Positions 1 through 64,000 of a stretch of 64,000 nt of DNA are shown here, piece by piece. The notes below the pieces were generated by a model. The model was not told the DNA's origin, did no database searches, and worked only from the letters and a program-made list of their open reading frames with translations. The stretch comes from an uncultured Gammaproteobacteria bacterium (GTDB taxonomy: Bacteria > Pseudomonadota > Gammaproteobacteria > Pseudomonadales > Pseudohongiellaceae). A program made the translations under genes and the position numbers. Positions within the stretch are counted from its first letter, which is position 1; every line of letters starts with the position of its first letter. Where the stretch lies: NCBI GenBank assembly GCA_913060695.1, contig CAJXUA010000020.1, forward strand, positions 1 through 64,000, written 5' to 3'.

Positions 1-23
1 CCTGGACGGCGCACGTCAAGCCT

Positions 24-37
24 GCACATGGATGTGC
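24..37. repeat. Short hairpin with CATGGATG centre at window edge
   Basis: The arms GCACAT and ATGTGC flank a GG loop, in a GC-rich stretch with no gene downstream of the yciO stop. The CATGGATG centre is the same as in the inner hairpin of the larger palindromic element at 22331-22496, but the flanking stem bases differ and still pair. It may be part of another copy of that repeat family, cut off by the window edge. The relationship is inferred from this short motif only. Confidence 0.35.
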
Positions 38-128
38 GCAGTTTGGCGGTTCCAGCAATCCCAATCCCCCCTCGTGGCTCGAATAACGAAGTACCTAAGG
101 GATGATTTGGTTTGCCAAAGCTATGGGT

Positions 129-749
129 TTACTCAAACGGGCTTGGGTCGCCTTTGCCTACGCGGACTACTTGGGCGCTTCCGTCCATTAGGTCGATTAC
201 GGTGGTGGCTTCTATGCCGCAGGAGCCGCTCTCTATGATTAGGTCCACTAGGTTTCCTACTCGATCCTCGATGTCGTAGATCTCTGATAGTGGTAGGTCG
301 TCGCCCGGGAGAATCAAGCTCGTGCTCATGATTGGCTCGCCCAGCTCTGCGATTAGTGCTTGCGCCACCACACTGTCCGGAACTCGTAGTCCAATGGTCT
401 TGCGCTTCGGGTGCATTAGGCGACGCGGCACTTCTGGCGTTGCAGACAGGATGAATGTGTACGGGCCTGGCGTGTAGGCTTTTAGCAATCGGTATGCGCT
501 ATTGGGCACTTTCGCATAGGTCGCAATGGCCGATAAATCTGCGCACACCAGCGTGAAATTGTGCTTGTCGTCTAGCTGACGAATGCGCCGGATGCGCTCC
601 AAAGCCCCCTTATCCCCGATATGACAACCAAGGGCATAAGTCGAATCGGTTGGGTAGACGATGACCCCGCCATCAAGCAACACCTTAGCCGCCTGCTTGA
701 TGAGTCGTGGCTCTGGATTAACTGCGTGTATCTCGAGTGTTTGCGCCAT
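129..749 (-). CDS. yciO: YciO/Sua5-family (threonylcarbamoyl-AMP synthase-like) protein
   Basis: A 206-residue single-domain protein of the Sua5/YciO/YrdC fold. The hallmark YPTDSTYALGC is at residues 32-42, followed by an RRIRQLDDKHNF stretch and an IGLRVPD segment, all conserved in the nucleotide-binding cleft. TsaC/Sua5 members make threonylcarbamoyl-AMP for the t6A37 modification of ANN-decoding tRNAs. The YciO branch has the same fold but its in vivo role is less certain. The length and the lack of a C-terminal Sua5 domain fit YciO, so the catalytic claim is tentative. It is transcribed leftwards, divergent from the YciI-like gene at 893, so the 750-892 gap should hold both promoters. 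Confidence 0.85.
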   Translation of the reverse strand: MAQTLEIHAVNPEPRLIKQAAKVLLDGGVIVYPTDSTYALGCHIGDKGALERIRRIRQLDDKHNFTLVCADLSAIATYAKVPNSAYRLLKAYTPGPYTFILSATPEVPRRLMHPKRKTIGLRVPDSVVAQALIAELGEPIMSTSLILPGDDLPLSEIYDIEDRVGNLVDLIIESGSCGIEATTVIDLMDGSAQVVRVGKGDPSPFE

Positions 750-892
750 GATATTTCAATATTTCCTAACAAGTTACAGACGCTTGCCAAAGTCTTCAGG
801 GTGGCTCGCGGGCGAACAATAACAGACTGCTAAAGACAAATCGATTATGATTACGACCTGTTATTAGTAAAGCTTACGAGAGGACAAACCCC

Positions 893-1192
893 ATGCTCTA
901 CGCCATTATCTCCGAGGACGTACCCAACAGCCTACCTCTGCGCATGCAGGCCAGACCCGCCCATCTTGCGAGGCTGCAAGATATGCACGCAGCCAAGCGC
1001 ATCGTAATTGCCGGGCCCCACCCCGCTATAGATTCAGAGGACCCGGGCGAAGCAGGCTTCACTGGCAGCTTAATTATTGCGGAGTTTGAATCACTAGAGG
1101 CGGCGCGCACTTGGGCCGATGCCGACCCTTACGTAGCCGCGGGCGTCTACAGCAAAGTCACCGTAAAGCCCTTCAAGAAGGTGCTACCCTAA
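893..1192 (+). CDS. YciI-like family protein
   Basis: A 99-residue protein with the compact ferredoxin-like fold of the YciI family. It has an N-terminal beta strand (LYAIISED), a conserved RPAHLARL segment with the family His, a central IAGPHP turn, an [15 protein letters not shown] region and a strand-rich C-terminus. Biochemical roles in the family are poorly defined; some members are dehydrochlorinase-like enzymes or fused domains. The ATG at 893 is supported by a GAGAGGA Shine-Dalgarno at 878-884. It stands alone on the + strand and converges with the cyclophilin gene, whose stop lies eight bases downstream. Confidence 0.85.
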
Positions 1193-1200
1193 ATACTCCG

Positions 1201-1803
1201 CTAAGGCACAACAGGACGCAGGTCTGGAAAACCCTCATCGAGGATGGCATTCCACTTATCTAAATCTGCCTTCTTGCGTGCCTTGAGCGCGCTAGTGTCA
1301 CCCGTGATCGTGATGCTGCGAATCACATCCCCTTTCGTGATCTTATACACCGTTTCTAGTCCACTGCTGATTCGACCAAACACCGAATGCTTGCCGTCCA
1401 GATGCGGGGTTGGCACTAGGGTCAGGAAGAACTGGCTGCCATCGGTACCCAAGCCACTGTTAGCCATAGACAAGGTGCCTGGGCGCGTATGCTTAAGTAG
1501 CATCTCGCCAGTGAACTGATAGCCCGGCCCGCCGGAACCATCGCCACGGGGATCGCCGCCTTGAATGACGAAGTTACGCTCCACTCGGTGAAAGTTAAGC
1601 CCATCGTAGAAACCACGCTCGGCCAAGTTCACGAAGTTCGCCACAGAGGTTGGGGCAGCCCTCTCGCTCAGCTCAATCTCGATCACCCCTTTATCAGTGA
1701 CAATCGACGCCTTCAACTCCTGTGCACTCGCACCCTGTATAGCGAACGAGGTCGTCATTATTAGCAGCGCCACGCGCCACACAAACCGTTCTAAACCCTT
1801 CAT
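1201..1803 (-). CDS. ppiA: Periplasmic cyclophilin-type peptidyl-prolyl isomerase
   Basis: A 200-residue protein with an N-terminal signal peptide (basic start, hydrophobic LLIMTTSFAIQGASA, likely cut near residue 27) and one cyclophilin domain. Visible catalytic-core motifs are FHRVERNFVIQGGDP, SQFFLTL and HLDGKHSVFG; the Arg and Gln-Phe-Phe triad of active cyclophilins is present. It should catalyse cis-trans isomerisation of Xaa-Pro bonds in exported proteins. Its ATG overlaps the stop of xthA by four bases (ATGA), so the two genes are translationally coupled. The symbol ppiA rests on the predicted periplasmic location; cytoplasmic PpiB lacks a signal peptide. Confidence 0.9.
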   Translation of the reverse strand: MKGLERFVWRVALLIMTTSFAIQGASAQELKASIVTDKGVIEIELSERAAPTSVANFVNLAERGFYDGLNFHRVERNFVIQGGDPRGDGSGGPGYQFTGEMLLKHTRPGTLSMANSGLGTDGSQFFLTLVPTPHLDGKHSVFGRISSGLETVYKITKGDVIRSITITGDTSALKARKKADLDKWNAILDEGFPDLRPVVP

Positions 1804-2573
1804 AATTTCATCCCGTATTGCAATATTACCGGCGCATGATCCGAGAACGACTGCTCCGTATAGATTTCTGCCGCTTCAACTTTTTCAGCTAAGGCGGGCG
1901 TGATCACATGATAGTCCAGACGCCAACCGACATTCTTTGCGCGCGCCTGTCCGCGTGCCGACCACCAACTGTATTGTTCAGCCTCTTTATTCACGAGACG
2001 AAAACCATCGACGAAACCCACCTCGTCGTAGAGTGTGTCGAGCCAGCCACGCTCCTCAGGCAAGAAGCCCGAGTTCTTCTGGTTCGGCTTCCAATTCTTT
2101 AAGTCGATCTCTTTATGGCAGATATTCCAATCGCCGCAAACTATATAGTCGCGCCCATCTTCGCTCAGCCCCTTCATATGCGCCATGAACTCTTCCATGA
2201 ACGCGAACTTGCGCTGCTGCCTCTCTTCCCCACTGGAGCCCGAGGGCAGATAGAGCGAGGCCACACTTAGATTGCCGAAGTCGGCCTGAATATAGCGCCC
2301 CTCCTCGTCGGCCAGTGAAAACCCCAAACCTTTAGTCACGCGGTCCGGCTTTACCCGACTATACAGGGCAGTGCCCGAGTAACCTTTTTTCACTGCGTCG
2401 AAATAATAGCAATGGAAACCAGCGGGAGAAAACATCTCGTCGCCCAATTGATCGATCTGCGCCTTAGTCTCTTGCAGGCACACCACGTCCACATCGCAGG
2501 TCTTGAGCCAATCGAAGAAGCCCTTCTTCGCCGCGGCGCGGATGCCATTACAATTTAAGGTCATGATTCGCAT
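1800..2573 (-). CDS. xthA: Exodeoxyribonuclease III
   Basis: A 257-residue member of the endonuclease/exonuclease/phosphatase fold and a full-length ExoIII. Catalytic motifs are visible: LNCNGIRAA at the N-terminus, LQETK with the Mg-binding Glu, CGDWNICHKEIDLKN with the active-site Asp and Asn, and SDHAPV with the catalytic His at the C-terminus. It cleaves abasic sites and degrades 3' ends of duplex DNA in base-excision repair. It lies 45 bp downstream of the hemD-like gene, same strand, and its end overlaps the cyclophilin start, suggesting a small leftward operon. Confidence 0.95.
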   Translation of the reverse strand: MRIMTLNCNGIRAAAKKGFFDWLKTCDVDVVCLQETKAQIDQLGDEMFSPAGFHCYYFDAVKKGYSGTALYSRVKPDRVTKGLGFSLADEEGRYIQADFGNLSVASLYLPSGSSGEERQQRKFAFMEEFMAHMKGLSEDGRDYIVCGDWNICHKEIDLKNWKPNQKNSGFLPEERGWLDTLYDEVGFVDGFRLVNKEAEQYSWWSARGQARAKNVGWRLDYHVITPALAEKVEAAEIYTEQSFSDHAPVILQYGMKL

Positions 2574-2618
2574 AAGTCTTGTCCTTCCTCAGTAGCGCTT
2601 AACACTCCTAGGATTATC

Positions 2619-3470
2619 CTAGGGATTACTGCGGCGCACGAGTTTTACCAACTCGGTCACCATGGGTTTCATGAAAAACAGCGATTCCGGCATAACCGCG
2701 ATCTCGACACCAGCCTCGCGCAGCTGCGCAGCAACAACAGGACCTATGGCGGCCACATGGACTCGCGTCAAGCCTTCGTGCAACTGGGCTACTTTATCGT
2801 GACGCTTCGCGACATCTAGAAGGCGCGCGTACTGCGGTTGACTAGTAAAGGTCATCATCGTGATTTCACCGCGCGCCAGCGCCTCTATAAGCTCAAGCAC
2901 CTTGTCCTCATCGGCCCGTGGGGCATAGATATAGGGAGCAACTGGTATCCCGATGGCCGCGCGCCCCTGCAAATAGTTCATCAGGAGCAGGTTCGGCTCC
3001 TCGCCATAGAGTTGCACCGCGACGCGTTTACCGCCTAAGGCTAGCTCTTCCAGCGCCTCGATGATGCCTGGCGTGGTCGGAGCCTTGCCCAACATATCCG
3101 GCTTAAGCCCAATCTCTTTGAGCGCACGGCCGGGCTTCGGACCGCGGCAGATCTTGCAAACTTTAGTCAAGGCATCGATAAATGCTGCCTCACAATCGGC
3201 ACGCTGCGCGAAGCCTAACAGGCGTCGCAAGCCCTCTCCGGTCAGAACGATCAAATAGTCGGGCGGGCTAGCAATAAAGTTGCGCAGCCATGCCTCTATC
3301 GGCTGCGCGTCGGGCGCATCGAGAATAGAGACTAGGGGCACGCGGCGCACTGTTGCGCCGCGATTAGTCAGAAGTTCCACCAGAATATCCAGCTGCCTAG
3401 TCTCGGGAACCGCCACTACTTGCCCACTCAGAACAGTTGCCGAGTCTTGTTCGCCTTGCTCAATATCCAT
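2619..3470 (-). CDS. hemD: Uroporphyrinogen-III synthase (HemD-family), orphan
   Basis: A 283-residue HemD-domain protein with the bilobal pattern: an N-terminal half with LVELLTNRGATVRRVPLVSI, a middle LTGEGLRRLL and VCKICRGPKPGRAL linker, and a C-terminal half ending ITMMTFTSQPQYARLL...HVAAIGPVVAAQLREAGVE. The family cyclises hydroxymethylbilane to uroporphyrinogen III for heme and siroheme. hemC, hemX and hemY, its usual neighbours, are not here; the gene lies between xthA and the molybdopterin genes. It could be a second, siroheme-dedicated copy rather than the main hemD. The ATG is preceded by an AAGGGCG Shine-Dalgarno. Confidence 0.85.
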   Translation of the reverse strand: MDIEQGEQDSATVLSGQVVAVPETRQLDILVELLTNRGATVRRVPLVSILDAPDAQPIEAWLRNFIASPPDYLIVLTGEGLRRLLGFAQRADCEAAFIDALTKVCKICRGPKPGRALKEIGLKPDMLGKAPTTPGIIEALEELALGGKRVAVQLYGEEPNLLLMNYLQGRAAIGIPVAPYIYAPRADEDKVLELIEALARGEITMMTFTSQPQYARLLDVAKRHDKVAQLHEGLTRVHVAAIGPVVAAQLREAGVEIAVMPESLFFMKPMVTELVKLVRRSNP

Positions 3471-3585
3471 GAAATCGCCCTTTTGATGCCGTCTATTAAA
3501 TGTGCGACGAACAGCACACTTGTTACGTTAAATCACACTAGAAATATTTGTTACCTATACCCACAAATGTGTTACCATACGCCCC

Positions 3586-3609
3586 GTTACTGAGATAGAG
3601 AACAGTAAC
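3586..3609. promoter_or_regulatory. GTTAC-rich inverted repeat before the 33-aa peptide gene
   Basis: GTTACTG at 3586-3592 and CAGTAAC at 3603-3609 form a perfect 7-bp inverted repeat with a 10-base spacer. Further GTTAC words occur just upstream at 3522, 3550 and 3571. The dyad lies in the leader of the small gene starting at 3641, about 30 bases before its ATG. It could be a regulator site or a leader hairpin; no known operator consensus was recognised. Confidence 0.4.
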
Positions 3610-3640
3610 ATTAACCCAAAACCTTACAAGGAGCTTAAAA

Positions 3641-3742
3641 ATGAGCGAAGTATTCATCAATGCACGTGCAGTCCTAGTTTCAGTCGCAGTAGTTGCAGCA
3701 GCCGTTGCGGTACCAGTATTGACGATGATTGCGACTGCGTAA
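3641..3742 (+). CDS. 33-residue hydrophobic single-span peptide
   Basis: A short open frame of 33 codons. It begins with the polar stretch MSEVFINAR, then about 22 hydrophobic residues rich in Ala and Val (AVLVSVAVVAAAVAVPVLTM), and ends IATA. It looks like a single transmembrane span. Support for expression is strong for its size: a near-perfect AAGGAG Shine-Dalgarno at 3628-3633, seven bases before the ATG, and a terminator-like hairpin at 3830-3886 on the same strand. The gene sits alone between the divergent hemD-like gene and the convergent moaB. I do not recognise the family. It could be a small membrane stress protein or regulator; a type I toxin peptide is possible but unsupported. 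Confidence 0.6.
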   Translation: MSEVFINARAVLVSVAVVAAAVAVPVLTMIATA

Positions 3743-3829
3743 TTCAGGTCGTTCTACGGGGTTTACCCCCATTAACCGACCAGGGAAACGCATATGCTAT
3801 TAAACCAGAACAGCTATCCCGTAATAACT

Positions 3830-3886
3830 AAACCCGCCGTACAAGTGTGACTACCTAGTCTTACTTTTACGACGGGTTTTTGTTTT
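3830..3886 (+). terminator. Rho-independent terminator after the 33-aa gene
   Basis: AAACCCGCCGTA pairs with TACGACGGGTTT (12 positions, one C-A mismatch) around a 32-base loop, and the right arm runs into TTTTTGTTTT. The T-rich tract follows the stem on the + strand, so it serves the small gene at 3641 and separates it from the convergent moaB. Confidence 0.65.
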
Positions 3887-3937
3887 AGACCGATCCGCCC
3901 CACCCCCGCTTAGATCAATCCCTTCTTTTTCAAACAC

Positions 3938-4465
3938 TTAGACTTTCTTTAGCTTGTCCACAAAATTACATGGCTTGTGCCGGCTATCCAATTGCTGCGC
4001 CACTATGCCCTCCCATGCCGTCTTACAGGCACCCGGAGAACCAGGCATGCAGAACACGATAGTGCCATTCGACAAACCCGCAAACGCACGGGATTGAATC
4101 GTCGAACAGCCGATCTCCGCGTGGGACAAGGCACGAAACAACTCCCCGAAACCCTCAATGTGCATATCCAACAATGGCGTTACGGCAGTAACGGTATTGT
4201 CTCGGAACGTAAAACCGGTACCACCAGTGAGTAACACTGCCTGCACGGCATCGTCCGCAATATGAGTCGCGACCACCGCGCGTAACTTATAGGTATCGTC
4301 CTTGACGATGCGCTTCTCTACTAGGGTGTGGCCCGCTGCAGTAACGGCATCTACGAGGTAAGTGCCGGACTTATCAGTCTCCTCGGTGCGAGTATCGGAG
4401 ACGGTCACGACAGCGATGCGCAAAGGGGTGAATGTGGCGTGTTTATCGGCGTGTGTATTAGACAT
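3938..4465 (-). CDS. moaB: Molybdenum cofactor biosynthesis protein MoaB
   Basis: A 175-residue MogA/MoaB-fold protein. It shows the N-terminal VVTVSDTRTEETDKSG motif, the LLTGGTGFTFRD nucleotide-binding loop and the C-terminal FCMPGSPGACKTAWEGI segment. The family adenylylates molybdopterin, or is a MogA paralogue, in molybdenum cofactor assembly in the cytoplasm. It lies 92 bp downstream of moaA on the same strand, so the two probably share a transcript. moaC, moaD and moaE are not in this window. MogA is the alternative; the short length and pairing with moaA favour MoaB. Confidence 0.92.
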   Translation of the reverse strand: MSNTHADKHATFTPLRIAVVTVSDTRTEETDKSGTYLVDAVTAAGHTLVEKRIVKDDTYKLRAVVATHIADDAVQAVLLTGGTGFTFRDNTVTAVTPLLDMHIEGFGELFRALSHAEIGCSTIQSRAFAGLSNGTIVFCMPGSPGACKTAWEGIVAQQLDSRHKPCNFVDKLKKV

Positions 4466-4557
4466 TATCTTCTCTTTGAGTACGCAAGGGGATGAGCCGC
4501 ACCAAGCCTTAGAGTCGCTCGGTGCTAGCTAGCAAATAATGGGAATTGTAGCGGAGA

Positions 4558-5568
4558 TCAGCCGCCAGTCATATTCATCAGGCGAACTGGCTGTTCGTGT
4601 TCTTTATCGTAGAAATAATGACGCTCGGGCTTCAATGCCATCGACGCAACTATCGCCTTCTTCAGGGCAACGATATCGCCGCCACTGTCACGCATTACGG
4701 CCCTTAGGTCTACCGAGTGCTCGTTACCAAGGCACAGCAGAAGGCGCCCCTCTACAGTTACTCGCACGCGATTACAATCGGCACAGAAATTATGACTGAC
4801 CGGCGAGATGAAGCCGATGCGGCTACGCTTGCCCGCTACTTGGTAATAGCGCGAAGGACCTGCGGTAGTCTCGGCACTAGAGATGAGCTCATACTTAGCC
4901 GCAATTACCTCGCGCACCCAGTCATTGCTGCAGACCGTGCTCTCTCTGTCGTGATCCGAAGCGTTACCTAGAGGCATCTCTTCGATGAAGGCGATGTCCA
5001 CTTCGCGATCCAGCGCATACTCAGTCAGTGCCAAGACCTCATCGTCGTTATAGCCCTTCATGATAACGGCGTTGAGACGCAGACGCTCGAAGCCCTGCGC
5101 CCGCGCGGCATCGATGCCCGCAAGCACCTTGTCCAGCTTGCCAACGCGCGAGATGCGGTGAAAACGTTCGGCATCGAGACTATCGATACTGATGTTGATG
5201 CGATTAACACCAGCGGCATGCAATGGCGCCGCAAATTTATCCAATTGCGAGCCATTGGTCGTTAAGAGCAACTCCTTCAAGCCCTCCAACTTCCCTAGGC
5301 GCTCGATTAGCGACATCACATTATTGCGCACCAATGGCTCACCGCCGGTAAGGCGAATCTTATTGACACCAAGTTCAGTGAAGGCTTGGGCCACCAGATA
5401 GATCTCTTCCAAAGACAGCACCTGATCGCGCGGCAGGAAGGTCATGTCCTCCGTCATGCAATATACACAGCGGAAGTCACAACGATCCGTGACCGATAGC
5501 CGTATATAGTCCACGCGTCGACCGAAATCGTCGATGAGGGCATCTGGAAAAGTATCTGTGTGTGTCAT
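4558..5568 (-). CDS. moaA: GTP 3',8-cyclase MoaA
   Basis: A 336-residue radical-SAM enzyme. The N-terminal CxxxCxxC is present (RCDFRCVYC, preceded by YIRLSVTD), followed by the [10 protein letters not shown] motif for SAM binding. The second cluster is present in [10 protein letters not shown]...LLLCLG near residues 258-280. The C-terminus ends in the Gly-Gly pair (NMTGG) needed for activity. It converts GTP to 3',8-cyclo-dihydro-GTP, the first step of molybdopterin synthesis. Only 27 bp separate it from the acyl-CoA ligase stop upstream, leaving no room for a Moco riboswitch directly before the gene. Confidence 0.97.
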
Positions 5569-5595
5569 TAGCGACCCGGCTCACGTTGAGCGTTA

Positions 5596-7215
5596 TTAAG
5601 TTTGGTAGTGATTCTCGTATTTAGCGCGAACTTCGGTTTTAAGCAGCTTACCCGTAGCAGTATGGGGAAGGGACTCGACAAACACAACATCGTCTGGGAG
5701 CCACCACTTTGCCACTTTGTCAGTAAGATAGGCGATTATATCCTCTTTAGTGCACGAAGACCCTTCCTTGCGCACGATCAGCAACAGTGGCCGCTCGTCC
5801 CATTTCGGGTGAGCAATACCCACCACACAGGCCTCGACTACCCCTTCATGCCCGACCGCGAAATTCTCTAGCTCAATAGAGCTGATCCATTCCCCGCCAG
5901 ACTTAATGACGTCTTTGCTGCGATCCACGATCTGCATATAGCCCATCGAGTCGATGGTGGACACATCGCCAGTGTCGAACCACCCTCCTCTGAATGCGCT
6001 GCGATCGTCGTTCTTATAGTAACCACTGGCCACCCATGGGCCTTTGACCATGAGTTTGCCGAAGGTCTTGCCGTCGTGCGGCAGCGGCTCGTCATTGTCA
6101 TCGACAATGCGCATCTCTACGCCGAACACCGCGCGGCCCTGTTTAGATTGGATGCGCATACGCGACTCTTTGTCTGCCTTCTTCAAATACGGCGTCATTG
6201 CACAAAGGCTGCCCATCGGGCTCATCTCAGTCATGCCCCAGGCATGAATCGGGAACACGTCATAGACTTCGGTGAACTTCTCCATCATGGAGCGCGGCGC
6301 TGCGGAACCCCCGATGACGACACTCTCCACAGTATCCAGATTGCCCTTCACCGACTCGATGTAATTGAGAAGACCCAGCCACACAGTAGGCACTCCCAAC
6401 AGCGCGGTGGCCTTCTCGCCATCGATCAGGCCATACAGAGATGCCCCGTCCATGCCGGCCCCCGGAAACAGGATGCTAGAGCCCGCAATCGGCGCTGCGT
6501 AAGGAATGCCCCAAGCGCACACATGGAACATCGGCACCACTGGCAATACCCGCGACATGGGGCCCAGATTCAAGGCCGATGCACGGCAAGAGGACATAGC
6601 GTGCAATACAGTCGAGCGGTGAGAATACATCACCCCTTTCGGGTTGCCCGTGGTACCTGAGGTGTAGCACAGGCCCGCGGCTAGATTCTCGTCAAACTGC
6701 GGCCATTCGAACTCACTACTCTGCTCGCTTAGCAAGTCCTCATAACACATGAGATTGGGCAGAGATGACTCCGGCATATGCGCCGCATCGGTCATCACTA
6801 TGAAGCCCTTCACTCCGCCTATCTGCGACTGCACGGCCTCTAACAAGGGCACGAAAGTTAGGTCGACGAACACCCACTCATTCTCAGCGTGATTGATGAT
6901 GTAGATAATCTGCTCTGCAAATAGCCGAGGATTAATAGTGTGGGTGACAGCGCCCATGCCAGAGATGGCATAGTAGAGTTCGAAATGACGGTAGGTATTC
7001 CAAGCGAGGGTAGCCACACGGTCGCCCTGCTCTACTCCTAGCGTGCGAAGTGCATTGGCTAATTGTTTGCTGCGCAGTAAGGCGTCGTTGTAGCCATAGC
7101 GGTGGTAACCACCCTCGACTGTATTGGTGACGATCTCCGCATCGGTGTTGTAAAGCGCCGCGTACTCGAGGATATCCGCAATATTCAACTGCTTATCCAT
7201 CATGATTCCAAACAT
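5596..7215 (-). CDS. AMP-forming long/medium-chain acyl-CoA ligase
   Basis: A 539-residue ANL-superfamily adenylating enzyme. The P-loop-like [12 protein letters not shown] is at about residues 180-191, [10 protein letters not shown] gives the A5 motif, GGWFDTGD the hinge aspartate region, and GKLLKTEVR the C-terminal catalytic lysine. It activates a carboxylate to acyl-AMP and then acyl-CoA; the sequence resembles the AlkK/fatty-acyl ligases of Pseudomonas. Substrate cannot be fixed from motifs. The ATG at 7215 has an AAGGGGG Shine-Dalgarno; a second in-frame Met pair five codons downstream is possible. It lies just upstream of moaA, but no functional link is evident. Confidence 0.9.
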
Positions 7216-7378
7216 ATCAGCCCCCTTTCTTGCTGTTATTTTGTTCTGATTCGCTCCCGCACACCTACATAGCTACGCAGGAACGTTGAGTTTTCGTCTG
7301 TGAAGCACTGTTTTTTCTATCGATCTCGCTATCCTGTTCCGTCCTTCGTCCGATCGAGTATATTCAATTGCGCGCCGC

Positions 7379-8617
7379 TTAAGGCACTACGTCACTGATC
7401 TCTAAGCGGATGATCGCATTCTGATTTGAATGGGCAAAGCCTTCAGTCCGATTCTGGTAATCACCGGCTTGCACATTTGCACTCCCGCTAGAGGAGGCAG
7501 TAGCCACAATATAGATCATTTCTGCCGATGAAATATTAAAGGGCCCTACCGCATCACTATTGTCCAGCGAGACGGTAGTAGGAAGGTCGCCAACCGTTAG
7601 CACCTCGGCGGCCAGTGGTTGTCCACGACCATTTAACTCGAGTGCCGAGACGAACACGCGTGTATTCGGATCTAAGTCCAAGCCCGGTGCGATTGAGACT
7701 TCTACGTCGATACGAGGACCATCGACTACGTCTTGACCATCTGTCGCCGTCATTTGCTGTTGCGCATTCGCTATCATGCCTTGCAGTAACTGCGCCTCTT
7801 GACCAGGAGGCGTCAGCTGCAACATTCTACGCCAATAGGTTATAGCCGACTGGTAGTCCGCGCGTTGCTCGGCGTCCATACCCAGTATCTGCAGAATCAA
7901 TAGTTGGTTCGGATCTAGCCTCTGGGTCTGGTCGATAATCTCTTGCACTTTCTCGGTCAGTTGCTGCTCCGCCAACATATATTCGAGGAATGCGTATTGG
8001 CTCAACACAACCACACGGTCTTGCGGCTCTTCGATATATTCGCCAGCTCGCTCCAGCGCCATAGCGGCCTGTGGAAACTGCGCTAGGTTAACTAGATTCT
8101 GGGCCATGAAATACCAGGCCCAACCATTCTCGCGATCACTCTCGATAATCTCGCCAAGGCTGAACACGAGGTCACGCGCCTCCTGAGGATCGTCCACGCT
8201 ATCCCGAGTCCGCTCGTACAATTGGGCCAGCGCCAACTCATCTTGGTAGCCCCATGTGCGATACAGGAAAATACTCAATGGCACTATGATTAGCAGCAGC
8301 ACCACAGGCACTAGTCGTGATGCGCTGCGCCAACTGCCGTCTTGTTGCTTCACTTCCGCGCTGGCCGCGGACTGAGAGTCAACATCGCTCAATAGGCTGC
8401 GCTCCAACTCATGCTGGAGTGCATCGAAATTTTCCTGCTCTAGGTTGCCTGTGGCCAAGTCGGCCTCGAGCTCTGCGATACGCTCTTTGAAGATCAGCAG
8501 ATTGGTGCGCTCTCGGCGAGCGCGGGATGAGTCACCACTCTGACTAAATTTCCAAAGTGGGATTAGAATAAATAATGCCGCTAAAATCAGCAGCGCTGCA
8601 GCGAAGTACCAGAACAA
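7379..8617 (-). CDS. ccmI: Cytochrome c maturation protein CcmI
   Basis: A 412-residue membrane-anchored TPR protein, last gene of the ccm operon. Two transmembrane helices are visible (residues 2-22 and near 103-122) flanking a cytoplasmic coiled-coil with a leucine-rich helix. TPR-like helical repeats (WAWYFMAQNLVNLAQFPQA and following) and a beta-rich C-terminal domain lie in the periplasm. CcmI chaperones apocytochrome c and hands it to the CcmF/H ligation complex. The start reads TTG with an AGGGGG upstream; it follows ccmH after a 91-bp gap, longer than the other junctions. Confidence 0.9.
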   Translation of the reverse strand: MFWYFAAALLILAALFILIPLWKFSQSGDSSRARRERTNLLIFKERIAELEADLATGNLEQENFDALQHELERSLLSDVDSQSAASAEVKQQDGSWRSASRLVPVVLLLIIVPLSIFLYRTWGYQDELALAQLYERTRDSVDDPQEARDLVFSLGEIIESDRENGWAWYFMAQNLVNLAQFPQAAMALERAGEYIEEPQDRVVVLSQYAFLEYMLAEQQLTEKVQEIIDQTQRLDPNQLLILQILGMDAEQRADYQSAITYWRRMLQLTPPGQEAQLLQGMIANAQQQMTATDGQDVVDGPRIDVEVSIAPGLDLDPNTRVFVSALELNGRGQPLAAEVLTVGDLPTTVSLDNSDAVGPFNISSAEMIYIVATASSSGSANVQAGDYQNRTEGFAHSNQNAIIRLEISDVVP

Positions 8618-8708
8618 AAGACCCCCTGAACTCGCCGGTCGGTGCGCGATACGCCTGAACCGGGATACTCAAAATGAAAGTGACGTGCGGGACAGACCGA
8701 GCCTTCGC

Positions 8709-9224
8709 TCAGTCGCGATCCTTCACTGTGTCGAGCAAATCGCGCAGGCGCTCTTGCTCATCTTTATCTAAAACGACCGCCTCTTTCTCTTGCGGCTTGG
8801 CGCGGCGCACAATTCCGAGAATCAGCCACCCCCCAATCAGGAAGAATAACAACGGGCCGAACCATAACAGGACTGTGGTTAACTGCAGCCGAGGCTTATA
8901 GAACACGAAATCGCCATAGCGATCAAACATGAACTGTTCGATCTCTTGGTCTGTCTTGCCATCGGAAATCATGAGATAAATTTCGCGGCGCAAATCCTCG
9001 GCCACACCACCATTGGAACCGGTTAGGCTGGTGTTCTGACACATAGGACAGCGGAACTCGTCGGACATCCTGCGAAAGCGTTGCTGCTGCTCTTCGGTGG
9101 CAAACTCGAAAGTATCGACGGCGGCGTGAGCGCTCATCGAAACGCCCTGCAAGCCTAAGGTTAAACCGAACAGGATTAAGAGGGACAACGCTGCGGCGCG
9201 CGCGCCGAATAATGCTTTGATCAT
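8709..9224 (-). CDS. ccmH: Cytochrome c maturation thiol reductase CcmH
   Basis: A 171-residue protein with an N-terminal signal anchor, the redox motif RCPMCQN at about residues 59-65, a helical bundle (DLRREIYLMI...FMFDRYGDFVFYKP) and one C-terminal transmembrane helix followed by a charged tail. It keeps apocytochrome CXXCH thiols reduced for heme attachment. I start it at 9224, where ATG overlaps the TGA of ccmG by one base. The frame is open 19 codons further upstream, but only inside ccmG. This is the short CcmH/CycL type; the TPR part is the separate gene ccmI. Confidence 0.94.
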   Translation of the reverse strand: MIKALFGARAAALSLLILFGLTLGLQGVSMSAHAAVDTFEFATEEQQQRFRRMSDEFRCPMCQNTSLTGSNGGVAEDLRREIYLMISDGKTDQEIEQFMFDRYGDFVFYKPRLQLTTVLLWFGPLLFFLIGGWLILGIVRRAKPQEKEAVVLDKDEQERLRDLLDTVKDRD

Positions 9225-9772
9225 CACTTGTTCGATTCCGCCTTCACCGCCGCGATAGCAGGCTTGATCTCTTCTTCCCAAGTCTCGTAGTCAATCACGC
9301 CGATGTGCTTGTAGCGGATCACCCCATTGCCGTCGACAACAAAGGTTTCCGGTGCCCCATAAACGCCGAGATCGATACCAAGGCGACCGCTCTCATCCAA
9401 AATACTGAATTCGAAGGGACTACCATTGTCCTCTAGCCATAGCTGCGCTAGGTTCAATTTGTCCTTGTAGTTCACGCCCACGATCGGCACTAGTTTCTCC
9501 TCGGCCGCCGCCATTAGAATAGGATTCTCTTGCAGACAAGGTAGGCAGTAGCTGCCCCAAATATTCAACAGAAACGGTTCGTCGGGCAGATCCGCTTTGC
9601 CTACCACGGTGTCTCCCAACTCTACTGTCTGTAGAGAGAACTCTGGCAGGGGCTTATCAATCAGCACGGATGGCAGTGTGCGCGGATCTAGGTACAGACC
9701 GCGCCACAGCATCACCGCGAGTGCAAAGAATACGATTACCGGAATAAATAGCTTTAATCTAGGCATATACAA
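9224..9772 (-). CDS. ccmG: Thiol:disulfide interchange protein CcmG/DsbE
   Basis: A 182-residue thioredoxin-fold protein tethered by one N-terminal transmembrane helix (LFIPVIVFFALAVMLWRGLY). The active site is WGSYCLPC near residue 77-84, where Tyr replaces the second Trp common in the family. VYGAPETFVVD supplies the cis-Pro loop. It passes electrons from DsbD/CcdA to CcmH and the apocytochrome in the periplasm. It is separated by 14 bp from ccmF and overlaps ccmH by one base, so it is within the operon. Confidence 0.94.
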   Translation of the reverse strand: MYMPRLKLFIPVIVFFALAVMLWRGLYLDPRTLPSVLIDKPLPEFSLQTVELGDTVVGKADLPDEPFLLNIWGSYCLPCLQENPILMAAAEEKLVPIVGVNYKDKLNLAQLWLEDNGSPFEFSILDESGRLGIDLGVYGAPETFVVDGNGVIRYKHIGVIDYETWEEEIKPAIAAVKAESNK

Positions 9773-9786
9773 TCCTTCACTTTCAA

Positions 9787-11781
9787 TTAAGAAGAAACCG
9801 GCTGCATAGCTTTAACACTCGCAACCTCTTTCTCTAAGGTCTTGGTTTTCAGGCGGCGATAACGTTTATCTGTCACTGCGACAATCGCGCCCATCGCCAT
9901 GAGAATCGCGCCTAACCAAACCCAGCGCACGAACGGCTTGATGTACAAAGACATAGACCATGCACCGGAATCGCGTTCCTCGCCGAGCGTAATAAACAGA
10001 TCCCGTGTGAAGCCTGCATCGATCGCCATCTCTGTCGAGGGTGTACGGCTCGCCGTATACACGCGCTTCTCAGGATGCAGTTCACGCACGAATGCGCCAT
10101 CGCGCAGCACTTGGAATGTGGCTCGTTCTGCCTCGAAATTAGGACCGGAAAGATGCTCGGTCCCTTCGAACAGGAACTCATACTGACCCAACTCTACCGT
10201 CTGGCCCGGGCTCAGCAGCACGCTCTTCTCTATGCTGTAGATACTCGTGAGACCTGCCCCCAACAAGATAACCGCAAATCCGAAGTGCGCGATCTGCATG
10301 CCGTAATAACTCACTGCCAACGACTTCATGCCCGCCAAAAGACTCGGCTTATTGGCCGACTTCAAGCGAATATCTTGCACGATTCCAAGTACGACCCAGA
10401 GACCGAGCGCAGTGGCGAATGTGGCACCGAAGGAGAACTCCAAGGTCAACGCCAGCGGCAAAGCAAGGCCCAATACCAGCGCCGCGACCGCCACTATCAG
10501 CAGTTGTTTCTTCAGATAGTCCAAAGAGGTTTTCTTCCAGCGACTCACGGAACCGAGCCCGAGGAAGATCACCAGAACCGACATCAAGGGCACGAAGATA
10601 ATATTGAAATAAGGCGGGCCAACGGAGATCAACTCACCGCCAGAGACTGCCTGATACACCATCGGGTAGAGCGTACCCAGGAGAATCGCCGCACTGGCAA
10701 CCACCAGAATTATATTATTGATGAGCAGGAACACTTCGCGAGAGACTGCCGCGAAGCCAAACTCGCTCTTCATCAATGGCGCACGGAACGCAAACAGTAG
10801 CAGCGAGCCGCCAATCACGAAGCCGAGGAAGCCAAGGATATAGATGCCACGAGTCGGATCGCTGGCGAAGGCATGCACCGAGGTCAACAAACCAGAGCGC
10901 GTGATAAATGTGCCGAGTAGGCTTGCTGCGAATGCCATGATGGACAACAGCACCGTCCAGCTCTTAAACACCCCGCGCTTCTCAGTAACCGCCAATGAGT
11001 GAATCAAAGCGGTGCCGATCAGCCAGTTAATCATGGGCGGGTTCTCGACAGGATCCCAGGCCCACCAGCCGCCCCAGCCTAATTCGTAGTAAGCCCACCA
11101 CGATCCCAAAGCGATGCCAATAGTAAGAATCGCCCATGCCGCATTCGCCCAAGGCCGCGACCAGCGCGCCCATGCCGAATCGAGACGCCCACTAATGAGG
11201 GCCGCAATGGCGAAGGCGAATACCACGGAGAAGCCCACATAGCCCATATAGAGCGAGGGCGGGTGGATAATAAAACCAAAGTCCTGCAGCGCCGAGTTCA
11301 GGTCGGCGCCGTCGGCCGGTGACATAGGCAGAACGCGATCGAAAGGATTCGAGGTCGCGATCATGAACATCGTGTAGCCGGCCCCAATCAGGCCCATGAT
11401 GCTAAGCACTCGCGCCACGAAATCGTCAGGCATTGCCTTGCTGAAGATACACACGGCTAACATCCAGCCGGAGAGCATCCAGGTCCAGAATAGGAACGAG
11501 CCCTCATGGCCTCCCCATACCGCAGTAATCTTATATTGCAGGGGTAGCATGCTATTGGAGTGTTGCGCGACGAACATGACAGAGAAATCATCGGTCACGA
11601 AACTATAAGCGAGCACCACCAGGCACAAGCTCAGGAACACAAAAAAGCCAGCCGCCAAGGGACGCGCAAGACTGATCCACAGCCGGTTACCGGTAGTGGC
11701 ACCGATCAGAGGGATGGTGCCAAGTACTACAGACAAGCAGAATGCGAGTATGAGTGAAAAATGACCTAGTTCAGGTACCAC
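9787..11781 (-). CDS. ccmF: Heme lyase subunit CcmF
   Basis: A 664-residue polytopic protein with at least thirteen hydrophobic spans. The tryptophan-rich heme-handling motif WGGWWAWDPVEN is at about residues 228-239, and conserved flanking His residues are visible (QHSNSMLP, HPPSLYMGY, THAF-type SVHAFASDP). A large periplasmic domain precedes the last helix. CcmF receives heme from holo-CcmE and ligates it to apocytochrome c. Its start overlaps the end of ccmE by 11 bases. Length matches the family norm of about 650. Confidence 0.97.
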   Translation of the reverse strand: MVPELGHFSLILAFCLSVVLGTIPLIGATTGNRLWISLARPLAAGFFVFLSLCLVVLAYSFVTDDFSVMFVAQHSNSMLPLQYKITAVWGGHEGSFLFWTWMLSGWMLAVCIFSKAMPDDFVARVLSIMGLIGAGYTMFMIATSNPFDRVLPMSPADGADLNSALQDFGFIIHPPSLYMGYVGFSVVFAFAIAALISGRLDSAWARWSRPWANAAWAILTIGIALGSWWAYYELGWGGWWAWDPVENPPMINWLIGTALIHSLAVTEKRGVFKSWTVLLSIMAFAASLLGTFITRSGLLTSVHAFASDPTRGIYILGFLGFVIGGSLLLFAFRAPLMKSEFGFAAVSREVFLLINNIILVVASAAILLGTLYPMVYQAVSGGELISVGPPYFNIIFVPLMSVLVIFLGLGSVSRWKKTSLDYLKKQLLIVAVAALVLGLALPLALTLEFSFGATFATALGLWVVLGIVQDIRLKSANKPSLLAGMKSLAVSYYGMQIAHFGFAVILLGAGLTSIYSIEKSVLLSPGQTVELGQYEFLFEGTEHLSGPNFEAERATFQVLRDGAFVRELHPEKRVYTASRTPSTEMAIDAGFTRDLFITLGEERDSGAWSMSLYIKPFVRWVWLGAILMAMGAIVAVTDKRYRRLKTKTLEKEVASVKAMQPVSS

Positions 11782-12244
11782 TTGGACCTCCTTCTGTCGC
11801 CATTACGGGCAGACTGCGCTCACGCTCCGCAGCATCTAGAGCTGCCTTCACTTCAACGGACATATAGTTCTCATCGTGCTTGGCTAGCACGCGGCTCGCC
11901 TCAAAAACGCCATTGGCCACCATGCCTTCGGCAACTACGCCCTGCCCCTCACGAAACAGGTCGGGAAGAATGCCGTCGTAGCGGACCCTCAAGTCGTGGC
12001 TATAATCGGTAGCGATAAATTCGACATGCAAGGAGTCTTGGCTCTTCTCTACCGAGCCCTCTTTCACCATGCCTCCGATGCGGATGCGTTGGCCGTTATT
12101 CACTTCACCTGCTGCGATCTGTGACGGGGTAAAAAACAAGTCGATGGCATTGCTCAAAGCGTACAGTGACAGACCGATTGCAATGCCCAAACCCGTGGCA
12201 ATAAACGCGATGATCGTTAACTTCTTTCGACGATGCGGTTTCAT
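11771..12244 (-). CDS. ccmE: Periplasmic heme chaperone CcmE
   Basis: A 157-residue protein with an N-terminal signal anchor (LTIIAFIATGLGIAIGLSLYAL), an OB-fold domain and the HDENY motif near residue 125, whose His forms the covalent bond to heme and whose Tyr is the conserved axial ligand. It carries heme from CcmC to CcmF. The start overlaps the stop of ccmD (ATGA) and its end overlaps ccmF. Confidence 0.96.
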   Translation of the reverse strand: MKPHRRKKLTIIAFIATGLGIAIGLSLYALSNAIDLFFTPSQIAAGEVNNGQRIRIGGMVKEGSVEKSQDSLHVEFIATDYSHDLRVRYDGILPDLFREGQGVVAEGMVANGVFEASRVLAKHDENYMSVEVKAALDAAERERSLPVMATEGGPSGT

Positions 12245-12483
12245 GACGATTCCCCCTTTGCGCTCTCGCGCTCCTGCTGCCCTGCCGTATTTTTCGCCAA
12301 CTGTGCGTCACGCAAGGCCTTATTGCGTTGTTCGCGGATGAATTGTCGGCGCTGAACCCGCGGCAAAAACAGGTTCACTAAGATGAAAATGCTAAATAGC
12401 CCATATACAGACCAGACATGGAAGGTATATTTTCCCATCTGGAAGAATTCGGTGACGCTATTAAACTGAATTTGTTCGAACAT
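12241..12483 (-). CDS. ccmD: Heme exporter protein CcmD
   Basis: An 80-residue single-span protein. A short N-terminus containing GKYTFHVWSVYG is followed by a hydrophobic helix (FSIFILVNLFLP) and a basic cytoplasmic tail (RVQRRQFIREQRNKA). This matches the CcmD pattern; the family is required for release of holo-CcmE from the CcmABC complex. It is placed between ccmC and ccmE as expected, with nine bases after ccmC and a four-base overlap with ccmE. The C-terminal tail is somewhat longer than in Escherichia coli. Confidence 0.92.
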   Translation of the reverse strand: MFEQIQFNSVTEFFQMGKYTFHVWSVYGLFSIFILVNLFLPRVQRRQFIREQRNKALRDAQLAKNTAGQQERESAKGESS

Positions 12484-12492
12484 CTTACCCCT

Positions 12493-13239
12493 TTAAACCT
12501 TCTCGTTCGCGACGATATCCATGACCCATTGCGAACGTCGCTCGCGTTGCAGAATCTCGTTGCGAGTCGACAGAATTAAGCTAATCACGAAGAAGAGGTA
12601 CACCGCGAAGATCATAATGACCAGGGGCACCCAAATCTCGGGTCCAAATGCGCTGTTCTCATCCATGGAGAAGTCGCTGGCAGGCTGATGCAGCGTGTTC
12701 CACCACTCTACCGAGTACTTGATAATGGGCACGTTGATGGCGCCAACGATAGCAAGCAAGGCGCAGGCCTTAGCCGCAGCGTCGGGGCTCTCGATGGCGG
12801 AGCGCAGCGCTATAACGCCGATTAAAAGGAAGAACTGAATTAACATCGAGGTCAGGCGTGCATCCCAGGCCCACCAAGTGCCCCAGATGGGCTGACCCCA
12901 GATTGCGCCAGTCGCCAAGGCCACGGCGGTAAACCACGCACCGATTGGTGCCGCACACTTGGCGACCATGTCCGCTAGCTTCATCTTCCACACCAGCGTG
13001 ATGACGCCGGCGACCGCCATGAGCGGAAAACAGGCAAGAGAGATGCTCGCAACAGGCACGTGCACATACATAATGCGGATAGTGTCGCCCTGCTGGTAAT
13101 CCTGAGGCACGAACAATAGCGCCCAGAAGATGCCGACACTCATGAGTACCGTCATCAATACGAGCAACCAAGGCAACCACTTGCCCGACATCTCATAGAA
13201 CCACTTGGGCGAACCAAGCCTAAAAAACCATTGCCACAT
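12493..13239 (-). CDS. ccmC: Heme transporter subunit CcmC
   Basis: A 248-residue protein with six transmembrane segments. The Trp-rich motif WGTWWAWDARLTS is at about residues 115-127, with conserved His residues in the loops on either side (MYVHVPVAS and EWWNTLHQPAS). CcmC presents heme to CcmE in the periplasm. It follows ccmB after a gap of 129 bp, the longest inside the operon; that gap holds an imperfect dyad (13314-13342). Confidence 0.96.
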   Translation of the reverse strand: MWQWFFRLGSPKWFYEMSGKWLPWLLVLMTVLMSVGIFWALLFVPQDYQQGDTIRIMYVHVPVASISLACFPLMAVAGVITLVWKMKLADMVAKCAAPIGAWFTAVALATGAIWGQPIWGTWWAWDARLTSMLIQFFLLIGVIALRSAIESPDAAAKACALLAIVGAINVPIIKYSVEWWNTLHQPASDFSMDENSAFGPEIWVPLVIMIFAVYLFFVISLILSTRNEILQRERRSQWVMDIVANEKV

Positions 13240-13313
13240 GTGTACTCTCTCAATGGTGCAGGCGATACGTTGTCACCCGGCACTTATCCGTCTTTGCGGG
13301 CCCGAATATAGCA

Positions 13314-13342
13314 CGGGGCATTAAGCGCCTCGTGTTACGATT
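13314..13342 (-). other. Imperfect dyad in the ccmB-ccmC gap
   Basis: Read on the minus strand, CACGAGGCGC and GCCCCGTG can form a GC-rich stem with G-T pairs around an AT-rich loop. There is no T-run after it, so it is not a clear terminator. It may act as a processing or attenuation hairpin within the ccm transcript. The evidence is only base pairing. Confidence 0.25.
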
Positions 13343-13368
13343 TGTAATATCTATAAGCGTTAAACGCT

Positions 13369-14106
13369 CTAATTCACACTGATTTTTAATGCCGCCGCGG
13401 AGGCCAGAGGTGCAAGGCTCAAGGACAGGGCTAGCAAGGCCCCCAGCAGAGCGTAGTGCATTCCTATCGGCACGCCAAGACTCGCGTCTGCCACGGCCTT
13501 TGCACCAATTATAAGCACCGGCACAGTGAGGGGTAAAACGATAACGGCAAGTATTAGTCCGCGACTCCCTAAACCGACGGTGAGAGCCACTCCAATCGCT
13601 CCGAATAGACTCAAGACCGGTGTTCCCAGCAATAATGTCAGGACCAGCGTCCAATAAGCATCGGCAGGCAGATACAGCATATAGGCCAAAAGTGGTGACA
13701 GCAGGACCACTGGCAGCCCGCTGATCAGCCAATGGCTTATATTCTTCGCTAGAACCATGAAATAGAGGGGCTGTGGCGAGAGGAGAAGCTGCTCGAGAGA
13801 GCCGTCCTCATAATCGGCGCGAAACAGATTATCGAGTGAGAGCATGGAGGCGAGTAAGGCCGAGACCCACACTGCGCCAGCGGCTATGCGTGTTAGCTCC
13901 TGGGGATCAGAGGACACGCCCAAAGGAAACAGAGAAACCACGATCAAGAAGAACATTAGGGGGTTGAGCAAATCATTTCGGCGTTTCAAGGCTATGAGCA
14001 AGTCGCGCTTGAGGGTGGCCTTGAAGGCCGAGAACGTGCTCACCTGAGCTATGGGCGCTCTGCCTAGGGGCTGTGAAGAACTTGTATTGTTTGCCGTATC
14101 GCTCAT
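13369..14106 (-). CDS. ccmB: Heme exporter permease CcmB
   Basis: A 245-residue integral membrane protein with six predicted helices and no soluble domain. Typical features are the FKATLKRDLLIALKRRNDLLNPL amphipathic N-terminus, the short acidic loop DNLFRADYEDGSLEQLLLSP and the PLTVPVLIIGAKAV segment. It forms the CcmAB(C,D) transporter that drives holo-CcmE release. It begins 28 bp after the ccmA stop. Frames on the same strand at 13250-13732 are shadows. Confidence 0.95.
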   Translation of the reverse strand: MSDTANNTSSSQPLGRAPIAQVSTFSAFKATLKRDLLIALKRRNDLLNPLMFFLIVVSLFPLGVSSDPQELTRIAAGAVWVSALLASMLSLDNLFRADYEDGSLEQLLLSPQPLYFMVLAKNISHWLISGLPVVLLSPLLAYMLYLPADAYWTLVLTLLLGTPVLSLFGAIGVALTVGLGSRGLILAVIVLPLTVPVLIIGAKAVADASLGVPIGMHYALLGALLALSLSLAPLASAAALKISVN

Positions 14107-14134
14107 CGCTGTAGCGCCGCTTGTCGCGACATCC

Positions 14135-14803
14135 TCATTTATCCAAGTTCAGACGGCGCATGCTACAGGGCACATCTAACTGATGGTGTGTTGTCACGAG
14201 CACCGCGCCGCCTTGGGCAACATGTGCAGCCAATAGATTCTCCAAAATCTTCACACCACTCACATCTAGCGTGGTAAAGGGCTCATCGAGCACCCACAAT
14301 CGTGCCGGGCTAAGCAGCAGCCTTGCAAGCGAGACGCGCTGTTGCTGCCCTGCCGACATATTGCGACAAGTTATATCCGCATAGCCCATAAGCCCCACTG
14401 CCTCTAAGGCTGCGTCGATATCCTGATCCGTCTTAGGGGAATGCAGTGCAGCGCTCCAGCGCAGGTTCTCCCGCGCCGTTAGGATCTTATTGACCCCTAC
14501 GCGATGCCCTAGATAGAGCAAGGAGGCGAGAAAGGTCTCGCGATCCTCATCGATAGGCACGCCTTCCCAGAACAACTCGCCTTCGTAACTGCTATTGAGT
14601 CCACATAGGATGCGTAGCAGAGTCGTCTTGCCACTGCCATTGCTGCCCTGTACTTGCAGTAGTTCGCCCTCATGAAGGCTGAATGCTAAGTCATTGAATA
14701 GCACTCGATCGTCACGCTCGCAGAACAAAGCACGAGCCTCAAGCAAGACTTGCGCTGAGGGTGCTGACGAGGGGTGGGAGCTGGCGGAAGTGCTGGCAGT
14801 CAT
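14135..14803 (-). CDS. ccmA: Heme exporter ATP-binding protein CcmA
   Basis: A 222-residue ABC ATPase. Walker A GSNGSGKTT lies near residues 54-62, the signature MSAGQQQRVSLARLLL near 150, and Walker B LWVLDEPF with the switch His in VTTHHQ near 206. The first ~17 residues are a Ser/Ala-rich extension of unclear significance; a later start is possible. It powers the CcmABCD complex that releases CcmE. It is the first gene of the ccm operon; the 14804-15065 gap upstream carries a REP pair. Confidence 0.95.
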   Translation of the reverse strand: MTASTSASSHPSSAPSAQVLLEARALFCERDDRVLFNDLAFSLHEGELLQVQGSNGSGKTTLLRILCGLNSSYEGELFWEGVPIDEDRETFLASLLYLGHRVGVNKILTARENLRWSAALHSPKTDQDIDAALEAVGLMGYADITCRNMSAGQQQRVSLARLLLSPARLWVLDEPFTTLDVSGVKILENLLAAHVAQGGAVLVTTHHQLDVPCSMRRLNLDK

Positions 14804-14924
14804 AGGGGCTTTGAAGATGAGCGCGTTTTCGCGATGGCCAAGTGAATGAGGTGCTAGAAAGCTGGCCGAAGTATAACCGAGTATTGCGCTGAATGCTTTC
14901 GTTGAGGAATGGAACGAGAAAGCT

Positions 14925-15029
14925 GTAGGAGCTCATGCCCTCGTAAGGGGGTGCCCTGCAGGCGATTGGGTAAGATTGACGCGGTTTTGTGGAAGATTTA
15001 GGCAAATTGCCTGCAGGGCAGGCTCCTAC
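14925..15029. repeat. REP pair (BIME) between DUF2802 gene and ccmA
   Basis: Two GTAGGAGC-headed repeats in inverted orientation. The left copy begins GTAG at 14925 and contains the GCCCTGCAGGCGAT tail. The right copy ends in CTAC at 15026-15029 and carries the stem GCCTGCAGGGCAGGC. The GTAG foot plus short hairpin is the layout recognised by REP-associated tyrosine transposases. It lies between two genes read in the same direction. Confidence 0.75.
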
Positions 15030-15065
15030 AGTCAGCGTTTTTAATTCTTTGTGAGCTGAATAGTT

Positions 15066-15476
15066 CTAGGCGGCGCTACGCCCTGCTGTCTTCGAGCGGG
15101 AATGCATGAGGGTCAGCAGAGTAGCCTCTGCTTTGGAAAGACCGCAGGTCGCGACCAGTTCCTCGGTTGCGGCGCCCATTTGCACGAGCTTATTAGCATG
15201 GGAGATGGCGACATCACCGACATCCTTGTATTCCAAGTCTTCTTGGCGACGCTCGGTAGTCTGCAGGCGATCCTGTACTAGCTTCACACGCTTGCCAAGG
15301 CCGATCGCGCCACGACCTACTGCCGTGATCTCACCGCGTAGCGCCTTCATATCCTTGTCCAACTGAGCTTGCAGGCGCTCTATCTTACGCAGCACATGCA
15401 CGCTCAAGGCGAGCATGCAGCCACATAGCATCACGACAAAGGTCACGCTGATAATTAGGGCTGGTGTCAACAACAT
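15066..15476 (-). CDS. DUF2802 membrane-anchored coiled-coil protein
   Basis: A 136-residue protein with an N-terminal transmembrane helix (ALIISVTFVVMLCGCMLALSV), a long charged helix (VLRKIERLQAQLDKDMKALRGEI) and a C-terminal helix-turn-helix-like module (ELVATCGLSKAEATLLTLMHSR) typical of DUF2802. In Pseudomonas this gene sits at the end of the chemotaxis block after cheW. Here it follows fliA after 41 bp. Function is unknown. A GCCGATAC word at 15497-15504 upstream resembles a sigma-28 -10 element, but no matching -35 was found. Confidence 0.85.
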   Translation of the reverse strand: MLLTPALIISVTFVVMLCGCMLALSVHVLRKIERLQAQLDKDMKALRGEITAVGRGAIGLGKRVKLVQDRLQTTERRQEDLEYKDVGDVAISHANKLVQMGAATEELVATCGLSKAEATLLTLMHSRSKTAGRSAA

Positions 15477-15517
15477 GGTCGCTCCTTAAGTGTTCAGTAT
15501 CGGCTCGGGGCCGTGTA

Positions 15518-16252
15518 TCAATTCCAATCCGCTAGACGTGCGCGCAGGCGCAGGGCGGCTTGGGTATGTATTTGGCTCACGCGTGACTCACTCACGCCAA
15601 TCACCTGCCCTATCTCTTTCAGATTCAATTCTTCGTCGTAATACAGTGACAGGACTAATTGTTCACGCTCGGGCAGCCCCGAGATCGCTTCGGCCAATTG
15701 CGCCTTGAAATCGTCGCTCTGCAAACCATCCAGTGGATTCGGCATATCCCCTGCTACTCGTTCCATAGCAGAGTCGTCGCCTTCCAACATATCGTCGAAA
15801 CTAAATAGGCGACTGCCCGAGGCATCCTGCAAAATGGCGTGATATTCCTCTAGAGGCATGTCGAGTTCGGCGGCAACATCTAAGTCTTTGGCATCTGTGC
15901 CAGTGCGCATCTCGATAGTCTTGATGGCCTCGGCGACTTTACGGGACTTCCTGTGCACCGAACGTGGCGCCCAGTCCCCTTTACGAATCTCGTCGAGCAT
16001 GGCACCGCGAATGCGAATGCCAGCGTAGGTTTCGAAACTGGCGCCTTTAGTCAGGTCATATTTTTTCGCGGCCTCTAAAAGACCGATCATGCCAGATTGA
16101 ATAAGATCATCGAGCTGCACACTGGAGGGCATCCGCAATAGCAAATGATGCGCGATGCGCTTCACGAGCGGCGCGTACTGCAACACGATGTCATTCATGC
16201 TGTCTGTCTGCACTTCGCTATACATCAACGCACCGCTTGTGGATGTGACCAT
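15518..16252 (-). CDS. fliA: Flagellar sigma factor FliA (sigma-28)
   Basis: A 244-residue sigma-70-family factor of the FliA type. Region 2 is visible in YAPLVKRIAHHLLLRMP and DDLIQSGMIGLLEAAKKYD, region 3 around FETYAGIRIRGAMLDEIRKGDWAPRSV, and region 4 in LPEREQLVLSLYYDEELNLKEIGQVIGVSESRVSQIH. It directs late flagellar genes; the motY promoter at 53937-53963 in this window fits its consensus. It begins four bases after flhG. An anti-sigma FlgM gene is not in the window. Confidence 0.97.
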   Translation of the reverse strand: MVTSTSGALMYSEVQTDSMNDIVLQYAPLVKRIAHHLLLRMPSSVQLDDLIQSGMIGLLEAAKKYDLTKGASFETYAGIRIRGAMLDEIRKGDWAPRSVHRKSRKVAEAIKTIEMRTGTDAKDLDVAAELDMPLEEYHAILQDASGSRLFSFDDMLEGDDSAMERVAGDMPNPLDGLQSDDFKAQLAEAISGLPEREQLVLSLYYDEELNLKEIGQVIGVSESRVSQIHTQAALRLRARLADWN

Positions 16253-16256
16253 GTGT

Positions 16257-17072
16257 TTAACCCGCTGTTTCGCTCATCAGCAAGCGCTCAATAAAGAATT
16301 CGAGGCGTCCGCTGGCTTGGCGATTAATCGGCCAATCAGAAACCTCGTGCGCTAACTTCCTATATGCAATAGCAGCCTTGCTTGAGGGATAAGCCTCCAA
16401 GGTTGCCTTCTGGCGCTGTGCAGACTTGCGCACCGCGTCGTCCCAAGGAATATCGCCCGCGTATTGCAGAGTTACGTCGAGAAAACGTTCGGCAACGCGA
16501 ACAAACTTCGTGTACAAATTACGGCCTTCTTCCGGAGTCCGCGTCATATTCGCCAAGACCCTGAAGCGCTGCATGCCATAGTCGCGATTCAGCAGCTTAA
16601 CCAGAGCATAGGCATCGGTGATGGAGGACGGCTCGTCGCACACCACTACTAAGACCTCTTGCGCGGCGCGTACGAAACTCACCACACTTTCGGAGATCCC
16701 CGCGGCAGTGTCGATGATCAATACATCGAGCTGATCGTCGAGTTCACTGAAGGCGCGAATCAGGCCGGCGTGCTCGGCAGGTCCGAGTTGCGTCAATGAC
16801 TGCACACCAGAGGCGGCAGGAATGACTTTTAAGCCGCCGACTGTGGTAATCAATACATCTCTTAAGCTGCACTCCCCGCTCATGACATCCGCGAGAGTCT
16901 TATCTGCCTTAATACCAAGCTGAATATCGACATTGGCCAAACCTAGGTCAGCATCCATTAAGATGACGCGCTTACCCTCCTCGGCCAACGCGAGGCTGAG
17001 GTTCACTGAGACGTTGGTCTTCCCGACCCCGCCCTTGCCGCCAGTGATGGCGACTACTTGCACTGGCTTCAT
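16257..17072 (-). CDS. flhG: Flagellar number regulator FlhG (FleN)
   Basis: A 271-residue MinD/ParA-type ATPase. The deviant Walker A GGKGGVGKT is at residues 11-19, followed by MDADLGLANVDIQLG and the Walker B-like LIIDTAAGISESV. FlhG/FleN restricts polar flagella to one by antagonising FlhF and the FleQ/FlrA master regulator. The start overlaps flhF's stop (ATGA). The C-terminal amphipathic segment expected for membrane binding is present but not distinctive. Confidence 0.96.
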   Translation of the reverse strand: MKPVQVVAITGGKGGVGKTNVSVNLSLALAEEGKRVILMDADLGLANVDIQLGIKADKTLADVMSGECSLRDVLITTVGGLKVIPAASGVQSLTQLGPAEHAGLIRAFSELDDQLDVLIIDTAAGISESVVSFVRAAQEVLVVVCDEPSSITDAYALVKLLNRDYGMQRFRVLANMTRTPEEGRNLYTKFVRVAERFLDVTLQYAGDIPWDDAVRKSAQRQKATLEAYPSSKAAIAYRKLAHEVSDWPINRQASGRLEFFIERLLMSETAG

Positions 17073-18544
17073 CTAGCCACTCCTTGTGCGACGCCCTGAT
17101 AAGGCGCCTCTTGATCGAAGGCGGACATTTCGTCGCCGTAAACACTGCCGAATTCGTACATAAGCCGCTCGCTCTCTTCTTCACTATGGACAGACAAGGC
17201 AACTGCCTTGCTGACCAAATTATGGGCTTGTGCAACTTTAATGTCATCGGGGATATTCTGACCGTGGGTTTCATACACCACTGGCAGGGCATTATCGATT
17301 ACCAGGGCAAGGGCCTCGCCCATTACACCGGCCTCATCGAGCTTGCTCAAGATACAGCCACTTAAACCTGCTGGAGAGTAGGTACGGCAGGCATTGGCGA
17401 GCACAGAAGACTGGCTAGTGCAGGCCATTACCAATAGGTTTTGCACCTCTGGGCAATTGCGCAGCGTCTGTAATTGGAACTGCAGGCTCGGGTCCTTCGC
17501 ATGTAGCCCTGCCGTATCGATCAGCACGAGAGACTTGTGACGTAATGACTCCAGAATTTGTCGAAGGCTATGACCTTCGTCGACTACGCGGACTGTGACA
17601 CCTAGGATTCGGCCAAAGGTACGCAGCTGCTCATGTGCCGCTACCCGGAAGCTATCCGTCGTGACTAGTGCTACCGACTCTGGCCCGTGCTCGAGTACAA
17701 AACGGGTCGCCAGTTTACCGATTGTCGTTGTCTTACCCACACCGGTAGGTCCTAGAAGGGCAAAAATCCCCCCTTTAGCGGCAACATCTGTCCCTGCTAC
17801 CGGCACTTGCCTCGCCAAGGAGGCAATTGCGAACCGCCATGCTTCCGCAGTGGTCATCTCCGGTTTCAATTTATCCAATAGAGTTTTACTTAGATTCGCG
17901 GGCACACCCATAGCATTGAGGCGCTCCCAAATGCTGGCCTGAACAGGCGTACGGCGGGCGAACTGCTCCCATGCCATGCCACTCAAGCGCTGCTCTAATA
18001 GGCGTCGAATGCCGTTGAGCTCTGAGCGCATGCGATTCATCTCGCGGCTCTCTGCGATGCTACGCTCGCGCTGTTCGCGTTGTTCAAGCTCTGCACGCAA
18101 CACTGCCTCTTGGGCGCGCAACAGCGCAGCCTCTTCTTGCTCGGCGGCGGGCTTGTTCACTTGCATCTGCTGGTCTTTCTGAGTCTTTAGGAATGGCGTG
18201 CTGGCATTGTGCTCGGCCTCACGCTGCAGGCGTTCGAAGTCACGGGTTTGCTGCGCGGCAGTAGTGGCTTTATCACTGGCACGCGCTTGCTCGTTAAGCT
18301 TTGCGGAGTCTGGCTGGGCGACGCTAGAGGCCCGCTTAGTGGCGGATTCATTGGGCTTGGCAGCATTTGGGCGAAGGCTGCCAGAGGATGAAAAAGAGAT
18401 ATCTCCGGGCATGGCCGCAGCCACGACCTCTACCCCGCCTTCGACGGTGCGATTGGACAAAATAACCGCATCAACTCCCATCTCCTCACGGATCTGAGCG
18501 ATTGCGCGGCGCATGTCAGGCGCTAGATATCGTTTTACTTTCAT
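17069..18544 (-). CDS. flhF: Flagellar placement GTPase FlhF
   Basis: A 491-residue SRP-type GTPase. The N-terminal B domain starts MKVKRYLAPDMRRAIAQIREEMG, followed by a long low-complexity Gln/Ala/Glu-rich linker (about residues 60-190). The NG domain has LLGPTGVGKTTTIGKLA as G1, TTDSFRVAAHEQL, LIDTAGLHAKD as G3 and LSKLDEAGVMG as G4. It marks the cell pole for flagellum assembly and recruits early basal-body parts. It starts 54 bp after the flhA stop and is coupled to flhG. The linker length is typical for polar flagellates. Confidence 0.96.
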   Translation of the reverse strand: MKVKRYLAPDMRRAIAQIREEMGVDAVILSNRTVEGGVEVVAAAMPGDISFSSSGSLRPNAAKPNESATKRASSVAQPDSAKLNEQARASDKATTAAQQTRDFERLQREAEHNASTPFLKTQKDQQMQVNKPAAEQEEAALLRAQEAVLRAELEQREQRERSIAESREMNRMRSELNGIRRLLEQRLSGMAWEQFARRTPVQASIWERLNAMGVPANLSKTLLDKLKPEMTTAEAWRFAIASLARQVPVAGTDVAAKGGIFALLGPTGVGKTTTIGKLATRFVLEHGPESVALVTTDSFRVAAHEQLRTFGRILGVTVRVVDEGHSLRQILESLRHKSLVLIDTAGLHAKDPSLQFQLQTLRNCPEVQNLLVMACTSQSSVLANACRTYSPAGLSGCILSKLDEAGVMGEALALVIDNALPVVYETHGQNIPDDIKVAQAHNLVSKAVALSVHSEEESERLMYEFGSVYGDEMSAFDQEAPYQGVAQGVAR

Positions 18545-18598
18545 CTGATCATCCTCTGCTCAGTGCGCAAAGCCCATGCGCTACTGTGGCGGTTCTCA

Positions 18599-20743
18599 TT
18601 AATTTCCAATGCTTGCGACAATCGTAATCTGTTTGTTGTCCGGTACTTCTTGGTAAGAGAGCACCTTCAATCCGCTAATCGTGAAGCGTACAAAGCGGCT
18701 TAGAACTGCACGCAGTGGTGCCGGTACTAAGAGGACGGCAGGTTTGCCTGCGGCCTCTTGATTGCGTGCTGCACTGAGCAAAGAGCTCTGCAGACGCTCG
18801 GCCATCGCCGGTTCAATCACCATGCCGTCATCGCTGCCCATCGCCCCTTGTTGCTGGTTCTGTTGCGCAGACTGCTGTACAGCTTTAAGCAATATTTGTT
18901 CCAGAGACGGGTCTAGCGTTAAAACTGGCAGCTCCGCGCTGTTTCCATAGATGTTTTGGACAATCACCCGTGCAAGCGCCACTCGGGCCGCGGAGGTCAA
19001 AGCGCCGGGATCTTGACTCTTTGTCGCCGCTGCCGCCAAGGCTTCGGCGATTGTGCGCATATCGCGAATTGGCACATCTTCGATTAGGAGGTTCTGCAAG
19101 ACCTTGAGTAGCACGTTGGTATTGACCATCGAGGGTAGCTCTTCGGCGAGTTTTTTAGAGGTCTTGCCCAGCATGGCCAGCAACTCATGAATCTCATCGT
19201 GCCCCAATAGCTCGTGGGCATGCTTATGGAGAATAGTATTCAGGTGCGTGGCGATCACCGTACTGCTATCGACTACCGTATAGCCTAGGGTCTGTGCCTG
19301 ATCCTTCTGAGATGGTTCTATCCACAGCGCATCTAGCCCAAACGCAGGGTCTTTCGTTTCAATACCCGTTGCCTTGCCGAACACTTGTCCTGGGTTAATC
19401 GCCATATCGCGCTCGGGGATGATGTCTGAGCCCCCGACATTCACGCCCATAAGGGTGATTCGGTATTCGTTTGGCGACAGATCGAGGTTGTCGCGGATAT
19501 GCACAGAGGGCACTAGGAAGCCCAGCTCCTGGGAGAGTTTCTTGCGGATGCCTTTAATGCGGCTAAGGAGCTGCCCGCCCTGAGCCTTGTCTACCATCGG
19601 GATAAGCCGGTAGCCGACCTCAAGGCCGATCACGTCCACTGGCATAACGTCGTTCCAGCCTAGATCCTGCGGCTCCGCTTCGGTCTCGTCTCGCACCTTC
19701 TTTTCCGCAGCTTCGACATCATCCGCATCCGTTCCTGCCCTCTTTAGGCGCCAATAGATTAGATAAGCGCCTGCACCGGCAACGGCGGACAAGGCTAGGA
19801 ACGCGAAATGTGGCATGCCTGGAACGATGCCCATGACGAAGAGCACGCCACTAGTGATGCCCAATGCGCGTGGCGTGGCGAACATCTGCCCCGCTACTTG
19901 TGCCCCCATCATCTCGGAGCTATTGCTACGGGTCACCATGATGGCGGCCGCAGTCGACAGTACCAAGGCAGGTATTTGCGCGACTAAGCCGTCACCGATC
20001 GTTAGCAAGGCGTAGCGCTCCATGGCCATGGTGAAGTCGAGCCCATGCTGGAGCATACCGACGCCGACACCGCCGACGAGGTTGATAATCAGAATCAGGA
20101 TGCCTGCAATAGCATCCCCTTTTACGAATTTGCTGGCCCCGTCCATCGAGCCATAGAAGTCCGCTTCCTGAGTAATATCGCTACGGCGCGCGCGCGCCTG
20201 ATCTTGGTCGATGAGTCCGGCGTTGAGATCGGCATCTACGGCCATCTGCTTGCCTGGCATCGCATCCAAGGTGAAACGCGCACTTACCTCGGCGATACGG
20301 CCCGCACCCTTCGTCACTACGACGAAGTTAATGATGATTAGAATGATGAAGACGATTAGGCCTACCGCGTAGTTGCCGCCAATCACTACCTCGCCGAAGG
20401 ACTCGATGACCTTACCCGCCGCCGCGCCACCATTGTGGCCCTCTAGCAGCACCACACGCGTCGAGGCCACGTTCAGCGCAAGGCGCAGCAAGGTGGCGAT
20501 CAACAAGATGGTCGGGAATACTTGGAAATCCAAGGGGCGCATCGCATAGACCGCGACGCAGAGCACTACCAGTGCGATGGTGATATTGAAGGTGAAAAAG
20601 ACGTCGAGAAGGAAAGGCGGTAGCGGCAAGGTCATCATTGCCAGCATTACCAGCAACAGTACCGGGATACCGAGGTTGCCGTTGGCTAGGGTGCGGGCAT
20701 TATCTAGGAATGCATTGCGTTGTACGCTGGCGCTTTCTCTCAT
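18599..20743 (-). CDS. flhA: Flagellar export gate protein FlhA
   Basis: A 714-residue protein with eight N-terminal transmembrane helices, the conserved FHIPEP-type cytoplasmic loop (VSARFTLDAMPGKQMAVDADLNAG region) and a C-terminal cytosolic domain ending KVLSYQEVPDNKQITIVASIG. It is the ion-driven engine of flagellar type III export. The frame is open 31 codons further upstream to 20836. I prefer the ATG at 20743 because it gives the normal family length and the extra N-terminus is basic, non-conserved and without a Shine-Dalgarno. Upstream lies a REP pair and a weak sigma-54-like site (20932-20946). Confidence 0.95.
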   Translation of the reverse strand: MRESASVQRNAFLDNARTLANGNLGIPVLLLVMLAMMTLPLPPFLLDVFFTFNITIALVVLCVAVYAMRPLDFQVFPTILLIATLLRLALNVASTRVVLLEGHNGGAAAGKVIESFGEVVIGGNYAVGLIVFIILIIINFVVVTKGAGRIAEVSARFTLDAMPGKQMAVDADLNAGLIDQDQARARRSDITQEADFYGSMDGASKFVKGDAIAGILILIINLVGGVGVGMLQHGLDFTMAMERYALLTIGDGLVAQIPALVLSTAAAIMVTRSNSSEMMGAQVAGQMFATPRALGITSGVLFVMGIVPGMPHFAFLALSAVAGAGAYLIYWRLKRAGTDADDVEAAEKKVRDETEAEPQDLGWNDVMPVDVIGLEVGYRLIPMVDKAQGGQLLSRIKGIRKKLSQELGFLVPSVHIRDNLDLSPNEYRITLMGVNVGGSDIIPERDMAINPGQVFGKATGIETKDPAFGLDALWIEPSQKDQAQTLGYTVVDSSTVIATHLNTILHKHAHELLGHDEIHELLAMLGKTSKKLAEELPSMVNTNVLLKVLQNLLIEDVPIRDMRTIAEALAAAATKSQDPGALTSAARVALARVIVQNIYGNSAELPVLTLDPSLEQILLKAVQQSAQQNQQQGAMGSDDGMVIEPAMAERLQSSLLSAARNQEAAGKPAVLLVPAPLRAVLSRFVRFTISGLKVLSYQEVPDNKQITIVASIGN

Positions 20744-20931
20744 CTGCTTCTGTCTGCCTGGTCGTGCTCCGCTAAGCTGCGGAGTCTTCTGTGTGAGTCT
20801 GAAACGTCGGTTTCCTTGACGTTCTTTCAGGAACACATAGGAGGCAGTTCAAAAATTTGACGCCTCGCTCACGAGTTTCGCGGCCTGTAGGGCTTTGCGC
20901 GTGCCTTCGTGTAGGTCCTAACAAGGACAGT

Positions 20932-20946
20932 GCAAGAAGTCGGCCA
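20932..20946 (-). promoter_or_regulatory. Candidate sigma-54 promoter for flhA
   Basis: Read on the minus strand this is TGGCCGACTTCTTGC: a GG at -24 and GC at -12 with the required ten-base interval, matching four of six bases of TGGCAC and all of TTGC. It is about 175 bp before the preferred flhA start. In Pseudomonas flhA is RpoN/FleQ-dependent, so position and orientation fit. It abuts the left end of a REP element. Confidence 0.45.
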
Positions 20947-21054
20947 ATCGCCTGCAAGGCACCCCCTTACGAGGGCATGGGCTCCTACAGTCAGAGAATT
21001 ATTCTAGATCTGAAAGAAATCACACCCTGTAGGAGCTTGCCCTGCAAGCGATTG
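20946..21054. repeat. REP pair (BIME) between flhB and flhA
   Basis: The left copy, in reverse orientation, runs from AATCGCCTGCAAGG to CTAC at 20985-20988 and contains the longer CCCTTACGAGGGCATGGG stem. The right copy starts GTAG at 21029 with the stem GCTTGCCCTGCAAGC. They are heads-inward. Sitting inside the flagellar operon, the pair may affect read-through or message stability between flhB and flhA. Confidence 0.75.
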
Positions 21055-21087
21055 GGTCCGATTGATGGGAATCTGCGGCGTTAGATT

Positions 21088-22227
21088 TTAATCATGACGC
21101 AACTCATCCGGAATCGCGACATCAGAGCGCAGAATAGGACGCTTCTTAACCCGGCCTTTCGCGAACTGCTTGAGCTGATGCAGATAGGCCAGCACTTGAG
21201 CAACTGCGATATAGAGACCTCCCGGGATCTCCTCGCCGACCTTGGTGTTGAAGAAGATCGCTCGTGCCAACGCAGGCGACGAGACAATGGGAATATCGTG
21301 TTCTTGCGCAATCTCGCGAATCTTCTGAGCGACAAAATCCGCGCCTTTGGCCAACATAATAGGCGCGTCTTCCTTGCTCTGATCGTAGCGCAAGGCCACC
21401 GCATAATGCTCTGGGTTGGTGATAATCACATCGGCCTCGGGCACATCGCCCATCATGCGATTCTGCGACATCTGATACTGCAATTGTCGAATCCTCTGCT
21501 TAACCTCGGGCCGCCCTTCCGTGTCCTTCATCTCGTCTTTAACCTGCTGCATGGTCATCTTGAGCTTCTGGGCATGCTGAAAGATCTGAATCGGAATGTC
21601 GACCATCGAGATTAGGATCATGGCGCAGGAAATCCACAGCACAGACCAGCCGATCAAGCCAACGGACTCGGAGATTGCGGGCAGCACGGACTCGTGCTGA
21701 ATACTGAGTATGGCGCCGGTATTAATATACAAAACGAGGAGCGCGAGGGAGGCGACAACAACGACCTTAGCAATGGCCTTAAAGAGCTCGATTATGGCGT
21801 TAGGGCCAAACATACGCCCAATACCGGCGAGGGGACTCATGCGACTCGCTTTAGGGGCTATAGACTTAAGACTAAAATTCCAGCCGCCAAGTGCAATTGG
21901 GGCGAGAAAGGCGAGCAGCAACAGTACGGCAAACACGGGCAACAGAGAGGTAAAGCCAGTCATGACGGAGTCGCCGAGCTGTTCAAGCATGGCGGCAGTA
22001 TCGAAGTAAGCGGCGCGATCGAGGGTAAAATTATACTCCATAATACGAGCGAGGCCGGTAGCGAGAATGCCTCCAAAGGCAATCACTGCCGCAGTACCGC
22101 CAAGCAAGATGGCAGTAGTATTGAGCTCTTTGGAACGCGCTATGTTCCCGTCTTCTCGTGCGGAGTCCAACCGCTTCTGGGTTGGCTCCTGACTCTTCTC
22201 CGCCGAGGAGTCTTTATCGTCTGCCAT
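21088..22227 (-). CDS. flhB: Flagellar export switch protein FlhB
   Basis: A 379-residue protein with four N-terminal transmembrane helices, a cytoplasmic linker (QQVKDEMKDTEGRPEVKQRIR) and the autocleaving C-terminal domain. The cleavage motif reads NPEH (VIITNPEHYAVAL) rather than the textbook NPTH; the scissile Asn-Pro and the His are kept. It is the substrate-specificity switch from rod/hook to filament export. It lies downstream of fliR, but a 548-bp gap with two large hairpin repeats separates them. Confidence 0.96.
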   Translation of the reverse strand: MADDKDSSAEKSQEPTQKRLDSAREDGNIARSKELNTTAILLGGTAAVIAFGGILATGLARIMEYNFTLDRAAYFDTAAMLEQLGDSVMTGFTSLLPVFAVLLLLAFLAPIALGGWNFSLKSIAPKASRMSPLAGIGRMFGPNAIIELFKAIAKVVVVASLALLVLYINTGAILSIQHESVLPAISESVGLIGWSVLWISCAMILISMVDIPIQIFQHAQKLKMTMQQVKDEMKDTEGRPEVKQRIRQLQYQMSQNRMMGDVPEADVIITNPEHYAVALRYDQSKEDAPIMLAKGADFVAQKIREIAQEHDIPIVSSPALARAIFFNTKVGEEIPGGLYIAVAQVLAYLHQLKQFAKGRVKKRPILRSDVAIPDELRHD

Positions 22228-22330
22228 TCACTTTCTCTCTATGGCTTTAATTTAATTGCTGATTAACTTACTAAAACTTCTGTCACCCTAACGTAGTAAC
22301 TTTGGCACTGGGTTAGCACCCTGTTGCTCG

Positions 22331-22496
22331 AGCGTGGCGGGGTGGTATAGGCACTCAGGACACGCCGTGAATACATCCATGTAGGCTCGGCGCGCAGAAT
22401 CCGACCGCCATGGATGGCGGGAGTGCCGAGAATGCAGGAGCAATTCATCGGCCATGCTGCTAACGGTCCTGCTTGCCTACACCACCCCACCACACT
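22331..22496. mobile_element. Large palindromic repeat element, copy A
   Basis: Outer arms 22331-22353 and 22474-22496 (23 nt) pair except at three positions, all of which become G-T on the minus strand. An inner GGAC/GTCC clamp encloses a core beginning ACGCCGTGAATACATCC and ending GCTGCTAACGGTCC. This copy has an expanded centre with extra hairpins CCGCCAT-GG-ATGGCGG (22405-22420) and GCCGA...TCGGC. The core matches copies B (22601) and C (38712), but the outer arms are unrelated to theirs. No coding frame, so if it is mobile it is non-autonomous. Confidence 0.7.
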
Positions 22497-22600
22497 CTCT
22501 ATATTGCTGGCCCTTAGAACCCGCAACTTCGATCTCGTCTCGATAGTCCAACGACAGTTTGGAAAATATTTCTGAACTATCTGCCTGCACAATCGAGTGA

Positions 22601-22707
22601 CTCGAAGCGGGTGCCCCTGTGCAGGACCGTTAGCAGCAGGGATGCTGCGCGCCGAGCCCCCACGGATGGGTTTACGGCGTGTCCGGCGCGGGGGTACCCG
22701 CTTCGAG
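22601..22707. mobile_element. Large palindromic repeat element, copy B (inverted)
   Basis: Outer arms 22601-22622 and 22686-22707 (22 nt, CTCGAAGCGGGT...) pair with three wobble positions, all G-T on the + strand. The core is the same as copy A but in opposite orientation (AGCAGCAGGGATGCTGC hairpin, then CGAGCCCCCACGGATGGG and ACGGCGTGTCC). It lies about 100 bp from copy A in the fliR-flhB gap. Confidence 0.7.
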
Positions 22708-22775
22708 GCGCGTGCTACGAAGTGCCTGTTTCTAAACATAACTACGAAGCACCAAACCAAAACCACGCATAAAAC

Positions 22776-23552
22776 CTAAAGTAACTCTCTAGCCATTCCG
22801 AAGAACTCGGCGAAGATATTCTCCGCGGACTCTAGGAACGTGCCGAGTGTTATCCATATTATGAACAGCCCGAACATCAATGCGACTGGGAAGCCCAGTG
22901 CGAAAATATTAAACTGCGGCGCAGCTCGCGTCATGATACCGAACGCAAAATTCGTGATTAGTAGCGCCGTTACTGCTGGCAGCGCTAGTATTAGCCCGCT
23001 CGAGATTACCCAACTGAACGTGCTCACTACTCGCATCATCGCACCCGTGTCGAATCCGAAAGACACGATCGGCATTACCCTAAAACTATCTATCAAGATC
23101 TCTAGCATTACTAAGTGCCCATCGAAGGTCACGAATAGCAACATCACCAGCATCATGTAGACCGTGCTCATGATTGCCACGTTAACCCCATTGGACGGAT
23201 CCACCATCGATGCGAAACCCAAGCCCATCTGCATCGCGATCAACTGCCCCGCCATCACGAACACTTGAAACAGAAGCTGCATGAAGAAACCTAGTGCCGC
23301 CCCTATCACTACCTGCTGCGCCACGATCAAGATCGCCCCTACCGACACCCCGTCTACTTGCGGCACTGCCGGCAGCATTGGCGCCACCATTACCGTGATG
23401 GCTACCGATAGCACTAGTCGAATGCGCATTGGAACAAGCTGTGTGCCGAACAATGGTGCCGCTAGGAAGAAACCCATGATGCGGAACATTGGCCAGAGAA
23501 AGGTGCCAAGTAGCCCCCCTAACTCCTCCGCACTCATATTGATCAATTCCAC
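22776..23552 (-). CDS. fliR: Flagellar export gate protein FliR
   Basis: A 258-residue membrane protein with five to six hydrophobic helices. Typical FliR features are the N-terminal FLWPMFRIMGFFLAAPLFGT, the MQMGLGFASMVDP loop and the ALPAVTALLITNFAFGIMTRAAPQFNIFALGFP segment. It forms the FliP5Q4R1 export gate core. It follows fliQ with an 11-base gap. The end of the fli operon may lie here, given the long repeat-filled gap before flhB. Confidence 0.96.
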   Translation of the reverse strand: MELINMSAEELGGLLGTFLWPMFRIMGFFLAAPLFGTQLVPMRIRLVLSVAITVMVAPMLPAVPQVDGVSVGAILIVAQQVVIGAALGFFMQLLFQVFVMAGQLIAMQMGLGFASMVDPSNGVNVAIMSTVYMMLVMLLFVTFDGHLVMLEILIDSFRVMPIVSFGFDTGAMMRVVSTFSWVISSGLILALPAVTALLITNFAFGIMTRAAPQFNIFALGFPVALMFGLFIIWITLGTFLESAENIFAEFFGMARELL

Positions 23553-23563
23553 ACGCTTGTCCC

Positions 23564-23833
23564 TCAGCCGATCAAGAATGGAATGCTAGTGATTAACTGC
23601 TGTGTGAAATCCAATACTCTTGTGAGTAGCCAAGGCCCCGCAATAATGATCGACATCAAAGTGGTAAGAAGTCGCGGCAGAAAACTCAGAGTCTGCTCGT
23701 TGATTTGCGTAGCCGCTTGGAAGGTACTCACTGCCAGCCCCACTAACAGGCTCGGCATAACGATCACAGAGACCATCACTACAATGAGGAACATCGCCTC
23801 GCGCCATAATCCGATAACGGTTTCAGGAGTCAT
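23564..23833 (-). CDS. fliQ: Flagellar export gate protein FliQ
   Basis: An 89-residue protein with two transmembrane helices (MFLIVVMVSVIVMPSLLVGLA and LLTTLMSIIIAGPWLL) joined by the conserved STFQAATQINEQTLSFLPR loop. Length and pattern are exactly those of FliQ, four copies of which assemble around FliP in the export gate. It starts two bases after the fliP stop. Confidence 0.96.
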   Translation of the reverse strand: MTPETVIGLWREAMFLIVVMVSVIVMPSLLVGLAVSTFQAATQINEQTLSFLPRLLTTLMSIIIAGPWLLTRVLDFTQQLITSIPFLIG

Positions 23834-23835
23834 AG

Positions 23836-24696
23836 TCAGGTTCCAAAGCTTGCGGCCAAGGTGCCAATCACCATGGCCCAGCCGTCCACGAGGACGAACA
23901 ACATAATTTTAAAGGGCAGTGAGATGATGATCGGCGAGAGCATCATCATACCCATCGCCATCAACACACTGGCCACTACCAAGTCGATTACGAGGAACGG
24001 GATGAACAGCATGAAGCCGATCTGAAACGCCGTCTTCAACTCGCTAGTGACAAATGCAGGCACCAACACCGTAAACGGCACTTCTTGTTGCGTGGCAACC
24101 GGGTCCGAGTCCGACAACTCCATAAACAGCGACAAATCGGACTCTCTGGTCTGCGCCATCATAAAGGTACGCACCGGCAGCTCTGCCTGTGCTAAGGCCT
24201 CCCCTGCCGAGATCTCCTCGCTGAGATAGGGCTGCAATGCAACCGTATTAACCTGCTGTAGTACCGGCGTCATGATGAAGAAAGACAGGAATAGTGCTAG
24301 GCCTAAGAGTATTTGATTAGACGGGGTCTGCTGCAGACCTAGTGCCTGGCGCAGGATGGCGAACACCACCATGATGCGCGTGAACGAGGTCATCATCATC
24401 AGCAATGCTGGCAGCACCGTAAGCGCCGTCATCAGCAAGAGAATCTGAATGCTTACCGAGTAATTCTGAATTCCATCCTCATCGGTACTGACCGTTAGTG
24501 CCGGAACGCCTAACGTCGAATTGGACGCCAGAATATCAAACGCACGCTGCGGGCTTAGATCAGTGGTAGATGTTGTGGTAGTGGTAGTAGTCGTGCCACC
24601 GTCCGCAGGAACTTGCGCAGAAGCCGGCAGTGTCCACAGCAGTAGTGCTGCGATCGCGAGGACTAGTGTGGCGAGTCTTATGGCGCTCAGTCTCAC
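23836..24696 (-). CDS. fliP: Flagellar export gate protein FliP
   Basis: A 286-residue protein with a cleavable signal peptide ([21 protein letters not shown]), a periplasmic segment and four transmembrane helices. FliP hallmarks are [28 protein letters not shown], and the C-terminal [20 protein letters not shown] and [10 protein letters not shown]. Just after the signal peptide it carries a tract of nine Thr codons and one Ser, encoded by ACN repeats (about 24565-24600), likely a variable linker. Its start overlaps fliO by four bases. Confidence 0.96.
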
Positions 24697-25100
24697 TTGG
24701 ATTGATCCTTATTGAGAAGTCCTTGCAGCTTAGCAGCGAAGTCACTAGAGACTCGGTTGCCGCCATCGCCTGCCTTCGTCAGGGGAACTACCGGTGCATC
24801 GAATACATGCAGCGTATTGATCTGGCTCGCACAAACCCCTATCAACAATTGCTGGTCGCCAACTTCGAGCAGCGCAACGCGTTCGCGATTACCCACGGAG
24901 ATAACACTTCGCACCTTGATGACTCCTGTGGGCGCCATGACACCCCCATTAAAGCGACGCAATCCCCAGGCGCACAACAAGATGAAACCAATCACCACAC
25001 CTAGCCAAAGCAGCATTTCCAGCATTGCGCCTAGGCTCATCACAGACGCGCCTTGCTCGCCCGCACTGCTTGCTGCCACTGCTGTTAGAAGGGTAATCAC
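24693..25100 (-). CDS. fliO: Flagellar export assembly protein FliO
   Basis: A 135-residue protein with an N-terminal hydrophobic stretch, one clear transmembrane helix ([19 protein letters not shown]) and a small cytoplasmic domain with the family [27 protein letters not shown] strand. FliO assists FliP complex assembly. It starts 76 bp after fliN, the only appreciable gap in fliLMNOPQR, and overlaps fliP. Confidence 0.93.
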
Positions 25101-25176
25101 ATCAACTCCTGCGCGAGTGAGGCCCGCACTATCCTTTAAATGCTCGTAAAAATAAGATTCTTGGGTGTTGTTCTAG

Positions 25177-25554
25177 CTAGCGTAGTTTCTTGATGCGCTC
25201 AGATGGGCTAATGACATCGGTCATACGGATGCCAAACTTGTCGTTAACGACCACCACCTCGCCGTGAGCAATCAATGTGCCGTTGACCAACACGTCTAGA
25301 GGCTCACCTGCCAGACGATCGAGTTCGATCACGGAGCCTTGATTGAGCTGTAGCAGATTGCGAATAGTGATCGACGCGCTGCCGACCTCCATGGATATTT
25401 GCACCGGGATATCGAGGATGACGTCTAAATCGGGACTGCCTCCATCGGCCTTCTTCTCGGGGGTTGCTACGCCACTGCCATCTTTCGCGATGCCTTCAAC
25501 GAATTTATCGCCCGCTGGATTCTGCCTACCTTCGTTTTTTGGTTCGTCCGCCAT
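25177..25554 (-). CDS. fliN: Flagellar C-ring protein FliN
   Basis: A 125-residue protein. A charged Asn/Gly/Lys-rich N-terminus precedes the SpoA domain (LDVILDIPVQISMEVGSASITIRNLLQLNQGSVIELDRLAGEPLDVLVNG). FliN forms the base of the rotor/switch ring and helps dock export ATPase components. The ATG at 25554 is one base after the fliM stop and has a GGGGAAG Shine-Dalgarno inside fliM; the frame upstream to 25605 only overlaps fliM. Confidence 0.96.
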   Translation of the reverse strand: MADEPKNEGRQNPAGDKFVEGIAKDGSGVATPEKKADGGSPDLDVILDIPVQISMEVGSASITIRNLLQLNQGSVIELDRLAGEPLDVLVNGTLIAHGEVVVVNDKFGIRMTDVISPSERIKKLR

Positions 25555-25555
25555 G

Positions 25556-26545
25556 TTACTTCCCCTTGCTCGCTGCACTGCCCTTGTTGGCAATGATGCT
25601 GTCAATTTTTAGTGCGAGATTGCCGTTGGAAACGCCAATTCGTGTGTTAAACATCGGAATTCCATTCGCTTTTAGAACGACCGTGTCTGGCATGTCGACG
25701 GGTATGATATCGCCGGTTTCCAGATCGACCACGTCCCGTAGCGTAATACTTTGTTCAAACATCCTGCAGCCAAAGTCGACACGGGCATCCATGATGTCTT
25801 CACGCATGGCATCCGCCCAACTGTCATCCACTTCGTCGGCATCGACGCGTGCTCCGACTTCGAGCAACTCCCGAATCGGTTCGATCATCTTGTAGGGAAG
25901 CGCCAGTTGGATCTCGCCGCCACCGCCGCCATCGAAGGCTACAGTGAAAACGCTGATCATAATGAGTTCGCCGGGCGAGAGGATATTGACTGCATCTGGA
26001 TTCACTTCGGAACGCTGAGGTTCCAGTTCTACCTTGTAGACACTCTTCCATGCATTCACGAGATCCGAGTAGGCCTGCGTGAGCACCATCTGTACCACAC
26101 GCTGTTCGGTGGGCGTGAACTCGCGGCTCTCGATTTTCACCTCGCGACCAGTGCCACCGAAGAAGTTATCCACCATGCGGAACACCAGATTCGCATCCAT
26201 GGCTAGAATGGCTGTACCGCGCAGAGGGCGTAGCTTGAATAGGTTTAGGCTAGTGGGCATGTAGAGCGAATGTTTGTATTCACTGAACTTGCCTATTTTG
26301 GTACCGGTGATATTGACCTCTGCATTGCGACGCAGCAGATTGAACATATTGTTGCGCAGTGCCCTAGCGAAATTCTCGTTGATCATTTCCAGCGTCGGCA
26401 TCTTATGCCGTACGACATGCTCCTGGCTGGTCAGATCGTAGGGGCGCACATTCTGCGATGCTCCCTCGGCATTAACATCGACCTCACCCTCGTCGACGCC
26501 GTGCAGCAGCGCATTGATTTCATCTTGTGATAAGAGGTCTTGCAT
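25556..26545 (-). CDS. fliM: Flagellar switch protein FliM
   Basis: A 329-residue protein. The N-terminal LLSQDEINALLHGVDEG is the CheY-P-binding peptide, the middle domain shows the GTAILAMDANLVFRMVDNFFGG signature, and the C-terminal SpoA domain ends near residue 325. Retention of the CheY-binding peptide implies that the cell still has CheY even though no che genes are here. It follows fliL with about 41 bp between. Confidence 0.97.
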   Translation of the reverse strand: MQDLLSQDEINALLHGVDEGEVDVNAEGASQNVRPYDLTSQEHVVRHKMPTLEMINENFARALRNNMFNLLRRNAEVNITGTKIGKFSEYKHSLYMPTSLNLFKLRPLRGTAILAMDANLVFRMVDNFFGGTGREVKIESREFTPTEQRVVQMVLTQAYSDLVNAWKSVYKVELEPQRSEVNPDAVNILSPGELIMISVFTVAFDGGGGGEIQLALPYKMIEPIRELLEVGARVDADEVDDSWADAMREDIMDARVDFGCRMFEQSITLRDVVDLETGDIIPVDMPDTVVLKANGIPMFNTRIGVSNGNLALKIDSIIANKGSAASKGK

Positions 26546-26586
26546 GTTTCTTACCTGTTCGCATTAGCGAACTCTGTGAATGTGTT

Positions 26587-27093
26587 TTACTGCGTTACGA
26601 ACGAGGTAAACAAAACCTCTTCAATGCCGTCGCGACCGATCTCATGATGCAAGACCGCCTTTACTTCCTCAGTTGCGAGATTGCGCAGCTGTTCGATGCC
26701 CGAAGAAGGCGACTCGGCGACCTCCAGCATTTGCGCGGTGAACAGATTAAGTAGGTTATGACGAATGATTGGCATGTGCTCGATCACCGCATCTAGCGCT
26801 GCCTGATCTCGCGACATCACCGAGAGGTTGGCTTGGAGATAGCGCTGACGTCCCTGAAAGGGGTAGCTCACGATGAACGATGGCGTCATATCCAAGTAAA
26901 TCATCGGCCCAGTTGGCGCTGCGACTACCGGCGTGGCCCCTTCGGCTAGCTCCTCCGGCGGAGGACTGAGAAGGAAGAAATAGGCACCGCCGCCGCCACC
27001 CAGAACGAGGACGACAGCCGCGATTATGATAATCAGGGTCTTCTTGCTTTTCTTAGGAGCCGCTTCGTTAGCACCTGCGTCATTCTCTGCCAT
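26587..27093 (-). CDS. fliL: Flagellar basal body protein FliL
   Basis: A 168-residue single-span membrane protein: a charged N-terminus, transmembrane helix (TLIIIIAAVVLVLGGGGGAYFFLL) and a periplasmic stomatin-like domain (YLDMTPSFIVSYPFQGRQRYLQANLSVMSRD). It supports stator engagement. The frame is open up to a TTG at 27135, but that position lies inside the sigma-54 promoter at 27132-27146. I therefore start at the ATG at 27093; the Shine-Dalgarno there is weak. Confidence 0.93.
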   Translation of the reverse strand: MAENDAGANEAAPKKSKKTLIIIIAAVVLVLGGGGGAYFFLLSPPPEELAEGATPVVAAPTGPMIYLDMTPSFIVSYPFQGRQRYLQANLSVMSRDQAALDAVIEHMPIIRHNLLNLFTAQMLEVAESPSSGIEQLRNLATEEVKAVLHHEIGRDGIEEVLFTSFVTQ

Positions 27094-27131
27094 ATCATCA
27101 CCGTCAAAAACTGGAATTTCAGTGGATTGTA

Positions 27132-27146
27132 GCAAAGGCTGTGCCA
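27132..27146 (-). promoter_or_regulatory. Sigma-54 promoter for fliL operon
   Basis: Read on the minus strand: TGGCAC-AGCCT-TTGC, a perfect match to the sigma-54 -24/-12 consensus with five-base spacer, followed by T. Transcription would start near 27120, about 27 bases before the fliL ATG. Location before fliLMNOPQR fits the RpoN/FleQ- or FleR-dependent class seen in Pseudomonas and Vibrio. Confidence 0.85.
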
Positions 27147-27180
27147 GTGAGCTGCACTCTTAGAGGAGAAAGTTGGAATC

Positions 27181-27211
27181 GCTACAGGCCTCTATTCTTG
27201 AGGCCTGTAGC
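27181..27211. other. Perfect 12-bp hairpin between fliK and fliL
   Basis: GCTACAGGCCTC (27181-27192) and GAGGCCTGTAGC (27200-27211) pair perfectly around a seven-base loop. The minus-strand flank after the stem is not T-rich, so it is not a textbook intrinsic terminator. It could still end or stabilise the fliK message, upstream of the fliL sigma-54 promoter. Confidence 0.6.
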
Positions 27212-27305
27212 TTTAGGAGGGAAAAATGCGTTAAGGCAGGAGTGGTGATTGAGAGTAATTTGACCCTAATTCACGACATAAACGACAAATAACTGACACT
27301 TGCTA

Positions 27306-29000
27306 TTAGGCATAGAAATCGATCAAACCGGTAGCAACTTGAACGATCTGGGACGATGCACTACCTGCAGCTTCGTCTACTGACTCGCCCTGGGACTGTC
27401 CAGGACGGCCGCTTGTGCGCTCGCCCGAGCCTTGGCCGGCCGAGGAATTATCCGAGACTTGAGCATCTACGAGTTGCATGCCCTGCTGCCCCATCATCTC
27501 CTGTAAGCGCGGAAAGCTCAGTTCCAAGGCGTCACGCACCACAGCATGGGGGCTGTGGAAACTAACGCTGGCCTGATCCCCATTCACGCTGACCTTCACG
27601 GTCATTGCTCCCAGTTCGGGCGGGTCCAGTTGAATCTGTGCGGAACTGACTTTCAGCCCCGCCATTAGTGATACACGCTGGGCAATGCTCTCGCCCCAGG
27701 CATTCTGTCCAACCGTCGCGCCCAGCGCCTGCCCGAAATTTGAGGCCTGCATGGTCTGCGCGAAGGAATTAGTGGTTGGCGTACCGCGCCCGCTAGTGCT
27801 CGCAGCATTCGCCGAAGCCGTCTCAACGCGCCAAGGACTTATCTCCGCGCTACTCAGCGAGGCATTGGCTGCGCTGCGCTCTCCTGTGCTGGCGCTAAGG
27901 GCAGCCTCGGGCTGACCACTAGCCTGACGCAAAGACTGGGCAAATTGCTGAATCTGACCGCTGTGAGAGATGGGCACGGAGGCCGCAATAGGATCTTGGC
28001 GCGCAGCCTGAGTGCTTGCAGCAGTAGCGCTGCGTTGTTGCTCTTGCGCGTCGATACCACGCCACGCGCGCACCAGTTGCGCCTGCGCAGGCTCATCTCG
28101 GTCTGCTTGCGCCTCGCTGGCTGCAACCGCCGAGGCCAGGTTAGCAGCCGACTGGTTCGTCTGGGTCAGGCTCGCCTGTTGAGTGTCTTCGACGCTCAGC
28201 TCTGCGCTCGCCTGCTGTACTTGCGATTGGGCTATTGAAACCTCGCCCTGAAGCGCTTGCTTTGCTTGATTGCTCCCATCGGCTAAGTCTTGCTGGACCC
28301 CTTCAGCCAACTGCGTCGAGGCCTGCTTGGCAACCTCGTTGAGGGCTTGTTCACTAGCCTGCGCTGCGTCTACGCTTTGTGCTTGAGTTTGAGCCGTGGC
28401 TTGGGCGCTTGCAGCCGACGCTATTCCCCGTTGCTCTACGCTAAGAGTTGTTTGTTGCTTGCCCTCCGCCTTGCCGTTGCTTGCGCTCACTAGGGCATGG
28501 AAGGCTTCCGCCGCAGCCTGTTGTTGCTGTTCGAAGCTAAGGGTTTCAGTGTTATTAGGTGCAAGCGGCTCTTGGGCAGCACTCGGACCTTGCGCTTGAA
28601 TAGGGGGGTTACTGCTCGGTTGATTGTCGTTTGCGGCACTGGGTTCGGAAGGCTTGGCAACGACGGAGGTCGGCAAAGCCTCTCCTTCTGGCGGCAGGGC
28701 GTTTCCGCTCGCGGCAAGGGCTGCCGCATCGTTCTGTTGTTCCCGTTCCATCGTGGCCACGCGCTGTGACCTGCGTTCTTGATCTCTGCCCTGCTCCTGT
28801 ATGCCCTCTTCATAGGCATTGATAAAACGCTTCTGCTGCATGCGTTTCTCGGCAGCGGCGTCTTGCGCTAGGCCTTTATCTGCGGCACTTGCGGCACTTT
28901 TCACCGCGGCAATGCGGGTATCATCGGCACGTTGTTGAGTGCTTTGGTTCTGACTATTAGACGCAGCGACTATAGGCAATAAGCCATTGATTGCGGGCAT
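27306..29000 (-). CDS. fliK: Flagellar hook-length control protein FliK
   Basis: A 564-residue protein with a very Gln/Ala/Ser-rich, presumably disordered N-terminal 420 residues, and the Flg_hook C-terminal domain (VSLMAGLKVSSAQIQLDPPELGAMTVKVSVNGDQASVSFHSPHAVVRDALE). It measures hook length and triggers the FlhB switch; the length of the disordered part sets hook size in characterised homologues. The ATG at 29000 has an AGAGGA Shine-Dalgarno; an upstream GTG at 29036 is less likely. A sigma-54 site precedes it (29060-29074), so it can be transcribed separately from fliJ. Confidence 0.93.
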   Translation of the reverse strand: MPAINGLLPIVAASNSQNQSTQQRADDTRIAAVKSAASAADKGLAQDAAAEKRMQQKRFINAYEEGIQEQGRDQERRSQRVATMEREQQNDAAALAASGNALPPEGEALPTSVVAKPSEPSAANDNQPSSNPPIQAQGPSAAQEPLAPNNTETLSFEQQQQAAAEAFHALVSASNGKAEGKQQTTLSVEQRGIASAASAQATAQTQAQSVDAAQASEQALNEVAKQASTQLAEGVQQDLADGSNQAKQALQGEVSIAQSQVQQASAELSVEDTQQASLTQTNQSAANLASAVAASEAQADRDEPAQAQLVRAWRGIDAQEQQRSATAASTQAARQDPIAASVPISHSGQIQQFAQSLRQASGQPEAALSASTGERSAANASLSSAEISPWRVETASANAASTSGRGTPTTNSFAQTMQASNFGQALGATVGQNAWGESIAQRVSLMAGLKVSSAQIQLDPPELGAMTVKVSVNGDQASVSFHSPHAVVRDALELSFPRLQEMMGQQGMQLVDAQVSDNSSAGQGSGERTSGRPGQSQGESVDEAAGSASSQIVQVATGLIDFYA

Positions 29001-29059
29001 ACGATTTCCTCTAAGGTCTGTGCTCAAAGCAGGCACAGCAATAATTACTTAGAGGGATT

Positions 29060-29074
29060 GCAAGTTGTTTGCCA
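29060..29074 (-). promoter_or_regulatory. Sigma-54 promoter for fliK
   Basis: Read on the minus strand: TGGCAA-ACAAC-TTGC, five of six at -24 and a full TTGC at -12, followed by A. The expected start near 29047 leaves a 47-base leader before the fliK ATG. It lies in the 77-bp gap after the fliJ stop. Confidence 0.7.
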
Positions 29075-29077
29075 AGA

Positions 29078-29524
29078 TTAGAACCGAGGATGACGAAGCC
29101 GCCAACGTCCCGCGATTTCGTCGAGCTCTTTCTGCTCTTGGCGCTCCTGGGCGACATTCTCCTGCGCTACGGCCTTGTCTTGCAGCTTGAGCACCCCTTT
29201 GTGACGGGCATCGAGCATCTGCCAGTGCCGGCGGACCTGTTCGATCTGATGTTTTACGGTGTGGACCTGCTGGGTCTGCTGGGTAATCGCCTTGGCGACA
29301 TTCTCGCTGAAGTCGTTGTAACGGCGAAACTCCTGCACGCTGAACCCTTTGCGGCCTTCGCTCTGAATCGTCGCACGGTATTCGGTGAGATATTGCTCTA
29401 GCTGCTCGAGCTTATTCTGCTCATCGCCTAGCTTACGCTGCACGAAGGCCAAAGCCTGTGCCGCCTCATCTACCTTGCGCTTCGCTAGGTCTACTACCGT
29501 ATCTAGGCGTTTGGAGCGCTTCAT
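29078..29524 (-). CDS. fliJ: Flagellar export chaperone FliJ
   Basis: A 148-residue, almost wholly alpha-helical coiled-coil protein ([23 protein letters not shown]..., [21 protein letters not shown]). It is the stalk-like partner of the FliI ATPase and escorts export substrates. The start overlaps the fliI stop (ATGA). Confidence 0.92.
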
Positions 29525-30963
29525 CCATTACCTCGGCCCATCTGCGGATTAGCTCCATTGCCGTGGCTAAGGGTGCGCGACTGTAAGGGTGTCACGTTGC
29601 TCGGGCTCACATTGCCAGGACGTGCAGCGGGAACGACAACTCGGCTGAGCTTACTTAGGGCCTCGTCGAAGCTGACCTTGTCTTTGAGGCCCTGCTGCAT
29701 GAATTGACGCAGATGTGGCATGCGCTCGATCGCGAAGTCGATCTCTTTATCCGTGCCCGGCACATAGGCGCCAACGCTGATAAGGTCGCGGTTCTGTTGA
29801 TAGCGCGCATAGATGCGTCGGAATAGCTGCATCTTGGCGAAATGATCGGGGTTGACCACCGAAGGCATCACGCGGCTGATAGAGGCCTCGATATCGATGG
29901 CAGGGTAGTGTCCTTCCTCGGCAAGAGCGCGGGAGAGGACGATGTGACCATCTAGAATGGCTCGCGCGGAGTCGGCAACTGGGTCTTGTTGGTCGTCGCC
30001 CTCGGTTAATACCGTATAGAAAGCGGTTATCGAGCCTTGCCCCGAATCGGCATTACCGGCGCGCTCTACGAGCTGCGGTAATTTCGCGAATACGGAGGGC
30101 GGATAGCCCTTTGTCGCTGGCGGCTCGCCAATGGCGAGCGCGATCTCGCGTTGCGCCATCGCATATCGGGTTAGGGAATCCATGAGCATAAGCACGTCTT
30201 TGCCCTGCTCTCGAAAGCCCTCGGCAATGCGTGTTGTGAGGGTTGCCGCACGCAGGCGCAACAAGGGCGAATCGTCTGCCGGAGAGGCTACTACCACGGC
30301 ACGTCTCAGGCCCGCCTCGCCTAGAATCTCGTCTATGAACTCTTTCACTTCCCTGCCCCGCTCACCGATTAGGCCAACCACGATGACATCGGCGTCAGTA
30401 AACTGGGTCATCATGCCTAACAGCACAGACTTACCCACGCCGCTGCCGGCGAAAAGACCAAGACGTTGCCCGCGACCAACCGTGAGCAGAGCATTGATCG
30501 TGGCGATACCCACATCAAGGGGTTTGCGAATGGGCTGTCTTTCTAGGGGATTGATGACTTTCTGAACCTGCGGACCGTGTGCCTCGATGTCGTGAAGGGG
30601 CACTTCACCCTTGCCATCGAGGGGCAGGCCTAGGCCATTGAGTACGCGTCCTAATAAGGCGGGACCCACTGCGATGTGATCGCTCTTGGCTAAGGGCAGC
30701 ACGCGAGCCCCTGGCGCAAGCCCCTCGATAGAGGTCAGTGGCATTAAATAGATACGCGGACCATCGAAACCCACTACCTCGGTCTCGATCTCTCGTCCGC
30801 TGCCGTCTGTCACGCTGCAGCGTCCACCAAGGGTGACATTACAGCCGACCGCTTCGAGGGTCATACCCACGACACGGGTCAGCCTTCCCTCCACAGGGGG
30901 CAAAAGATTGGCCGGACGCTTGGGAGCGTATTGACGAACTCTCTGTGCGAGGCTTTGACGCAA
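29521..30963 (-). CDS. fliI: Flagellar export ATPase FliI
   Basis: A 480-residue F1-beta-like ATPase. Walker [12 protein letters not shown] lies near residue 170, Walker B is in [13 protein letters not shown], and the family [16 protein letters not shown] is intact. It hydrolyses ATP to aid substrate delivery to FlhA. The N-terminus ([19 protein letters not shown]) is the FliH-binding region. Two bases separate it from fliH. Confidence 0.97.
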
Positions 30964-30965
30964 GA

Positions 30966-31886
30966 TCAGGTCCCCGATCGGAGCAGCGGTGCCGCTGGCG
31001 GGATTACACCTTTGCGCAGGTATTCAACTTGTTCTAGCAAGTCAGGCTCGTCGTCGCTGGAATCTTCCGCCTCTTCAGCAGTAGTTTCTTCGATGGCTTC
31101 GACCTTTGGCGTGCGCGGCTTCACAACGGGCTCTGGTGCTGCCTCGACTTGCTCTTCGGCTGGCCCCTGCAGTTGCTTGTCCATCAATTGTTCGATCATG
31201 GCTGCGAAACGACGCTCAACTGTAAAGTCTACGAGGCTCTGGTCGGTCTCGACACGGCATCCGCCTTTGCTGATTGTCTCATCCGGTAGCGCTCGCCAGC
31301 TCTCGCCGCCGCGCTCCTTCGCCTCATTCAACACTGCTACATCGGCAGGATTGACGAAAATACGCACATTGTCGCGACTAGGGGGCAGAGCGCCAATGGC
31401 CTGGCGGACAATTTGAATAATATGCTTAGAATCGATCTGCAGTTCGCGTCCAACAACTACGCGCGACACCTCTGTCACGACGTTCATTAGGGCTTGTTCC
31501 AGCATATAGTCTTGATCGTTGAGCGCGTGGCTCAGGTGAGTCATCAACTCATCCACTGCCGCGAGTTTCTCGTCTACTTGCTTCTGCGCCCTCTGCAGGC
31601 CCTGTTGCATGCCCTTCTCTGTTCCCTCGGCAAGGCCCTGGGCTAGGCCCTCTTTCCGACCCTCAGATAAACCCTCTATGCGCCCCTTGGTCAAGCCTTC
31701 CTCATAGCCTGCATCCACCAGTTCTTCCGGTGTCTTGCTTACCTCAGGTCGACGTTCATCGCGCGGGACTGCCTGCACTAGGTGCCCGGCTTTATCGATA
31801 GATGGAGGCAGCCATGCATGCACGTTTACCGCTTCCAGATCTGCGCTGGTCACGCGGCCTAGGCCGTCAAACGGATGTCGTTCCAT
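30966..31886 (-). CDS. fliH: Flagellar export regulator FliH
   Basis: A 306-residue protein. Residues about 60-105 hold the diagnostic glycine-spaced repeats ([36 protein letters not shown]) that form the FliH coiled coil. The C-terminal half resembles the delta/b-subunit-like domain that holds FliI inactive. An acidic Glu/Val-rich tail (about residues 255-295) is an unusual addition. It follows fliG after 67 bp. Confidence 0.93.
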
Positions 31887-31953
31887 TACAATGTCCCTTT
31901 CATCTGGGTCTCGCCCATTGGTTTACTATGCGCCAAGAGAGTTACAGCCCCTC

Positions 31954-32991
31954 TTAGATCATATCGTCGCCGCCACCGCCAAGTTGAATCTCGCCGGCAT
32001 CGGACATACGTCTCGCGATCACTAGAATCTCCTTCTGCGCCACCTCGACCTCGCTGATGCGTACTGGTCCCTTGGCTTCCAAGTCGTCGCGCAGTAGCTC
32101 TGCCGCGCGCTTGGACATGTTGCCGAAGATCTTCTCTTGGAGAGCCTCGTCTGCGCCTTTGAGCGCTAGGATGAGGACTTCAGAAGACACTTCGCGCAGC
32201 AATGCTTGAATGCCGCGATCGTCCACTTCGCGCAGATTGTCGAACACGAACATGAGGTCCTGAATCTTGACACCCAGTTCTTCGTCGACGCCCTTAATGG
32301 CTTCCATCAATTCCGCCTCGATAGTCTTGTCGAGGCTGTTCATAATGTCTGCCGCCAGCTTAGTGCCGGCGATGTTCGTAGTCGGCTTGGTCGCCTTACC
32401 AGAGAACTGCTTCTCCAACACCACGTTGAGTTCCTTCAGGGCGTCGGGTTGTACACTTTCTAAAGTAGCTAGGCGCAGCACAACGTCGAGGCGTTCTTTC
32501 TCCGGGAACTGGCCGAGAATGCTCGCCGCCTGTTCCGGCTCTAGATGGCTCAACACGACCGCTTGAATCTGTGGATGTTCATTGCGAATGGCGTCGGCAA
32601 CCGCGCGCGCGTCCATCCACTTCAGGCTGTTGATGCCCGAGGAAGAGTCGCCAGTTAGGATGCGATCCATGAGGCCCCTAGCGCGAGTCTCGCCTAGCGC
32701 TTCGGTCAACATATTCTTGATGTAATCGTCGCTACCCACGCCGAGGCTCGACTGCCCACTGCAGGCGGAAATGAACTGTGTTAGGACGTGCTCGACGCTC
32801 TCCTGACTGATCTGACGCAGGCTCGACATCGCGGTACCAACCTTCTGTACCTCCTTGGGCCCCATCTGTTTGAGAATCTCCGCAGCGTCTTTCTCGCCCA
32901 TGCTCATCAAGAGGATGGCCGCACGATCTACGGGGGAAAAATTCTTAGGCGCCGCTGGGCGCGCGAGTGCGTTTTCTTCAGGCATCGTCAC
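31954..32991 (-). CDS. fliG: Flagellar motor switch protein FliG
   Basis: A 345-residue protein with the three FliG domains: the N-terminal FliF-binding AAILLMSMGEKDAAEILKQM, the middle domain containing EHPQIQAVVLSHLEPEQAASIL, and the C-terminal torque domain with charged helix LMFVFDNLREVDDRGIQALLREV. It transmits stator force to the rotor. Its start overlaps the end of fliF by 14 bases. Confidence 0.97.
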   Translation of the reverse strand: MTMPEENALARPAAPKNFSPVDRAAILLMSMGEKDAAEILKQMGPKEVQKVGTAMSSLRQISQESVEHVLTQFISACSGQSSLGVGSDDYIKNMLTEALGETRARGLMDRILTGDSSSGINSLKWMDARAVADAIRNEHPQIQAVVLSHLEPEQAASILGQFPEKERLDVVLRLATLESVQPDALKELNVVLEKQFSGKATKPTTNIAGTKLAADIMNSLDKTIEAELMEAIKGVDEELGVKIQDLMFVFDNLREVDDRGIQALLREVSSEVLILALKGADEALQEKIFGNMSKRAAELLRDDLEAKGPVRISEVEVAQKEILVIARRMSDAGEIQLGGGGDDMI

Positions 32992-34690
32992 TTATCCATT
33001 GTTTAACTACTTGGGCAACCCGACCCGGGTCTTGAGCAATCAGTCCTTTGATGGCATTGAGTTGACGCTCGTAGCCATCAGTAGGGCCTGGCAACATCTT
33101 GTCCTCACTACCGGAGAGAGTGACCTTGTCGCCATTGATATCTAAGTCTGCGTACTCCCCTTGTGCGGCGGCTTTGGCGAGGTCTTTACCCGAGCCACTC
33201 TGGCCGGAGAGATTGCGCAAAACAGGGCGCAGCACGCCAAACACTAGCAAGCCAACGAGGAGGAAGCCTAATGCCTGTTTCAGGCCACTAAGCAACCAGT
33301 CTTGCTGCCAGAAAGGCTGGGAGTCGAACTCTTCGAATACGATAGGGGCAAAGCGATTATTGATAACGGTGACGCTATCGCCTCGCGCTGCGCTATAGCC
33401 CACTACGTCCTGAACCAAAGCCGTGATGCGCTCGATGTCCTCCGGCTCCCAAGGCTCCAAGGTCTCCGTGCCGTCCACCGAAGGCGTGGCAGAAGGACGA
33501 TCATCCAGCACCACGGCAACGCTTAGGCGGCGCACGGCAACTGGATCGCTAGAGGTATAACTAATCGTACGGTCTAATTCGAAATTGCGCGTAGACTGCT
33601 GACGGTTATTACCATTGCTAGCCGCTGCGGCGCCGGCAGCACCCGGGTCGACGATCGCATTAGCATCGGCAATCGTGCCGTCGACAGGAGGTTGATTGCT
33701 TAGAGCGCCAGGAATACCACCACTGCCGCCCGCGCTATCCGCGCTGCGATTCTCAGCCGAGGACTGCTCACTGCGTAGCGCGCCTTCAGGGCTGTATACT
33801 TCCGCGGCTTGCTCTGTACGGGTGAAATCGATGTCTGCACTTATCTCTGCACTGAAGCGACCGGCCCCGACTATAGGTTGCAGAATGCGATTGAGTCGCT
33901 CGACGAGGGTGTCCTCGTAACGACGTGAATAGTCGAACTGCTGACCGGCGACGACAAGGTCGCTGCTGTCGTCTTTACGGGATAATAGATTGCCACGCTG
34001 ATCCACGATCGTAACGTTCTCGGGGATCAACTCAGGCACGCTAGAGGCCACTAAGTTAGAGATCGCATCGACTTGCGTGTCACTGAGATCGCTACCGGCT
34101 TGTAGCGTTAGGAAAACTGAGGCAGTGGGGTTGCGCGAGCTGCGCACGAATACCGAACGCTCTGGTGTGGCAAGGTGTACGCGTGCAGACTGAACGTTGC
34201 GAAAGCCCATGATCGTGCGCTGCAACTCGCCTTCTTGGCTGCGCTTATAACGATTCGCTTCCATGAACTGACTAGTGCCGAGCCCTTGCTCTGCATCGAG
34301 GGATTCGTAGCCATAACCAGACTCGCGAGAGATGCCTGCGGCGGCGACCTGAAGGCGCAGTTCAGAGACGCGATCTGCTGGCACGAGAATAACCCCAGTA
34401 GAGGGTTCAATACGGAAATCTAGATTGCGAGTTTCCAAAACCTCGACAAGAGCGCCCATGTCATAGCCATTCATATCCGCATAGAGGGGCTGATAGCTTT
34501 CGCCACGCGACCACAGCACAACCGCGAAACCAATGGCGACGCTCGCGGCTAAGCCGGTCATCAAACCAAGCTGACGCAGGAAATCTAGCCGCATAAAGCC
34601 TGCTAGGAAATCACTTCCCATCGCACGTTGCCCCGCGCTTGGTAGATTGGCGTCGCCCGGTCTTGTGGATGCGTCAGTCGCTGTAGCCAT
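32978..34690 (-). CDS. fliF: Flagellar MS-ring protein FliF
   Basis: A 570-residue protein with a transmembrane helix near residues 40-58, two ring-building domains (YQPLYADMNGYDMGALVEVLE, YKRSQEGELQRTIMGFRNVQSARVHLA), a disordered Asn/Ala/Gly-rich periplasmic loop around 300-370, a second transmembrane helix near 465-485 and a C-terminal FliG-binding tail (AIKGLIAQDPGRVAQVVKQW). It seeds the basal body around the export gate. 43 bp separate it from fliE. Confidence 0.97.
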   Translation of the reverse strand: MATATDASTRPGDANLPSAGQRAMGSDFLAGFMRLDFLRQLGLMTGLAASVAIGFAVVLWSRGESYQPLYADMNGYDMGALVEVLETRNLDFRIEPSTGVILVPADRVSELRLQVAAAGISRESGYGYESLDAEQGLGTSQFMEANRYKRSQEGELQRTIMGFRNVQSARVHLATPERSVFVRSSRNPTASVFLTLQAGSDLSDTQVDAISNLVASSVPELIPENVTIVDQRGNLLSRKDDSSDLVVAGQQFDYSRRYEDTLVERLNRILQPIVGAGRFSAEISADIDFTRTEQAAEVYSPEGALRSEQSSAENRSADSAGGSGGIPGALSNQPPVDGTIADANAIVDPGAAGAAAASNGNNRQQSTRNFELDRTISYTSSDPVAVRRLSVAVVLDDRPSATPSVDGTETLEPWEPEDIERITALVQDVVGYSAARGDSVTVINNRFAPIVFEEFDSQPFWQQDWLLSGLKQALGFLLVGLLVFGVLRPVLRNLSGQSGSGKDLAKAAAQGEYADLDINGDKVTLSGSEDKMLPGPTDGYERQLNAIKGLIAQDPGRVAQVVKQWISDDA

Positions 34691-34733
34691 GTTCTTATCT
34701 TCTAATTAAAAGTGTGGAATAAACGGCGCCGAT

Positions 34734-35135
34734 TTATAGCGGCATATTCATAATGTCTTGATAGGCACTGACCAGGCGGTTGCGCACTTGCGTCATCGCC
34801 TCGAAAGACACACTCGCCTTCTGCATTTGGATCATCACTTGGGTGATATCGACACTGGTGTCACCCATCTCGTAGGCTGTTTGTAACTCGCCCGAGCGCG
34901 CCTGCGTCTCGCTTACCGAGTCCACGGCCTGCTTCAGCAGGTCAGAGAAACTAACTTTATCTGTAGAGGAGGTTTGGTTAACCGTGTCCGAACGCAGTGC
35001 GCCCTCTAGGGTATTAGCCGGATTAACCATGCCCGCACCCATGGTACGCACATCGGAGGGCTGAACCTGATCGCGCATCTCACGCATCTGCATGAGAACT
35101 CGATTGATGTCGACTCGATTACTAATATCTGCCAT
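34734..35135 (-). CDS. fliE: Flagellar hook-basal body protein FliE
   Basis: A 133-residue protein with the C-terminal FliE signature (VDITQVMIQMQKASVSFEAMTQVRNRLVSAYQDIMNMPL). It links the MS ring to the rod and is an early export substrate. It follows fleR by 17 bp; no separate sigma-54 site was found there, so fliEFGHIJ may be read from the fleSR promoter. Confidence 0.94.
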   Translation of the reverse strand: MADISNRVDINRVLMQMREMRDQVQPSDVRTMGAGMVNPANTLEGALRSDTVNQTSSTDKVSFSDLLKQAVDSVSETQARSGELQTAYEMGDTSVDITQVMIQMQKASVSFEAMTQVRNRLVSAYQDIMNMPL

Positions 35136-35152
35136 TTTCTCCGCTCTCCTAC

Positions 35153-36607
35153 CTAGTACACACTCAGCATGGAATCGATGTTGATGCCGCTATCTCGCAT
35201 GCGGGCCATCTTGTAACGCAAAGTGCGTGCACTGACCCCTAATACTTCCGCGGTTTCCTTGCGGCGACCGCCTTGAGCACGCAGCGTGTTAAGAATTATC
35301 TCGAACTCGCGCTGCTTCAGATCACTGCCTAGAACACCCGATTCGTTCTCGTCTTCGACTCTTGCAGTGACTCTTGCAGTTTCCGTGCCTTGTTCCGGCG
35401 TCAATGCCTTGACAGAGTCTTTGGACTCAACATTTACCATGGGTGATGGAGCGCTCATTGGCATGCTTGGATGGGCTGCAGCGCCTTCTACCGCAAGACT
35501 TGCCGCGCTAATGACATTGCCGTCTTGAATGATCAGGGCACGCTGAATGACGTTATCCAATTCACGCACATTGCCCGGCCATGAGTAGGTTTCTAGCAAT
35601 TGCTGCGCTTGGTAGTCGAAGCTTAGATGACCGCGCGCCATTTTTTTGCCATGACGCTGTAGTAGGCGATTGGCAAGTGGCAGGATGTCCTTCTTGCGCT
35701 GCCGCAAAGGCAGCCACTGCAGTGGGAAGACACTCAAGCGGTAATACAGATCTTCCCGAAAAGTGCCATCAATCACACATTGACGCAGGTCACGGTTAGT
35801 GGTGGCGATTACGCGTACATCTAGAGAGATAGTACGACGCCCACCCACGCGCTCGACCTCACGCTCTTGTAGAACGCGCAGAATTTTTGCCTGTAGGCCG
35901 ATGTCCATCTCAGAGATTTCGTCGAGTAAAATAGTGCCGCCATCGGCTTGTTCGAACTTGCCTTCACTGCTGGCATACGCGCCGGTAAACGCGCCCTTCT
36001 CGTGACCAAACAGCGTAGCCTCAAGCATATTCTCGGGGATAGCCGCACAATTGATCGCCACGAATGGCTTCTCTGCGCGCGGCGATTGGCGATGAATATA
36101 GCGTGCTAGAACTTCCTTACCCGTGCCACTCTCGCCAGAGATCATCACGGTGGCGTCGACTCCGGCCACCTTACGTGCCATGGCTAATACTTGCTGGCTA
36201 GATTCCGCCTCGGCCACCGGCTCTGCATCGGTTAACTTGGCTGGCGCGACGACATATTGACGCACGGCATCCACTAAGGTCTGCGGATCGAAAGGTTTTA
36301 CTAAATAGTCCACCGCACCATTGCGCATCGCGTCGACCGACTTGCTTATGCTGCCGTAAGCGGTAATCAACAGAACAGGCAGCGTAGGCAGTTGCACACG
36401 CAGGCGCTGCAGTAGCTCGTAGCCATCGATGTCGCCCATGTTCACATCGGAAACCAACATGTCCACCGGTTTAGTTGCGAGTAAGTCTAAGGCCTCTTCT
36501 GCAGAACACGCGGGTATCACGCGAAAACCGGCGAGCTCTAGCGTGTCGCATAACGCCTCGCGCAGATCCCAGTCGTCTTCCGCTACCATGATTGTGGCCT
36601 TACTCAT
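35153..36607 (-). CDS. fleR: Sigma-54-dependent flagellar response regulator FleR/FlrC
   Basis: A 484-residue NtrC-type regulator. The receiver domain carries the phosphoacceptor Asp in MLVSDVNMGDIDG. The AAA+ domain has GESGTGKE, the sigma-54 contact loop GAFTGA and TILLDEISEM. A Fis-type helix-turn-helix (TAEVLGVSARTLRYKMARM) ends the protein. It activates mid-class flagellar genes with RpoN. The frame is open to 36949, but the true start is the ATG at 36607 beginning MSKATIMVAEDD, 13 bases after fleS; the extension overlaps fleS and looks non-coding. Confidence 0.96.
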   Translation of the reverse strand: MSKATIMVAEDDWDLREALCDTLELAGFRVIPACSAEEALDLLATKPVDMLVSDVNMGDIDGYELLQRLRVQLPTLPVLLITAYGSISKSVDAMRNGAVDYLVKPFDPQTLVDAVRQYVVAPAKLTDAEPVAEAESSQQVLAMARKVAGVDATVMISGESGTGKEVLARYIHRQSPRAEKPFVAINCAAIPENMLEATLFGHEKGAFTGAYASSEGKFEQADGGTILLDEISEMDIGLQAKILRVLQEREVERVGGRRTISLDVRVIATTNRDLRQCVIDGTFREDLYYRLSVFPLQWLPLRQRKKDILPLANRLLQRHGKKMARGHLSFDYQAQQLLETYSWPGNVRELDNVIQRALIIQDGNVISAASLAVEGAAAHPSMPMSAPSPMVNVESKDSVKALTPEQGTETARVTARVEDENESGVLGSDLKQREFEIILNTLRAQGGRRKETAEVLGVSARTLRYKMARMRDSGINIDSMLSVY

Positions 36608-36620
36608 AACAACCTCTTCT

Positions 36621-37889
36621 CTATTCGCTATCGATGGGGGTAAGTGGAGCTTGTTGCTGTGCTGCCAATGGCAGAACGAAACCGGCGCAAGTGCCTGTCT
36701 CAATCTCTGGTGCGCATTCCGATTCCATAAAGAAGCGCCCCTTGTGCGCCTTCGCAACGACCTGCGCAACAGAGAGGCCAAGGCCCGTACCCTGTGCACG
36801 GGTAGTGAAGAACGCTTCGGTAATTTGTTCCTGTAGGTCCGCAGGAATGCCGGGACCATTGTCTTGCACAAACAGCTTGAGCATGTTGTCGTCTGCTCGC
36901 TGTGCACAGATCTGTAGACACGCGCCAGGGCCCGCTGCTTGCAGCGCATTCTCGATAAGATTCAACATGGCACCAATGAGGGACTCGCGATTACAAAGCA
37001 GCAATGCCTCTGGGCACTCGTTGTGCCACTGCCAATCGAAGCCGTTGCGCATCAGCACTTCCGCTGCTATCTGCAGTTCGTCGAATAGGGCCTCGGTGCT
37101 GATGGTCTCGTCGAGAATCGCATCGCCTCTTGCGAAGATCAGCATGTCTTTCACTTGTCGTTCCATGTTGTGCAGGCGCGACATGATCTTGCTGGCATAG
37201 CGCAGTGATTGTTCGTGGCCGACTTGTGGATTCTCCAGTTGTCCTGCGTAGAGCATGGCCGCAGACAAGGGAGTACGAATCTGGTGAGCTAGTGAGGAAA
37301 CCATCTTGCCCATGGCGGACAGGCGCTGATGGCGACTGAGGTGCTGCTGTAGGCGTCGCGTCTCGGTCTGGTCGGTCAGCAGGATGATCTGCCCAGGCTC
37401 ATCATTGAGTGATCGGGTTGCCAAGCTAATACGCTTGCCATTCTTAAGGGATATCTCATGACCATCGTCTAAGCGAGGGGCAAAACGCTGCGCGATGATG
37501 TCGCGCCAGAATTGTCCTTCGAGGGGTTCGCCTAGCAGTTCGATGGCTGCGGCATTGCAGTCTGTCACTCGCCCTTGGCTATTGAGAACGATGACGCCGC
37601 CTGGTAGCAGTTGCAGCAGATTCTCGAGACGGCTGGCGATGCGCTCTTTCTCTGATATCTCGCGAAGTCGCTGGCGATTAGCCTGCTCTACCTCATGGGT
37701 AAGCTCGGCGACGCGGTCCTGCAGGAGCTCGTAGGCTGTGCTTAATTCATTGGAGAGATCGTTGAACGCGCGGAACGCGAGATTGAGCGCTTCGGGGCTA
37801 TCGAGCTCCAGCGCTTGATCGGTCAAGGGCCGAATCGTCCGCACGGACTCGCCTTGTTCGCTTCTGTAAGTGTTCGCCACTGCCGCCAT
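36621..37889 (-). CDS. fleS: Flagellar sensor histidine kinase FleS/FlrB
   Basis: A 422-residue cytoplasmic kinase with no transmembrane helix. A PAS domain (LLQLLPGGVIVLNSQGRVTDCNAAAIELLG), the H-box SSLAHQIRTPLSAAM, and ATP-binding N and G boxes (NLIENALQAAG, DNGPGI, GTGLGLSV) are all present. It phosphorylates FleR. A consensus sigma-54 promoter lies upstream at 37948-37962, as in Pseudomonas fleSR and Vibrio flrBC. fleQ/flrA, normally adjacent, is missing; dcd lies there instead. Confidence 0.96.
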   Translation of the reverse strand: MAAVANTYRSEQGESVRTIRPLTDQALELDSPEALNLAFRAFNDLSNELSTAYELLQDRVAELTHEVEQANRQRLREISEKERIASRLENLLQLLPGGVIVLNSQGRVTDCNAAAIELLGEPLEGQFWRDIIAQRFAPRLDDGHEISLKNGKRISLATRSLNDEPGQIILLTDQTETRRLQQHLSRHQRLSAMGKMVSSLAHQIRTPLSAAMLYAGQLENPQVGHEQSLRYASKIMSRLHNMERQVKDMLIFARGDAILDETISTEALFDELQIAAEVLMRNGFDWQWHNECPEALLLCNRESLIGAMLNLIENALQAAGPGACLQICAQRADDNMLKLFVQDNGPGIPADLQEQITEAFFTTRAQGTGLGLSVAQVVAKAHKGRFFMESECAPEIETGTCAGFVLPLAAQQQAPLTPIDSE

Positions 37890-37947
37890 GATCGTTCCAT
37901 TGAGTCAGAAATTCGGGCCGTTAATACGGCTCTCTATACTCGGAACA

Positions 37948-37962
37948 GCAATCTCTGTGCCA
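37948..37962 (-). promoter_or_regulatory. Sigma-54 promoter for fleSR
   Basis: Read on the minus strand: TGGCAC-AGAGA-TTGC followed by TG, an exact -24/-12 consensus with five-base spacer. Start of transcription is expected near 37936, 47 bases before the fleS ATG. This makes fleSR a target of an RpoN activator (FleQ/FlrA), encoded outside the window. Confidence 0.85.
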
Positions 37963-38005
37963 GACTTCGAAACTACGTAATTTCAATCACTTAAGAATAG
38001 GACTA

Positions 38006-38037
38006 CTCGGAATGGTCAATATTTTGACCTTTCCGAG
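38006..38037. other. Stable hairpin downstream of dcd
   Basis: CTCGGAA-T-GGTCAA and TTGACC-T-TTCCGAG form a 13-bp stem with one T-T mismatch and a four-base loop (TATT). It lies between the dcd stop and the fleS promoter. No T-run follows on the minus strand, so intrinsic termination is uncertain; it may protect the dcd message end. Confidence 0.5.
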
Positions 38038-38104
38038 CGGTTTCAAGACAGGGGTTTGACTAGGGCCGGCGTCAATTTTCCGGTCCCTAGGGTAGAGCTC
38101 GGGC

Positions 38105-38674
38105 TTAGGCTTTGGGAGGAGTAACGCCAGTCTGACCCATATACTTGCCGCCACGCTGTTTGTAGGTGACTTCGCATTGTTCATCCGATTGATAGAACAG
38201 CATCTGCGCAACGCCTTCGTTGGCGTAAATCTTGGCTGGTAGTGGAGTAGTGTTGGAGAATTCGAGAGTCACATGACCTTCCCACTCGGGCTCAAGGGGG
38301 GTGACATTCACGATTAGGCCGCAGCGCGCATAGGTGGACTTGCCGAGGCAGACGACGAGGACGTCGCTAGGTATACGGAAGTATTCGACCGTGCGAGCAA
38401 GGGCGAAGGAGTTAGGGGGAATGATGCAGTAGTCTTCCTCGATGCTTACGAAACTAGTCTCACTGAAATTCTTAGGGTCGACGACACTGGAGGTATGCAC
38501 ATTGGTGAAGATCTTGAACTCGCGGGCGCATCTGACGTCATAACCGTAGCTGGAGGTGCCGTAGGAGATGACTTTATTGCCATCAACGAAGCGCACTTGC
38601 TTGGGTTCGTAGGGTTCGATCATGCCGTGCTTCTCGGCCATCTCATTGATCCATCGATCGGACTTTATGCTCAT
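38105..38674 (-). CDS. dcd: dCTP deaminase
   Basis: A 189-residue trimeric dUTPase-like enzyme. The catalytic region [34 protein letters not shown] contains the Ser/Arg and Glu residues of dCTP deaminase, and [10 protein letters not shown] closes the C-terminus. It converts dCTP to dUTP for dTTP synthesis. It is monocistronic by appearance, bounded by hairpin 38006 downstream and repeat copy C upstream. Confidence 0.96.
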
Positions 38675-38711
38675 TGTTCTCTTTGTCCCTTAGTGTCTTG
38701 TCTAGTGGTTG

Positions 38712-38823
38712 GAGCGAGGGGTGGCTTCACCGGTTCCTGACACGGCGTGAACCCGTCCTTGGGGCCTCGAGCGCAGCATCCCTGCTGCTCACGGTCATGA
38801 ACCGATAAAGCCACCCCTCGCTC
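38712..38823. mobile_element. Large palindromic repeat element, copy C
   Basis: Arms 38712-38736 (GAGCGAGGGGTGGCTT...) and 38799-38823 pair, with two internal C-A mismatches that are G-T on the minus strand. The core (ACGGCGTGAACCCGTCC, CGCAGCATCCCTGCTGC, ACGGTC) matches copies A and B. The arms are unrelated to theirs. It lies in the gap between the Deg-type protease stop and dcd start, both on the minus strand. Confidence 0.7.
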
Positions 38824-38937
38824 TGCAAGTCTTGCCTGTAATTCTTAAAGACTAAATCTTAATCGCGGAGAATTACTTAGGCTTTCGATTGGGGGCAGAT
38901 GATACGGGAGATGGGAAACAGTGCCAATGGCTTTTTG

Positions 38938-38961
38938 GGCGTCGCCGCGGCGGGCGACGCC
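38938..38961. other. GC-rich hairpin after the Deg-type protease
   Basis: GGCGTCGCC and GGCGACGCC form a perfect 9-bp stem around a six-base loop nine bases beyond the protease stop. The flank on the minus strand is A-rich rather than T-rich, so this is a strong transcript-end structure but not a classical rho-independent terminator. Confidence 0.5.
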
Positions 38962-38969
38962 TTAGGAGT

Positions 38970-40472
38970 TTACTCGTCGAAGAGGCCTTCGGAGTGGGCT
39001 GTTGGAATGCGGTACTGGTTCAGAATGCTGGCCTCAGTGGCGAGGGCTTGCTGATGGTCCACTACTACTTGGTAGCCGCTGCCATTGCGGAACACGACGT
39101 GGGATTCGGCGTTGTCGCGCAGTTTGCGGGTGAACTGTTTGAAGTCTCGAATGGGTTCGCCATTGACGGTGTCGACCACCCAGTTACGCAGGTCGTGATA
39201 GCCGAGGTTGACGTCGGAGGCTAGCACTTGCAGTGCAACCACTAGTTCGCGCTTCTCTGGCGAGCTCCACTCGCTGCGGGCCTGCAGCAGGGCTACCGGT
39301 GCGGTGCGGTTCCAATCTGGGCCCCAGCGCATGATCAGGTTCATATTCAGGGGCACGAATAACACGCCACCGTAGATATAGTATTCGGGGATCTCGTCGA
39401 AGGCCTCTTGCTTTACGAGGCTATAGCTCTGCTGGCGCTTCTGGGCGACCAATTGCTTGGTCATGGCTTTGCCATTGCGAGAGAACTCAATCTCTATGGA
39501 GTCGCCTATCTGGCGCAGATCGATAGCGTACTTATAGTTGGTCTGTAACTCGGGGTTGACGGTGATGGTGCTGTCTCCGGCCACGGCATAACCCGCGATC
39601 TTCGTGACTACGTCATTCTCCTGGAGGATTCCGAATGCGGGCGAGTCCTCGAAGACCTTGATGACCAGCACGCCAGTCTGTGTCTCGCTAAGGCCATAGG
39701 CGTTCTTCGCCGCAGGACTCTCTAAGTCTTGGGTTCTAAAGCCGAGGTCTGGAAAGCCGTCATACACGCCGTCTTCGGCGTCGGTGAGCACGTGTTGGAT
39801 GATATCGGGGGGTACGAAATAACCGAGGTTCTCGGCCCTGCCGCCGGAGTTGGCCTGCATAACCACGCCGACGATGCGCTTATCGACGATTACAGGGCCA
39901 CCACTGTTGCCGGGATTAATCGCGGCATCGATCTGGCCGGCGAGTAGGAAGTCTCCCGAGTGAGCATAAACCTGCTGTTCAACGCGAGAAAGAATGCCCT
40001 TGGTAATACTGAGTGTGCGCCCGCCCATGGGGTAGCCGAACACATAGACTTCTTCCTGAGCACCTGGCATCTCGCCGATATCTAGTGGCTCTAAGTCTGA
40101 GAAGAATGTAGGGTCGTCGACAGTGACTAAGGCGAGGTCCGATGAGTGTGAGACGAAGGTGACACGGGCGGTGTAGCGATTCGCGTCGTTGTGCTTCTGC
40201 ACCTGCACATAGCTGGCATCGGCCACCACATGGGCGTTGGTCAAAATGCGATTACCCACGATGACCGAACCGGAACCACTGCTCTGAGAAGGCGTTAACA
40301 ATCGCCAAGGGGTGAAATAGTCTGGCGCGGCCTGAGTCGTGTAAATCTTAACTATCGAGCTCTCGACGGCCCGAATGTCTTCGGTGATCTGGGCATTGAC
40401 GAGTGATGTGTTAACGGAGGCGACAATAAAAAGGAATACAGCAAGGCTGCGACGAGCGAGGGTCATGGGCAA
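38970..40472 (-). CDS. Periplasmic trypsin-like (Deg/HtrA-family) serine protease
   Basis: A 500-residue protein with a signal peptide (LAVFLFIVASVNTSLVNAQ) and an S1C catalytic domain with an intact triad: His in ILTNAHVVAD, Asp in SSDLALVTVD and Ser in INPGNSGGPVIV. A PDZ-like region follows (FGILQENDVVTKIAGYAV...). The C-terminal ~150 residues (GGVLFVPLNMNL..., VNGEPIRDFKQFTRKL) look like the second PDZ-like module of the plant Deg2/Deg9-type branch rather than DegP/DegS. It probably degrades or refolds damaged envelope proteins. Single gene; divergent from the PspB-like gene. Confidence 0.88.
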   Translation of the reverse strand: MPMTLARRSLAVFLFIVASVNTSLVNAQITEDIRAVESSIVKIYTTQAAPDYFTPWRLLTPSQSSGSGSVIVGNRILTNAHVVADASYVQVQKHNDANRYTARVTFVSHSSDLALVTVDDPTFFSDLEPLDIGEMPGAQEEVYVFGYPMGGRTLSITKGILSRVEQQVYAHSGDFLLAGQIDAAINPGNSGGPVIVDKRIVGVVMQANSGGRAENLGYFVPPDIIQHVLTDAEDGVYDGFPDLGFRTQDLESPAAKNAYGLSETQTGVLVIKVFEDSPAFGILQENDVVTKIAGYAVAGDSTITVNPELQTNYKYAIDLRQIGDSIEIEFSRNGKAMTKQLVAQKRQQSYSLVKQEAFDEIPEYYIYGGVLFVPLNMNLIMRWGPDWNRTAPVALLQARSEWSSPEKRELVVALQVLASDVNLGYHDLRNWVVDTVNGEPIRDFKQFTRKLRDNAESHVVFRNGSGYQVVVDHQQALATEASILNQYRIPTAHSEGLFDE

Positions 40473-40804
40473 TCCTTCAACGTAAAGTCTCTATAAATTT
40501 CTTGGAATTGTTGAGTAACAGCCTTTATGTCACAAGTATTCGATAGATGGCAAGTTTCCTACACCACTGAGGCCCACTTTAGCCTGAGCCCTGCCCCAAA
40601 GCCCGGATCATGGTTAACTTGTAAACTGTGGGGGGTGAGCTTTTCTAAGTTTTAGCGAATCTCGCCTAGCTGCGCGTTGACATCATTGCAAACCACTGTT
40701 TTACTTAGCCTTTATTTTTGGCACTTGAATTGCTTCGTCTTAAGTAATTGCGCCGCGCTCGATGGCGTACAAAAGCACAAGAAACCAATAATTAGGAGCA
40801 ATTA
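40473..40804. other. Divergent intergenic region, protease / PspB-like gene
   Basis: A 332-bp gap between divergent genes. No coding frame with a credible start and no repeats were seen. It holds the candidate promoter at 40677-40705 reading right, and presumably the leftward protease promoter, which I could not pin down. Confidence 0.5.
40677..40705 (+). promoter_or_regulatory. Sigma-70-like promoter for the PspB-like gene
   Basis: A perfect TTGACA at 40677-40682 is followed after 17 bases by TTTACT at 40700-40705 (four of six for -10). It would give a leader of about 90 bases before the ATG at 40805. Confidence 0.45.
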
Positions 40805-41050
40805 ATGGACGTATTTCTATTTATCATCGCTATCGTACTGATTGGCAACTTCTTCAGCTATAAGAAAGAAATGGCGAAGCTGGGCACTAAGGTTGATCAT
40901 GCCGAAGAGAGTGCGGTGAAGAGCGAGCTGGCCAATATCAAGCAGCGCCTCATTGTCTTAGAGAAGATAGTGACGGACAAAAATTATGACCTCAACGAAG
41001 AAATCTCTAGCCTACACAAGAGCGAGCGACGCGCTCACTCTAAGCAATGA
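40805..41050 (+). CDS. PspB-like small membrane coiled-coil protein
   Basis: An 81-residue protein with an N-terminal transmembrane helix (VFLFIIAIVLIGNFFSY), then a charged coiled coil. The IKQRLIVLEKIVTDKNYDLNEEI segment resembles the C-terminus of phage-shock protein PspB, which senses envelope stress with PspC. No pspA, pspC or pspF is nearby, so it may be a stand-alone relative. Strong AGGAG Shine-Dalgarno eight bases before the ATG. The divergent neighbour is an envelope protease, compatible with an envelope role (inference). Confidence 0.65.
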   Translation: MDVFLFIIAIVLIGNFFSYKKEMAKLGTKVDHAEESAVKSELANIKQRLIVLEKIVTDKNYDLNEEISSLHKSERRAHSKQ

Positions 41051-41168
41051 GCAAAGCGTAAGTCTCCTAAGCTAGCCCTTCGTTCGGAACTGGACTATCG
41101 CCCGCTGCAAAGTTATCTTTCACCAGCAGCAGGTATCAATCATCCATCAGCATCGAAGGGAAATCTCC

Positions 41169-41774
41169 TTGAATATCGTACCCCAACCCCTGTTCCCAAG
41201 CCTCGTCTGGTCCACCGTGTTCGACGATCGCGAAGCCTTCAATCGGAAGATGTTGGAGTTGGCATACCGGATGCGAGAGCAAGACCCCGCCGGAGTACAG
41301 AATACCAACGAGAACGGTTGGCAGAGTCCGAATATTCTGCAGAATCTCGAAGAATTTGCGGAAATGAATCTCAGGATTACGCAAGTCTGTGAGCGCATCG
41401 CAGAGTCTCAGAACTTCAATCCTAACTTAGTCTTCCAACTCCAAGCCTGGGTCAACATCAGCCCGCCGGGCGCTTCCAATAAAGTCCACTACCATGCCAA
41501 CTGCCACTTCAGCGGTGTGTACTACATTAGCCTCGATGCGCCTGACTGCGGAAGCATCTACTTCCGCGACCCTCGTGTGGCCTCTAGGATGATGACCTAC
41601 CCAACCAGCGCGCCAACAGAGTTCACCGCCAGCGAATTGAGCATGCGTGCAGAGGAAGGACGCATGTATGTCTTCCCAGGCTGGTTAGAGCATGGTGTCG
41701 ATGTTAACCGCAGCAAAAGCGACAGGGTGGGCATCAGCTTCAACGTGCTAGCCTCGCCGCGACTAGCCTCTTGA
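41169..41774 (+). CDS. TIGR02466-family putative 2OG-Fe(II) oxygenase
   Basis: A 201-residue protein with a double-stranded beta-helix pattern. Candidate iron ligands lie in NKVHYHANCHFSGVYYI and near the C-terminus in FPGWLEHGVDVN, with the co-substrate Arg in SDRVGISFN. The family is often encoded next to tailing or cyanophage genes and is uncharacterised in bacteria; substrate unknown. The start is a TTG at 41169, chosen because AAGGGA lies eight bases upstream and the N-terminal strand is conserved-looking. Confidence 0.75.
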   Translation: MNIVPQPLFPSLVWSTVFDDREAFNRKMLELAYRMREQDPAGVQNTNENGWQSPNILQNLEEFAEMNLRITQVCERIAESQNFNPNLVFQLQAWVNISPPGASNKVHYHANCHFSGVYYISLDAPDCGSIYFRDPRVASRMMTYPTSAPTEFTASELSMRAEEGRMYVFPGWLEHGVDVNRSKSDRVGISFNVLASPRLAS

Positions 41775-41782
41775 GGCTCTCT

Positions 41783-42322
41783 TCACTGCGGTGAAAACAC
41801 TCTGTGCCTAACTGGCAATATGCGGTGGATGATTAACAATAATGCTGTGGCCAATACGGACTTCACCGTCGAGCCCAAGTAGAACGGAGCCACACCGTTG
41901 TCGTAGGCAGCATGGCTACCCATAAGCACAGTCATCCACAACCAGCCACTCACCAAGATGATGGCGTGCCCTAGCAACAAGCCCACAAACGTCGACAAAG
42001 GATTGCGCAGCAAACCGGCATTGCCCCAGGCGCCCAGCAGCGCCGCTGCGAAGATGAATCCAATCAGATAGCCGCCACTTGCCCCTTGTAACACCGCAAA
42101 GCCGGATGCCCCTTCACTGAAAACTGGCAAGCCCATAACTCCAAGCAAGATATAGAGAGCTACGCAGGCCGCACCCAACAAAGGACCGAGCAAAGCCCCG
42201 GCGCAGAGAACCGCGATGGTCTGCCCTGTCTGCATGATGGTAGTGCCGGGGATGGAGAATTCGAAAACGGTGCCTAGGAAAATAGAGAAACTAAATAGCG
42301 CGAGCAGTAATGCATTTTGCAT
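41783..42322 (-). CDS. bioY: Biotin transporter substrate-binding subunit BioY
   Basis: A 179-residue integral membrane protein with six hydrophobic segments. BioY signatures are visible: an IPGTTIMQTGQTIAVL helix, GVMGLPVFSEGASGFAVLQGASGGYLIGF with the gly-rich biotin-binding region, and the GHAIILVSGWLWM helix. BioY is the S component of the biotin ECF transporter and can work alone in some bacteria; ecfA/T genes are not adjacent. Converges with the oxygenase at 41169. Confidence 0.9.
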   Translation of the reverse strand: MQNALLLALFSFSIFLGTVFEFSIPGTTIMQTGQTIAVLCAGALLGPLLGAACVALYILLGVMGLPVFSEGASGFAVLQGASGGYLIGFIFAAALLGAWGNAGLLRNPLSTFVGLLLGHAIILVSGWLWMTVLMGSHAAYDNGVAPFYLGSTVKSVLATALLLIIHRILPVRHRVFSPQ

Positions 42323-42334
42323 GGAGCGATAAAC

Positions 42335-42790
42335 CTAAAGTTGAGTGAATTTGCCAAGCAATTCCGGGAATGCCTCTGGCGGTGGAAACTTGGAAAAACT
42401 GTGCACTGCTTGAGTCTGGACCCACGACAGCTTCTCGTCCGTGCAAGTCTCCATGAAGGGTTTATAGCTAGTGAAGTTCTCTAACAGGCTCGAGCGCACA
42501 AAGACGAACTCTTCCATCCCCTCGGGACGCGTAAACATCCACGTCATACAATGCGGGCAAAAAAAGTGCCGAATGCTCCCATGCAAACCTCCGATGACGG
42601 GTTCGCCTTTTTCTATTGAGAAATCCTTCGCAAAATACATAGTGCTCAAACTAAACGCACTCGCCGTCATTTTCTGACAGCCGGCACAATGACAGGCGCT
42701 CGTGATTAGCGGTGCACCATGCACAGTGAACTGCACGCGACCACAGCGACAACTACCTTTTACTTGCGGTACATCTGTCGTCTCTTCCAT
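42335..42790 (-). CDS. GFA-family zinc protein (first copy)
   Basis: A 151-residue Mss4-like protein of the glutathione-dependent formaldehyde-activating (GFA) fold. Zinc-binding cysteines are in [20 protein letters not shown] and FCPHCMTW. Many GFA proteins are not glutathione/formaldehyde enzymes, so function is open. It sits 12 bp upstream of bioY on the same strand. Confidence 0.85.
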
Positions 42791-42875
42791 TTCTTAAACC
42801 CTCTCGTCCTTCGTTACCGCATTTTAGCATTGCGGCGTTTTCACCACTATGACATTCCACAAGATAGAAAATTGT

Positions 42876-43652
42876 TTATGCTGGCTTCATTGCAAGTGTT
42901 GCGATATAGGACGGGCTATAGCGGTTATACGGCAGCTCATCGGTCCAGTAATCTTCGAACAAGTCGGCAATCACAAAGCCCGCCTTTGTCTGCCCGCCGA
43001 TCTGGCTTGTGAGACTATGACTAAACTCTAAAGCACGACCGCCCTTCTCGATCTCGGCCTTCCTCGCCGCATCCAAGCTTTCGGGCTCCGCATAAGGCAA
43101 AGCATATTTCACCTCTAGCCTGCCGCTGCGAATCGATTCATCGTGATCGAATAGGAAGAAACTCGGATTCATATACCCTGCAAGAAGTGCCCCCTTAGGC
43201 TTGAGCACTCGATAGCATTCACGCCAAACTTGCTCTACATCGGGAACGAACACATTCGACACTGCGTGAAAGATAAGATCGAAACTATCGTCCGGAAACT
43301 GAGACAGATCGGCCATATCGCCGCGCACGCATTGCAGGTCGAGATCGTCCCGCGCAGCTACCTCGGCATCCCGCGCAAGTTGCTCATCGGACAGATCGAA
43401 ACTGACCACCTTCGCCCCGGCTGCAGCGAGGATTGGTGCCTGCTGGCCTCCAGCGGAGGCCAGACACAGCACACGCTTAGCTTTAAGATCGCCGAACCAT
43501 TCCCTAGGCACCAACTTCAAGGGCGTGAGAATAACGCTCCAGTCACCGCCCTTTGCTGCAACGATTGTTTGCGCGGACACTGGAATAGACCATTCCCCGC
43601 CAGCGGAGGACTCGCGGTTCCATGCGTCTCGGTTATGTTCTAGATGATCCAT
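42876..43652 (-). CDS. Class I SAM-dependent methyltransferase
   Basis: A 258-residue Rossmann-fold methyltransferase. Motif I is RVLCLASAGGQQAPILAAAG with the SAM-binding glycines, followed by VVSFDLSDEQLARD (acidic loop), CVRGDMADLSQFPDDSFDLIFHAVSN (motif II/III) and VLKPKGALLAGYMNPSF. The closest pattern is the UbiE/type-11 branch, but the substrate is unknown. Located between the two GFA genes on the same strand. Confidence 0.88.
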   Translation of the reverse strand: MDHLEHNRDAWNRESSAGGEWSIPVSAQTIVAAKGGDWSVILTPLKLVPREWFGDLKAKRVLCLASAGGQQAPILAAAGAKVVSFDLSDEQLARDAEVAARDDLDLQCVRGDMADLSQFPDDSFDLIFHAVSNVFVPDVEQVWRECYRVLKPKGALLAGYMNPSFFLFDHDESIRSGRLEVKYALPYAEPESLDAARKAEIEKGGRALEFSHSLTSQIGGQTKAGFVIADLFEDYWTDELPYNRYSPSYIATLAMKPA

Positions 43653-43693
43653 CAGCGCAATCCTCGCGATTAGAATTTGTTCACATTAACAGC

Positions 43694-44116
43694 CTACTTC
43701 CAAGACTCGGGATACTCATCGTGTGTGGGCAAACCACTACTATCACACGCCCAGGGCGCACGCGAGCCCCAGAATATATGATCGCTAGGCTGTATAGGCG
43801 GAACGCTGTCCAAAGAGCCTGCAGGGATAATCATGCGCTGCCCGTCCCGCGTTAGTCGCGGCATCGGCGAGCCGCATTGCGTGCAGAACCATTTGCTAAA
43901 ACTCTTAGCACTTGGAAGATCGAAATGAGACAGCGCCTCTTCTCCAGTCAACCATGTGAACTGTGTTGGGGGCGCGATAAGATTCGTCGCGTGCCCTGTA
44001 CCCGTTCCCTTGCGACAACGAGAGCAATGACAATGCACCATCAACGCAAAAGGGGCTGTAACCTCATAGCTCACTGCCCCGCACAAACAGCTACCATTTA
44101 ACTTTGTATGCTCCAT
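43694..44116 (-). CDS. GFA-family zinc protein (second copy)
   Basis: A 140-residue GFA-fold protein. Cysteines lie in GSCLCGAVSY, HCHCSRCRKGTG and FCTQCGSPMP. It differs enough from the gene at 42335 to be a separate subfamily rather than a recent duplicate. It is encoded 41 bp upstream of the methyltransferase on the same strand. Confidence 0.87.
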   Translation of the reverse strand: MEHTKLNGSCLCGAVSYEVTAPFALMVHCHCSRCRKGTGTGHATNLIAPPTQFTWLTGEEALSHFDLPSAKSFSKWFCTQCGSPMPRLTRDGQRMIIPAGSLDSVPPIQPSDHIFWGSRAPWACDSSGLPTHDEYPESWK

Positions 44117-44157
44117 ATTAATTACCTAAGTCGCAAGATCAACAGATGTGTTCCTAT

Positions 44158-44679
44158 TCAAAGTTCGCCAGCAAGTTTCGCTTCTAGGCGACTCACCTGT
44201 AGGGTTTGCACCCGGTCAACCGCAACGGCCAACTCTTCCAGTCCGTCTGGGTAATACCCCATCACCCTATAGGTGTGAACGACTTTCGTTGTCGAGTCTG
44301 ACAAGGCCTCGAAATTCCAACTCATCGCACCATAAAGTCCCAAGTCTTGCAGCGGGCCTAAGCCGCCTATCATCGCTACACGATTACCTGGGTCGACGAA
44401 ACTGACCTGCATATGCATCACGGACTTATCGCCATCCACCTCGCAGAAACATCCACCGGCACGGGCATCGAGTGAGAAACCTGACGCCTTACCAAACCAA
44501 GAGTGATCTCCATCCCACCACTCATAAACCCTTAGAAACTGCTCGTAGACCTCTTGTTTACTTCCATCGACCTCGGCCTCCACCTTTATCTCGAATCCGT
44601 CAGGGGCGCTACGAATTACTTCGGCCTGCAACACAGGACTAAGTAGAAATAATAAGCACGATATTAGTAGTTTGAACAT
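44158..44679 (-). CDS. Secreted SRPBCC/START-like domain protein
   Basis: A 173-residue protein with a signal peptide (LLISCLLFLLSPVLQAEV) and a START-like domain: GFEIKVEAEVDGSKQEVYEQFLRVYEWWDGDHSWFG, ARAGGCFCEVDGD and VHTYRVMGYYP. Such domains bind hydrophobic ligands. Precise role unknown; the signal peptide is unusual for SRPBCC proteins, which are mostly cytoplasmic. Confidence 0.8.
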   Translation of the reverse strand: MFKLLISCLLFLLSPVLQAEVIRSAPDGFEIKVEAEVDGSKQEVYEQFLRVYEWWDGDHSWFGKASGFSLDARAGGCFCEVDGDKSVMHMQVSFVDPGNRVAMIGGLGPLQDLGLYGAMSWNFEALSDSTTKVVHTYRVMGYYPDGLEELAVAVDRVQTLQVSRLEAKLAGEL

Positions 44680-44719
44680 AGTGATCTCTCCTGTTAGTTG
44701 TGAATCTAAGCAACTAGCT

Positions 44720-45229
44720 TCAGGACCTTCGTGTCATCCGCAGCTCATGCAGCACTACTGGTCCTCTATCTACTGTCTTCTCTTTTCCATCTACAACAAA
44801 ACCGTGTTTCGCGTAAAACTTCTGCGCTCTGAAATTGTCCTTTAATACCCAAATTGTCGTGACATCGTTGCCGCTCAATTCAAGCTGCTCTAGCGCGTGG
44901 GACAGCAGTTTGTGGGAAAAACCCTTACCCCAATACTGTTCTAGAAAATAGAAAGTGACTATCTCGCCCCAAGTTACCTGCGCATCGTCGTCTCGACAAT
45001 GGCAGCTCGAGGTGAAACCAATGAGTGATTCGGAGTCAAACTGAAGATATACCTTGTCACGTTCACCGCTTAGGAGTTTGGACCAACCCAGCGCTCTTGT
45101 GTCGACATCTAATTTATCGAGATAATCTTGGTCGATTATGCCCTTGAAGCCTGCCTGCCAAGAGGCGACATGAACTTTGGCAAGCTCTGCACAATCACTT
45201 TGTTGGGCCATTCTAATCAAGCTAGTCAC
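44720..45229 (-). CDS. GNAT-family N-acetyltransferase
   Basis: A 169-residue GNAT domain. Visible motifs: IRMAQQSDCAELAKVHVASWQAGF at the N-terminus, a central strand VTFYFLEQYWGKGFSHKLLSHAL with the Q/RxxGxG/A-like CoA-binding turn, and IWVLKDNFRAQKFYAKHGFVVDG. Substrate unknown. The start is GTG at 45229; ATG six codons in is an alternative. Confidence 0.87.
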   Translation of the reverse strand: MTSLIRMAQQSDCAELAKVHVASWQAGFKGIIDQDYLDKLDVDTRALGWSKLLSGERDKVYLQFDSESLIGFTSSCHCRDDDAQVTWGEIVTFYFLEQYWGKGFSHKLLSHALEQLELSGNDVTTIWVLKDNFRAQKFYAKHGFVVDGKEKTVDRGPVVLHELRMTRRS

Positions 45230-45258
45230 CAGCTATCTCTCTAAGAAAACAATGAAAT

Positions 45259-45344
45259 GTAGGAGCCTGCCCTGCAGGCGATAAGCCGCTTTATTCACAT
45301 ATCCGTATCAATTGTGCCTAATCGCTTGCAGGGCAAGCTCCTAC
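45259..45344. repeat. REP pair (BIME) upstream of the GNAT gene
   Basis: The left copy starts GTAG at 45259 with the stem GCCTGCCCTGCAGGC. The right copy, reversed, ends GCTCCTAC at 45344 with the stem GCTTGCAGGGCAAGC. Tails face inward, and the stems differ slightly but each pairs with itself. Confidence 0.75.
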
Positions 45345-45369
45345 AGTCAGTGGTTTTTCTCTAGTCTCG

Positions 45370-45762
45370 TTATGGCTGCCCGCGCAATTGCCACAGGTGT
45401 TCCTGTTCAAGCTCTCGGAATGCCGTGACTTGGGTGGGATAAAGAATGAGGGAGAGTAATTTCTCAGAGGCTGCCAATAGCGCCTCGTCGTTGGAGAATT
45501 CCGAACTCGTGGCACTACTCTGGTCTAGGTAGGCCGATTCTAAGTCGGCGACCTGTTGCATAGCGGTCCGAAAACCGGGCTCTTGTTCGCCACTGATCGC
45601 GAGCGCGTCGATGTAAGATTGAATGCGCATCTCTAGGGCCACTGCGGGATGTAGTGGCTTGGCGTTGTCGATGCGAGCAACGCCAACATCCTGCGCAGTA
45701 GTCACCGAGCAGACTATGTAAAACAGTAAAATGCTGAAACACTTTCCTAGCAGCGCTTTCAT
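45370..45762 (-). CDS. Hypothetical secreted helical protein
   Basis: A 130-residue protein with a signal peptide (LGKCFSILLFYIVCSVTTA, cut near residue 23). The mature part is predicted to be mostly helical, with an acidic middle (ALAISGEQEPGFRTAMQQVADLESAYLD). I do not recognise the family. It lies 41 bp downstream of metG on the same strand. Confidence 0.6.
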   Translation of the reverse strand: MKALLGKCFSILLFYIVCSVTTAQDVGVARIDNAKPLHPAVALEMRIQSYIDALAISGEQEPGFRTAMQQVADLESAYLDQSSATSSEFSNDEALLAASEKLLSLILYPTQVTAFRELEQEHLWQLRGQP

Positions 45763-45803
45763 TAAAGAAGCTCCTCTGCGCGCGCATTCTTCTTACAAAC
45801 TCA

Positions 45804-47918
45804 TTACATCACTCGCATACCCGGCTGCGCACCCGCATCGGGTTCCAGCAAGAATATATCTTTGCCGCCTGGGCCAGCCGCAAGCACCATGCCTTCGGAC
45901 ATGCCAAACTTCATCTTACGCGGCGCGAGGTTCGCGACAAGCACGGTGAGGCGTCCTACTAGATCCGCAGGATCATAGGCCGACTTGATGCCAGAGAAAA
46001 CATTGCGCTGTGTCGGCTCGCCCTTCTCGTCTAAACCGAGGTCGAGGGTCAAGCGCAGTAATTTGTCCGCACCCTCCACGTGTTCGGCATTCACGATCTT
46101 CGCAATGCGCATATCCACCTTAGCGAAGTCCGGGAATTGAATCTCTTCGCAGATGGGCTCCTTACTTAGAGGCGAATCTATCTTCTTCTCTTCAGTCTTC
46201 GCGCTGTCAGCGGCCGAGGAAGCGTCCCCTCCTGCGATTGCTTGACTCGCTTTTACTGCGTCCATCATAGCGGCTACCTTGTCGGGATCGACTCGAGTAA
46301 TAAGTGGAACGAAAGCGCCGATCTTATGATCGAGCAACAGACTATCTACGCTATTCCACTGCAAAGGCTCGATGGCGAGAAACTCCTCTACCTTCTCGGC
46401 CATAACGGGGAGCACCGGCTTTAGATAGCTAATGATCAAGCGGAACAGATTGATCCCGGTACTGCAGATCGCTTGCACCTCTGGCGACTGCTTGTCTGTC
46501 TTAGCAATTACCCATGGCGCCTTGTCGGCAATATACTGATTGGCCTTATCTGCCAAGGTCATAATCAGGCGCATGGCTTTGCTATACTCGCGCGCCTCAT
46601 ACAATGCAGCAATCTCATCTTTTGCTGCCTGCACCTCTGCCACGAGTGCTGGTTCGCTACACTGCGCTGCAAGCACGCCGTCGAAGCCCTTATTGATAAA
46701 CCCGGCACAGCGGCTCGCGATATTAACCACCTTGCCAACCAAGTCCGAGTTCACACGCGCGACGAAATCCTCGAAATTAAGATCGAGGTCATCGACTGCG
46801 CCGCTGAGTTTTGCGGCGAAATAATAACGCAAATACTCTGGGTCGAGGTGGCTGAGATAATCCTCGGCATTGATGAAGGTGCCACGGGATTTGGACATCT
46901 TCTGCCCGTTGATGGTCACGAAACCATGCACGAACACAGCAGTCGGTGTGCGATAGCCCGCACTGCTGAGCACCGCAGGCCAGAACAGCGTGTGGAAGTT
47001 GACGATATCCTTGCCGATGAAATGGTACAGCTCGGTATCCGTGCCTGGTCGCCAATAGTCATCGAACTTGTAATCGGTCTTGGCACACAGGGCCTCGAAG
47101 CTGGCCATATAGCCCACTGGGGCATCGAGCCACACATAGAAATATTTGCCCGGCGCATCGGGAATCTCGAAGCCAAAATACGGGGCGTCGCGGCTAATAT
47201 CCCATTCCTGCAGACCGCTATCCAACCACTCGCGCAGTTTATTCGCGACTGACTCCTGCAAGGTGCCGCTGCGCGTCCATGCCTTGAGCATGTCGCTGAA
47301 CTCGGGCAGCTTAAAGAAATAGTGCTCGGAGTCTTTCTCAATAGGCGTGGCGCCAGACAAAGTCGAACGCGGGTCGATCAAGTCCGAGGGGCTGTAGGTG
47401 GCATTGCAATTCTCGCAATTATCGCCGTACTGCTCCGGGGTTTTACATTTCGGGCAGGTACCCTTAATAAATCGGTCGGCCAAGAATAGATTCTTCTCGG
47501 GATCGAAGAGCTGGGTAATAGTGCGCTTGCTGATATGGCCGTTTTCCCTGAGCGCCAAATAGATGGACTGCGACAAGCGCTCATTCTCGATCGAGTGGGT
47601 CGAGTGAAAATGCGAAAATCCAATATTAAACTTGGCGTAGTCGCGCTCGTGCTCGGCCTGCACACGGGCAATCAATTCCTCCGGCGCAATACCCTCGTTC
47701 TGTGCGCGCAGCATAATTGCCGTGCCATGGGTATCGTCGGCGCATGCGTAGACGCAGTCTTCGCCCTTTAGGCGTTGAAAGCGCACCCAGACATCCGTCT
47801 GCACGGCCTCTAAAATGTGGCCAAGATGGATGGGACCATTGGCATACGGGAGGGCCATGGTCACTAGGATGTGGCGTTGCTTTGCTGCGTCTTGCACTTG
47901 AGTCTCTTCCTTATTCAC
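45804..47918 (-). CDS. metG: Methionyl-tRNA synthetase
   Basis: A 704-residue class I synthetase of the MetG1 type. HIGH-like motif PIHLGHILE, a zinc knuckle with [17 protein letters not shown] (about residues 145-165), [10 protein letters not shown] and an anticodon-binding helical domain are visible. The C-terminal EMAP/Trbp-like tRNA-binding domain starts near residue 600 ([26 protein letters not shown]). A Ser/Lys-rich linker joins the two. Full length for the family. Antisense frames across this gene are shadows. Confidence 0.98.
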
Positions 47919-47953
47919 TATTACGCTTCAGCCGCTAAATAGCGACCGGTCTT

Positions 47954-48121
47954 TTAGTCGATCTCGACCATCTCGAAGTCTTCTTTGCCTACTCCACAAT
48001 CGGGGCAGCACCAATCTTCGGGAACATCTTCCCAGCGCGTACCGGCAGGAATGCCCTCGTCGGGCAGGCCCAAAGCCTCGTCATACTGGAACTCACACAC
48101 CATGCATTGCCATTTCTTCAC
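47954..48121 (-). CDS. rubA: Rubredoxin
   Basis: A 55-residue rubredoxin, too short for standard ORF calling. Two CxxC pairs (WQCMVCEF and [14 protein letters not shown]) and the [25 protein letters not shown] core are textbook. It carries one Fe(SCys)4 centre and transfers single electrons, in gammaproteobacteria often to alkane hydroxylase or stress oxidoreductases; the partner here is unknown. I start at GTG 48121, preceded by a GGTGA Shine-Dalgarno; GTG at 48130 would add three residues. Confidence 0.95.
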
Positions 48122-48235
48122 GTCATTCACCAATATTTACAGATAAAGTCTGCCCGCCGAAGCGAGCCCTGAGGGCGCAGATAATACTCTATGAAGCGTG
48201 GCAATTCAGCCCCATGGGCTGAAGAAGAGGTCTTG

Positions 48236-48649
48236 CTAGGGGGAGTGCGGCTTTTTCGGCTCGCCGAACGCTTCATTGTGCGCTGCCTCCGGGGCCAGCG
48301 GGCTATTCTTCAGGAGCCTGCTCAGATGCTGCTGCGCCACTTGGTCTACATCACGCAGCATGGCTTGATAGCCCTCCAAGACCTTCCGACCCTCGGCGGT
48401 CAATTGCGCGCCGCCGCCAGCACGACCGCCTGTTGCGGTCTCTACTAATGGGGTCTGAAAGCAGCTATTCATAGTCTCGACTAGGAGCCACGCTCGCCGA
48501 TAGCTCATGCGCATCTCCCGCGCGCCTCCCGAGATCGAGCCCGCCGCGGCGATAGCCGCGAGCAATTGCATCTTACCTGGGCCAAGCGCAATGTCCTCGC
48601 CCCGGGTTACGCGTACTCGACACTGCACCTGTGGCTTATTCTCGGCCAT
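48236..48649 (-). CDS. ModE-type winged helix-turn-helix regulator
   Basis: A 137-residue protein with the ModE N-terminal DNA-binding domain: KMQLLAAIAAAGSISGGAREMRMSYRRAWLLVETMNSCFQTPLVET, then GGAQLTAEGRKVLEGY. It lacks the tandem molybdate-binding (Mop) domains of full ModE, so it should bind DNA but not molybdate by that means. It ends with a short disordered tail. Neighbours are rubredoxin and an MscS channel; moaA and moaB, the only other molybdenum-related genes in the window, are 43 kb away. Confidence 0.88.
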   Translation of the reverse strand: MAENKPQVQCRVRVTRGEDIALGPGKMQLLAAIAAAGSISGGAREMRMSYRRAWLLVETMNSCFQTPLVETATGGRAGGGAQLTAEGRKVLEGYQAMLRDVDQVAQQHLSRLLKNSPLAPEAAHNEAFGEPKKPHSP

Positions 48650-48657
48650 ATGCCCTC

Positions 48658-49956
48658 TTAATTATCCAGCCGCGAGTCCTTCGCGGGCATATGCTTGATA
48701 TTGAGGTCTCTCTGCGGGAACGGAATCGTGATGCCGGCCTCTTTGAACGCGCGCCAGATAGCGAGATTGACGCTGGAGCGCACATTGCCGAAGCCACTCT
48801 CAGGGTCGCCTATCCAGACCCGCACTTCTAGGTCTATGCCGCTATCGCCGAAGCCCATAAGCCGAGCCAACGGCTCTGGGTCGCGCAACACCCGTGGCGA
48901 GGCATAGGCGCATTGCGTCATGATCTCCATCGCCTGCTCTGGATCATCGTCATAGCTAATCTGCACAGGAATCTTCAGGCGGACGTTGCGGTCCATATAA
49001 CTCCAATTGATCACCTCGGAGGTAATCAGATTCTCATTCGGAATTAGCGTATCGACGCCCTCGCGGTTACGCACCACCACATAACGCGCCTTGAGCTCAT
49101 GCACCCAGCCGAACTTGTCGCCAACGGTAATGACATCGCCGGGCTTGATAGAGCGATCTAGCACGAGGATAAAGCCGCTAATGAAGTTGGAGGCAATACG
49201 CTGCAGACCGAAACCGAGGCCCACACCGAGCGCGCCGCCGAAGATGGCGAGTGAGCTTAGGTCGATGCCCACGGCGTTCAAGGCCATCAGGAAGGCGATG
49301 GTAATTAGCAGGAAACGACTGAACTTTGAGACACCCACCTGCATGCTAGGAGATATATGTACGGAACGACGCAGATAACGATTGATGGCCTCCGAAATCC
49401 AGATAGCCAGTGTGAAGGCTACCCCTACGATCAGCATTAACTGCACAACCGAGAGCACCGAGATGCGCGTCTCACCCAGTTGCATCGCGATATTGTCTAG
49501 CACCGCCAATATCTGGGATAACCAGCCCAGCAGGTGCAACATCACCAAGCCCCAAACGATAAGCGCTAGGGCGTGCTCGGAAGACTTCAATAGTGGGTTC
49601 ACGGTGAAGGCTTTACGCAGCACATAGACACTGAGGCGCACGACCCCCAGCGCCACTACGATAGGCACCGCTAGATCGAGCAGGAGCACGGGCATGGATT
49701 CGCGCTCGAGAATCGCACTACCACTGACCAACACCATCAGCATGGAGACAGGGAACAGCAGGCGCTGCGCACTACGTACCGCTAGATGGCGCAGGCCCGT
49801 GCCCGCGCTACGCAGCTCCAATACCACCTGTACGCGACGGTTGATAAAGGTGGCGGCCCCAATGGCCAGCAGAATCACAAGCACTTGCCACCAGAACTCG
49901 GCGGTCATAGCCTGAGCCAAGAAGGCGCGGACTTGGAGATTCAATTGTTCGATCAT
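48658..49956 (-). CDS. MscS-family mechanosensitive channel
   Basis: A 432-residue protein with about five N-terminal hydrophobic helices, the MscS pore helix (SLAIFGGALGVGLGFGLQRIASNFISGF) and a C-terminal beta domain (FGWVHELKARYVVVRNREGVDTLIPN). It opens on membrane tension to release solutes after osmotic downshock. Divergent from the rnfB-like gene. Confidence 0.92.
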   Translation of the reverse strand: MIEQLNLQVRAFLAQAMTAEFWWQVLVILLAIGAATFINRRVQVVLELRSAGTGLRHLAVRSAQRLLFPVSMLMVLVSGSAILERESMPVLLLDLAVPIVVALGVVRLSVYVLRKAFTVNPLLKSSEHALALIVWGLVMLHLLGWLSQILAVLDNIAMQLGETRISVLSVVQLMLIVGVAFTLAIWISEAINRYLRRSVHISPSMQVGVSKFSRFLLITIAFLMALNAVGIDLSSLAIFGGALGVGLGFGLQRIASNFISGFILVLDRSIKPGDVITVGDKFGWVHELKARYVVVRNREGVDTLIPNENLITSEVINWSYMDRNVRLKIPVQISYDDDPEQAMEIMTQCAYASPRVLRDPEPLARLMGFGDSGIDLEVRVWIGDPESGFGNVRSSVNLAIWRAFKEAGITIPFPQRDLNIKHMPAKDSRLDN

Positions 49957-50128
49957 GCGTAACTGCTCCGGCAGATAAGGCGTTAGTTGAGCATACCCGA
50001 TTCCCTCGCCCTGTCCCAGTAGCAGCCACGGCCGCCATCTCTACACGCTAGTGGCAACGGTACATCCGCAAGACTTTCACATGCTAGAATGCGCCCTATG
50101 TTTGCGCCAGACCGGAGTCGAATTTTCA

Positions 50129-50854
50129 GTGAATGCTGCCCTTATCCCCCTCATAGATGCCCTATTACCACAGACTCAATGTGGTAAATGCGGGCACGAT
50201 GGCTGCCTGCCCTATGCGCAGGAGATCGGCACAGGGGGCGCCATTAATAAGTGCCCTCCCGGCGGTAGTAGCACTATCGCCGCCTTGGCAGCGCTGCTAA
50301 ACACAGAGATATTGCCGCTGAACCCCGACAATGGCATCGAAGCGCCGCGCACCGTGGCTTATATTCGCGAGGACGAGTGCATTGGCTGCACCAAGTGCAT
50401 TCAGGCCTGCCCAGTCGATGCCATACTCGGCGCCTCGAAAAGAATGCACACCGTAATAGTCAACGAATGCACCGGCTGCGATCTATGTGTCGCCCCCTGC
50501 CCCGTCGACTGCATCGACATGCTGCCGCTGCCCGCGAGCGCCCCAGTGGCCAAGAACGACTCCGAGCAGCGCGCGTTAAGTGGCCACTGGCGCGAGCGCT
50601 ACTACACCCGCGCCAAGCGCTTAGAGAAGCTGCACCACGCTAATGTCGCCCGCCGCAAGCTCGCCAGCGAGTCCGCCGCACAATTGATGAAACAGCCCCC
50701 TAGCAAGCCAATCAATATGGGAGTGTGGACCCCTCCGCCCACTACTTTACCCACGACCGCCCCGATCATGAGCCAAGAGAAGGCCCAGTCCGACATCGCC
50801 GCCGCGGTGGCCCGCGCCAAGGCGCGCAAGGCCGCGCTGAGAAAACCATCATGA
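50129..50854 (+). CDS. RnfB-like ferredoxin protein, soluble
   Basis: A 241-residue protein with the RnfB Fe-S module [19 protein letters not shown]...NKCPPGG, followed by two 4Fe-4S ferredoxin motifs ([17 protein letters not shown] and [17 protein letters not shown]) and a Lys/Ala-rich tail. In the Rnf complex RnfB shuttles electrons between ferredoxin and NADH, but here rnfA, C, D, G and E are absent and the N-terminal transmembrane helix of RnfB is missing. The likely start is GTG at 50129 ([14 protein letters not shown]). Upstream GTG 50051 would add 26 residues without a helix. It overlaps nth by four bases, as in the rnf-nth operon of relatives. Confidence 0.88.
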
Positions 50855-51486
50855 ATAAACTTACGCGCGCAGAGATGTTTCGCCGCCTCAAGGCCGAGAA
50901 CCCCAACCCCGTTACCGAACTAGAGTACAGCTCCACCTTCGAATTGTTGATCGCGGTGATACTCTCGGCACAGGCAACCGATGTCGGCGTTAACAAAGCC
51001 ACCCGGCCCCTCTATGCAGTAGCCAACACCCCAGAGAAGATCTACGCACTCGGCGTCGACGGCCTAAAATCCTATATCAAGACCATCGGCCTGTTTAATA
51101 CCAAGGCCGAGAACGTCATCAAGACCTGCGCCGCACTGATCGCCAATCACAACTCCGAGGTCCCCGACGAACGCAGCGCGCTTGAGGCCCTGCCCGGAGT
51201 AGGCCGCAAGACCGCCAACGTCGTACTCAACACCGCCTTCCGCCAAGTAGCCATGGCCGTAGACACCCATATCTTCCGCGTATCGAACCGCACCGGCCTA
51301 GCCCCCGGCAAGAACGTACTGGAAGTAGAGAGAAAGCTCATCAAGAATGTGCCCAAGGAATATCTGTTAGACGCCCACCACTGGCTAATCCTGCACGGAA
51401 GATATGTCTGCATCGCAAGAAAGCCCAAATGCGGCTCCTGCTCAATAGAAGACCTCTGCGACTACAAATCAAAAACCGAGGATTAG
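50851..51486 (+). CDS. nth: Endonuclease III
   Basis: A 211-residue HhH-GPD glycosylase. The helix-hairpin-helix [14 protein letters not shown] (with catalytic Lys), the catalytic Asp in [13 protein letters not shown] and the C-terminal 4Fe-4S motif C-X6-C-X2-C-X5-C ([17 protein letters not shown]) are intact. It removes oxidised pyrimidines in base-excision repair. The start is the ATG at 50851, overlapping the rnfB-like stop; the frame upstream of it is coincidental. Confidence 0.97.
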
Positions 51487-51487
51487 G

Positions 51488-51576
51488 GTAGGAGCGCTTG
51501 CCCTCGTAGGAGCGGGCTTGCCCGCGAAAAAGGTATGTGCCGCACCGAACCCATTCGCGGGCAAGCCCGCTCCTAC
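51488..51576. repeat. REP array of two stem types between nth and argG
   Basis: Starts with a truncated GTAGGAGCGCTTGCCC unit (51488) and continues with an inverted pair of GTAGGAGCGGGCTTGCCCGCGAA units (51506 and, reversed, 51554-51576). The second type closely resembles the common REP of Pseudomonas putida group genomes. It lies between the convergent genes nth and argG. Confidence 0.75.
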
Positions 51577-51595
51577 AATCATTAGATATATTTTC

Positions 51596-51629
51596 AAAAA
51601 AAAACGCCCACAAATAAATTTGCAGGCGT
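51596..51629 (-). terminator. Rho-independent terminator of argG
   Basis: Read on the minus strand: ACGCCTGCAAA, a four-base loop, TTTGTGGGCGT (11-bp stem with two G-T pairs), then nine Ts. It lies 24 bases after the argG stop. Confidence 0.85.
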
Positions 51630-51652
51630 CTTTTAAAGCGAAGCTCTAAGGC

Positions 51653-52873
51653 TTATTTAAACTTGCGACCCTTACCAGCAGCAATGCGCATGCGCAGAGC
51701 GTTCAGCTTGATGAAGCCAGCCGCGTCCTTCTGATCATAGGCACCCGCATCGTCTTCGAAGGTTGCAATGTTCATGTCGAACAAAGAATCGTCAGACTCA
51801 CGACCAACCACTACTACGTTGCCCTTGTACAACTTCAGGCGCACCTTGCCGTTTACATATAGCTGAGAATAATCGATCAGCTGCTGCAACGCCAAACGCT
51901 CCGGCGACCACCAGTAACCGTTATAGATCATCGTCGCATAGCGCGGCATCAAATCGTCTTTCAGGTGGGCCAACTCGCGGTCCAGTGTGATCGACTCGAT
52001 CGCACGGTGTGCCTTCAACATTACCGTGCCGCCAGGAGTCTCATAGCAGCCACGTGACTTCATGCCCACATAGCGGTTCTCAACGATATCGGAACGACCG
52101 ATCCCGTTATCCCCTGCGATCTTGTTCAGCGTAGCAAGTACCGTAGCTGGCGACATCTTCTCGCCATTGATCGCCACGATATCGCCTTTCACATAGTCCA
52201 GATCGATATAAGTTGCCTTGTCTGGCGCGTTCTCTGGAGAGACCGTCCACAGCCACATATCCTCTTCTGGCTCCGAGCCCGGGTTCTCTAGTAGATCGCC
52301 CTCGTAGGAGATGTGCAAAAGGTTCGCATCCATCGAGTAAGGCGACTTAGTGCCGCGCTTCTTGTCGACAGCGATATTATGCGTCTCGCAATAAGCCATT
52401 AGCTTCTCGCGGGAGTTCAAGTCCCAATCGCGCCAAGGAGCAATCACCTTTACGCCAGGCATAAGCGCATAGGCGCCGAGTTCGAAACGCACCTGGTCGT
52501 TGCCCTTGCCGGTAGCACCGTGAGAGATGGCATCGGCGCCAGTGGCGGCGGCGATCTCAACGAGGCGCTTGGCGATCAAGGGACGCGCAATAGAGGTGCC
52601 TAGCAAATACTCACCCTCGTATAGGGTATTGGCACGGAACATCGGGAAGACGAAGTCGCGCACGAACTCTTCGCGCAGGTCTTCGATGAAGATTTCTTTG
52701 ATCCCCATCGCCTGTGCCTTCGCTCGCGCTGGCTCAACCTCGCCACCTTGGCCAAGATCGGCAGTAAAGGTAACGACTTCACAACCGTAGGTTTCACTCA
52801 GCCACTTCGCGATGACCGAAGTGTCCAGTCCGCCGGAATAGGCCAGCACGACTTTATTGATGCCAGACATCAT
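51653..52873 (-). CDS. argG: Argininosuccinate synthase
   Basis: A 406-residue enzyme. The N-terminal ATP-pyrophosphatase motif [12 protein letters not shown] lies at residues 10-21, followed by [14 protein letters not shown] and the aspartate/citrulline-binding segments [13 protein letters not shown] and [16 protein letters not shown]. It condenses citrulline and aspartate to argininosuccinate in the cytoplasm. argF (56578) is also in this window but separate; argH is not. A clear terminator follows. Confidence 0.98.
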
Positions 52874-52975
52874 TGACTCCTTGCAATTTGCGCATTCAAA
52901 AATGGGGAATAAAAAAGAGGAGGTATTGTACAGGGATCACGGAGGAAATTCGACGAGAACAAGCGTGGAGATGGA

Positions 52976-53854
52976 TTATCGGCGGCGCAGCAGTAATGTA
53001 ACGCGGCGGTTACGAGCGCGATCTTCCGCCGTGCGCTCATTCGGCACAATCAAATACTCCGCAGTCTCGCCAAAGTAGCGGGTCTCTAGAATGTCCTCTT
53101 CAATGCCATGGTTCACCAAGTATTCGTGAACGGCGAAGGCACGCAGCCGAGAATTTTCGAGGTTATCGCGGCTTGCGCCGGCGGTATCGGTGAACCCATT
53201 GATTTGTATGGAGTAAATACTCGAATCGGCCTGCACATAGAGGATGATGTCATCCAACATCGCGCGGTCTTGGGCATCCAACTCCATCTGCCCCGCATTC
53301 CAGAAGACCGTGGAGCGCTCGATCTGGCCGAAATTCACCGGGAGCAGGTTCTGTGCGCAACTCTGATAAGAGCGATAGGCCGCCAGAAAATTGACCGGAG
53401 ACACCGCGACCTGCACCGAATCTTGGTCGCTATACCAAGTGCGCCGCGTTAGCGTCGGCATCATGCCCTTGAATATCTCCGCGAGTATCACCCTAGTTTG
53501 CGTCTCGTTCAGGCTCACTGGGCGGTTGCTGCGCACAACATCCACATAACCTATGTCCTGTTCGCGCAGGTTTTGTCGCCAAGAAGGAGGCACAGAGGTC
53601 ATCAACGCACGGCCCTCTGCCATGTCGCTTTGCAGAGCTTCGAGGTGGAATAGTATCGGTTCACCCGCCTGCCGATAGAACACGGCTTCGCCGAAACGCG
53701 GAATCGATTGACTAATAGTGCAGGCGAATACCGAGGCACTCACGCTCCACTGCGAAGTATCGAAATCCGCGTAATAGGCGAGATTGCCCGGCTGCACGCT
53801 GGGCGCAGAGAGCAAACTCACCAAAGATAAGGTAAACTTCAGGCTGATTTTCAT
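52976..53854 (-). CDS. motY: Flagellar T-ring protein MotY
   Basis: A 292-residue protein with a signal peptide (LKFTLSLVSLLSAPSVQPG) and the MotY N-terminal domain, with TSQWSVSASVFACTISQSIPRFGEAVFY as in Vibrio MotY. The C-terminal OmpA-like peptidoglycan-binding domain has INGFTDTAGASRDNLENSRLRAFAVHEYLVNHGI and NRRVTLLL. MotY forms the T ring that anchors stators in polar flagellar motors. I start at ATG 53854; the frame extends to 53914 without support. A near-consensus sigma-28 promoter lies at 53937-53963, and its start would fall after the upstream ATG. Confidence 0.93.
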   Translation of the reverse strand: MKISLKFTLSLVSLLSAPSVQPGNLAYYADFDTSQWSVSASVFACTISQSIPRFGEAVFYRQAGEPILFHLEALQSDMAEGRALMTSVPPSWRQNLREQDIGYVDVVRSNRPVSLNETQTRVILAEIFKGMMPTLTRRTWYSDQDSVQVAVSPVNFLAAYRSYQSCAQNLLPVNFGQIERSTVFWNAGQMELDAQDRAMLDDIILYVQADSSIYSIQINGFTDTAGASRDNLENSRLRAFAVHEYLVNHGIEEDILETRYFGETAEYLIVPNERTAEDRARNRRVTLLLRRR

Positions 53855-53936
53855 TCGCCGCTTCTGGTCATTAGGTTTCCCTGCTTTTAGGACACCCAAA
53901 ACGGGGGTCCACAATAAACAGTGCCTCAGTAGACAA

Positions 53937-53963
53937 GCATCGGCCGGCCCGCTGAAAACTTTA
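53937..53963 (-). promoter_or_regulatory. Sigma-28 (FliA) promoter for motY
   Basis: Read on the minus strand: TAAAGTTT, an 11-base spacer, then GCCGATGC. The -35 is an exact match, and the -10 matches six of eight (GCCGATAA). The start near 53930 gives a leader of about 76 bases before motY. It is back to back with pyrC. Confidence 0.85.
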
Positions 53964-54007
53964 CCTTTTTACCTACAGAACATTGCAACTCAAGGTTTTA
54001 AACCCGC

Positions 54008-55051
54008 ATGAAACAAATAACCCTGCTCCAACCCGACGATTGGCACGTTCATCTACGCGATGGGGACGCCCTGCCCCACACCGTAGCTGCCACTGCGCGC
54101 TATTTTGGCCGCGCGATAGTGATGCCTAATCTTAAACCTCCTGTCGTCGATACCGCTAGTGCCCGCGCCTATCGCGAGCGAATATTGGCGAATATTCCCA
54201 GCGGCTTAAGCTTCGACCCGCTAATGACGCTCTATCTCACCGACGCGACGAAGCCCGAAGAGATCATCAAAGCCAAGACCAGTGGCTTTGTTCACGCACT
54301 CAAATATTATCCAGCGGGTGCTACAACTAATTCTGAAAACGGCGTTAGCAATATCGACAAGGTAGGCGCAGTTCTTGAGGTAATGGCCGAAATTGGCATG
54401 CCACTTCTTGTGCATGGTGAGGTTACCGACTCGCATATCGATATCTTCGACAGAGAGAAAGTATTTATTGATCAAATACTTAAGCCACTTACCGCACGCT
54501 TCCCGACACTAAAAATAGTGCTCGAGCACATCACCACCGCCCATGCCGTAGAGTTCGTGCAAAGCAGCAGCGGCCAGGTCGGCGCGACCATTACCGCCCA
54601 CCACCTACTGTATAACCGTAGCGACATGCTCGCCGGGGGCATCCGCCCCCATCTGTATTGCCTGCCGATTCTCAAGCGCGACATTCACCAGCAGGCCTTG
54701 ATTCAGGCCGCCACTAGTGGCGACCCGCGTTTCTTCCTCGGCACCGACTCGGCCCCCCATATCCGCGGTCTCAAAGAGAACGCCTGCGGCTGCGCCGGCA
54801 GCTACACCGCCTTCGCGGCGCTAGAGCTGTACGCCGACGTGTTCGAGCGCGCTGGCGCCCTAGACCGTCTCGAGGGCTTCGCCAGCCATTTCGGCCCAGA
54901 CTTTTATGGGCTGCCGCGCAATAAGCGCCGCATTAGATTAGAGAAATCCCCGTGGACGGTCCCTGCCGATTACGCCTTTGGACCCGAGCGAGTTGTGCCA
55001 CTGCGCGCCGGTGAACAACTTCAGTGGCGTGTCGCGGAGATCAGCGCATGA
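54008..55051 (+). CDS. pyrC: Dihydroorotase
   Basis: A 347-residue class II dihydroorotase. The metal-binding [11 protein letters not shown] is at residues 11-21, the carboxylated-Lys region is [16 protein letters not shown], and [12 protein letters not shown] and GTDSAPHI supply further ligands. It cyclises carbamoyl-aspartate to dihydroorotate in pyrimidine synthesis. Its stop overlaps the rnt start (ATGA). Confidence 0.97.
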
Positions 55052-55689
55052 GTTTTGATACAGAAGAAGATGCAGTCGACAGCCCTATGGCGGCGCGCTT
55101 TCGCGGCTATTTGCCGGTGGTGGTCGATATCGAATGTGGAGGCTTCAATGCGAAGACCGATGCCATTCTAGAGATTAGCGCGGTCATCTTGGCCTTTAAT
55201 GATAAGGGAGACTTAGAGGTAGAGCAGACTTTCTTCCAACGCGTGATCCCTTTTAAGGGCTCCAATATAGAAGACGCGGCTTTGAAGTTCACGGGCATCG
55301 ACCCCTTCCACCCCTTGCGCATCGCCAAGGGTGAGAAAGAGGTCTTCGACGATATGTTTCGGATTATCCGTAGCGCCATCAAGGCCAATCATTGCAAGCG
55401 CGCTATTCTGGTCGCCCACAATGCCCATTTCGACCATGGCTTTATCAATGCAGCCACCGCGCGCCATGACCTCAAGCGCAACCCCTTCCACCCCTTCTCT
55501 AGCTTCGACACCGCGACTCTGAGTGGTTTGGTCTATGGGCAGACGGTACTGGCCCGCGCCTGCGAGGCAGCAGGCATCGAGTTTAGCAACACCGAGGCCC
55601 ACTCGGCGAAATATGACGCCAACAAGACCGCGGAGTTGTTCTGCGAGATCGTCAACAAGTGGAAGCGCTTGGGCGGCTGGCCGCTGTGA
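55048..55689 (+). CDS. rnt: Ribonuclease T
   Basis: A 213-residue DEDDh exonuclease. DEDD residues are seen in [19 protein letters not shown] (Asp and Glu), [12 protein letters not shown] (Asp) and [16 protein letters not shown] (His and Asp). It trims 3' ends of tRNA and other stable RNA. The start is the ATG at 55048 overlapping the pyrC stop, not the in-frame codon at 55024. pyrC-rnt pairing is common in Pseudomonas relatives. Confidence 0.96.
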
Positions 55690-55693
55690 TAGA

Positions 55694-55767
55694 TGGGGTC
55701 AGAGTAACTTTATCTTCTGGATTAATGGGGCAGCGACTTTACGTTCGATAAAGTTACTCTGACCCCA
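55694..55767. repeat. Perfect 21-bp inverted repeat (GGGGTCAGAGTAAC type)
   Basis: TGGGGTCAGAGTAACTTTATC at 55694 and its exact reverse complement ending at 55767 flank 32 bases. Words of the GGGGTCAGAGTAA type flank many IS200/REP-transposase-related loci in gammaproteobacteria (recalled, not searched). It lies between the convergent genes rnt and grxD and could also end both transcripts. A truncated GTAGGAGCGGGC REP half follows at 55794. Confidence 0.75.
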
Positions 55768-55819
55768 TTAATTGGTGGATAGAACCACTGATTGTAGGAG
55801 CGGGCCTATTCAAAAAACC

Positions 55820-56152
55820 CTACGACGCAGTTTCCGCATCCACCTTCACCGCATCTACCATCTTCTGCAACTCACCGTTCTCGAACATGTCGGTCACGAT
55901 GTCGCATCCGCCTACCAGTTCACCTTCTATATAGAGTTGCGGAAACGTAGGCCAGTTAGCGATGCCTGGCAGTGTGGCGCGAATCTCTGGGTTCGCCAGG
56001 ATATCCACGAATGCGAAGCGCTTGCCGCAGGACATCAGGCATTTCACCGTCTGTGCGGAGAAACCACACTGGGGCTGATCTGGGCTGCCCTTCATATAGA
56101 GAAGAATAGGGTTGGAACTGATTTGTTCTTTGATAGTGGCTTCGATGCTCAT
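55820..56152 (-). CDS. grxD: Monothiol glutaredoxin GrxD
   Basis: A 110-residue monothiol glutaredoxin. The active site is QCGFS, followed by the FVDILANPEIRATLPGIANWPTFPQLYIEGELVGGCDIV glutathione-binding loop (TFPQLY, GGCD). It carries and transfers [2Fe-2S] clusters. The start is the ATG at 56152 with an AGGA Shine-Dalgarno; the frame extends upstream to 56377 without conservation. Confidence 0.95.
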   Translation of the reverse strand: MSIEATIKEQISSNPILLYMKGSPDQPQCGFSAQTVKCLMSCGKRFAFVDILANPEIRATLPGIANWPTFPQLYIEGELVGGCDIVTDMFENGELQKMVDAVKVDAETAS

Positions 56153-56577
56153 AATATTTCCTGCTCGCGTTGAAAGGATGGATATGCGATTTGCGCATTG
56201 CGCGGCTGCTAATTGCTTGTCTAGTGCATGCGGCTCAATGGCTAAGTGGGGGCATTCTACACGAAAGCAAACGCGATTTTTACCAGAACTTATAAGGCCT
56301 TCGGACTCGGATTGCCACTGCCTCACAAAGTAATATAAGATACCGCTTTGCTTAATTTGGACGCTTAAATCTGCCATTTGTGCTGAATATTGCTTGGAAA
56401 TAGTAGTTTTTTGCGTTCACTTGCTCGGCTGCTTCTTGCCGGCAACGCAATTTCGCGCTTTCCCGTTACTCTCCGTGTATCGATAACCTATATTAGCAGG
56501 GTCATCCTGAGAGTCGCCTTTTGGATAAACTAACGAGTACAAACCGTACTTAGAGAAGGACATTACAAGTTTTAGCT
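56153..56577. other. Divergent grxD-argF intergenic region
   Basis: A 425-bp gap. No credible gene: a frame on the minus strand to 56377 is only the upstream extension of grxD. A TATATT word at 56489-56494 could be a -10 for argF but lacks a convincing -35. No ARG-box match was recognised. Confidence 0.4.
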
Positions 56578-57477
56578 ATGACTACTCGACACTTTTTAAC
56601 ATTGATGGATCTTGATAAAGACGAACTGCACCATATTATTCAGCGTGCTATCGCCCTCAAGAACAGCCCGATGCTGCACAACGACTCTCTGCAGCATAAA
56701 ACCCTGGCCATGGTGTTCGAGAAGTCTTCCACCCGCACACGCGTCGCGTTCGAAGTCGCGATGACTCAGCTCGGCGGCAATAGCATATTCCTGGCCAGCG
56801 GCGACACCCAATTGGGCCGCGGCGAGCCCGTAGAGGACACGGCTAGAGTTATTTCCCGCATGGTGGATTTTATTACCATCCGCACCTTCGAACATAGCAA
56901 GCTAGAACTATTCGCCAAGCATTCATTGGTGCCTGTGATCAATGCGCTTAGCGATGACTACCACCCCTGCCAGTTATTGGCCGATATGCAGACCTATTTC
57001 GAGAATCGCGGCGATATTCAGGGCAAGTCTGTGACCTGGGTCGGCGATGGCCATAATATGTGCCAGTCCTATATGAATGCCGCGCAGCAGTTCGACTTCC
57101 AGCTCACTATCGCCTGCCCCGAGGGTTTCGACCCGGAGCCGGCGCTATTGGAGGCACGTAGCGCCCATGTGCGCATCGTGCGCGATCCCCACGAGGCAGT
57201 GCGCGACGCAGACTTGGTGACTACCGATGTCTGGGCCTCCATGGGCCAAGAGGAAGAGCGCAAGAAGCGTTTGCAGATTTTCGCAGACTATCAGGTAGAC
57301 GAAGAGATGATGGCCTTAGCTAAACCCGACGCCCTATTCTTCCACTGCCTGCCAGCGCATCGCGGCGAGGAAGTCTCGGCAGCAGTGCTCGATGCCCCGA
57401 ACTCGGTAGTTTGGGAAGAGGCAGAAAACCGTTTGCACACTAAGAAGGCATTGCTCGAGTTTCTATGTCAAAAATAA
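56578..57477 (+). CDS. argF: Ornithine carbamoyltransferase
   Basis: A 299-residue enzyme. The carbamoyl-phosphate-binding [12 protein letters not shown], the ornithine-side YHPCQLLAD and the C-terminal [13 protein letters not shown] are all intact. It makes citrulline from ornithine and carbamoyl phosphate, the step before argG. No strong Shine-Dalgarno lies next to the ATG (AAGGA is about 20 bases upstream). It is separate from argG in this chromosome. Confidence 0.97.
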
Positions 57478-57571
57478 GCCTCTACGCTCGGCGCGCAGCA
57501 ACTGCTAGTGCCGAGACTAAAGGCAAGCAGCATTCACTATCACGCTGGACGATGTAACACAGGACATCCCC

Positions 57572-59896
57572 ATGGCGAAACCGAAGCGTATTAGAACAGA
57601 TCGAAAAACGAATCTCGTTCTCTCCGCATTGGTACTCTGCGCGGCTATGGCCGCTGTCGCCATTAACATCTGGTTCGCCTTTCGCGGCGCCACCGAACTC
57701 AACCCTAATCTCGATATGCTCTCCAGCGGTTTTAGCAGCGCCTTGATGCTAATCACCGTCGGGCTCAGCGGCTATATGCTGCTGCGCCAGCGCCGCGCGC
57801 TCGATGAGAATCGCTTTCGCGCCATTACGGAGAATGCCCGCCAGATCACGGTAATCTTTAACCCAGACGGCAGTCATCGCTACACCAGCCCCGCACTTAA
57901 ACTTCTGCTGAATGCGCCCAAGAGTCGCCACATTCGCCCTAGCGACTATCTACATCCCGACGACATCCCCGTCGTACTCAAGACCATAAAATCGGTAAAG
58001 AGAGACGGCAAAATGATTACCCTTGAAACGGTGCGCTGCATACGGCATGACGGGTTGTGGCGCACTATGGAGGCCGAGTTCAATGACATGAGCAAGGTCT
58101 CTGGCGTGAACGGAATCGTCGCCAGCCTGCGTGATGTTACAGAGCAGCGCGAGGCCGAAGACTCCATGCGCATCCTGTCTAGCGCAGTCGAGCAAAGCCA
58201 CGGCGCCGTTATGATTACCGACAAGAGCGGCATCATCGAATATGTGAACCCGCGCTACACACAGATCACCGGCTATACCCGCGCCGAGTTGCTTGGCACC
58301 ATGGCTCGCCTGTTAGAGTTCAGCGACGCGGTAGACTCCGAGCAACGAGGCATGCGCCAGTGTATAAATAGCGGAGAAAGCTGGACCGTATCCATGCGCG
58401 GCGCGCGCAAGAACGGCGAGCAGTTCTGGCAAGCCGTCTCGGCCTCGCCTGTTCTAAACGAGGCTGGCCTGCTAACCCACATCGTGGTGAGCATCGAAGA
58501 CACTAGCCAGCAGCGCGCGATGCATGCACAGATGGAACAGCTCGCCTTCTATGACCCATTGACCGGTCTGGAGAATCGTCGCCTGTTCAAGGATCGCCTA
58601 GAGCAGAGCATCAAGCAGGTACGCCGCAACAAGGGTGTCATGGCGCTTCTATTTATCGACCTAGATGGTTTCAAACACGTCAACGATAATTTCGGCCACG
58701 ATGTTGGCGACGAGTTATTGGTAGAGGTAGCCAAGCGTCTCAAAAAATGCGTGCGCGAAGAGGACATCGTGGCACGCCTAGGGGGCGACGAGTTTACCGT
58801 CATACTCTCCAGCCTTAAGTACAGCAAGTCTGCTAGCGCGGTTGCCTCCAAGATCATCAAGTCGCTGCAATACCCCATCACGATCGAGGGCCACGAGCTC
58901 AATATCAGCGGCAGCATCGGCATCACCATCGCGCCTGACGACTCAATGGATGCCAATGAACTGATGCGCTTTGCAGACATGGCGATGTACCGCGCCAAGT
59001 CTTCCGGGCGCAATAACTCGCAGTTCTACACCGACGACATGAACCTCGCCAATGAGGCGCGCAATAGCCTAGAGAACGCGCTGCGCATAGCGGTAGAGGC
59101 CAAGAGTTTCGTTGTGTATTTTCAGCCTCAAGTCGATCTCAACGAGCATCGCATCAGCGGCTTCGAAGCGCTAATGCGCTGGCAGCAGGCCGAGGGCGAT
59201 ATCTTGCCAGATCGCTTCATTGCAGTTGCCGAGGAGACCGGGATGATCATCGAGATCGGCGAGATCGTACTGCGCAAGACCTGCGAACAGATGCAGCTAC
59301 TTCGCGAGGCGGGTTTTAGTGATCAGAAGGTTTCGGTTAATTTATCCGAGAAGCAATTTCGCGACAAAAATCTCATCTCGATGACCCAGCGCATCTTAAG
59401 CGAGACGAATTTCGACGCCAATGCTCTAGAGTTTGAGATCACCGAACTGATGGTGATGCACCATGTAGATGATGCGATCAAAACAATGACACACCTCAAG
59501 AGCCTAGGTGTCAGCATCGCTATCGACGACTTCGGCACAGGGTTTACCTCCTTAAGCGTTCTGGCTCGCCTGCCGGTGGACAAACTAAAAGTGAGCCGCA
59601 GTTTTATTAGTAAGCTTTTTACAGACGAGGGGGAAACGAGTATTGCCTCTGCAGTAATATCCTTGGCCAAACACTTAAACATGACTGTGGCCGCGAAAGG
59701 AGTAGAGAACGCCGAACAACTCGCCTTCCTAAAAGCGAATAATTGCTCCACTCAACAGGGCTTCCTGTTCTGCGCGCCAGTTTCGGTAGCGGAGCTCTTA
59801 CCGCAATTATCGAAGCTACAGGACAATCTACAAGAGCGCTCTGTAGAGAACGTGCTCCAAGCAGAAGCTAACGACGTCGACGCCCTGCGGCATTGA
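57572..59896 (+). CDS. PAS-GGDEF-EAL cyclic-di-GMP protein
   Basis: A 774-residue membrane protein. Two N-terminal transmembrane helices (about residues 12-35 and 53-70) are followed by two PAS domains (NARQITVIFNPDGSHRYTS and HGAVMITDKSGIIEYVNPRYTQITGY), then GGDEF (RLGGDEFTVIL, active-site motif intact, no clear RxxD I-site) and EAL (GFEALMRW, with IDDFGTGFTSLSVL). Both catalytic motifs look intact, so it may make and break c-di-GMP; the balance cannot be told. c-di-GMP commonly controls flagellar use, but a direct link to the cluster here is inference. Confidence 0.92.
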   Translation: MAKPKRIRTDRKTNLVLSALVLCAAMAAVAINIWFAFRGATELNPNLDMLSSGFSSALMLITVGLSGYMLLRQRRALDENRFRAITENARQITVIFNPDGSHRYTSPALKLLLNAPKSRHIRPSDYLHPDDIPVVLKTIKSVKRDGKMITLETVRCIRHDGLWRTMEAEFNDMSKVSGVNGIVASLRDVTEQREAEDSMRILSSAVEQSHGAVMITDKSGIIEYVNPRYTQITGYTRAELLGTMARLLEFSDAVDSEQRGMRQCINSGESWTVSMRGARKNGEQFWQAVSASPVLNEAGLLTHIVVSIEDTSQQRAMHAQMEQLAFYDPLTGLENRRLFKDRLEQSIKQVRRNKGVMALLFIDLDGFKHVNDNFGHDVGDELLVEVAKRLKKCVREEDIVARLGGDEFTVILSSLKYSKSASAVASKIIKSLQYPITIEGHELNISGSIGITIAPDDSMDANELMRFADMAMYRAKSSGRNNSQFYTDDMNLANEARNSLENALRIAVEAKSFVVYFQPQVDLNEHRISGFEALMRWQQAEGDILPDRFIAVAEETGMIIEIGEIVLRKTCEQMQLLREAGFSDQKVSVNLSEKQFRDKNLISMTQRILSETNFDANALEFEITELMVMHHVDDAIKTMTHLKSLGVSIAIDDFGTGFTSLSVLARLPVDKLKVSRSFISKLFTDEGETSIASAVISLAKHLNMTVAAKGVENAEQLAFLKANNCSTQQGFLFCAPVSVAELLPQLSKLQDNLQERSVENVLQAEANDVDALRH

Positions 59897-59981
59897 TAAT
59901 AGCGCCATCTTTCTTAAGCCCCCTCTAAACCCTTTGCGGTAAACGCGCGTCTTAGGACTATACAAAAGGCACAGGGAACAC

Positions 59982-60497
59982 ATGGCCGAGGAGTTACAAC
60001 ATCTGATCCGCGCAGCACAGGCCGGTGATCTCGCGTCATTTGCGCGTCTGCATGCCCAGTTCGTCGGGCGCGCCTATAGCGTATGTTTGCGCCTATTGGT
60101 CGATGTGCAAAAAGCCGAGGACGCCTGTCAGGAGACCTTCATCAAGGTCTGGCAACAGCTGCCCCAGTTTCGAGGAGATAGTGCCTTCGGAACCTGGCTG
60201 CACCGCATCGCCACCCACACGGCTATCGACCTGTGGCGCAAGGACAAACTCCTGCGCTTGGTCGACGAAGGCGAGCCAGACAGCCAGGTGGCGCCGCCCG
60301 ATGAGGGCGTACCCAAGGATTTAGAGAAGGCCATCGCGGCGCTGCCAAGACAGGCCCGCGCAGTGTTTGTGTTGTTTGCGATAGAAGGCTTTACCCATGC
60401 CGAGATCGCCGGCCTATTAGAGATAGCGGAGGGTTCCTCCAAGGCCCATTACCACCGCGCAAGACAGTTACTGCAGGAGAGTTTGAGTGAACGATAG
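59982..60497 (+). CDS. ECF-family RNA polymerase sigma factor
   Basis: A 171-residue sigma factor with region 2 (GDLASFARLHAQFVGRAYSVCLRLL, AEDACQETFIKVWQQLPQF) and region 4 (LPRQARAVFVLFAIEGFTHAEIAGLLEIAEGSSKAHYHRARQLL). An AGGGAAC Shine-Dalgarno precedes the ATG. It overlaps the next gene by 11 bases, the expected pattern for a sigma/anti-sigma pair. Confidence 0.94.
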   Translation: MAEELQHLIRAAQAGDLASFARLHAQFVGRAYSVCLRLLVDVQKAEDACQETFIKVWQQLPQFRGDSAFGTWLHRIATHTAIDLWRKDKLLRLVDEGEPDSQVAPPDEGVPKDLEKAIAALPRQARAVFVLFAIEGFTHAEIAGLLEIAEGSSKAHYHRARQLLQESLSER

Positions 60498-61008
60498 AGA
60501 CGACATTGCACCCCATAGCTCGGATGACGACGCGCTAGATTTGGCGATACAGGCACTGCCTAGAAGCCAAAATCCGGCTCGCGATCTATGGCCCGCGCTG
60601 CAAGCACAATTACCCCCACGGCGAGCTCGCCGCGCGCCTTGGAGCTGGGCGGCGGCCGCAGTAGTGGCAGCGCTGGTGCTTAGCATATGGATACGCCCCG
60701 ACCTCGGGCCGAGCTCTGTGACCGCCCCCCCACTAGCGCAGTTGGACTCACCGACGGCGGAGCATAGCCTCTTGAATGTGTATGAGACTCAGAAGGCCTC
60801 GCAAATGGCCACCCTGAACTTCAGCAACCCTTCCGTAAGCCGTCAGCTAGCCATTTGGGATGGCGCGGTGCAGCAGGTGCGCGGCGCATTGAGCTACTAC
60901 CCAGAAGAACCGCGGCTACTGCGGCAGCTAGACCGTTTATATCGACAACAACTGAGTTACCTAGAAACCCTCGCCATGGTTGATCCACAAGTGGCTGCAT
61001 ACTATTGA
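60487..61008 (+). CDS. Putative membrane anti-sigma factor
   Basis: A 173-residue protein with an acidic N-terminal cytoplasmic part of about 50 residues, one transmembrane helix (WSWAAAAVVAALVLSIWI) and a periplasmic helical domain. No H-xxx-CxxC zinc motif of ZAS anti-sigmas is present. The role is inferred from its overlap with the ECF sigma gene. The start is GTG at 60487. Confidence 0.7.
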   Translation: MNDRDDIAPHSSDDDALDLAIQALPRSQNPARDLWPALQAQLPPRRARRAPWSWAAAAVVAALVLSIWIRPDLGPSSVTAPPLAQLDSPTAEHSLLNVYETQKASQMATLNFSNPSVSRQLAIWDGAVQQVRGALSYYPEEPRLLRQLDRLYRQQLSYLETLAMVDPQVAAYY

Positions 61009-61022
61009 AGGAGAATCGTTCT

Positions 61023-61982
61023 ATGAAAGCGATACTAAACAAAAACGCCCTACTTCTGTGCCTACTCCTGCCCTTCGCGGCGAGCGCACAGGAGCCCATC
61101 GACGAGAGTCGCTCCGTCAGTGCCAACGAGCGCATCTCTATAGAGGTAATGCGCGGCACGGTGCGCATCCGCCCCTCTGACGATAATGTGTTCCGAGTGC
61201 GAGGCACCATAGACGAGGACGCCGAGGGCTATACCCTCGAGTCTGAGAACGGCTTCACCAGTTTCGAGATCGACTATCCACGCTCGTCCCGCGGGCGTAA
61301 TTGGAGCGACGGTGACGATGGTTCCCAGCTAGAGATCGAGATACCCCAGGGCAGCGAGCTAGAGTTTGAGGGCGTCAGTGTCGATGTCGATGTCATGGGC
61401 ATCACGGGCGGCAGCGAGATCAGCACCGTGAACGGCGACATCATCGCCAGCGAGCTGGGCAACTTCGTCCACTTGGCCGCAGTGAATGGCGAGATCGATA
61501 GCCGCAATAATAGTGGCCGCATCGATATCAGCACCGTCAATGGGGAGGTGACCGATAATGGGTCTACCGGCCGTATCGAATACAGCACCATCAATGGCGA
61601 GATCAGGGCCAACAGCAGCGCTACCGAAGTGTCTATATCCACCGTCAACGGCGAGGCGGATTTTAGACTCTCGGGCACCCAGGTCTTAGAGCTGAGCACT
61701 GTGAACGGCGATATCGACGTGCGCCTTGCCGATTCCCTAAGCCCTCGCATCGATGGCAGCACCGTGAGTGGGGACCTGCGCCTTGCTTTAGAGCCGGCCA
61801 TTAGCGCGAGCTTTGATATCAGCGCTAACTCCGGCGGTGATATCGAGAACGATTTCAGTGATGAACGCCCTAGCCGTGACCGCTATGGCCCGCGCAAGCA
61901 CCTAAACTTTTCCACAGGCACCGGCGCAGGCTCTGTGAACATCACTACGATCAGCGGCGACATCGAGTTAGTGCCTCTCTAA
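61023..61982 (+). CDS. DUF4097 secreted beta-repeat protein
   Basis: A 319-residue protein with a signal peptide (ALLLCLLLPFAASAQ) and a right-handed beta-repeat domain. About seven tandem turns have the motif S-T-V-N-G-D/E (ISTVNGDI, AAVNGEI, ISTVNGEV, YSTINGEI, ISTVNGEA, LSTVNGDI, GSTVSGDL). DUF4097 proteins are often coded with sigma/anti-sigma genes, but their role is unknown. The ATG at 61023 has an AAGGAG Shine-Dalgarno; the frame extends six codons upstream. Confidence 0.88.
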   Translation: MKAILNKNALLLCLLLPFAASAQEPIDESRSVSANERISIEVMRGTVRIRPSDDNVFRVRGTIDEDAEGYTLESENGFTSFEIDYPRSSRGRNWSDGDDGSQLEIEIPQGSELEFEGVSVDVDVMGITGGSEISTVNGDIIASELGNFVHLAAVNGEIDSRNNSGRIDISTVNGEVTDNGSTGRIEYSTINGEIRANSSATEVSISTVNGEADFRLSGTQVLELSTVNGDIDVRLADSLSPRIDGSTVSGDLRLALEPAISASFDISANSGGDIENDFSDERPSRDRYGPRKHLNFSTGTGAGSVNITTISGDIELVPL

Positions 61983-61986
61983 ACCT

Positions 61987-62076
61987 AATCGCCTGCAGGG
62001 CAGGCTCCTACAGTCAGTGGTTACTCTCGGCAATGGGATGATGCTCTGACTGTAGGAGCCTGCCCTGCAGGCGATA
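61987..62076. repeat. REP pair (BIME) after DUF4097 gene
   Basis: Two GTAGGAGCCTGCCCTGCAGGCGAT units in opposite orientation (reversed unit ending CTAC at 62011, forward unit starting GTAG at 62052). Heads face inward. Both stems are intact. Confidence 0.8.
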
Positions 62077-62110
62077 ACCCAAACACCCCACAGATCCAAA
62101 TCAACCACCC

Positions 62111-62152
62111 TGTAGGAGCGCTTGCCCCCTTACGAGGGCAAGCGCTCCTACA
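62111..62152. repeat. Perfect 17-bp REP-like hairpin
   Basis: TGTAGGAGCGCTTGCCC (62111-62127) and its exact complement (62136-62152) flank an eight-base loop. The GTAGGAGC head ties it to the REP family, but the long perfect stem is a third type. It lies upstream of the nrdA regulatory region. Confidence 0.75.
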
Positions 62153-62187
62153 CTAATACTGCACCACAATGGTGGATTCCTTGTGCA

Positions 62188-62210
62188 TTCTGTGTCGAAT
62201 CTACACAGAA
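62188..62210. promoter_or_regulatory. TTCTGTGT-N7-ACACAGAA inverted repeat upstream of nrdA
   Basis: A perfect 8-bp inverted repeat with a seven-base spacer, about 100 bp upstream of the predicted nrdA -35. It could be an operator for an unknown regulator. No named consensus is assigned. Confidence 0.4.
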
Positions 62211-62281
62211 CCCTGCACCGTCCGGTAGCACAAGCCCTGCACCATTTCGCAGCCTCGCTAATAAAGATTTCTATACCCACT

Positions 62282-62290
62282 TTATCCACA
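62282..62290 (+). promoter_or_regulatory. DnaA box upstream of nrdA
   Basis: TTATCCACA, a perfect match to the strong DnaA box. In Escherichia coli DnaA binds upstream of nrdAB and links its expression to replication. A second weaker TTACACACA (two mismatches) lies at 62293-62301. No other origin-like features are present, so this is regulatory rather than oriC. Confidence 0.6.
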
Positions 62291-62311
62291 ACTTACACAC
62301 AGAAAAAGGGC

Positions 62312-62340
62312 TTGCATTCGAGTCGTTTGCGCTCTATCTT
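62312..62340 (+). promoter_or_regulatory. Sigma-70-like nrdA promoter
   Basis: TTGCAT (62312-62317), 17 bases, TATCTT (62335-62340). The -10 lies inside the first NrdR box. Start expected near 62347. Confidence 0.5.
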
Positions 62341-62344
62341 GTGC
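62329..62344 (+). promoter_or_regulatory. NrdR box 1
   Basis: GCGCTCTATCTTGTGC matches 11 of 16 bases of the NrdR consensus (ACACWATATATWGTGT). It lies exactly 31 bp upstream of box 2 and overlaps the predicted -10. Confidence 0.6.
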
Positions 62345-62359
62345 CCTTGATTCAGAAAG

Positions 62360-62375
62360 ACCCTATATATAGTAT
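62360..62375 (+). promoter_or_regulatory. NrdR box 2
   Basis: ACCCTATATATAGTAT fits the NrdR consensus well, with the CTATATATAG palindromic core. NrdR represses ribonucleotide reductase operons when dATP is high, binding paired boxes about three helical turns apart, as seen here. Confidence 0.75.
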
Positions 62376-62559
62376 TTGAATCAATTCCGCTTAGCAGATG
62401 AAAAACAGCGATACAAGCGCTATCTCCCTGTTTCTAGCAGGGAAATCACGACACGCAACATCAGGCACAATCGACCACAAAGTCATGCAGTCTTCGGTTT
62501 CCGTCACCCCAGCAGCCCCGCGGGATCGAATAGACATAAAAACATCATGGAGATCCTCA
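62376..62559. other. Long nrdA leader
   Basis: About 185 bases between NrdR box 2 and the nrdA start. Contains a short CCCTG/CAGGG hairpin near 62426-62442. No open frame with a good Shine-Dalgarno was found; an ATG at 62547 is out of frame with nrdA. Confidence 0.4.
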
Positions 62560-64000
62560 ATGCAGACCGAACCCCAAAGTCAATCTAGCGCCAGCACCTC
62601 TGCGCAGACGGGCAAAACTCAATCTTCCTCTGCGAGTTCTGCCACCGCGCCAGGGCAAATCCGCGTCATTAAACGTAATGGCGCTGTTGTGGGCTACGAC
62701 GAGTCGAAAGTCGTCGTCGCTATCACCAAGGCTTATCTAGCAGTAGAGGGTGGCACCGCCGCGGCGTCTTCGCGCGTGCATGACACCGTGGTCAAACTGG
62801 GCAAACAGATCAGCGTTATCTTCCGTCGCCGCATGCCTTCGGGAGGCACGATTCACATTGAGGATATCCAGGATCAGGTCGAGCTGGCGCTGATGCGCAC
62901 TGGCGAGCACAAGGTTGCGCGCAGCTATGTACTCTACCGCGCCGAGCGCGCGCGCCTACGCGACCAACAACGCGTGCGTGAGCACGAAGAGATTCCTGCG
63001 ATCAACGTGACCTATGCCGACGGCACACAGGGCCCACTGGATACATTGCGCCTGCGCACCGTTATCGACGAGGCCTGCGAGGGGCTCGATAGCGTATCTG
63101 CAGATGCCATCTACACCGAGACCATCAAGAATCTTTACCCAGGCGTGCGCATTGCCGACGTGCGGACCTCCTCCGTCATGACCGCCCGCACCATGGTTGA
63201 GAAAGATCCAAATTACTCTTATGTGACTGCGCGTCTGCTGCTGGACACCCTGCGCTCCGAGGCTTTGAGCTTCCTTGGCATAGCCGAGAACGCCACTCAG
63301 GGCGAGATGCACTACCGCTACCCTGCTGCGCTGCGCACCTATATCGAGAAAGGCGCCGAGCTTGGTCTGCTGTCTCCGCACCTGCTCGACTACGACTTAG
63401 AAGTATTGGGCGAGGCTCTGAAGGCAGAGCGTGACGCACAGTTCACCTATCTGGGCCTACAGACTCTGTACGACCGCTACTTTATCCACAGCGAAGGCGT
63501 GCGTTTCGAGCTGCCACAAGTATTCTTCATGCGCGTCGCCATGGGCCTAGCGTCCAACGAAGAGAACCGCGAAGAGCGTGCGATCGAGTTCTACAACCTG
63601 ATCTCCAGCTTCGACTATATGACCTCGACTCCGCAGCTGTTTAACTCCGGCACCCTGCGTCCGCAGTTATCCTCTTGCTTCCTGACGACAGTGCCCGATG
63701 ACCTGCACGGCATCTACAGCGCCATCCGCGACAACGCCATGCTCTCTAAGTGGGCTGGCGGTCTTGGTAACGACTGGACGCCAGTGCGCGCACTGGGTGC
63801 CCACATCACTGGCACCAATGGCAAGTCACAGGGTGTAGTGCCCTTCCTGAAAGTCGTGAACGACACGGCCGTGGCCGTGAACCAGGGTGGCAAGCGTAAG
63901 GGGGCCGTGTGTGCCTACCTAGAGACTTGGCACTTGGACATCGAAGAGTTCATCGAGCTGCGTAAGAACACTGGTGACGATCGTCGCCGTACCCACGACA
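62560..64000 (+). CDS. nrdA: Class I ribonucleotide reductase alpha subunit NrdA (partial)
   Basis: The first 480 codons, continuing past the right edge. A Ser/Thr/Gln-rich N-terminal 30 residues precede ATP-cone 1 (RVIKRNG..., ITKAYLAVEGGTAAASS, MPSGGTIHIEDIQDQVE). A second ATP-cone-like domain (INVTYADGTQG...NLYPGVRIADV) and the start of the catalytic barrel follow, including the FNSGTLRPQLSSCFL cysteine. The radical-site NxCxE motif would lie beyond the window. Two cones match the long Pseudomonas NrdA. The start is the ATG at 62560; the frame stays open throughout. Confidence 0.95.
   Translation, partial: MQTEPQSQSSASTSAQTGKTQSSSASSATAPGQIRVIKRNGAVVGYDESKVVVAITKAYLAVEGGTAAASSRVHDTVVKLGKQISVIFRRRMPSGGTIHIEDIQDQVELALMRTGEHKVARSYVLYRAERARLRDQQRVREHEEIPAINVTYADGTQGPLDTLRLRTVIDEACEGLDSVSADAIYTETIKNLYPGVRIADVRTSSVMTARTMVEKDPNYSYVTARLLLDTLRSEALSFLGIAENATQGEMHYRYPAALRTYIEKGAELGLLSPHLLDYDLEVLGEALKAERDAQFTYLGLQTLYDRYFIHSEGVRFELPQVFFMRVAMGLASNEENREERAIEFYNLISSFDYMTSTPQLFNSGTLRPQLSSCFLTTVPDDLHGIYSAIRDNAMLSKWAGGLGNDWTPVRALGAHITGTNGKSQGVVPFLKVVNDTAVAVNQGGKRKGAVCAYLETWHLDIEEFIELRKNTGDDRRRTHD

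Follow-up and report, generated by a model that had tools for sequence, protein, structure and literature searches.

The window, that is the whole 64,000-nucleotide stretch of DNA analysed here, contains three copies of a palindromic repeat, referred to as A, B and C. Copies A and B sit as a pair between two flagellar-type genes, which we take to be FlhB-like and FliR-like, and copy C is located next to a presumably dCTP-deaminase-like gene. All copies are described relative to their R strand, defined as the strand reading GACCGT, then hairpin 2, then GAGCCCCCATGGATGGGTTCACGGCGTGTC; the opposite strand is called the C strand. The features are as follows.

21088..22227, minus strand: gene, presumably FlhB-like (ORF call and orthologue search); the A/B pair lies 5' of it
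22330..22358, minus strand: 3' arm of copy A on R (arm alignment, fold)
22359..22468, minus strand: core of copy A on R, 110 nt long owing to a 51-nt insert (arm alignment, R1 match)
22403..22453, plus strand: insert of ca. 51 nt within the loop of hairpin 2 in copy A (end positions uncertain by 1-2 bases)
22469..22497, minus strand: 5' arm of copy A on R (arm alignment)
22601..22624, plus strand: 5' arm of copy B on R (arm alignment)
22625..22683, plus strand: core of copy B on R (arm alignment, R1 match)
22640-22642 and 22664-22666, plus strand: GGA motifs of copy B in hairpin 2 and hairpin 1, respectively (sequence)
22684..22707, plus strand: 3' arm of copy B on R (arm alignment)
22776..23552, minus strand: gene, presumably FliR-like (ORF call); the A/B pair lies 3' of it
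38105..38674, minus strand: gene, presumably dCTP-deaminase-like; copy C lies just 5' of it with its R strand co-directional
38712..38738, minus strand: 3' arm of copy C on R (arm alignment)
38739..38796, minus strand: core of copy C on R (arm alignment, R1 match)
38797..38823, minus strand: 5' arm of copy C on R (arm alignment)

A covariance model of the repeat (R1) returned three matches in the window at E <= 1, namely 38731-38804(-), 22617-22691(+) and 22351-22476(-). These are the three elements listed in the initial annotation, and alignment of their arms reached the reported ends within a base. On the R strand, the arm of copy A comprises 24 Watson-Crick pairs, 3 G·T pairs and 2 other mismatches, that of copy B 20, 3 and 1, and that of copy C 24, 2 and 1, with no A·C in any of them. 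The annotated G·T counts of 3, 3 and 2, all on the same strand relative to the core, were thus confirmed, but they do not account for every internal non-Watson-Crick position as had been claimed, since four further non-wobble mismatches (2, 1 and 1) are found within five pairs of the core. The repeat unit spans ca. 112 nt, or ca. 135-150 nt with the short conserved flanks seen in one genome. When copies B and C were folded on both strands, each of the four folds was better than all of its 200 shuffles (z -6.4 to -9.1), i.e. beyond chance. The insert of copy A forms two hairpins with GGA in the loop when read on the plus strand, i.e. the strand opposite to R, and is missing from the orthologue of copy A in a relative (G002). 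A module of ca. 51 nt is also found in the hairpin-2 loop at L009, L012, L014, L015 and L049. Those copies that were read share one orientation of this module, which folds into two hairpins with GGA loops on its own strand and is duplicated in tandem in L015. Further, a short module like CCCCTTACGAGGGTAA is present within or beside hairpin 1 in L012, L014 and L015.

Across genomes, 217 copies were gathered, of which 160 were kept once duplicates and copies with short or weak arms had been removed. Core length was 56-60 nt in 149 of these 160 copies, and the arms form an outer stem of mostly 24-30 bp. RNAalifold analysis of 56 diverse cores, aligned by sequence without structure fitting, yielded 23 consensus pairs, 20 of which showed changes on both sides. 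The consensus fold is a three-way junction made up of a closing stem, hairpin 2 and hairpin 1. Both hairpins carry a GGA motif in the loop. In case of hairpin 2, 308 of the 312 copies whose stem was recognisable had GGA, despite free variation of the stem itself; nine further copies had no hairpin-2 stem of 4 pairs and fall outside the 312. In case of hairpin 1, the motif was found in 309 of 312 copies, a conservation that is partly built in because the search pattern contained the 3' half of the core, with hairpin 2 and the arms lying outside the pattern. The two motifs are spaced 22-28 nt apart in 154 of 155 copies (23-24 nt in most), and the predicted fold leaves the hairpin-2 motif unpaired in 141 and the hairpin-1 motif in 120 of 155 copies. 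Both predicted R-strand loops resemble the published binding site of CsrA/RsmA, described in PMC7652899 as the SELEX consensus RUACARGGAUGU, mostly in six-base loops, and as CAGGA(U/A/C)G in the repeats of CsrB.

We determined the distribution of the family using R1, BLAST and pattern searches. At E <= 0.01, R1 gave 48 matches in the genome of origin, 56 in G002, 135 in Stenotrophomonas maltophilia SJTL3, 18 in Rheinheimera D18, 40 in P. saudimassiliensis and at least 150 in Xanthomonas LMG 31884; a further genome, G100, had 110 matches at E <= 1e-4. Within the genus, 14 of 14 genomes carried 8-33 BLAST matches each, and in a sample of the class, run under stricter filters that miss weak matches, 33 of 185 genomes (own genome included) had a match at E <= 1e-6. 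A search for the 3'-half core pattern gave at least 119 stretches, from Stenotrophomonas, Xanthomonas, Marinobacter, Microbulbifer, Rheinheimera, Shewanella and others. Searches with one consensus query yielded no copies in plasmids and phages at E <= 1e-5 and none in E. coli at E <= 1e-3. The family is widespread yet patchy across gamma-proteobacteria, and its core is conserved across many genera. Copies were additionally seen in records titled Klebsiella pneumoniae MAG, Patescibacteria or Bacillus subtilis (L092, L093, L099, L145, L164 and L166); judged from the titles only, these contigs are perhaps mis-binned or contaminated.

Mismatches in the arms follow a strand rule. Over the inner 20 arm pairs of the 160 distinct copies, 166 G·T and 15 A·C were counted on the R strand, using an aligner that scores G·T and A·C alike and a copy finder that picks the 5' core end giving the best arm pairing and thus favours paired arms. 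The one-strand bias reported for the window thus extends to the larger set, where equal mismatches on both strands were not seen. The G·T to A·C ratio was 55:1 in the genus (35 copies), 111:14 in other genera (125 copies), 71:13 in G100 (58 copies) and 119:13 with one copy per arm cluster (115 clusters). Five pairs of orthologous copies, whose orthology was inferred from flank matches, differ by 12 one-sided changes to G·T, none to A·C and 3 others. Of the doubles, 7 are compensated and 1 is of another kind; 7 pairs have been gained or lost, and copy C is unchanged. The preponderance of G·T among these one-sided changes indicates that the strand rule acts in place. Against the rule, copy G223(+) at the Stenotrophomonas locus has two A·C mismatches by reading of the alleles. 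As RNA, the R strand is predicted to be more stable than the C strand in 141 of 156 copies, which largely restates the strand rule. Our results show that R accepts wobble to a much greater extent than the opposite strand and support the element being kept as a structure of one strand.

According to the initial annotation, the arms are specific to each copy. This holds insofar as unrelated arms accompany near-identical cores, but not in general, as subfamilies have arms in common and near-identical subfamilies occur at many sites. Among 350 pairs with a core identity of at least 98%, compared at equal core length and with ungapped arms, arm similarity was below 0.4 in 34, 0.4-0.7 in 127 and 0.7 or more in 189. 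In the G003/G007 group, an identical 60-nt core is found with unrelated arms, e.g. in L052 and L355. The closest 37 sister pairs differ by 52 single changes (33 G·T, 15 other, 4 A·C) and 14 compensated doubles, and the next 41 (0.70-0.85 similarity) by 114 compensated doubles, split evenly into 57 transitions and 57 transversions, along with 49 G·T, 35 other and 5 A·C changes. Compensated transversions and transitions numbered 34 and 49 in 46 sister pairs, and 290 and 180 at 0.55-0.70 similarity. In close copies, compensated transversions also occur in adjacent clusters, e.g. three in L288/L268. The counts suggest that compensated transversions are more frequent than stepwise paths through G·T alone would give, and recombination tracts or templated arm exchange may contribute to them.

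One Stenotrophomonas intergenic site was searched in 31 genomes and the locus obtained from 29. One or two recognisable copies are present in SJTL3, G202, G223, G211, G222, G218, G209, G207, G210 and G212, a copy of less certain homology is present in G228 and G203, and neither copy is found in G227, G221 and G225, among others. Unrelated arm types occupy the same position between the same flanks. The G211 allele is half-exchanged, its 5' arm being of one type and its 3' arm of another, with pairing only next to the core. Whole-arm replacement at this site looks like recombination between alleles or copies via the shared core. The alleles of G206, G207, G209 and G210 look like deletion scars, which makes gain and loss at this site indistinguishable, and no clean pair of empty and filled sites was obtained at the level of bases. 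Among the alleles of the Stenotrophomonas pair, L426, L424, L425 and L427 resemble deletion scars, with a few letters in common at the junction. At L044, two inverted copies bear each other's arms by eye, as an inversion between them would give. Our comparisons show that arm sequences evolve through single G·T steps and through compensated changes, including in-place evolution at orthologous loci. They also show that subfamilies of recent spread carry their arms along, and that alleles of a single locus differ from one another by whole arm blocks. A strand-specific process copying one arm onto the other, proposed initially as one possible origin of the element, is not needed, given that arms travel with subfamilies, single G·T changes dominate the closest copies and block exchange looks like recombination.

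For 115 copies, both neighbouring genes were called by a simple ORF rule (122 copies in a rerun with other limits). Of these, 49 lie between convergent genes, 33 between co-directional genes with R antisense, 22 between co-directional genes with R sense and 11 between divergent genes. Outside G100, single copies between co-directional genes were C-sense in 19 and R-sense in 9 cases, and copies with a neighbouring copy 13 and 15, respectively. Many copies form pairs. In SJTL3, all 42 instances of neighbouring copies less than 700 bp apart (84 of 135 copies) share the same divergent arrangement at distances of 227-449 bp. In Xanthomonas, 9 of 13 neighbour pairs among the 69 matches listed are in opposite orientation, and in 20 stretches read by eye, 9 of 9 divergent pairs join two subfamilies. 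Copy pairs are few in G100. In this genome, of the 98 copies that share a contig with at least one other, 90 follow the majority orientation of their contig, a value reached by none of 20,000 random draws, and R is mostly on the C-rich strand. Analysis of 20 stretches of 20 kb showed that R is antisense to both neighbours in 39, sense to both in 3 and mixed in 3 of the 45 copies for which two neighbours were called. The direction of the genes in G100 is largely that of replication, so that the two effects are taken together, and no promoter-like conservation was seen there beyond ca. 20 nt upstream of the arm. The 20 stretches L398-L417 of G100 have a strong GC skew, ca. 0.11-0.20 in size, and strand-coherent repeats. 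A replichore bias in S. maltophilia was rejected based on all 135 copies (P=0.17); the 51 single copies gave P=0.025 on the assumption that replication starts from position 1.

We also searched for an enzyme that might mobilise the repeat. With flanks of up to ca. 1.5 kb, no copy was found beside any of 30 Y1_Tnp loci listed in the genus or 8 in four named genomes, and R1 run on 18 of these 38 loci gave no match. Mobilisation by a Y1 or RAYT transposase found no support in these 38 loci. Rheinheimera D18 has 18 copies but no Y1_Tnp match. In SJTL3, four Y1_Tnp genes are each flanked by their own inverted-repeat type (L320, L325, L326 and L327), without an R1 match. Further, 779 ORFs from 119 stretches were clustered and, by reading, none of the 25 largest clusters was transposase-like; a common neighbouring gene as mobiliser was rejected for want of a recurrent mobiliser-like family.

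Overall, we consider it reasonably probable that these repeats are a dispersed palindrome family with a one-strand three-way-junction core, a paired stem free in sequence and arms exchanged as blocks, selected as a single-stranded R molecule. The R strand has the conserved 56-60 nt core, with its closing stem and two GGA hairpins, closed by a long outer stem held to pairing only, and blocks of arm sequence would be exchanged by recombination or gene conversion through the shared core. Selection on a single-stranded R molecule is the least certain step of this scheme. RNA appears slightly favoured, as a conserved junction, protein-site-like loops and a sequence-free closing stem follow the usual plan of structured RNAs, with single-stranded DNA during spreading nearly as likely. 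The initial proposal of a structured RNA read from one strand thus stands in its structural part; as to RNA, the loops match CsrA-type sites, but R is antisense in G100 and lacks upstream promoter-like conservation there. Of all results, the 39 of 45 copies in antisense placement argue most strongly against a hairpin carried on mRNA as R, and the G·T rule holds in G100 despite it. In turn, strand-specific single-stranded DNA at replication forks cannot explain all copies, since both orientations occur within pairs.

If the molecule is RNA, it might serve as a decoy, acting in trans or from 3'-UTRs, in which one CsrA dimer bridges the two R-strand GGA loops and dozens of copies titrate CsrA/RsmA. 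We regard this as a tentative possibility, to which the near-invariant loop motifs, their spacing and their match to the SELEX and CsrB patterns point; there is also a precedent in kind, an RsmA-binding 3'-UTR sRNA of Xanthomonas (PMC7694677). The antisense orientation and lack of a conserved promoter in G100 speak against such a decoy, as do the GGA loops of the copy A insert, which lie on the strand opposite to R, and the very stable stems, named as a possible disadvantage for CsrA binding in PMC7652899. The fuller version, in which each genome harbours dozens to more than 100 two-site RNA decoys with hypervariable closing stems whose arms are shuffled between loci via the core, is rather unlikely. 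As a non-autonomous mobile element, the repeat would be recognised in the form of one folded DNA strand, like the hairpins of REP or IS200-IS605 elements; this single-stranded hairpin would tolerate G·T, and the head-to-head pair would be the mobile unit. Near-identical subfamilies at many sites, the uniformly divergent pairs of SJTL3, the two-subfamily pairs of Xanthomonas and the contig-wise coherent orientation in G100 with R mostly on the C-rich strand are in line with this possibility. We nevertheless hold it to be doubtful, because in-place orthologous changes follow the G·T rule, which would not be expected if selection acted only at transposition, cross-genus conservation lies in the centre rather than the ends, and copies are missing from all Y1_Tnp loci covered, with Rheinheimera D18 lacking a Y1_Tnp match altogether.

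Two further explanations were considered. Quasipalindrome template switching could keep the arms complementary, with the G·T excess arising from a mutation bias on the R strand. Such a process would account for compensated transversions about as common as transitions and for their clustering in close copies such as L288/L268. It is improbable given that the closest pairs differ mostly by single changes (52 against 14 compensated), that clusters next to the core are explicable as one recombination tract and that, by reasoning, C-to-T changes on the G-rich coding strand would place the wobbles of G100 on the other strand. Least probable is an ordinary terminator or mRNA 3'-end stabiliser in gene tails. 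The location between convergent or co-directional genes (49 and 33 + 22 of 115 copies, against 11 between divergent genes) would suit it, but in G100 the strand read by the neighbours is mostly C, on which the wobbles appear as A·C. No T-run follows the stem by eye, and an intrinsic terminator was rejected. The one-strand wobble rule provides a countable test of RNA versus single-stranded DNA selection in bacterial dispersed palindromes, a long-standing issue in the case of REPs. Binding of CsrA by the loops, if it occurs, would place the family within a global regulatory circuit, and if the full decoy scheme is true, a mobile repeat would supply a sponge of a global regulator.

The behaviour of the family is similar to that of REP, BIME and REPIN sequences, being dispersed intergenic palindromes, mostly downstream of genes, with head-to-head dimers, heterodimers and complementary stem changes. 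Pairs in opposite orientation, as in REPINs and BIMEs, were found in SJTL3 (42/42) and Xanthomonas (9/13 among the matches listed). G-T pairs in REP stems, taken as a hint of RNA function, and head-to-head dimers have been noted before (PMC3733652 and PMC2817692), making these two features less surprising here. The same papers describe REPs as single hairpins of 20-40 bp with a 5-13 bp stem and a GTAG or CGTC tag, whereas the present repeats have a 56-60 nt three-way-junction core and sequence-free arms mostly of 24-30 bp, outside REP size. No consistent tag was seen; GTAG- or TGTC-like letters are seen by eye 5' of some copies, and the flank consensus varies by clade. Unlike REPs with their RAYTs, the copies have no Y1 transposase beside them (38 loci, flanks up to ca. 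1.5 kb). Copies in L052, L345 and L355 are apparently nested in other REP-like sequences (GGGAGC..CTTGC type), as repeats within repeats.

Among the TIR repeats of TIRYT genes, S. maltophilia K279a has one self-complementary family whose members occur a short distance apart (PMC3733652). This family could be part of the present one; the Y1_Tnp genes of SJTL3 are flanked by other inverted repeats. ERIC and other bacterial MITEs are palindromic, intergenic and ca. 100-130 bp long. Their ends are conserved, with 15-30 bp TIRs, and ERIC is listed among them (PMC3733652). In the present family, by contrast, the arms vary and are unrelated between many copies while the centre is conserved, so that there are no conserved terminal inverted repeats. 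RNAs of the CsrB/RsmZ type likewise present GGA in hairpin loops (PMC7652899); here there are two sites only, a long closing stem and dozens of dispersed copies. The Xanthomonas 3'-UTR sRNA, which is without an Rfam homologue, bound RsmA even when all four GGA were altered (PMC7694677). Rfam 15 gave no family match at gathering score in the window and 18 element-bearing loci, apart from two tRNAs off the copies, and a weak match to MIR7723 was rejected (21.7 bits against a cut-off of 200). A published description was not found in open-licence full text, in agreement with the initial view that no named family fits, and PMC9788540 yielded nothing of relevance. The result is a class-wide structured repeat without an Rfam 15 match, conserved in its centre and not at its ends, with long stems whose evolution is constrained only by pairing. 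Since the family behaves as a REP/MITE-type class but differs in REP size, Y1 association and MITE end conservation, we regard it as new and unusual, a new variety of REP/MITE-like dispersed palindromes.
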